21,289 bases of DNA from a virus. Made by a program: the position numbers and the translations under genes. Where the stretch lies: positions 1 through 21,289 of IMG/VR virus record IMGVR_UViG_3300032282_003254, one strand, 5' to 3'. The notes under the pieces were generated by a model that worked only from the letters and a program-made list of their open reading frames with translations, ran no database searches and was not told the origin of the DNA. How positions within the stretch are numbered: position 1 is the first letter of the stretch; each line of letters starts with the position of its first letter. This document shows, piece by piece, positions 1-21,289 of the stretch.

Positions 1-445
1 CGCCCTTCTTCATGCCCATCGTGGCGTTGCGGACGGCCTGCAAGACGGCGGCGGGGTTCATTGAGCCCTTCAGAGCGTCGGCAGGCATGCCACCAAGGGC
101 CTTGCCCGTGCGGCCACCCTTCTTCATGCCGCCGATGTGCTTCTTGCCCTCGCGCTCCTCGTTCGCCTCCTTCTGGTTGCGATTGATGAGGCTGTCGGCA
201 GTGATGGCGCGGCCACCGGACTTGCGGGCCTTGCGACCGGCGTGGGTCATGGCCTTCTCGCCCTCGACCTTGCCGCCCTTCTTGTAGCCCTGCTTGGAGA
301 CCGGGCGCATGCCCGTCTTCACGTCCGCGTTCAGGGGTTCGGCGGGCGTCCAGTTTGAGCTGTCGGTCTTGCTGTCTTTCTCACCAGCAAGGCGCTTGGC
401 CTTGCCCCTCATGGCCTCGCGGGCCTTTTTCGCCATCTCATACAT
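1..445 (-). CDS. Lys/Gly-rich basic phage protein, 3' end cut by window edge
   Basis: The frame runs open from an ATG at 445 down to the first base, giving at least 148 residues with no stop, so the C-terminus lies outside the window. A GAGGAGAA ribosome site sits just upstream of the ATG. The N-terminus (MYEMAKKAREAMRGKAKRL) is a basic helix. The rest is rich in Lys, Gly and Met with recurring patches such as YKKGGK, GGMKKGG and MGMKKG. Such KKGG proteins are common near the structural genes of uncharacterised phages, but no function is established. The position directly after the 1403-aa virion protein suggests a DNA- or virion-associated role, which is inference. It would be transcribed with the leftward structural block. 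Confidence 0.75.
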   Translation of the reverse strand, partial: MYEMAKKAREAMRGKAKRLAGEKDSKTDSSNWTPAEPLNADVKTGMRPVSKQGYKKGGKVEGEKAMTHAGRKARKSGGRAITADSLINRNQKEANEEREGKKHIGGMKKGGRTGKALGGMPADALKGSMNPAAVLQAVRNATMGMKKG

Positions 446-476
446 GCTTTTTCTCCTCGGAGTTCCGGCGTCCCGG

Positions 477-504
477 TTGCCACAGTGGCGTTAGCGAGTA
501 TACA
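477..504 (+). promoter_or_regulatory. Candidate sigma70-type promoter for the 547-744 gene
   Basis: TTGCCA at 477-482 is followed after 16 bases by TATACA at 499-504, in the gap between the leftward genes ending at 665 and starting at 445. It points toward the small rightward gene at 547. This is consensus matching by eye only. Confidence 0.35.
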
Positions 505-546
505 CTGAAACGGTATTCATTAAACGCCCCCCTATGGAGATCCAAG

Positions 547-744
547 ATGGCCGTTGTTCGCACGTTCCCCAGTGGCTTCAAGATCTGGGGAGGCAAGCTC
601 ACCAAGCAGGAAGAAGCCGACTTCTACCGCCGGATTGGGGGCGGCCCCCAGAAGACGCTCCGCTCTAGCCTCCGTTGTCCTGTTGCCCAGCCAGCGGCGC
701 CAGAAGGGCAGCACCAATCGCCGGTAGAATTACCCCGTCCTTAA
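547..744 (+). CDS. Small phage protein, convergent with the 1403-aa gene
   Basis: An ATG at 547 follows GGAG with a 7-base spacer, in a leader (TATGGAGATCCAAGATG) resembling that of the rightward cassette genes. It encodes 65 residues. The first 34, ending with EEADFYRRIGGGP, look like an ordinary small soluble phage protein. The remaining tail is Pro/Gln-rich and lies on the complement of the last 80 bases of the 1403-aa gene, so the two genes overlap tail to tail. A leftward frame of 61 codons covers the same bases but lacks comparable support. The function is unknown. An alternative is that only the first 120 bases are conserved and the tail is read-through into the opposing gene. Confidence 0.5.
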   Translation: MAVVRTFPSGFKIWGGKLTKQEEADFYRRIGGGPQKTLRSSLRCPVAQPAAPEGQHQSPVELPRP

Positions 745-3700
745 GCGCCTGCTCAAGACGGCCAACCCATCCCGGACCTTTCCCAATGATCTCGCGAGAT
801 CTTTGGATGTCGTCATTGGTGACGCCCCACTTGGCTATCCAGTCCTTGTCGCGGGAAATATTGGCGAGGGCTTTTTGAGGGATGTAGGGGTTCTGATCAA
901 ATGCTCTACGGATCTCAGGCGTTTGATTGACTTGCTTGAGAAGCTCGCGCGTGGCATCACCAGACCCACGATTTGCAAACTCCTTCTCATAGGAAAGATA
1001 ACCAGTGTCGATGCCGGGTTCGATCTTGACCCGTTGCGCGCCGGTGGCGCCTTCAGGGCGCGCAAGCTCGATGGCCCGCTCGACTTCAGCCCGCGTTTTG
1101 CGCGATAGCTGCGGAGCGCCCGGATAGAAAGATGTAGCCGTGATCCCTTGCCCGGTGTCGAGGACATCGCCAAGCCCATATGGCGACAACGATTTGCGAA
1201 GTTTGATTAGCTCGTCCACCGTTGCCGGGCGGTCCATAGGCAAAAAATAGCTGGTGGAAAGATTGTCGGCGCCACCAGCCCAAGGCTTGTGCCAAGCGCC
1301 AGCATTCTGCGCATCAATATAAGCGCGCGTGGCTTCGCCAGCGTTTAACAGAGCGCGATCAGCTTCGGAAACACTTTTTGCCTTGCCAGAGTTAAACGCT
1401 ACCAAGGGGCGAGCCACCTCTCCCGGATTAGTTTCAAGGACACCGGCAGGGGTCTCATACATGCCTTGCATTGGTTTTGTCGGACGGACACGCATGTAAA
1501 CGCCCGTGTCCGGGATACCAAGGCCTGAATAAATTGCGTCCCGCTCACCGGGAGCAAAAGCCCATGAGCTGCGCGGGTCAGCGGCGAAAGCATTGCGCTG
1601 TTCTTGCGAAGCATTTACCGATCCGGGCAGATGCTGCGTTACAGATCCGGGCTGCGCTTCGTGAGTGGCAAAAGCGGTATGCTTGTCATAGAAATCGGCA
1701 ATCGTGCTGTTAGCATCTTGGAAAGCTTCTTCATATGCTAATTTCTTTGCCTGACTTGTCGCTGACGCCATTGCGGCATCTCCTTCAAGACCCGCAGCTT
1801 TAGCAAGGGCAAGTTGTTCCGCCAGATGGCGCTCAAATATAGCAGGACGCTGCTCAAGAATGTCGAGCGCCTTCTGACGAACCCACGGAGCTGCTTGGAG
1901 TTGCTCACCAGTCCAATCTGAACGGCCCCCAAGATTTGATTTTCTGGCGCGGTCAACGGCCAAAGCAGTTTCATAATCCAAGAAAGAATGTTGAGTTCCA
2001 GTCAAAGCGGCGCGCTGTGCATCACCGCCAGCCTCGGTATAATTAAAATTGCGAGCATGGCGAAAGTCATTTACGCCAGTAGCGCCGGGCGGCGTAAGTT
2101 GGTCAGGATTGATGAGGCGAGCATATTCGCCTGTCTTTTTCCCAAGCTGCATTTCGCTAGGGTCTTTCATTTCGATTGCGCGGTTGTGCGCCTCGAATTG
2201 AGCGGGGCGAGCGGCCTTCACAGGCATGCCAGCGATAGCCGCATTGTTCTCTTTAAGAGCAAATGCTAATTCGCTTTGCGGGCTAACGCCAGCCGACCAT
2301 TGACCCTCTTGCGAAGTCATCCATGTGTTTGAAACGGGATCACCGCCGGTAACTTCATTGACCGCAGCGCGATAGCGGTCATACCAATCACCTCCACGAG
2401 GATCAGCCCCAATATAGGTGTCAAAATTTTTACGCAGTTTATTGAGCTGGCGTTTGTTTTCGATGTCGCGTGGGCCGCCGACAAAACCGCTGTTAGGATT
2501 GCCAGCCTCGGTGGGGATGAGATGTTGTTCTTTACGGGCAATTTTAATTGCCTCATCAACCGGAAGATCCCGAATGCTTGGAAGATCTGCGGACTTTTTA
2601 ATAGGAGGCTTCGCGCCCATAGCAGATACAACGCCCTCCACCGGGCGCTCCCCTGCCATTGCTGCGCGAGCAAGTCTAGCGGCTGAAATTCCAGCGGGGG
2701 CGCCAGTCACATTGCCTACGACATCAAGCATGCCGGGCATAGCCATGCGAACGCTATCAATTGTGGGATCGCGATACAGAGGCAAAACGCCCGGCTGCCT
2801 GATTAGCGGGAGTGTGTTGCCTCCAGCGTCAACGGCATACGGGCCTGCATCACCCGACTTCCACTCAACTGCGGTAGCAGGAGTAATATAACCTTGCGGT
2901 GCCTCAAGGGTATCACCGGGATAAACTGGGCCATTATTATCACCATAGGCCACATTGCCCATCGGATCGACATAGCTGCCGTCAAGCCCGTTGAAGTGGC
3001 GGCGCGCAGCATGCAGGGCGCGGGAAACGATGTCGTCGTGGCTCATAGTGCCTTCTCCGTGTATTTCGCCGCCATCGGCGCGCTCAAGCTTATGGAACCG
3101 CGTCTCGCCGATGTCCACGCCGCCCGTGCGGCCCCATGACGGAGCCTCGCGGCCAAGTGCAAACTGAGCCTTTGGACCCCAGAAGTGCGTGGCCCCACCA
3201 GTAATGTCCTCGCCAGCCATCGCAGCCTCAAGCGCGTCCCGAGCGTCGGAATACCGCTGGCTGGTGGGCGAGATCTTCATGGGATAGTTGGCGCTCGCCC
3301 TGCTCATCCAAGGCTCAAACTGGCGTTTGGCGAACAGGACAGCCTCGGGGCTTGCGCCATACTTGCCTGAGTTGATCCGGTTGAGGATGACGCTGGCGAT
3401 GGCCCGCGTCTCTTCAGGCGACTTGCCGCTGGTCTCCGCCGCGATGGTGCGGACGATGTAGTCGGCCTGTTGCTTGGTCAGCGCCGTGCCGTGGGGCTCC
3501 TCGGGCATGCGGGCGGTCAGCTTGCCCGTTGCCTGATCAATCGCGTCAACGGCGGGCGCCGGTGCGGGCGTGGCGGCGTAGGACAGCGGGACAATGTCCC
3601 GCCTTGTCCCGGCTGTCTCGGGCGTCTGAGGCATGCCCTGATTGACCATAGGCGGCCCCTCGGCGCGGATCAGGCGCAGGGCCTCGCCGACCGGGACGCC

Positions 3701-4876
3701 AGCGTCTCTGGCGCGCAAGTGAGCCGCCAGCATCTCGCCAGCCTTGTCCAGATCAGGTCCGCTGAAGATCTTGGCGTTGTGCAGCTTCTCGACATTGGCG
3801 AGGGCTTGCTCGAAGGTGGGCGTCTCGTCCTGCGGCGCCACGACATTCTGCGCCAGTGAGACGGCGCGATTGACGGCGGCCTGCGGCGTTGACGCAGGCC
3901 GGAGCATCATGGATTGGCGCACGTCATTAATGGACATTGTATTACCAAAGTCTTCATTAAAATTTTCTGGAACTTTTCCCGCGTAAGTTTGAATGTCTTT
4001 TCCAGATGACGGCCAAAGCCCTCCCGCGTTCCCCAGCGTGTAGTCCATTTGCACTGCGGGCGCTCTGTTCTGACCCTCATCACCACCAAGGCGCTGAGTT
4101 TTTTCCCCATAGATCGGCTGACCAAACGCCAAGCTAGGCGTTGTGATCGGCGGAAAGTCATGGGGCTCAACATCACCAATTGGCAAGGTTGCTATAGGGC
4201 GAACTGTAGGAGGCGGCACGATAGCCGGTACAGGAGCGGGCGCAGCAATTGGCTGGCGAGGCGCGGCCTCTGGAGCGGGGCGGCGCAGGGGCTGCGGGGT
4301 AGACCCCGTCACGTCGCCACCGGGCTCACCGACCGCCGGGCGCTGGTCGAGCGCCATGCGGGCCTTGTCAGCGCGGAAGAAGTCAGCGGCGCTCTCGGGG
4401 TCGCCCCAGTTCACCTCGCCGTTGTCCTTGATCAGCTTGCCGCCAGCGGACTGGTAGTCGCCATCGCTGGAGAAATAATTGCGCAGGCTGTCGAGGAAGC
4501 CGCCTTCGTCGAAGTGCTGGCGGACAGTGTGGAGCGCGGCGTCAACCTCGCCGCCACCGGCGAACCTCTTCTCAAACGAGAAGCCGTGATGGGTCATGGG
4601 CGGGGCGCCACGGATCGGCAGATAGCCACCCTGCGCTGACAGCTCGCCACCGAATGCGGGGACGTTCACCCTGCCGGTGGCGCTGGGCATCATGCTCATC
4701 ATGCTGGACGCCATCGGGGCGATGTTGCCGCGCGATGGGCTGAAGGTGACGGGGAAGCTCTCGTCGATGCTGGGGCGCGACAGGCTGACCTCGGACAGGC
4801 GAGAGCGCGGCGCCTCGGCCTCCGGCTCGCTAAACTGGAGCCTCGACAGGACCGCGTTGATCTCGTCCTCGGTCAT
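665..4876 (-). CDS. Large virion-associated protein with SleB-like cell-wall hydrolase domain
   Basis: This 1403-residue protein starts one base after the portal stop. Residues about 466-595 resemble the SleB/Hydrolase_2 cell-wall hydrolase family: IAAETSGKSPEE with candidate catalytic Glu481, then ASVILNRINSGKYG, RQFEPW, and a closing ATHFWGP...PSW segment. A likely role is local peptidoglycan cleavage during DNA entry. Residues 105-135 and 600-635 carry a similar GGGE/AL-VR-HF module twice. Residues 195-245 are Pro/Ala-rich, likely a linker. Residues about 765-1010 (WYDRYRAAVNEV, WSAGVSPQSELA, TGEQLQAAPWV) form a separate domain that I cannot name with confidence. The C-terminus has a hydrophobic stretch (GVILPAIGAALLAPLAG). 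Base composition is clearly lower in GC over about 850-3000 and again over 3930-4215, suggesting mosaic assembly. It could be an internal virion (ejection) protein. Confidence 0.75.
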   Translation of the reverse strand: MTEDEINAVLSRLQFSEPEAEAPRSRLSEVSLSRPSIDESFPVTFSPSRGNIAPMASSMMSMMPSATGRVNVPAFGGELSAQGGYLPIRGAPPMTHHGFSFEKRFAGGGEVDAALHTVRQHFDEGGFLDSLRNYFSSDGDYQSAGGKLIKDNGEVNWGDPESAADFFRADKARMALDQRPAVGEPGGDVTGSTPQPLRRPAPEAAPRQPIAAPAPVPAIVPPPTVRPIATLPIGDVEPHDFPPITTPSLAFGQPIYGEKTQRLGGDEGQNRAPAVQMDYTLGNAGGLWPSSGKDIQTYAGKVPENFNEDFGNTMSINDVRQSMMLRPASTPQAAVNRAVSLAQNVVAPQDETPTFEQALANVEKLHNAKIFSGPDLDKAGEMLAAHLRARDAGVPVGEALRLIRAEGPPMVNQGMPQTPETAGTRRDIVPLSYAATPAPAPAVDAIDQATGKLTARMPEEPHGTALTKQQADYIVRTIAAETSGKSPEETRAIASVILNRINSGKYGASPEAVLFAKRQFEPWMSRASANYPMKISPTSQRYSDARDALEAAMAGEDITGGATHFWGPKAQFALGREAPSWGRTGGVDIGETRFHKLERADGGEIHGEGTMSHDDIVSRALHAARRHFNGLDGSYVDPMGNVAYGDNNGPVYPGDTLEAPQGYITPATAVEWKSGDAGPYAVDAGGNTLPLIRQPGVLPLYRDPTIDSVRMAMPGMLDVVGNVTGAPAGISAARLARAAMAGERPVEGVVSAMGAKPPIKKSADLPSIRDLPVDEAIKIARKEQHLIPTEAGNPNSGFVGGPRDIENKRQLNKLRKNFDTYIGADPRGGDWYDRYRAAVNEVTGGDPVSNTWMTSQEGQWSAGVSPQSELAFALKENNAAIAGMPVKAARPAQFEAHNRAIEMKDPSEMQLGKKTGEYARLINPDQLTPPGATGVNDFRHARNFNYTEAGGDAQRAALTGTQHSFLDYETALAVDRARKSNLGGRSDWTGEQLQAAPWVRQKALDILEQRPAIFERHLAEQLALAKAAGLEGDAAMASATSQAKKLAYEEAFQDANSTIADFYDKHTAFATHEAQPGSVTQHLPGSVNASQEQRNAFAADPRSSWAFAPGERDAIYSGLGIPDTGVYMRVRPTKPMQGMYETPAGVLETNPGEVARPLVAFNSGKAKSVSEADRALLNAGEATRAYIDAQNAGAWHKPWAGGADNLSTSYFLPMDRPATVDELIKLRKSLSPYGLGDVLDTGQGITATSFYPGAPQLSRKTRAEVERAIELARPEGATGAQRVKIEPGIDTGYLSYEKEFANRGSGDATRELLKQVNQTPEIRRAFDQNPYIPQKALANISRDKDWIAKWGVTNDDIQRSREIIGKGPGWVGRLEQALKDGVILPAIGAALLAPLAGQQDNGG

Positions 4877-4877
4877 C

Positions 4878-7187
4878 TTACTGCTCCGAAGTCAGGGGCT
4901 GCTCGTTCTGCTCAAGGCGCTCAAGCATATCTTGCGGGATGATGCTCTGCACAATCGGGATGCCAGCCGGGTTGGCGGCCAGATCCTCGGCCAACCTCAC
5001 AGCCGCCAGACGCTCGCGGCTCTCGCGGTCGCGCTTGCGGTTCAGAGCATCCATCATGCTGTCAGTCTGCTTCTCCTGAAGCTCTTGCTGCTTTAGCTGA
5101 AGCTCCGCCATCTTGATCTGCGTTTCTATAGTCGGAGGGGCATTGGGATCGGCAGGCGCACCATCTTCGCCTTGCAGCTTGGCGGCCACCTCCTGCGCCT
5201 TGACCTGAACCATCGCGGTCTTGGCGTCAGCCTCCTGCTTCTTGATCTGCACCATCGCCTTGGCGTACTCGACCTCTGGCGGGGGCTTGGCGGACAGGGA
5301 GTCCGGGGGCACCATGAATTGTTGCGGGTTCGACCAGCCCATCGCCTGCAAGGCGGCGGTGTCGATGGCGATGGGATCATAGAGCGAGGGGTTACCTTGC
5401 TGGAGCTGCTTGAGGCCCATGATCTTCATCACGCGCTGGGCGTGGCTGGCGGTGTTCGGATCGGCCTGCGGGACCAGATCGCAGTCATCCAAGGCCCGCA
5501 GGAAGGTCGCCTCATCCCACTGGCGAGCGGGCTTGCGGTTGCGCTGCCAGAAGCTCTCGGGGTTCTCTTGGAAGCAGCGCACGAGGAGCTGAAACTCTTG
5601 AGCCTGCGCCGCATGCATCCGCTTATGGACGGCGTTCAGCACCTTGGTGGCTTGGTCGATCATGGCCAGCGTCGTGCCGACCGGGGCGTCTGCCCGGCCC
5701 TCGCCGACTTGCTGCTCAGACGTGCCGCCGATCCGCATGCCCGTCTCGGCCATGTTGCTGACAAGGTTCATCAGGGCGGCGCCGGGCTCCTTGTAGGGGA
5801 GCGGCATGATGGCGTCACGCAGCGGAGCGCCGCCGGTCTTGATCAGGGCGCCGCCACCGGGCGGGACGCGGAAGATGTTGGTGTTCTGGCGCCCGCCAGC
5901 GTCCGAGTACAGGAACCCCGGGAAGTTGGCATACATGCCAGCGTCGAGCATCTCGCGCCAAGCCGCCGTGATGGCGTTCGTCGTGTTGCCGAGAATGTGG
6001 AGCAGGCCGATGTCGTAGAAGCCGAGGCCGGGGACGAAAGTGTACTTGACGAAGTTTGTTCGTGCCTCGGGCAGCTCGCTGTCGTCTTCGTCAAAGTTGC
6101 GGACGATGGAAAGTATTTCGCGTGACGACACGTCGATGGTGACGCGATAGGGGATCTCAAGGCCCGTCACCTTGCCCTTGTACTTATGCTCGAAGCCGGA
6201 GATGTCCAGCTCGCAATAGCACTCGTAGATCTCGCGGTCGCGGTCCTCGGGGCGGAAGGTGCTTGAGGAGATGCCCTGCACCGAGCGTTCCTCACGCTGG
6301 GCGGCGTCGAGATCCTGCTCCTTGGCCATCGGGAGGTCGATGTCGCGATAGACCCCGAGGATCTGGAGACGCTTGACCGTCGATGAGCGCATCATCGAGC
6401 GGTGCGTGATCCGCTTGGCGTTGCGCAGATCGGTCGCCGAGTTGTTGACGATCAGGTCATCAGCATCGACGCTCTCGGACACCGGGCGCCCGCGCAGGGG
6501 GCAGAAGTAGACCTTCTTGAAGCTGGTGCCGCCGAAGCCGAGCATGAGCAGCATGCGGTCGGTGTCGGGGTAATACTCGGACGCCGTCACCGTCAGGTAA
6601 TGGTTTAGGTCCAGCTCAAGCGCATCGGCAAGCTGGTCTTCGTCCAAGGTGGCGTTCGTGTTGTCGTCGCGGATCTTCACTGGGCCATCGGTCGGGAGCA
6701 GCTCCGAACGGGCGTTGGCCTGAAAGCGCAGGACGGCCTCAAGCAGGAGCGGGTGGCGCACCCGGCTCATCCCTTCGACGGGGGCGCCGTCAGCGGACCC
6801 GCCGAGGCCGGGGATCTCCAGCTTCAGGCCGAGCAGCTTGATGCCAGTCGCCCGGCCCTCGATCCACTCCCGGCGGCTCTCAATGTCGTCGGAGATCCCG
6901 CGCAGGAGATCGTCGGCGATCTGGCCCAGCGCCCCTTGGTCGATGTCCTCGACGAGGTTGTCGAACCAGCCACCCTTGGCCCTGCCGGGGCGGTCGGTCA
7001 GGCTGTTGCCGTCGATGCTGATCGACACCGAGCCGTCATCATGCTCGATGCGCAGCACCGGATCGTTGTCGTTCATCTCGGGCTCAGGCCCGTCATCCTG
7101 CACGATCACGACTTCGGGCGTCGGGATCGCCGCCTCGGGCAAGCCGGGGAGGCGAATGTTCTGAGGCGCGAGGCCGGGAAGCGGCAT
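4878..7187 (-). CDS. Phage portal protein, P22-like
   Basis: This 769-residue protein is the likely dodecameric portal at the capsid vertex through which DNA is packaged and ejected. The length fits large P22-type portals. The segment from about 141 (SRVRHPLLLEAVLRFQANAR) and the later VYFCPLRGRPVSESVDADDL and NNSATDLRNAKRITHR are typical of this family. Residues 1-70 are an acidic, Pro-rich leader. Residues about 640-740 are Gln/Lys/Glu/Ala-rich (AKAMVQIKKQEADAK, LQLKQQELQEKQ) and predict long helices, as in the portal barrel. It lies downstream of the terminase genes in the same operon, the usual packaging order. The ATG at 7187 follows the stop of the 68-aa gene by two bases. The exact portal subfamily is inferred from memory of motifs. 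Confidence 0.85.
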   Translation of the reverse strand: MPLPGLAPQNIRLPGLPEAAIPTPEVVIVQDDGPEPEMNDNDPVLRIEHDDGSVSISIDGNSLTDRPGRAKGGWFDNLVEDIDQGALGQIADDLLRGISDDIESRREWIEGRATGIKLLGLKLEIPGLGGSADGAPVEGMSRVRHPLLLEAVLRFQANARSELLPTDGPVKIRDDNTNATLDEDQLADALELDLNHYLTVTASEYYPDTDRMLLMLGFGGTSFKKVYFCPLRGRPVSESVDADDLIVNNSATDLRNAKRITHRSMMRSSTVKRLQILGVYRDIDLPMAKEQDLDAAQREERSVQGISSSTFRPEDRDREIYECYCELDISGFEHKYKGKVTGLEIPYRVTIDVSSREILSIVRNFDEDDSELPEARTNFVKYTFVPGLGFYDIGLLHILGNTTNAITAAWREMLDAGMYANFPGFLYSDAGGRQNTNIFRVPPGGGALIKTGGAPLRDAIMPLPYKEPGAALMNLVSNMAETGMRIGGTSEQQVGEGRADAPVGTTLAMIDQATKVLNAVHKRMHAAQAQEFQLLVRCFQENPESFWQRNRKPARQWDEATFLRALDDCDLVPQADPNTASHAQRVMKIMGLKQLQQGNPSLYDPIAIDTAALQAMGWSNPQQFMVPPDSLSAKPPPEVEYAKAMVQIKKQEADAKTAMVQVKAQEVAAKLQGEDGAPADPNAPPTIETQIKMAELQLKQQELQEKQTDSMMDALNRKRDRESRERLAAVRLAEDLAANPAGIPIVQSIIPQDMLERLEQNEQPLTSEQ

Positions 7188-7189
7188 GG

Positions 7190-7396
7190 TCAGCCCTCTT
7201 TGGACAACAACAGGGAGATCTCCTCGCTGAAGCGGCGGAGGCCTTCTTGGGCCGCAAGTGTATCAGAAGCCGCATTGATCGTATAGACGCGGACATAATC
7301 GTGGGGCTCGCGCCCCCAGACCTCGACCCGGAAGGCGCCCATGCCGATCAGGTTGGGCTCGCGGATCACGTCCACGATGGCGTTGCAGGGGATCAC
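7190..7396 (-). CDS. Small hypothetical protein before the portal
   Basis: I place the start at GTG 7396, where the upstream stop TGA and the GTG overlap as GTGA and GGAG lies 7 bases upstream. A longer GTG start at 7423 exists but has a poorer ribosome site. The product is 68 residues, with a mixed alpha/beta appearance (MGAFRVEVWGREPHDYVRVYTI, then an acidic helix ending in LLLSKEG). No family is recognised. Tight coupling between the coiled-coil gene and the portal suggests co-expression with packaging genes. Confidence 0.7.
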   Translation of the reverse strand: MIPCNAIVDVIREPNLIGMGAFRVEVWGREPHDYVRVYTINAASDTLAAQEGLRRFSEEISLLLSKEG

Positions 7397-7824
7397 TTCG
7401 GCTCTCCAAATTTGGCGATCCACTCGTTTACCTGATCGTGGAGGCGCTGGTGGTCTTCATAGGCGCGCTTGAGCTTATCTTCAACTTTAGCCTTTTCCCG
7501 ACGCAGCTCGTCAAAAGCCGCCATGCGGGCAATGTGCTGTTCGGGCGTCTTGCCGATCTTTTCGCGCAGCAACTCGTTCTCGTCATAGAGCTGGAGGCCG
7601 ATGCGCCCGGCGTCCTCGCAGGCCCGCAAGGCTTCAAGCAGCTTGAGGCGCAGGTGTTCCTTCTCACGCTGGTTCTCAAGGGCAAGGCGCAGGCCGTCAG
7701 GCCAGATCCACTTCACCAGCCGGTCGCGCCATGTTGGCTTTACATCTACACGGTTGAACCCATTGTAATAATCGGACTCGTCTGCCCATTTGGAATAGCT
7801 CTTGATTTCATTTGGCTCTGTCAT
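7393..7824 (-). CDS. Coiled-coil hypothetical protein between terminase and portal
   Basis: The 143-residue product starts at an ATG 10 bases after the large terminase stop, with a GAGGGGG ribosome site. Residues 1-45 are polar with a Trp-rich patch (WRDRLVKWIWPDG). From about residue 46 to the end it is charged and helical (LALENQREKEHLRLKLLEAL, then REKAKVEDKLKRAYEDHQRL), so a long coiled coil is expected. The role is unknown. Position between terminase and portal would suit an assembly accessory or scaffold-like factor, but this is inference. Its stop overlaps the next GTG start by 4 bases. Confidence 0.75.
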   Translation of the reverse strand: MTEPNEIKSYSKWADESDYYNGFNRVDVKPTWRDRLVKWIWPDGLRLALENQREKEHLRLKLLEALRACEDAGRIGLQLYDENELLREKIGKTPEQHIARMAAFDELRREKAKVEDKLKRAYEDHQRLHDQVNEWIAKFGEPK

Positions 7825-7834
7825 GCTGACCCCC

Positions 7835-9520
7835 TCAGATCGGATACAATGGCGCTGGCGCCTTGCCGACGTGGCGGCGCCCGGCGTCGATCTCAGCCAT
7901 ACGCTCCGGCGCCCGGACGAGCAAGCCGGTCTCGCGCAGGTGGCGCAGCGCCTGACTGACGGTGTCCACCAGATCGTCGTTTTTCCCCTTGGGGAAGATC
8001 TCGCACTGGCGGATGACCATGTCTGCCCAGTGCCGGTCGGGGGCGAAGATCATGCCCTCGGAGAACAGGTGCTGGATCGAGTAGACCCTCGCCAGCTTGT
8101 CGAGCGATCCGGGGTTGATGATCTGGACGGCCCAATCCTCGCCCCCGTGCAGGCGCCGGATCTCCTGCGCCACGCTCAGGCCCGACGCCTTGCCCTCGAC
8201 CAAGAGCTTGTCCACCTTCATCTTTCGGCAGGAGGCGGCCACCTTCTCGACCAGCGCCGAGAGTTCAAGCTTCTCCTGCCACGCGCCCATCAGCATCACG
8301 CGCGGGACGCTCTCGGGGTTGTATTCGAGCAGATCGCGGATGCGGATGCCCTCGTCGAAGCGGGCGGCCTCGTCCGAATTGACCTTGAAGCGCCCACGGG
8401 CGTTGACGAAGTTCTCCGCCCGCATGGTCGAGTAATCGCTGGAGAAGACGCCAAACACCGTGAGGGCCGAGAAGTCATTCTCCTGCTTGGTCGTATATGC
8501 TGTGTCCAAGCTGGCGATGACGTAGTCGAAGGGCGGGTAGCCGTCCTCCATCCACGGTTCCCACCATGCGGCCTTGATGACCTCGCCGCCTCGGGGCGCC
8601 GGTTCCTGCTGGTGCTGCCCGGCGGTCGCATACGGCCCCATCGACCGCTCATCGCGGTCCACGACCTCAATGGGGAAGCGGGCGGGGAAGAGCAGCTCGC
8701 CCGCCTCCTGCCGAGGGTCTTCGATGCCGAGCAGGGTGGGCCGAGCCCGGACGGGGTCGAAGCGCATGGGCAGCATCACATGGTCGTAGCCGAGCTGCTT
8801 GTCGAGTATTGCGCCGCTTACGTCACCCTCATGGAGCCTCTGCATGATGACCACTATGGCGCTCTCGATGGGACTGGTCAGGCGGGTCGGGATGGCCTCA
8901 AGGAAGGTGTTGACCTCGGTCTCGCGCATGGCCTCAGACGCGGCGCTGTCCACGCTATGAGGGTCATCTATGATAACACGGTCCCCTCTTATGCCTGTTA
9001 AGCTTGTGATGGCGGTCGCGATCCTGAAGCCGCTCGCGCTGTTCACAAAGTTCAGCTTCTCGTTCTGATCGCGCGCCAGCTTGACCCGGTCGCCCCATCT
9101 CTCCTGATACCAGTCGGAGGTGATGAGCTGGCGCATGCGGCGGCTGTCACGCGCCGAGAGGTTCTCAATCTTGTGGGCGGCGCAGACGTAGCGCAGATGC
9201 GGCATGTTGCGCGGCCCCCACTCCCACGAGGGCCAAAAGACGTTAGTAATCAGGGACTTAGCCGTTCCGGGCGGGATATTTATGAGCAACCGATTGTATA
9301 ACGTCCCATCCTCCAGCTCGACGCCATCGGTTATCGCCATGAGATGGGCAGCGATCAGATCCACATGCCAACCATGAACGTAGGGAGCCGCAGGCTCAAT
9401 GGTGTGCCACGCCTGTTTGATGAACTCGACAAGATCCTCTTCCGCCTCCGCCTTGGCGATCTCCCAGAGCTGGCGATCCACGTCGATCTTCTGGCCATCG
9501 AACTCAATGAAGCGGCCCAT
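7835..9520 (-). CDS. terL: Terminase large subunit
   Basis: A 561-residue DNA-packaging ATPase and nuclease. The ATPase half shows a Walker A-like NIPPGTAKS (about 81-89), where Ala replaces the usual Gly before Lys, and Walker B RVIIDDPHS (about 181-189). The typical terminase segment VVIMQRLHEGDVSG follows. The nuclease half begins at IASLDTAYTTKQENDFSAL with a first catalytic Asp candidate; LLVEGKASG and NDDLVDTVSQALRHL supply further acidic residues. Length and motif order are normal, so it looks intact. Its ATG shares one base with the stop of the preceding 74-aa gene. It would bind the portal encoded downstream and the small terminase encoded upstream. Confidence 0.95.
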   Translation of the reverse strand: MGRFIEFDGQKIDVDRQLWEIAKAEAEEDLVEFIKQAWHTIEPAAPYVHGWHVDLIAAHLMAITDGVELEDGTLYNRLLINIPPGTAKSLITNVFWPSWEWGPRNMPHLRYVCAAHKIENLSARDSRRMRQLITSDWYQERWGDRVKLARDQNEKLNFVNSASGFRIATAITSLTGIRGDRVIIDDPHSVDSAASEAMRETEVNTFLEAIPTRLTSPIESAIVVIMQRLHEGDVSGAILDKQLGYDHVMLPMRFDPVRARPTLLGIEDPRQEAGELLFPARFPIEVVDRDERSMGPYATAGQHQQEPAPRGGEVIKAAWWEPWMEDGYPPFDYVIASLDTAYTTKQENDFSALTVFGVFSSDYSTMRAENFVNARGRFKVNSDEAARFDEGIRIRDLLEYNPESVPRVMLMGAWQEKLELSALVEKVAASCRKMKVDKLLVEGKASGLSVAQEIRRLHGGEDWAVQIINPGSLDKLARVYSIQHLFSEGMIFAPDRHWADMVIRQCEIFPKGKNDDLVDTVSQALRHLRETGLLVRAPERMAEIDAGRRHVGKAPAPLYPI

Positions 9521-9744
9521 CAGTAATCCGATCCAACTTGATCCACGAGGTAGTGATCCCCCGTTTCGGGGTCCACCAGCTCGTACAATAGCATGGCCTT
9601 CTCGTGCGTGAACATGGCGCTGTAGATCAGGTCGCCATCGGGCGCCTCATAGCAATAGCCGTCTCGGCTGTCCTTCTCCCGGCGCCGGAGCCAGCCAAAT
9701 GTATGATGGAAGCCGCAGCGGACGATCATGGGCTGGTCGGTCAT
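9520..9744 (-). CDS. 74-aa hypothetical protein before terL
   Basis: I chose the ATG at 9744. It forms an ATGA overlap with the stop of the 63-aa gene and has GGGGAGAAAG just upstream; the frame is open for 21 more codons upstream, but that extension is in conflict with the neighbour. The product contains CGFHHTFGWLRRREKDSRDG, then a beta-like YCYEAPDGDLIYSAMFTHEKA and a C-terminal TGDHYLVDQVGSDY. No family is recognised. It ends in a one-base overlap with terL, so it is likely co-translated with the packaging enzymes. Confidence 0.7.
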   Translation of the reverse strand: MTDQPMIVRCGFHHTFGWLRRREKDSRDGYCYEAPDGDLIYSAMFTHEKAMLLYELVDPETGDHYLVDQVGSDY

Positions 9745-9932
9745 AGCTTTCTCCCCATCGTGACGTTGGCCTGAGCGCGGATGTCTTGGTTGCGCCACGA
9801 CCAGCACTCGCCGTCGTCTTGGAACACGACCCAGACCAGATCATGCTCGGCGCCGTAGTCGATCAGGACGTGGGCGAGGCCGGGGCCACGGGGTGTCTGG
9901 ACGGGCAGGGGTGGGTCGAGGCGCAGCATCAT
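9741..9932 (-). CDS. 63-aa hypothetical protein between terS and terL
   Basis: Both ends show ATGA overlaps, with the small terminase upstream and the 74-aa gene downstream, which supports it as a real gene despite its size. It has the look of a small beta-rich domain (HVLIDYGAEHDLVWVVFQDDGECWSW). This pattern, a surface rich in Trp and acidic residues, recurs in small phage proteins of unknown role. No function is proposed. Confidence 0.65.
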   Translation of the reverse strand: MMLRLDPPLPVQTPRGPGLAHVLIDYGAEHDLVWVVFQDDGECWSWRNQDIRAQANVTMGRKL

Positions 9933-10453
9933 CCCTGCCCCTCGTTCGGGTCATGCTCGATGGTCTTGGCGGCCAGCAAGGCCTGCTTGAACGCATCGCG
10001 CGCGGCGGCGTCGAGCTGGCGCACGTCGATGGTCGTGTGCTGGACGTGCACCGTGGCGCCGCCGGTGATCTCGGTGTTGACGCGCGGCCCGAGGGTGCGC
10101 GGCGCCATCTTCTCCGCCCGCCACTGCGCAACGCTGATCTTGAGGCGCTGCGAGTTGACGTTCAGCTCCGTCGTCGCGTCCGCCATCGCCTCCAGCTTGT
10201 CGAGCAGGAAGTCCGCCAGCGCCTCGCGTGCGCGCGCGCACCGTGCATCGAAATCGGGGCGAGACGCCCTCCACCGATACAACGCAGCCCTCGACGGCAT
10301 CAGCGGATCGGAACAGATCTGCGAAAAGTTTTCACCATTGATCATCCGGTCGCAGATGATGTCGGCGATCTCATCCGAGTACGTTGAGGGGCGACCCACC
10401 GGGCGCGCAGACGCACTCGGTGGCTTGTTAGCAGGGACTGGTTTCTTGACCAT
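9929..10453 (-). CDS. terS: Terminase small subunit
   Basis: The 174-residue product has a basic N-terminus followed by a helix-turn-helix region (about 28-75: DEIADIICDRMINGENFSQI, then PSRAALYRWRASRPDFDARC). This matches the terminase small-subunit-like family, which recognises the phage packaging site. A helical segment (AREALADFLLDKLEAMADAT) would mediate oligomerisation. The C-terminal part (TIDVRQLDAAARDAFKQALLA) is the type that contacts the large subunit. It lies upstream of terL with only two small coupled genes between. Start and stop overlap neighbours by 1 and 4 bases. Confidence 0.85.
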   Translation of the reverse strand: MVKKPVPANKPPSASARPVGRPSTYSDEIADIICDRMINGENFSQICSDPLMPSRAALYRWRASRPDFDARCARAREALADFLLDKLEAMADATTELNVNSQRLKISVAQWRAEKMAPRTLGPRVNTEITGGATVHVQHTTIDVRQLDAAARDAFKQALLAAKTIEHDPNEGQG

Positions 10454-10647
10454 CAGTATTCACCAAAAAGGTCAGGTTCGTCAGGATCTTGCGGGTCGCT
10501 CTCAAGCGCAACCATTTCGTCATAGACCAGCCCCTTGATGAGCTGGCTATAACGGAACTGACTGGCTTCGTCGCTTGGATCTGGATGCGGGATCAAGAAC
10601 GGCGACGGGAAGTTGAGCGTTGAGAATGAGATTTGGATGACCCTCAA
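10453..10647 (-). CDS. 64-aa hypothetical protein with TTG start, before terS
   Basis: TTG at 10647 overlaps the stop of the GapR-like gene (TTGA), with GGAGG 7 bases upstream, so the non-ATG start is well supported. The product is 64 residues: a hydrophobic N-terminal stretch (VIQISFSTLNFPSPFLIP), a helix (FRYSQLIKGLVYDEMVALES) and an acidic tail ending DPDEPDLFGEY. No family is recognised. The stop shares one base with the terS start. Confidence 0.6.
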   Translation of the reverse strand: MRVIQISFSTLNFPSPFLIPHPDPSDEASQFRYSQLIKGLVYDEMVALESDPQDPDEPDLFGEY

Positions 10648-10922
10648 AACTCGGCCTCCGCAGTCGCGGCATAGGCGCCGAGAGGGGTCTTATCGAAGTT
10701 CTCGACCGCGCTCATGTAGAGATCGAAGATCTCCTGCGCCTGAGCGCGCTCGTGCTGGGGCTTCTTGCGCTCCGCGATGACCTTCTTGAGGATCTTCACG
10801 TCGAAGCCGTTGCCCTTCGCTTCCTTGTAAATCTCTGAGATGTCGAGAGAAATCGCTGTTTTCTCGTCTTCCATCTTCTCGATGCGCTGGACGATGGTGG
10901 CGATCTGATTGTTCACGGTCAT
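10644..10922 (-). CDS. GapR-like / DUF2312 nucleoid-associated protein
   Basis: The 92-residue product begins at ATG 10922 behind a strong AGGAGGGG site; a longer open frame upstream runs into the intergenic promoter region and is rejected. Residues show the DUF2312/GapR signature: RIEKMEDEKTAISLDISEIY, KEAKGNGFDVKILKKVI and ERKKPQHERAQAQEIFDLYM. In Caulobacter, GapR binds overtwisted AT-rich DNA ahead of replication and transcription and stimulates topoisomerases. The C-terminal 20 residues (TPLGAYAATAEAEF) are extra to the core. As first gene of the leftward block it would be expressed just before the packaging genes. The family call is firm; the phage role is inference. Confidence 0.88.
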   Translation of the reverse strand: MTVNNQIATIVQRIEKMEDEKTAISLDISEIYKEAKGNGFDVKILKKVIAERKKPQHERAQAQEIFDLYMSAVENFDKTPLGAYAATAEAEF

Positions 10923-10953
10923 GCTTACCCCTCCTGATATCAACAAGGCGCGT

Positions 10954-10982
10954 AGTGTCTCGCAATTCGCTGGTCCGGTCAA
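10954..10982 (-). promoter_or_regulatory. Candidate leftward promoter of the packaging block
   Basis: On the minus strand TTGACC (977-982 of the 10-kb numbering, i.e. 10977-10982) is followed after 17 bases by GACACT (10954-10959), about 30 bases upstream of the GapR-like start. The -10 element is weak. It diverges from the first rightward module at 11036-11110. Confidence 0.4.
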
Positions 10983-11035
10983 TGCGCGGGATTTCTGGGC
11001 ATTCCGAAGCCCACCGAAATTATTTTTGAAAAAAG

Positions 11036-11110
11036 TTATCCACAGGGGTAAAACGCTATAGACAGGCGAAATTTCTTCGCTTATAAGTTTAATCACGGTC
11101 GCTGATGACC
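11036..11110 (+). promoter_or_regulatory. Regulatory module copy 1 (DnaA-type box, operator, promoter)
   Basis: TTATCCACA at 11036-11044 matches the DnaA-box consensus. A promoter follows: TAGACA 11059-11064, 17-base spacer, TATAAG 11082-11087. The spacer contains the palindrome GCGAA-ATTTC-TTCGC (11066-11080). The leader 11091-11110 is identical over 20 bases to copy 2 and contains GGTC-N6-GACC. Unlike copies 2 and 3, it lacks the upstream 9-bp-arm hairpin. It drives the 11137-11454 gene rightward. Confidence 0.7.
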
Positions 11111-11136
11111 TAATTGATTTGCAGATGGAGACGAAC

Positions 11137-11454
11137 ATGACCAACGCTTTCGCCAACATGATCAGCTACTCTGATGTCACCCCCTTCGAGGTCGTGCGCC
11201 ACGTCAGCGGCAAGACCGCCGACATCCGCGAGATGGACGCTGTGCGCTCGAACCCCGAGAACAAGCTGGGCTTCGCCCCCGGCGGCTTCCTTGGCCACTG
11301 CGCCGATCAGGGCGCCCAGCAGTGGACCATCACTTCGAACCCCGAGAACCGGGTCGTGCGCATCCGCCTCGGCAAGCGCGGCTGGGTCGATAAGTGGGGC
11401 AACCGTTACGACATGTGCGGCAAGCCCCACCGCTTTTACGACTACAACTTCTGA
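11137..11454 (+). CDS. Rightward cassette gene 1, 105-aa hypothetical protein
   Basis: The ATG at 11137 follows GATGGAGACGAAC, giving GGAG at a good distance; two earlier in-frame ATGs lie before or within the ribosome site and are unlikely. The product contains FEVVRHVSGKTADIREMDAV, a repeated SNPEN motif (twice, about 40 residues apart) and a C-terminal RKW-like basic segment (IRLGKRGWVDKWGNRYDMCG). It looks like a small beta-rich soluble protein. No function is recognised. As the first gene after promoter module 1 it should be among the first rightward products. Confidence 0.75.
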   Translation: MTNAFANMISYSDVTPFEVVRHVSGKTADIREMDAVRSNPENKLGFAPGGFLGHCADQGAQQWTITSNPENRVVRIRLGKRGWVDKWGNRYDMCGKPHRFYDYNF

Positions 11455-11458
11455 TCTG

Positions 11459-11481
11459 AGAGGGGGGAAATACCCCCCTCT
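11459..11481 (+). terminator. Hairpin between cassette genes 1 and 2
   Basis: Arms AGAGGGGGG and CCCCCCTCT (9 bp) enclose a 5-base loop, followed by ATTTCCCC, so the T-tract is weak. It could be a partial terminator or an mRNA-stabilising structure directly downstream of the gene 1 stop. Confidence 0.55.
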
Positions 11482-11508
11482 ATTTCCCCTGACCTGATGG
11501 AGATTGAT

Positions 11509-11772
11509 ATGCTCAAGCAGATGAAGACCAAAGACACCGGCCTCCTCGGCATCATGCAGACCGCCGCTTTTTCGACCGGCTTCAAAGAGGCGCAGGCTGG
11601 CAAGCCGATCCGTTATGACGCCTATGAGCACGACGCTAATGGCCAGTGGAACTATGAGCGCGGGCGTCTGCTCGGCCTGATCTTCACCGGCCCCCTGAAG
11701 GTCGGCAGGGCGATCAATCGTGGCGCAGCCATCCAGTTCGCAATGGCGTTTCAACAGAAGATCATCCTGTAA
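11509..11772 (+). CDS. Rightward cassette gene 2, 87-aa hypothetical protein
   Basis: Start is the ATG at 11509, the second ATG of the shared leader GATGGAGATTGATATG; the first ATG overlaps the ribosome site. The product has a helical, mildly basic composition: TAAFSTGFKEAQAGKPIRYD, then WNYERGRLLGLIFTG and RAINRGAAIQFAMAFQ. The spacing of Gly, Trp and Arg (F-x2-GF...W-x2-GR) resembles small ribosome- or nucleic-acid-associated phage proteins, but this is only an impression. The stop is directly followed by regulatory module 2. Confidence 0.72.
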   Translation: MLKQMKTKDTGLLGIMQTAAFSTGFKEAQAGKPIRYDAYEHDANGQWNYERGRLLGLIFTGPLKVGRAINRGAAIQFAMAFQQKIIL

Positions 11773-11778
11773 AAAAAG

Positions 11779-11864
11779 TTATCCACAGGGTGCGAAAATG
11801 CTTCGCACCCCCTTTACAGGCGAAATTTCTTCGTGCTAAGGTTCAATCACGGTCGCTGATGACC
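11779..11864 (+). promoter_or_regulatory. Regulatory module copy 2
   Basis: TTATCCACA at 11779-11787 abuts a perfect 9-bp-arm inverted repeat (GGGTGCGAA / TTCGCACCC, 11788-11810, 5-base loop). The promoter is TTTACA 11813-11818 and TAAGGT 11837-11842 (18-base spacer). The spacer holds GCGAA-N5-TTCGT at 11820-11834, one base off the palindrome of the other copies. The leader 11845-11864 equals that of copy 1. The inverted repeat may also end transcription from gene 2, but no T-run follows. Confidence 0.7.
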
Positions 11865-11883
11865 GCAGCCTCTGGAGCCCGCC

Positions 11884-12162
11884 ATGTGCATCGCCCCCTA
11901 CTACAACACCCCCGACATGACCCAGCCCCGTCTGCTTGGCCAGTTCGACACCGTGTTCGGCGCCCACTTCGAGTTCAGCAATCGCCCCGAGGAGGACCGT
12001 GGCGGCATCTGGCCCGGCTATCCCCATCGCATCTTCACGGTCGATGGCGACCGCGCCGCTCTGGTCCTCAAGACCGTCGCCTACGTCATCATCGACGAGA
12101 ACGAGGACGGCTCGCCGGTCTTCGAGAAGTGGGAAATCAAACGCCACCGCGCCTACGCCTGA
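11884..12162 (+). CDS. Rightward cassette gene 3, 92-aa hypothetical protein
   Basis: The ATG at 11884 follows TGGAG with a 6-base spacer (CCCGCC). The product starts MCIAPYYNTPD and has a compact look: FDTVFGAHFEFSNRPEEDRG, then HRIFTVDGDRAALVLKTVAY and a C-terminal FEKWEIKRHRAYA. Alternating hydrophobic residues suggest a small beta-sheet fold. No family is recognised. It is the first gene after module 2. Confidence 0.72.
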   Translation: MCIAPYYNTPDMTQPRLLGQFDTVFGAHFEFSNRPEEDRGGIWPGYPHRIFTVDGDRAALVLKTVAYVIIDENEDGSPVFEKWEIKRHRAYA

Positions 12163-12166
12163 AAAC

Positions 12167-12182
12167 GGGGGCTTCGGCCCCC
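12167..12182 (+). terminator. GGGGGC-TTCG-GCCCCC hairpin after cassette gene 3
   Basis: A 6-bp GC stem with a stable TTCG tetraloop, four bases after the gene 3 stop. It is followed by TCCCACC rather than a T-run, so it may slow polymerase or protect the mRNA end more than stop transcription. Confidence 0.5.
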
Positions 12183-12210
12183 TCCCACCCTAACCCTGAT
12201 GGAGATTGAC

Positions 12211-12489
12211 ATGGACTTCCGTTTTTACACCCTCGGCGAAAACACCCCCTCCCTCCACTTCTCCGCCACCGGCGTAGATCTGTATGACCAGATGTGCGAG
12301 GCCATCGTCGATCACGTCCTTGGCGCCGACCCCTACTCGGAGGTTGCGGCCCGCGACCTCATGGAGATCGTCGCGATGCAGACGCCTGACGAGGCCGAGT
12401 ATATCGAGGCCGTCTACATTCAAGGTCATCTGGTCGGCTCAATGGACGCCCCCTTCGCGCTGGACCCCAGCGAGTATGTGAAAATCTAA
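12211..12489 (+). CDS. Rightward cassette gene 4, 92-aa acidic hypothetical protein
   Basis: Start is the ATG at 12211 in the shared leader GATGGAGATTGACATG. The 92-residue product is acidic: MDFRFYTLGENTPSLHFSA, then LYDQMCEAIVDHVLGADPYS, AARDLMEIVAMQTPDEAEYI and DAPFALDPSEYVKI. Acidic small proteins of this size in phage early regions often mimic DNA or bind host factors, but nothing here identifies a target. The stop TAA lies inside the sequence leading into module 3. Confidence 0.72.
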   Translation: MDFRFYTLGENTPSLHFSATGVDLYDQMCEAIVDHVLGADPYSEVAARDLMEIVAMQTPDEAEYIEAVYIQGHLVGSMDAPFALDPSEYVKI

Positions 12490-12490
12490 G

Positions 12491-12577
12491 TTATCCACAG
12501 GGTGCGAAAATGCTTCGCACCCTGTTGACAGGCGAAAATAGTTCGCGTAAATTCAAACCACGGTCGAGATAGAGACC
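12491..12577 (+). promoter_or_regulatory. Regulatory module copy 3
   Basis: TTATCCACA at 12491-12499 begins one base after the gene 4 stop. The same 9-bp-arm inverted repeat as in copy 2 lies at 12500-12522. The promoter is the best of the three: TTGACA 12525-12530, 17-base spacer, TAAATT 12548-12553. The spacer carries GCGAA-AATAG-TTCGC (12532-12546). The leader is shared but diverged (CACGGTCGAGATAGAGACC). Confidence 0.72.
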
Positions 12578-12597
12578 GCAACTTGATGGAGATTGAT

Positions 12598-12897
12598 ATG
12601 ACCGCTTCCAACACCGTCGCCGCCGTCGAAGTCTACCTCGCCGCCAAGGCGCAGTCTGACGCCGCCGAGACCGTTCTCAAGGCCGCCAAGGCCGATGTCG
12701 TCGCCATCGTGGGTGGCTACGGCTTCCTCGAAGGCGAGACCGCCGATCTCGACGTTGCCGTCCAGTCCCGCTCCTCAATCAGCGAGAAGCTCCTGCTTCA
12801 GTTCCTGACGCAGGCACAGATCGACGCCTGCAAGACCGAAGGCGCCGCCTACGCTGTCGTCCGCGTCAAGGCCAAGAAGGTCAAGAAGGCGGCCTAA
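12598..12897 (+). CDS. Rightward cassette gene 5, 99-aa Ala/Lys-rich helical protein
   Basis: Start is the ATG at 12598 in the shared leader; upstream in-frame ATGs lie within the ribosome site. The N-terminal half is a long Ala-rich helix (VEVYLAAKAQSDAAETVLKA). A middle GGYGFLEGETADLDVAVQSR segment follows, and the C-terminus is basic (VRVKAKKVKKAA). The arrangement, a helical N-terminus followed by a short beta region and a Lys-rich tail, suggests nucleic-acid or protein binding. No function is assigned. It is the first gene after module 3, which has the strongest promoter. Confidence 0.75.
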   Translation: MTASNTVAAVEVYLAAKAQSDAAETVLKAAKADVVAIVGGYGFLEGETADLDVAVQSRSSISEKLLLQFLTQAQIDACKTEGAAYAVVRVKAKKVKKAA

Positions 12898-12904
12898 TTC
12901 CTCC

Positions 12905-12928
12905 GGGTAGGAGCATCGGCTCCTACCC
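12905..12928 (+). terminator. 10-bp hairpin between cassette genes 5 and 6
   Basis: Arms GGGTAGGAGC and GCTCCTACCC close a 4-base ATCG loop eight bases after the gene 5 stop. No T-run follows (ACCTACCCC), so full termination is doubtful. Confidence 0.55.
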
Positions 12929-12952
12929 ACCTACCCCTGAAGGAGAATTGAT

Positions 12953-13162
12953 ATGTATTACGTCGTCCCCAAAGACCGCTCCGTCCTCAAGAGCCTCAAG
13001 ACCTTCGAGACCCTTTACGAAGCCCGCCGCTTCGCGGAAGACACCAAGCTGGTGACTAGCGAAAACTATGACGTGATCCGCATGGACCGCGTCTGGACCA
13101 CCCAGACCCTCGACGAGGCCCACCTCGCCTCGCTCGACATCCCCCACATGGCCCGCGATTAA
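12953..13162 (+). CDS. Rightward cassette gene 6, 69-aa hypothetical protein
   Basis: The ATG at 12953 follows AAGGAGAATTGAT, an ideal ribosome site and a variant of the shared leader. The product contains FETLYEARRFAEDTKLVTSE and YDVIRMDRVWTTQTLDEAHL, an alpha/beta pattern typical of small phage proteins. No family is recognised. Confidence 0.7.
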   Translation: MYYVVPKDRSVLKSLKTFETLYEARRFAEDTKLVTSENYDVIRMDRVWTTQTLDEAHLASLDIPHMARD

Positions 13163-13170
13163 TATCCCTC

Positions 13171-13192
13171 GGGGAGGGCTCAGGCTCTCCCC
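13171..13192 (+). terminator. Hairpin between cassette genes 6 and 7
   Basis: Arms GGGGAGGGC and GCTCTCCCC pair over 9 positions, one a G-T pair, around a TCAG loop. It sits nine bases after the gene 6 stop; no T-tract follows. Confidence 0.5.
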
Positions 13193-13215
13193 AGTCCCTT
13201 CCGATGGAGATTGAT

Positions 13216-13419
13216 ATGGCCCACCCCGTCCACACCTCGCTCAACAGGGACGGCACCTTTTCCGTCTACTACTTCGACCGCCTGATCGGATACATCGCCA
13301 AGGGCTCCATGAAGGCCAAGGGCAAGCCAATCTGGCGGGCGCTGTCAGTACACGGCGACTTGCGCCACGCCCACTCACAGGCCTCCGCAAGGGCCGCGCT
13401 ACTGGAGATGCACCATTGA
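13216..13419 (+). CDS. Rightward cassette gene 7, 67-aa hypothetical protein
   Basis: Start is the ATG at 13216 in the shared leader GATGGAGATTGATATG. The product has a short beta-like opening (HTSLNRDGTFSVYYFDRLIG) and a basic, His-rich second half (RHAHSQASARAALLEMHH). No family is recognised. The stop overlaps the TTG start of the helix-turn-helix gene as TTGA, so the two are probably co-translated. Confidence 0.68.
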   Translation: MAHPVHTSLNRDGTFSVYYFDRLIGYIAKGSMKAKGKPIWRALSVHGDLRHAHSQASARAALLEMHH

Positions 13420-13634
13420 CCCCCGACAGGCTCAAAGAAACAATGACCAAGCTCGACTTCACGTCCGCAGACGTTGCCACCGTCACCGGCGTAACGCGCC
13501 GCACTGTCCAGCTCTGGATGGCCGGGGCTCCCATCCCCCTGTCCGCATGGATTTTGCTGGAGGGCATCCTTGAGGGCCTGCTCCCAATGGAGTGGGTCGA
13601 GGACAAGATCGTCCTCGCATTGCGAATTAACTGA
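13416..13634 (+). CDS. Small helix-turn-helix DNA-binding protein
   Basis: TTG at 13416 overlaps the previous stop and follows GGAG by 8 bases; an ATG at 13443 would give a protein nine residues shorter with a weaker ribosome site. From TTG the product is 72 residues. SADVATVTGVTRRTVQLWMA is a clear helix-turn-helix: two helices with a VTGVT turn and a recognition helix RRTVQLW. The remainder (PLSAWILLEGILEGL) resembles the helical dimer part of Cro/YdaS-type regulators. It is the only obvious DNA-binding regulator in the rightward cassette and so the leading candidate, by position, to bind the palindromes of the promoter modules. That link is inference. Confidence 0.75.
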   Translation: MTPDRLKETMTKLDFTSADVATVTGVTRRTVQLWMAGAPIPLSAWILLEGILEGLLPMEWVEDKIVLALRIN

Positions 13635-13645
13635 GGAGAATGAAA

Positions 13646-14002
13646 ATGAACGTCGGACATGTGCAGGAACTGATCGCCACCGCCGTGGAAGAGGCCATTA
13701 AAAAGGCGCTTGATAAGATTGAGGACAAGGTCCACGAAAAGGTTGGTGGCCTCAATTTTGACAGGGCCTTTGGCTCCTTCGCAATCTATGAAGAGAAAAC
13801 GGACCCGCTCAAGATCCACGTCTATGCGGAGGAATTCTTGCAATACAACTGCGTCCAATATTCCTTTGACCTTGAGAGATGCGTGGACGAGTTCATGGAA
13901 AATGTCCTTGAAGAAGAGAAAGGCGCCGACAAGATCAAGAAAGTGCGCGATGCTCTCGCCAGTCTCGTGGCGAAAATGGATAAGAAATTGACTGACGCCT
14001 AG
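13646..14002 (+). CDS. Rightward cassette gene 9, 118-aa charged helical protein
   Basis: ATG at 13646 has GGAG seven bases upstream; the ATG at 13640 lies too close to that site. The N-terminus (ELIATAVEEAIKKALDKIED) and C-terminus (ADKIKKVRDALASLVAKMDK) are amphipathic helices, and the middle contains an aromatic patch (VYAEEFLQYNCVQYSFDLER). It is probably a helical bundle or coiled coil. Base composition is lower in GC than in genes 1-7, so it may have a different origin. No function is recognised. It is the last gene before the terminator. Confidence 0.72.
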   Translation: MNVGHVQELIATAVEEAIKKALDKIEDKVHEKVGGLNFDRAFGSFAIYEEKTDPLKIHVYAEEFLQYNCVQYSFDLERCVDEFMENVLEEEKGADKIKKVRDALASLVAKMDKKLTDA

Positions 14003-14022
14003 AGGGGGTCGCCAGTCATAGG

Positions 14023-14066
14023 GGGCCGGAGGGACAGGTTTTGCGTCCCCTCCGGCCCTTTTCTTT
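14023..14066 (+). terminator. Strong terminator ending the rightward cassette
   Basis: GGGCCGGAGGG pairs with CCCTCCGGCCC across a short loop and is followed by TTTTCTTT, the classic intrinsic terminator layout. It stands between the convergent genes ending at 14002 and 14065 and can serve the rightward transcript. The leftward transcript ends its last gene here too. Confidence 0.85.
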
Positions 14067-14325
14067 AGTGGGCCTGCTTGATGTCGGGCCAGACCGGATT
14101 GATCTTGCGCCCGGCGGGCGTGAAGTATGCCCGCTCCTCCTCAATGAGCTGATCGACGGCGTCCCACACATCCTCCTCCGGCTCGGAGAAGTAGAGGGTG
14201 AGCCACCTTACGCTGAAGCCACCCTCACGGGCGAGAAGGTTCCAGACCTTGTCGGCGAGGCACGTCTCCAAGACCTGAAGGGCGCCGCTGTCGGGGTCGA
14301 GGATGTCGTATTTATTCTTGATCAT
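14065..14325 (-). CDS. 86-aa hypothetical protein, possible winged-helix fold
   Basis: ATG at 14325 follows AGGAGA by seven bases. The middle and C-terminal part (WDAVDQLIEEERAYFTPAGR) looks like the last helix and wing of a winged-helix domain, and SVRWLTLYFSEPEEDVWDAV could supply the earlier helices. I cannot assign a family. It is the last gene of the leftward replication block, ten bases after the 214-aa gene. Confidence 0.7.
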   Translation of the reverse strand: MIKNKYDILDPDSGALQVLETCLADKVWNLLAREGGFSVRWLTLYFSEPEEDVWDAVDQLIEEERAYFTPAGRKINPVWPDIKQAH

Positions 14326-14335
14326 GATTATTCTC

Positions 14336-14980
14336 CTAAAATGGGAGGGGGTCGTCTATGTGGGCCTTGCTGTCGGGGATGGCGTCCAGCGGGTCTCTGG
14401 GAGGCCCAGACACCCGCTCCACCTGAGCGCCGGGGAAGGACGCCTTCACCGCCGCCAGCGTCGGATAGTTAGCCAACAGCCTACCTACCTCTGACATCGT
14501 GTAGACTTCGACGTGCCTGCCCTGCGCCACGACCAGACGTGCGTCCAGATCGTTTCTGACGACAGCCACGACCGTCCCGTCAGGCGTGACGGTCTCCCAT
14601 ACCTCGGGCGCCAATAGATGGGCTCCAGCGGCCTCCGCAGCCCGGTCCAGAGCCCTCCACGCTTTCAGCATCCGGTCGGCCTCAATCTTCACGTCCTGAA
14701 GGTCACCCTTCCAGATCGCCTGATTGGTCTTGTAGCGTTGCCTGTCAAACTTTTCACGCAGCTCACGATCTACAAGGAGGCGCAGGCGGTCGCGGCCCCA
14801 CTTCTCCTCCATCGCCACCGCGACCATGTCGAGGTCGTCGAGATGCTCCCGGCCAGAGATGTAGGTTCCGGGGGTCTCGTGCCAGTCCGGGAAGTCCCGG
14901 TCAGTCGTGGGGACGCCGAAGTGGGTGCGGGTGCCGGGAGGCCACGGCTTGAAGTCATGCTTCTTGGGCGCCTTAGCCAT
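14336..14980 (-). CDS. 214-aa phage protein with SSB-like C-terminal tip
   Basis: ATG at 14980 follows AAGGAGG. The N-terminus is Pro-rich (FKPWPPGTRTHFGVPTTDRD). The centre is helical (DMVAVAMEEKWGRDRLRLLV, then EADRMLKAWRALDRAAEAAG). The second half has short beta elements (GTVVAVVRNDLDARLVVAQG). The last residues are HIDDPLPF, close in character to the acidic DDDIPF tip by which single-stranded DNA-binding proteins recruit partners. No OB fold is visible, so it is not called SSB. It overlaps the preceding gene by 8 bases. Function unknown; a role at the replication fork is possible. Confidence 0.72.
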   Translation of the reverse strand: MAKAPKKHDFKPWPPGTRTHFGVPTTDRDFPDWHETPGTYISGREHLDDLDMVAVAMEEKWGRDRLRLLVDRELREKFDRQRYKTNQAIWKGDLQDVKIEADRMLKAWRALDRAAEAAGAHLLAPEVWETVTPDGTVVAVVRNDLDARLVVAQGRHVEVYTMSEVGRLLANYPTLAAVKASFPGAQVERVSGPPRDPLDAIPDSKAHIDDPLPF

Positions 14981-15569
14981 TGGAGGCCTCCTTCTTCACG
15001 AGGCGCAGGCCGCTAATGCGCTTGTGCGTGTCGATCATGGCAAACTCAATGACGCCGCAATCAATCAGGGCCGTGACGTATGACTTCGCCTTGGGGGCTG
15101 ACACCTTGAACTCCTCGGCGATCATATCGACGATGTAACGCCCCAGCTTCTTTGTCTGAGACTTGTGCGAGAGCGGGAGCATCCCGGACAACTTGCGCTC
15201 CAAGATGCTCTCAACAACAAATTCCCTGACCTTCGGGGGGATATATATCGCCCTCGGCGCCGCCCCATCATCTGCCGGGAGACATACCTCCCTGCCATTG
15301 GCCTGCGCCACGACCCACTCGCGCATCTCGGGATAGAACTCGACAAGCAGGACACTGTCGCTCGTCCCGGCCATGTATTCGCCCTTCACGCCGAGGCGCC
15401 ACACGTTCTTCTTCGCCGGTCGGTCGAGGTACAGCTTGAGGCTCTTCCAGCCATCCTTCGAGTAGGCCGTACACTCGACCAGCCGCCAGTCACCCGCCTG
15501 CCTGATCGTCACCTCATGCGCGTGGACCTTCAGCGTCGCGCCGCCCACCTTCACTAGCTCATAATCCAT
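14973..15569 (-). CDS. 198-aa hypothetical protein with C-terminal winged-helix-like domain
   Basis: I chose ATG 15569, five bases after GGAGG; a longer start 18 bases upstream lies before that site. The N-terminal half looks beta-rich (GDWRLVECTAYSKDGWKSLK, then SVLLVEFYPEMREWVVAQAN). The C-terminal half (LGRYIVDMIAEEFKVSAPKA, then VTALIDCGVIEFAMIDTHKR) fits a winged helix-turn-helix. It is the first gene to the left of the 350-base repeat-rich segment, which makes it a candidate to bind those repeats. The binding idea is inference from position only. Confidence 0.72.
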   Translation of the reverse strand: MDYELVKVGGATLKVHAHEVTIRQAGDWRLVECTAYSKDGWKSLKLYLDRPAKKNVWRLGVKGEYMAGTSDSVLLVEFYPEMREWVVAQANGREVCLPADDGAAPRAIYIPPKVREFVVESILERKLSGMLPLSHKSQTKKLGRYIVDMIAEEFKVSAPKAKSYVTALIDCGVIEFAMIDTHKRISGLRLVKKEASNG

Positions 15570-15600
15570 TCTGACCTCCATCTTCATTGCTAAGGTTAAA

Positions 15601-15629
15601 ACGCTAACTCAACATGTTCAGCGTGTCAA
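15601..15629 (-). promoter_or_regulatory. Candidate leftward promoter with central palindrome
   Basis: On the minus strand TTGACA (15624-15629) is followed after 17 bases by TAGCGT (15601-15606), about 30 bases before the 198-aa gene. The spacer contains the palindrome AACATGTT (15611-15618), which could be an operator. The -10 element is weak. Confidence 0.45.
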
Positions 15630-15650
15630 TTCTCCCGCACGTCTTATCTT

Positions 15651-15689
15651 GCGGAACCCGCGCGGAGCGAAAGCGCAGCGCGGTTCCGC
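15651..15689. repeat. Large GC-rich inverted repeat
   Basis: GCGGAACC-C-GCGC pairs with GCGCGGTTCCGC with one bulged C, around an inner GCG-AAA-GCG. The arms contain TGCGGA-type sequence related to the array further right. No T-run follows on either side. Confidence 0.65.
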
Positions 15690-15770
15690 GCCCATCCCCA
15701 ATGTCCGGTCTCTTAGAGGGGGTCGCGAAGCGCACCCCTAGACCCTCCATTGACCCTTGCGGAACTCACA

Positions 15771-15810
15771 CCCCGCCGAAGCGGGGGGTGTTAATGTAAT
15801 ACATTACACC
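15771..15810. repeat. Two adjoining inverted repeats
   Basis: CCCCGC-CGAA-GCGGGG (15771-15786) is a perfect 6-bp tetraloop hairpin. It is followed by an AT-rich inverted repeat centred on TAATGT-AAT-ACATTA, extended by GGTG / CACC with one bulged base. An AT-rich palindrome next to a GC clamp is a plausible protein-binding or melting site. Confidence 0.55.
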
Positions 15811-15826
15811 CCAACTCCACGCACAA

Positions 15827-15932
15827 CCTCCGCAAGTTTTTTTCAGTTTGCGGAGGAAGTGCGGAGGTTATGCGGAGGATGTCCATTTTCTCCCGGTTTT
15901 CTGGGCTTTTCAACCTCCGCATTTCCTCCGCA
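15827..15932. repeat. Array of six TGCGGAGG octamers, partly 11-bp phased
   Basis: Forward copies start at 15849, 15860 and 15871, exactly 11 bp apart. Reverse copies (CCTCCGCA) start at 15827, 15914 and 15925, the last two again 11 bp apart. A degenerate reverse copy precedes the first by 11 bp. The first pair forms a hairpin with 9-bp arms. A 35-base pyrimidine-rich spacer separates the forward and reverse groups. The same octamer occurs a few times singly elsewhere in the window (for example 10655 and 13382), as expected for GC-rich DNA, but never clustered. Confidence 0.75.
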
Positions 15933-15936
15933 ACGC

Positions 15937-16161
15937 CTATTCCCCGTTCCAAGCCCTTTTTGTGTCGTCGGGGTGATATTCGGGGGTGTAGTGCTGCATC
16001 CAAGAGGGGACTTTCTTCGCAAAATTCTCCACCGGATGCCAAACCAATTTGTAGCCTTCTGGGGCGGTCAGGGAGTAGTTCTCAATGACCATGCAGGGTA
16101 TCCACAGCCCCTTCATCAGGCGAGCCTTCCAGCGGCGCTTGGAGACCTGTTTGAGGCGCAT
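15937..16161 (-). CDS. 74-aa basic hypothetical protein
   Basis: Its ATG shares one base with the stop of the Tat-signal gene, and AAGGA lies upstream. The N-terminus is strongly basic (MRLKQVSKRRWKARLMKGLW), followed by an aromatic and Pro-rich part (APEGYKLVWHPVENFAKKVP). No family is recognised. Its stop lies four bases from the TGCGGAGG array, so the array starts where coding ends. Confidence 0.62.
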   Translation of the reverse strand: MRLKQVSKRRWKARLMKGLWIPCMVIENYSLTAPEGYKLVWHPVENFAKKVPSWMQHYTPEYHPDDTKRAWNGE

Positions 16162-16595
16162 CAGACGAAGTCCTTCGGGATGATGTAGCAGCGGTTATCG
16201 CGCCCTTGACCGATGATCTGATGGGCGAAGGGCTCCGTCTCATGGTGCAGGCGGAAGGCCTGCGGCTCAGGGTGCTGGAAGAACCGCAATGCCTTCTCGT
16301 CTGCCCGGCTCTCGATGGCCGCCGTCTGGAGGCCTTCCATGAACATGCCGTTGGTGGCGTGGCCAAGGCGGCGGTAGAAGTCCTCGCTCAGGAAGGCGAA
16401 AGGGTCTCCTGCCGCCTCTATAAGCTTGGTTTCAACCCACTCACCATTGACGACCGAGATCCCCCTGACGAGCATGTAGGGCTCGAACGGGATGACCTTC
16501 ACGGGCATCAGGTTCTGGGCGCTGACGATGGCGGGCGCCGCAAACAGGGACGCCATGCCGGTGAGGAAGCCTCTGCGTGATGATGTTAAGCTCAT
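16161..16595 (-). CDS. 144-aa protein with twin-arginine signal-like N-terminus
   Basis: ATG at 16595 forms an ATGA overlap with the upstream stop and has GGGAGAAG before it. The N-terminus reads SSRRGFLTG followed by a hydrophobic segment and a small-residue APAIVSAQ site, matching the twin-arginine (Tat) signal plan S-R-R-x-F-L. This predicts export of a folded protein, or anchoring, with cleavage near residue 28. The mature part starts NLMPVKVIPFEPYM and has no domain that I recognise. Similar Arg-Arg leaders occur on small phage proteins of unknown function. It lies among DNA-metabolism genes, an odd context for a secreted protein. Confidence 0.72.
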   Translation of the reverse strand: MSLTSSRRGFLTGMASLFAAPAIVSAQNLMPVKVIPFEPYMLVRGISVVNGEWVETKLIEAAGDPFAFLSEDFYRRLGHATNGMFMEGLQTAAIESRADEKALRFFQHPEPQAFRLHHETEPFAHQIIGQGRDNRCYIIPKDFV

Positions 16596-16813
16596 GCTAT
16601 CTTCTCCCATCTCAAATCAAGGGAATGTTCGGGCCAGACGTGATTGACTGACCCGCAATGCTCACATGGAGCATATTCGTTGGTGTACTCATGCTCGACG
16701 TGGATGCGCCACGGCCAGCGGTTGCGGATCTCGGCCTTGTAGCGGAAGTCCAGCTCGCCCGCCGAGGTCTTCGTGCATGTGCCGCACTTGAAGCTGATGG
16801 GCTCAAGGGGCAT
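16592..16813 (-). CDS. 73-aa zinc-ribbon-like protein
   Basis: The ATG at 16813 was chosen; a TTG seven codons upstream is possible. The product carries two Cys pairs, FKCGTCTKTS near the N-terminus and PCEHCGSVNH about 40 residues later, which fits a single four-Cys zinc ribbon with a central aromatic beta hairpin (NRWPWRIHVEHEYTNEY). Such domains bind nucleic acid or proteins. It overlaps the preceding gene by 11 bases and the following one by 4. Confidence 0.7.
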   Translation of the reverse strand: MPLEPISFKCGTCTKTSAGELDFRYKAEIRNRWPWRIHVEHEYTNEYAPCEHCGSVNHVWPEHSLDLRWEKIA

Positions 16814-17039
16814 CGTCGAGGGCCTTGATCGCAAGATCTCGGTGAGACTTGAGCGTCAGAAGCAGGGCATCGCTCATGTCCTCCGACTTGCAGATAATTT
16901 TGGAAATAGACGCAATCTCCCGCAGCGCCGCATCCAGCTTCTCGATGCGTTCGGCGGCTTGAAGAGCCAGATGCCAAGCAGCCCACGGGTCGCCACTTTC
17001 CCTTGCGGCGCGCAACTGTTTCGCAAGATCATCAGACAT
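16803..17039 (-). CDS. 78-aa helical hypothetical protein
   Basis: ATG at 17039 follows GGAG by six bases and overlaps the end of the methyltransferase gene by 8. The product is mainly helical (LAKQLRAARESGDPWAAWHL, then AAERIEKLDAALREIASISK), as often seen in small phage proteins of the ERIEKLDA type. No function is recognised. Confidence 0.68.
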   Translation of the reverse strand: MSDDLAKQLRAARESGDPWAAWHLALQAAERIEKLDAALREIASISKIICKSEDMSDALLLTLKSHRDLAIKALDDAP

Positions 17040-18063
17040 CCAAGGTCTCCATCAGGGCTTTGACGACTTCCGCCGCGAGGGGCGGGACGATGGCGTTGCC
17101 GTAGGCGCGCAGGCGTCCCACTCGGTTGGATACCCCATGAGCCAGCAGGGGAATTGAGGGTTCAACGCGCCTCGATTTGCCGTCTGATCCGGTGAGCCAG
17201 ATGTGGTCGTCCCAATGACCTGAGCGACCCTCTGGGGCAGCGGGATGCCTGTGTCCTGCGGGCGGATTGTTCCCGTGCCTCTGGCGCAGTCCTGAGACGT
17301 TGGCGTTGGCCACGTCGAGATGATCTTCACCACCCCCGGCAGCGACACCGTGATCTTCGTGCCGTTCTCTCGCTTGCCCGTCGCGCTCGCCGTCCCCATC
17401 CCGTGGCCACCGTCCCCGTCCGCCTTCGTCGGCGTCGGCCATGTGGCGCTCATAACCATCGCTTCTTCCAGATTGCCGTTGTAGCCCCTCGCCTTTAACA
17501 ACCGTTGTATCGCTTCCGTTGTCGCGGATGCGAACCCCGGCGATGTTCTTGTCGTAGGCCATATCGCATGCGACCCAGTAGAGCCGCTGGCGAATGTGCG
17601 GGGCGTTGACCGCGAGAGCCGGAATATCTGCCGCCCGGCTGGCGTAACCAGTTCCTTCCAGATCAGTTCGAACTCCGTCGAACCAACCATAGCCAGCCTG
17701 TCCCGCAACCTGTTCTCCCATGACGACAGGGGGCCTGTTGGCGGTGATGAGGCGATGGAAGTGGGGCCACAAGTGCCGTGGATCGTCTGTACCGGCGCCT
17801 TTGCCTGCGACCGAGAACGGCTGGCATGGGCACGATCCTGTCCAGATCGGCCTGTCGTCGGACCATCCTGCAAGACGCAAGGCGAGCCCCCATCCACCGA
17901 TTCCGGCGAAGAAGTGGCATTGGGTAAATCCTCTGAGTTCCAGAGGTTGAACATCGACAATTGACCGGGTATCGACTTCGCCATCGGGGATCAGTCCTGC
18001 TTTGATCAGGTTGCGCAGCCACGCCGCAGCGTAGGGGTCGATCTCGTTATAGAAGGAGGGCAT
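17032..18063 (-). CDS. dcm: C5-cytosine DNA methyltransferase
   Basis: It transfers a methyl group from S-adenosylmethionine to cytosine C5, probably to protect phage DNA from restriction. With the longer start (18066) numbering, motif I FAGIGGWGLAL is at 53-63, motif IV GSCPCQPFS at 77-85 with catalytic Cys81, motif VI MGEQVAG with Glu118, motif VIII RQRLYWV at 159-165 and motif X RLRAYGNAIVPPLA near the end. Between VIII and X lies a Gly/Arg/Asp/His-rich stretch in place of an ordinary target-recognition domain, with ADADEGGRG-type units. The opposite reading frame is also open here (see 17052-17984). GGAGG lies 6 bases from the second ATG (18063) and 3 from the first. The gene overlaps both neighbours. 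Confidence 0.9.
   Translation of the reverse strand: MPSFYNEIDPYAAAWLRNLIKAGLIPDGEVDTRSIVDVQPLELRGFTQCHFFAGIGGWGLALRLAGWSDDRPIWTGSCPCQPFSVAGKGAGTDDPRHLWPHFHRLITANRPPVVMGEQVAGQAGYGWFDGVRTDLEGTGYASRAADIPALAVNAPHIRQRLYWVACDMAYDKNIAGVRIRDNGSDTTVVKGEGLQRQSGRSDGYERHMADADEGGRGRWPRDGDGERDGQARERHEDHGVAAGGGEDHLDVANANVSGLRQRHGNNPPAGHRHPAAPEGRSGHWDDHIWLTGSDGKSRRVEPSIPLLAHGVSNRVGRLRAYGNAIVPPLAAEVVKALMETLDV
17052..17984 (-). other. Second open frame inside the methyltransferase gene (possible overprinted gene)
   Basis: A 310-codon frame lies on the same strand, shifted relative to the methyltransferase. It is not random in look: FNLWNSEDLPNATSSPESVD, LIWKELVTPAGRQIFRL, two WPTPT units (WPTPTKAD and WPTPTSQD) and a C-terminal LNPQFPCWLMGYPTEWDACA. 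From memory, phage-encoded proteins with WPTPT and WLMGYP motifs are often annotated next to or in place of cytosine methyltransferases. The WPTPT units lie exactly over the ADAD/ANAN units of the methyltransferase frame, so one may be a shadow of the other. The start has only a weak ribosome site. I do not call it a confirmed gene. Confidence 0.35.
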
Positions 18064-18259
18064 CATCGTCCTCCAAAGCCTTGCGGGCTATTTCGCCTCC
18101 ATGAGAGGCATAAAACCGCAGCGCGGCCTTCAGCTTCTCAATGCGCGGATCGGGGGTGGAGAAGCGCCGCTCGTCCGCCACCATCTTGTTGAGGGCAGTG
18201 GAGACTTCCGCCTCCACCTCCTCGCTGATCTCCACAGGGATTACCTCACGCGGCGTCAT
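18047..18259 (-). CDS. 70-aa acidic hypothetical protein
   Basis: ATG at 18259 lies inside the end of the 82-aa gene (14-base overlap), with AAGG upstream; the stop overlaps the methyltransferase start. The N-terminus is acidic and helical (VEISEEVEAEVSTALNKMVA) and the C-terminus reads IARKALEDDDALLL. It could be a small regulatory or adaptor protein, but no family is recognised. Confidence 0.65.
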   Translation of the reverse strand: MTPREVIPVEISEEVEAEVSTALNKMVADERRFSTPDPRIEKLKAALRFYASHGGEIARKALEDDDALLL

Positions 18260-18494
18260 CGGGCACCTTGGAGGCTTCGGCGGCGAAATCCTTCAGATGC
18301 TCCTCGACGGCCTTGAAGACGTGCTTCAGGTTGCTTTCCCAATTGGGCTGGGTGCTGGTGTTGAACATCGCCTCGGCCAAGATGAAGGCGAGGCTGTTCA
18401 TAATGACCGGGCCGCCCTTATCCTTTAGGATGATGCGGACCCGGCTCACTACTTTCTCGCATTCGCGCGCGAGACGCTCGTTATCAAATTCCAT
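18246..18494 (-). CDS. 82-aa hypothetical helical protein
   Basis: ATG at 18494 follows AGGGGAAAG, 12 bases after the primase-helicase stop. The sequence is amphipathic helical (RLARECEKVVSRVRIILKDK, MNSLAFILAEAMFNTSTQPN and LKHVFKAVEEHLKDFAAEAS). No family is recognised. It follows the replication protein in the same transcript. Confidence 0.68.
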   Translation of the reverse strand: MEFDNERLARECEKVVSRVRIILKDKGGPVIMNSLAFILAEAMFNTSTQPNWESNLKHVFKAVEEHLKDFAAEASKVPDDAA

Positions 18495-18506
18495 GAACTT
18501 TCCCCT

Positions 18507-20642
18507 CTAGTCGATTGATCCGATTACCTTAAGGCCTTGCATCTTCGTGTTCTTGTCCACGACCTCATAGGACAGAACTTGGTTGGAGAGCCACGTCTCC
18601 ACCATCATATCGACCAGCTTTTCAGGCAGATCGAATTGCTGACCCAGCACCGAGGCGGCGTAGCGCCCCTGCTTGCGGGTCTGGGAATAGCTTGAGAGCG
18701 GGCGCCCCGAGAACCAAGCCACCCGGATCACGTTGAGCATGTCGCGGCAGACCGCCTTCTCAGGCCAGACGCTCTTGGGCGCCGCCTTCTCGTTCGCCTG
18801 CGCGGCGTAAAGACTGCCCTCGCCGGTGATGTCATTGACGACGACCTTCTTCAATTCGAAGGGCAGGCGCCAGCCATCTTCGGCGCTCTTGATCTTGCGG
18901 GCGTGGATCTCGCCAATGCTCTCGCCCTCCTCGCGCTCAATGCCGAGCAGAAAGTCACCGGCGCCGTCGAAGACGGTCGAGCCGCGTAGGTTGCCCGCCC
19001 GGCTCGTGTGGTGGACGCCGACGACCGTGGCGCCAAAGGTCGTGCGGACGGCGTCGCAGGCGCCAATGAACAGGGTCATGTCCTTCTGGAGGTTCTCGTC
19101 GGCGCCCGGCAGGACGCGGCTGACCGTGTCCACGAAGACCGTGACCGGCATCTCCCCGGCGGCCTTGCCAATCGCGGCCACGGTACGCAGGAGGCGCTCT
19201 ACGTCCGCCTGCGCCATGAAGTTGATCGTTTGCTGGATCAGGTAGAAGGGCAGGCCGCGCACCTTGACGCCAGCCTCCTTCTCCCACGCGAGGATGCGGT
19301 TGCCGATGTCGCCCACGCCCTCTGACGAGATGTAGACGACAGGGCCGGTCTTGTTGATCTTGCGCCCGAACCAGTCAGGGCGCTCCGAACAGATCGACAG
19401 GCCCATGCCGATGGTGATGAAGCTCTTGCCGCATCCCGGAGGCCCGTAGACGAAGCCGAGCGCGGTTTCGATCATCAGCTTGTCGATCAGGTACTTGGGC
19501 TTGGGAAGGGACAGGATGCCCTCCACGTCGAGGAACTCAAATAGATCAACGGTCGTTGGCTTAACGACATCAATGAACAGCTCGCCCGTCTCCTCATCGA
19601 CCTTGTAGAACTTGACCGGCTGCGGCTCATCGGCCTGATCGAAAGGGCGGCTGGGGCGCTCCACCTTCGCATGCTCTGCGACCTTGCCGTCCCACTGCTC
19701 AATGGCGTTCTGCCACTTGTGCTTGAACATCGAGATGCCGCGACCCTCGCGCTCCAGAAGATCTGCGTTCGAGACGCCGGGCGTCGGCTGGATGCGGCTC
19801 TTCACCTTGCGCTCATAGGTGGCGAAGCTTTCGAGCATGTGCTTCTCGGACAAAGCCCCCAGATCTCCGGGGCATTCTCTCTTCAGATCCACGACCGCAG
19901 CCCAGACCAACTTGGTCATGTAGTCCTCGCGGCCATCGACAATATTTCCAAAGTTATCCACAGCTTTATTTGGTGATGCAGTTTTTTCGCCTGTCAAACG
20001 ATTTCCACCAGACGAGCCGCCATGCTCGATGGCGAGCTGAGTGATCTGGTCACAGAACCATTGTGGCGCTGTGGCGATCTCCATTTCCCACGGCTCGTGG
20101 CCCTCCTTCCAGCGATAGGACTTGCCGCTCTCGTGGGTGCTGGGCGGCATCATGGCGAAGCCACCCTGCCCCCGGATGTCCACCCCGATGCTTGTCTTGC
20201 ATGTAGGGGGAACCCAGCCCAGAGGGGCGCGGAAGAAGAGCTGGACGCCCCCGCCGCCGGTGGCCTGCTCGACCGTGTCCAGCTCACCGGCGCCCTGTTT
20301 CATGTGAAACATGTCGTCCCACCACGCCTGCGCACGGACATCCTTGTGCAGATCCAGATCGACGACGAAGATCCCGTTCGAGCAGGCGCCTGCGATCAGG
20401 CCCATGTTGTTGCGGCGGGCATGCTCCCCATCCTCGCCATACCAACGCTCGAAGGTGAAGTCGGGGATGATCTCGTTTTCCAGCTCGCGCCACTTCGGGA
20501 GGGCGGGGCGCTTCCACTGGTTCCGGTTTTCCTTGTGGCTCATGGCCGGAACGACCTGCATTCCAGCTTTACGATACATGCGAGCCCATTCAGTAGGGTC
20601 CGCAAAGTCAGGGTCGAAGGATTGCATAGCGGTCATTTTCAT
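18507..20642 (-). CDS. Prim-Pol primase fused to RecA-like (RepA-type) helicase
   Basis: This 711-residue replication protein has two parts. The N-terminal bifunctional primase-polymerase domain (about 15-200) shows GLIAGACSNGIFVVDLDLH with Asp95 and Asp97 as likely metal ligands, GGGGVQLFFR, and VDIRGQGGFAMMPPS with Asp155. The C-terminal RepA/AAA_25-type helicase domain (about 385-610) has Walker A YGPPGCGKS (399-407), Walker B VFVDT with Asp505, and GVHHTSRAGNLRGSTVFDGA. A helical tail follows. It should unwind DNA and lay primers at the phage fork. The start is uncertain among three close Met codons (20642, 20636, 20627). It lies 18 bases downstream of the sigma-like gene. A DnaA-box-like sequence lies inside the coding region. 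Confidence 0.9.
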   Translation of the reverse strand: MKMTAMQSFDPDFADPTEWARMYRKAGMQVVPAMSHKENRNQWKRPALPKWRELENEIIPDFTFERWYGEDGEHARRNNMGLIAGACSNGIFVVDLDLHKDVRAQAWWDDMFHMKQGAGELDTVEQATGGGGVQLFFRAPLGWVPPTCKTSIGVDIRGQGGFAMMPPSTHESGKSYRWKEGHEPWEMEIATAPQWFCDQITQLAIEHGGSSGGNRLTGEKTASPNKAVDNFGNIVDGREDYMTKLVWAAVVDLKRECPGDLGALSEKHMLESFATYERKVKSRIQPTPGVSNADLLEREGRGISMFKHKWQNAIEQWDGKVAEHAKVERPSRPFDQADEPQPVKFYKVDEETGELFIDVVKPTTVDLFEFLDVEGILSLPKPKYLIDKLMIETALGFVYGPPGCGKSFITIGMGLSICSERPDWFGRKINKTGPVVYISSEGVGDIGNRILAWEKEAGVKVRGLPFYLIQQTINFMAQADVERLLRTVAAIGKAAGEMPVTVFVDTVSRVLPGADENLQKDMTLFIGACDAVRTTFGATVVGVHHTSRAGNLRGSTVFDGAGDFLLGIEREEGESIGEIHARKIKSAEDGWRLPFELKKVVVNDITGEGSLYAAQANEKAAPKSVWPEKAVCRDMLNVIRVAWFSGRPLSSYSQTRKQGRYAASVLGQQFDLPEKLVDMMVETWLSNQVLSYEVVDKNTKMQGLKVIGSID
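19954..19997. promoter_or_regulatory. DnaA-box-like site plus inverted promoter element inside the primase gene
   Basis: TTATCCACA at 19954-19962 matches the boxes of the three regulatory modules. Twenty-one bases on, the minus strand reads TTGACAGGCGAAAA (19984-19997), 14 bases identical to module 3 but in opposite orientation. No good -10 follows at 17 bases, so it may be a binding site and not a promoter. Confidence 0.45.
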
Positions 20643-20660
20643 CTCTGTCTCAAATTTCGT

Positions 20661-21289
20661 TTAGATCTTCATCGAATTTTGCGCGAGGTCCATTTGACCT
20701 ATTTCCTCAAGGTAGCCGCGAAGGTTCTTCGTGCGCGCCGGATGCCTGAGCTTCCGAAGGGCGTCATTCTCAATCTTGCGGATATTCTCTCTGGTGCATT
20801 TGTATGAGGCGGCAACATCCTCAAGCGTATGCTCGGCCTCGCCATTAAGGCCGAAACGCTTGATGATTATGTCTCTCTCGCGTTCCGTGAGGTCATCGAC
20901 AGCATTGTTGAGGGCGCTGCTGATTTCCTTTGCGAGGAAAGCGTTCTCAGGAGAAGCCGCCAAGCTGCGGATTGAATGAGAAATCTGCTGAACATCAATG
21001 GCATCAGCCAGAAGCGTCGCCCTTGTCTTACGCATTGGAATACGCAAGTGAGCAGCCGGGAAAATGTCTTCAACAGAGCAATGCAAAGCATCTACGATCT
21101 GCGCAACATACCTTTTATAAAAACCATCGACGCCAATAGGAGCCCCCTTTAGCGAGCAATATCTCACCAGAGTTCCGTAGGGGATGCCGGTTTTCTGAGA
21201 GAAATCCAGCACGCTATCATACCCGCAGGCCTCAATCCTGCTAAGGAGAAGGTTGTTCCTAACTTTGATCTCAATACGATAATCTTTCA
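20661..21289 (-). CDS. XRE-type domain fused to sigma-70 region 4, start codon cut by window edge
   Basis: The frame is open to the last base. The codon at the edge reads NTG followed by KDYRIEIKVRNNLLLSRIEA, the likely true N-terminus, so only one base is probably missing and the protein is about 209 residues. The internal GTG at 21212 would lose this conserved part. Residues about 10-85 (CGYDSVLDFSQKTGIPYGTL, then AQIVDALHCSVEDIFP) form an XRE-like helix-turn-helix region. The later part (DDLTERERDIIIKRFGLNGE, then RENIRKIENDALRKLRHP) is sigma-70 region 4, which reads -35 elements. Region 2 is absent, so it cannot work as a complete sigma factor. It probably controls early transcription together with host RNA polymerase, which is inference. 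Confidence 0.82.
   Translation of the reverse strand, partial: KDYRIEIKVRNNLLLSRIEACGYDSVLDFSQKTGIPYGTLVRYCSLKGAPIGVDGFYKRYVAQIVDALHCSVEDIFPAAHLRIPMRKTRATLLADAIDVQQISHSIRSLAASPENAFLAKEISSALNNAVDDLTERERDIIIKRFGLNGEAEHTLEDVAASYKCTRENIRKIENDALRKLRHPARTKNLRGYLEEIGQMDLAQNSMKI

Follow-up and report, generated by a model that had tools for sequence, protein, structure and literature searches.

In lambda and 434, more than one early promoter carries the palindromic OL/OR operators, which bind a small HTH protein expressed from one of these promoters. The Aca autorepressors, among them Aca2 of Pectobacterium phage ZF40 and Aca1 of JBD30, are encoded by a small HTH gene placed distally, after tiny genes, in operons with consensus-like early promoters (PMC9410906, PMC8434428). 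In the Aca families the core promoter invariably contains an inverted repeat, IR1, and in some cases a second, IR2, lies outside it; known acr genes accompany only 15% of Aca-like homologues (PMC9410906). The acrIF8-aca2 promoter of ZF40 (JQ177065) reads TTGCTT-[GTTCGC GATT GCGAAC]A-TATAAT and has a further repeat in its leader. In archaeal rudiviruses with Aca8, many small fast-evolving genes each stand behind a common strong-promoter element, which is also carried by the Aca-type gene; shut-off soon after infection has been inferred, and the element has been used to find anti-defence genes (PMC11065993). Phage-wide short repeats near small genes are also known from mycobacteriophages, as the SAS/ESAS of Cluster K, whose ESAS inverted repeats vary by subcluster, and the 17-bp palindromes of Cluster O, whose sites have dyad symmetry (PMC3203893, PMC4351075). 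In Cluster A, one regulator acts on many stoperators, and the site motif co-varies with the repressor (PMC6550527).

Here, a 21,289-bp linear IMG/VR virus record from an uncultured phage, a fragment of a genome and hereafter the window, was analyzed. It carries genes for a terminase, a portal, a GapR homologue, a cytosine methyltransferase and a primase/helicase. An earlier note on this DNA had described three copies of a regulatory module (11036-11110, 11779-11864 and 12491-12577), all of which were found (Table 1). The 20 leader bases said to be identical in copies 1 and 2 number exactly 20 (AATCACGGTCGCTGATGACC), and the 9-bp-arm inverted repeat described as optional (GGGTGCGAA-aatgc-TTCGCACCC) is present in copies 2 and 3 only. 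A 58-nt block is 90% identical between copies 2 and 3, and a 49-nt block 86% identical between copies 1 and 2; TTATCCACAGG has three perfect occurrences in the window, against a chance expectation of 0.17 even with one mismatch permitted. A strict sigma70 consensus scan was passed by copy 3 only (for the -35 hexamers of copies 1 and 2, see Table 1). Overlooked in the note was a palindrome, CGAA-N5-TTCG, found between the -35 and -10 elements of every copy.

Table 1. Features of the module region in the window; promoters, operators and hairpins are predicted.
Feature	Position	Strand	Remarks
Module 1 DnaA-box 9-mer TTATCCACA	11036-11044	+	preceded by A/T-rich tract AAATTATTTTTGAAAAAAG
Module 1 promoter	11059-11087	+	TAGACA 11059-11064; 17-bp spacer; TATAAG 11082-11087
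Module 1 spacer operator CGAA-ATTTC-TTCG	11067-11079	+	
Module 1 leader hairpin GGTC-GCTGAT-GACC	11097-11110	+	expected transcript 5' end; covariation in relatives
g1, 105 aa, no known function	11137-11454	+	homologues in Roseobacter, Pseudomonas and Yersinia phages
g2, 87 aa, no known function	11509-11772	+	in 18 module-bearing loci
Module 2 DnaA-box 9-mer TTATCCACA	11779-11787	+	
Module 2 upstream operator/hairpin O1, GGGTGCGAA-AATGC-TTCGCACCC	11788-11810	+	core CGAA-N5-TTCG; spacer operator 28 bp downstream
Module 2 promoter	11813-11841	+	TTTACA 11813-11818; weak -10 CTAAGG 11836-11841 (TAAGGT one base on)
Module 2 spacer operator CGAA-ATTTC-TTCG	11821-11833	+	
Module 2 leader hairpin GGTC-GCTGAT-GACC	11851-11864	+	
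g3, 92 aa, no known function	11884-12162	+	
g4, 92 aa, no known function	12211-12489	+	
Module 3 DnaA-box 9-mer TTATCCACA	12491-12499	+	
Module 3 upstream operator/hairpin O1	12500-12522	+	identical to that of module 2
Module 3 promoter	12525-12553	+	TTGACA 12525-12530; TAAATT 12548-12553
Module 3 spacer operator CGAA-AATAG-TTCG	12533-12545	+	
Module 3 leader hairpin GGTC-GAGATAGA-GACC	12562-12577	+	identical stem, 8-nt loop
g5, 99 aa, no known function	12598-12897	+	cluster in 30 loci
g6, 69 aa, no known function	12953-13162	+	
g7, 67 aa, no known function	13216-13419	+	adjoins HTH72 in relatives
HTH72, 72-aa Cro/XRE-like protein	13416-13634	+	TTG start; internal ATG 13443
Last cassette gene, 118 aa	13646-14002	+	no homologue found in related loci

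Three further features of the window were recorded. Divergent from module 1, positions 10644-10922 encode a GapR-like DNA-binding protein (Pfam E 1e-23) with homologues in 45 loci. Beside a divergent operon, at 15640-15940, TGCGGAGGTT-like units recur in either direction over about 300 bp, forming a candidate origin of replication or array of operators. At 20661-21287, cut by the window end, an N-terminal HTH-like segment is fused to sigma-70 region 4, a combination seen in only five other loci.

The placement of the palindrome recalls the Aca operons, which likewise combine consensus-like early promoters with an inverted repeat in the -35/-10 spacer and sometimes a second one outside. The window contains 10 GCGAA-N5-TTCGC sites that are perfect or deviate by one base, versus 1.5 expected. 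The layout of the ZF40 promoter matches that of the modules: its IR1 occupies the -35/-10 interval and shares the GCGAA half-site, and its leader also contains an inverted repeat; however, the half-sites are reversed, GCGAA-N5-TTCGC here as against TTCGC-N4-GCGAA there.

No near-nucleotide relatives of the window were found in the phage collection, and related loci were gathered by protein searches of viral contigs (80 primase loci and 80 neighbour-gene loci; the whole set comprised about 170 loci). The repeats that the earlier note had singled out are conserved in these relatives: modules of the window and of its relatives were confirmed as real and conserved across many phages, at 2-6 copies per genome, a close relative record of 61.7 kb (G003) containing four. 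A motif scan of viral contigs returned six stretches on five contigs. When only a fixed geometry was accepted (-35 hexamer, N2, any tetramer, N5 and the reverse complement of the tetramer, recurring within the locus), CGAA-N5-TTCG was found at least twice per locus in 20 loci, and the sole other recurrent tetramers were TGAA (L060) and a chance-looking ATCT (L053). Ninety-six modules with fixed placement, up to six per locus, were collected in 37 loci using a limited list of half-site types and requiring a ribosome-binding site for all; single hits in this set from L078, L166 and L169 may be due to chance. The best -10 element lay at a distance of 17 bp in 58 of the 96 and of 18 bp in 21.

Between clades the half-sites differ symmetrically (TGAA/TTCA, TGCA/TGCA, AGAA/TTCT, GGGC/GCCC), as expected for a dimeric reader protein; in a sister group, GGGC-N5-GCCC occupies a slightly shifted position. 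The centre and flanks of the spacer diverge, and CGAA/TTCG and its spacing stay constant down to about 50% primase identity. Only the strict geometry was counted because looser palindrome scans have a high background: with variable gap and offset, background was as high as signal and control hexamers matched equally often. Among loci devoid of CGAA sites, no recurrent operator was found in the L030/L032-type relatives, a set of many phages that do have an HTH72 homologue, which counts against the mechanism favored below. Judged from these sequence comparisons, it is close to certain that the modules represent conserved promoters under joint control, each with a dimeric operator. The proposal that one signal switches several transcripts together is thus upheld as the best reading of a common signal standing before several transcripts of tiny genes in many phages. 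In the sister phages L056, L062, L066, L067 and L076, the spacer of up to six promoters holds (A)GGGC-N5-GCCC(T); these promoters are found on either strand, some of them at a distance from the cassette, and the phages also have a second HTH paralogue.

The 9-bp-arm repeat, here named O1, includes a CGAA-N5-TTCG core matching the spacer operator, and looks like a second operator. A perfect upstream CGAA-N5-TTCG was present in 22 of the 74 CGAA/TGAA-type modules, where 0.04 would be expected; its distance to the spacer site is mostly 28-29 bp, and 21 of these 22 modules are internal. In the window, O1 comes immediately after the upstream gene, a location at which other cassette genes carry a strong gene-end hairpin. 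Occupying the usual site of this G+C-rich hairpin, O1 may possibly have a double role, as operator and gene-end hairpin. That O1 is an ordinary terminator was rejected, since it has no T-run and L009 and L089 lose the G+C-rich outer stem and keep CGAA-N5-TTCG. Strong G+C-rich hairpins, also free of a T-run, were seen right after four cassette genes (11455-11490, 12163-12190, 12898-12930 and 13163-13200).

The GGTC...GACC leader noted earlier is present in all three modules, and is best read as a 5'-terminal RNA hairpin whose stem pairing is kept by compensatory changes. A 5'-proximal stem of at least 4 pairs was found in 69 of 86 distinct leaders, versus 28.6 expected from shuffles, the stems being built from several unrelated sequences (GGTC/GACC, GGTT/AACC, CCGC/GCGG, GTCAGC/GCTGGC and TCAGC/GCTGA). 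The variable loop length and the wholesale replacement of stems fit RNA better than DNA, and on these grounds GGTC...GACC was rejected as a DNA operator. The folding energy of single leaders was unremarkable (z 0-1), the hairpin being supported by comparison among relatives, and an Rfam scan gave no match above the gathering score.

A candidate reader of the operator is encoded within the cassette. The gene for HTH72 lies distal in the operon of module 3, after g5-g6-g7, an order repeated in relatives and comparable to that of aca genes after tiny genes; tblastn or profile searches detected homologues in nearly all module-bearing loci that extend far enough to include this distal position in the operon of the last module. 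Being located in that operon, HTH72 would control itself. Its AlphaFold2 model (pLDDT 92) has five helices (3-13, 17-24, 28-35, 42-52 and 58-71), with R28-R29-T30-V31-Q32-L33-W34 as the recognition helix. The nearest solved structures include Aca10, Aca2, HigA2, Aca1 and 434 Cro, with VIA-align Z scores of 8.9 for Aca10 (rmsd 1.1, 53 aligned) and 8.7 for Aca2 (rmsd 3.0, 64 aligned). Both the predicted fold and the recognition helix are similar to those of Aca1 and Aca2; the top PDB match of the HTH72 profile was Aca2, a weak one (E 0.012; helix RSWQYWESGRSAVP in Aca2 versus RAVQLWASGKSPVP), and a shared fold alone is no proof of membership in an Aca family.

The residue at position 32 of HTH72 homologues was compared with the operator. 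All CGAA clades have Q, E or D at this position, and the remaining clades Y, H, N, R or S: Y with TGAA/TGCA, H with AGAA, N with AGAA/GGAA and R with GGGC. The L155 homologue, for instance, has Y32 and a TGCA operator. Counted by sequence clusters, CGAA was present in 7 of 8 with Q/E/D versus 0 of 7 with another residue (Fisher p = 0.0014), an association confounded by phylogeny and drawn from a module set gathered with a limited half-site list. As a prediction, L134, with Q at residue 32, was a partial success, its two sites being CGAA/TGAA hybrids. Isolated phages of alphaproteobacteria and Aeromonas also encode HTH72-like proteins, but inspection by eye revealed no such promoter there. HTH72 likely reads the spacer operator.

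With respect to the known systems, the locus differs from Aca operons in that no known acr gene was found, a single regulator seems to act on 2-6 separate promoters, the leader hairpin is unlike the operator in sequence, and HTH72 falls below threshold for every curated family (none of the curated models passed the cut-off, Pfam HTH_3 scoring 16.5 bits versus 23). The system would work in the manner of the Aca and rudivirus circuits; lacking a known acr gene, and with membership by sequence unproven, it was not classed as an Aca member. The rudivirus elements also precede small fast-evolving genes, but with archaeal TATA/BRE promoters and mostly single genes, in contrast to the sigma70-type promoters and operons of one to five genes found here, and an explicit palindromic operator and a leader hairpin are features of the present modules. 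Likeness to lambda and 434 lies in palindromic operators common to several promoters, with a small HTH protein encoded behind one of them as the likely reader, and in the fold match to 434 Cro; here, however, there are more promoters, the operator is uniformly in the spacer, and no lysogeny module was found, with no integrase above cut-off in the 15 records searched, including the 61.7-kb G003 (the window itself is a fragment). Whereas SAS lies at the ribosome-binding site, and the Cluster O sites are more than 30, scattered and partly inside genes, the present palindrome is locked in the promoter spacer. Stoperators, which share with it the one regulator and many sites, are asymmetric and scattered; these sites are symmetric and confined to promoters.

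The mechanism that we favor, and consider probable, is that an autoregulating Aca-like repressor, HTH72, shuts off several early promoters at once. The three modules would be promoters of one phage regulon, each with the 17-bp spacer of a sigma70-type promoter occupied by the palindromic operator CGAA-N5-TTCG, and the internal ones with a second operator copy 28-29 bp upstream. Host RNA polymerase would transcribe the small genes, most likely early, a timing suggested by the sigma70-type promoters and the Aca/Cro-like circuit. The last transcript would also encode the Cro/XRE-fold protein HTH72, dimers of which, as they accumulate, would occupy the operators in the spacers, obstructing RNA polymerase at every promoter simultaneously, that of HTH72 included. 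This early shut-off would be autoregulatory as with Aca proteins or Cro, spread over several operons, and the hairpin at the transcript start would probably stabilize the mRNA or provide a second, post-transcriptional control. That HTH72 acts as a repressor of these promoters is probable from the architecture and the relatives.

It is unlikely that the operator, though real, has a different reader, either a host LexA-type repressor or the phage HTH-sigma-region-4 fusion protein (20661-21287). Gram-positive LexA boxes, CGAAC-N4-GTTCG, are superficially alike, but the gap here is 5 rather than 6 and the inner C/G is absent, and a LexA-type box was rejected for its wrong gap. The fusion protein does contain sigma region 4; its sigma domain, however, went undetected in the 61.7-kb relative, which has four modules, and in most others searched, and since it was not found in module-bearing relatives the fusion was rejected as the reader. 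Moreover, operator letters vary between related phages together with HTH72, against both candidates.

Quite unlikely, too, is that HTH72 or another phage protein is an activator that switches the cassette on from the spacer palindrome. Some -10 elements are weak, as that of module 2 (CTAAGG), and MerR-type activators bind palindromes in promoter spacers. MerR promoters, however, typically have spacers of 19-20, as opposed to 17 in most modules; the -35 hexamers are near consensus, the regulator gene sits within its own regulon, and the nearest structural relatives of HTH72 (Aca1/2/10, HigA2 and 434 Cro) are repressors (PMC9410906).

Host DnaA was considered as the governing factor, TTATCCACA boxes tying the cassette to DnaA level or replication state, a decidedly unlikely reading. 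The exact 9-mer lies upstream of 25 of the 28 modules of the closest clade, and in the 61.7-kb relative its sole occurrences are those at the four modules and a single one within the primase gene; the distances from box to -35 of 14, 25 and 35 bp fit one-turn steps, yet 30-31 also occurs. Outside the closest clade, however, only 7 of 68 modules (6/44 and 1/24) have the box, and the operator, promoter and leader persist. As a general core signal the box was consequently rejected: by its distribution it is a clade-specific addition, and DnaA at best an added input. Of the composite motif proposed earlier, the common signal stands, but its core would be the palindromic spacer operator and not a composite with the DnaA box. 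The A/T-rich tract AAATTATTTTTGAAAAAAG is kept in first modules of close relatives. A fourth, partial look-alike, which the earlier note did not list, lies within the primase gene (- strand, 19951-19997) and combines TTGACAGGCGAAAAAACTGCATC...AATAAAGC with the DnaA box TGTGGATAA. When the gene was compared in nine phages, two of its three longest runs of synonymously invariant codons fell there, and in the 61.7-kb relative this is the site of the one TTATCCACA that lies outside the modules. It was rejected as a fourth promoter, being coding sequence with no acceptable -10. Finally, it is most improbable that the repeats reflect only the recent duplication of a strong promoter, without common regulation. 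Copies are more alike within than between genomes (L028, L071), but CGAA/TTCG and its spacing are fixed where the spacer centre and flanks diverge, and half-sites co-vary symmetrically.

The genes placed behind these promoters are highly variable: 252 cassette genes fall into 90 clusters, 54 of them single, and the stable members are g5, g2, g7 and HTH72. Gene g5 is the first after the last module in most relatives; its structure model was of low confidence, too poor for a structure search, and neither g5 nor its neighbour gene matched any of 50,697 deposited phage records. Several cassette genes are preceded by a recurring ribosome-binding block, GATGGAGATTGATATG. In L158 and L160 the first gene after the module (at -2190 and -2211, respectively) encodes ArdC (ArdcN E 2.5e-40), and in L112 a C5 cytosine methyltransferase is encoded within a module-headed operon. 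No window gene had a recognized anti-defence function, and there was no recognized Acr among the cassette proteins. It is plausible that the cassettes form an early or anti-defence regulon, an anti-defence role of their genes being a reasonable guess only. More tentatively, and rather doubtfully, these loci may constitute an undescribed family of phage anti-defence or takeover regulons, with an Aca-like autorepressor obeying a readable helix-to-operator code, 2-6 plug-in promoter cassettes whose genes are rapidly exchanged, and the conserved 5' RNA hairpin as a second control layer, perhaps bound by the HTH protein; Aca2 reportedly binds RNA.

If the repressor reading is right, the common operator marks a co-regulated, fast-evolving gene set in an uncultured phage group. 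The many small genes of its 90 clusters would be worth screening for anti-defence functions, one relative's cassette gene being ArdC. The HTH72 homologues would provide a natural series in which operator letters shift with one helix position, and the recognition code, if true, would be directly testable.
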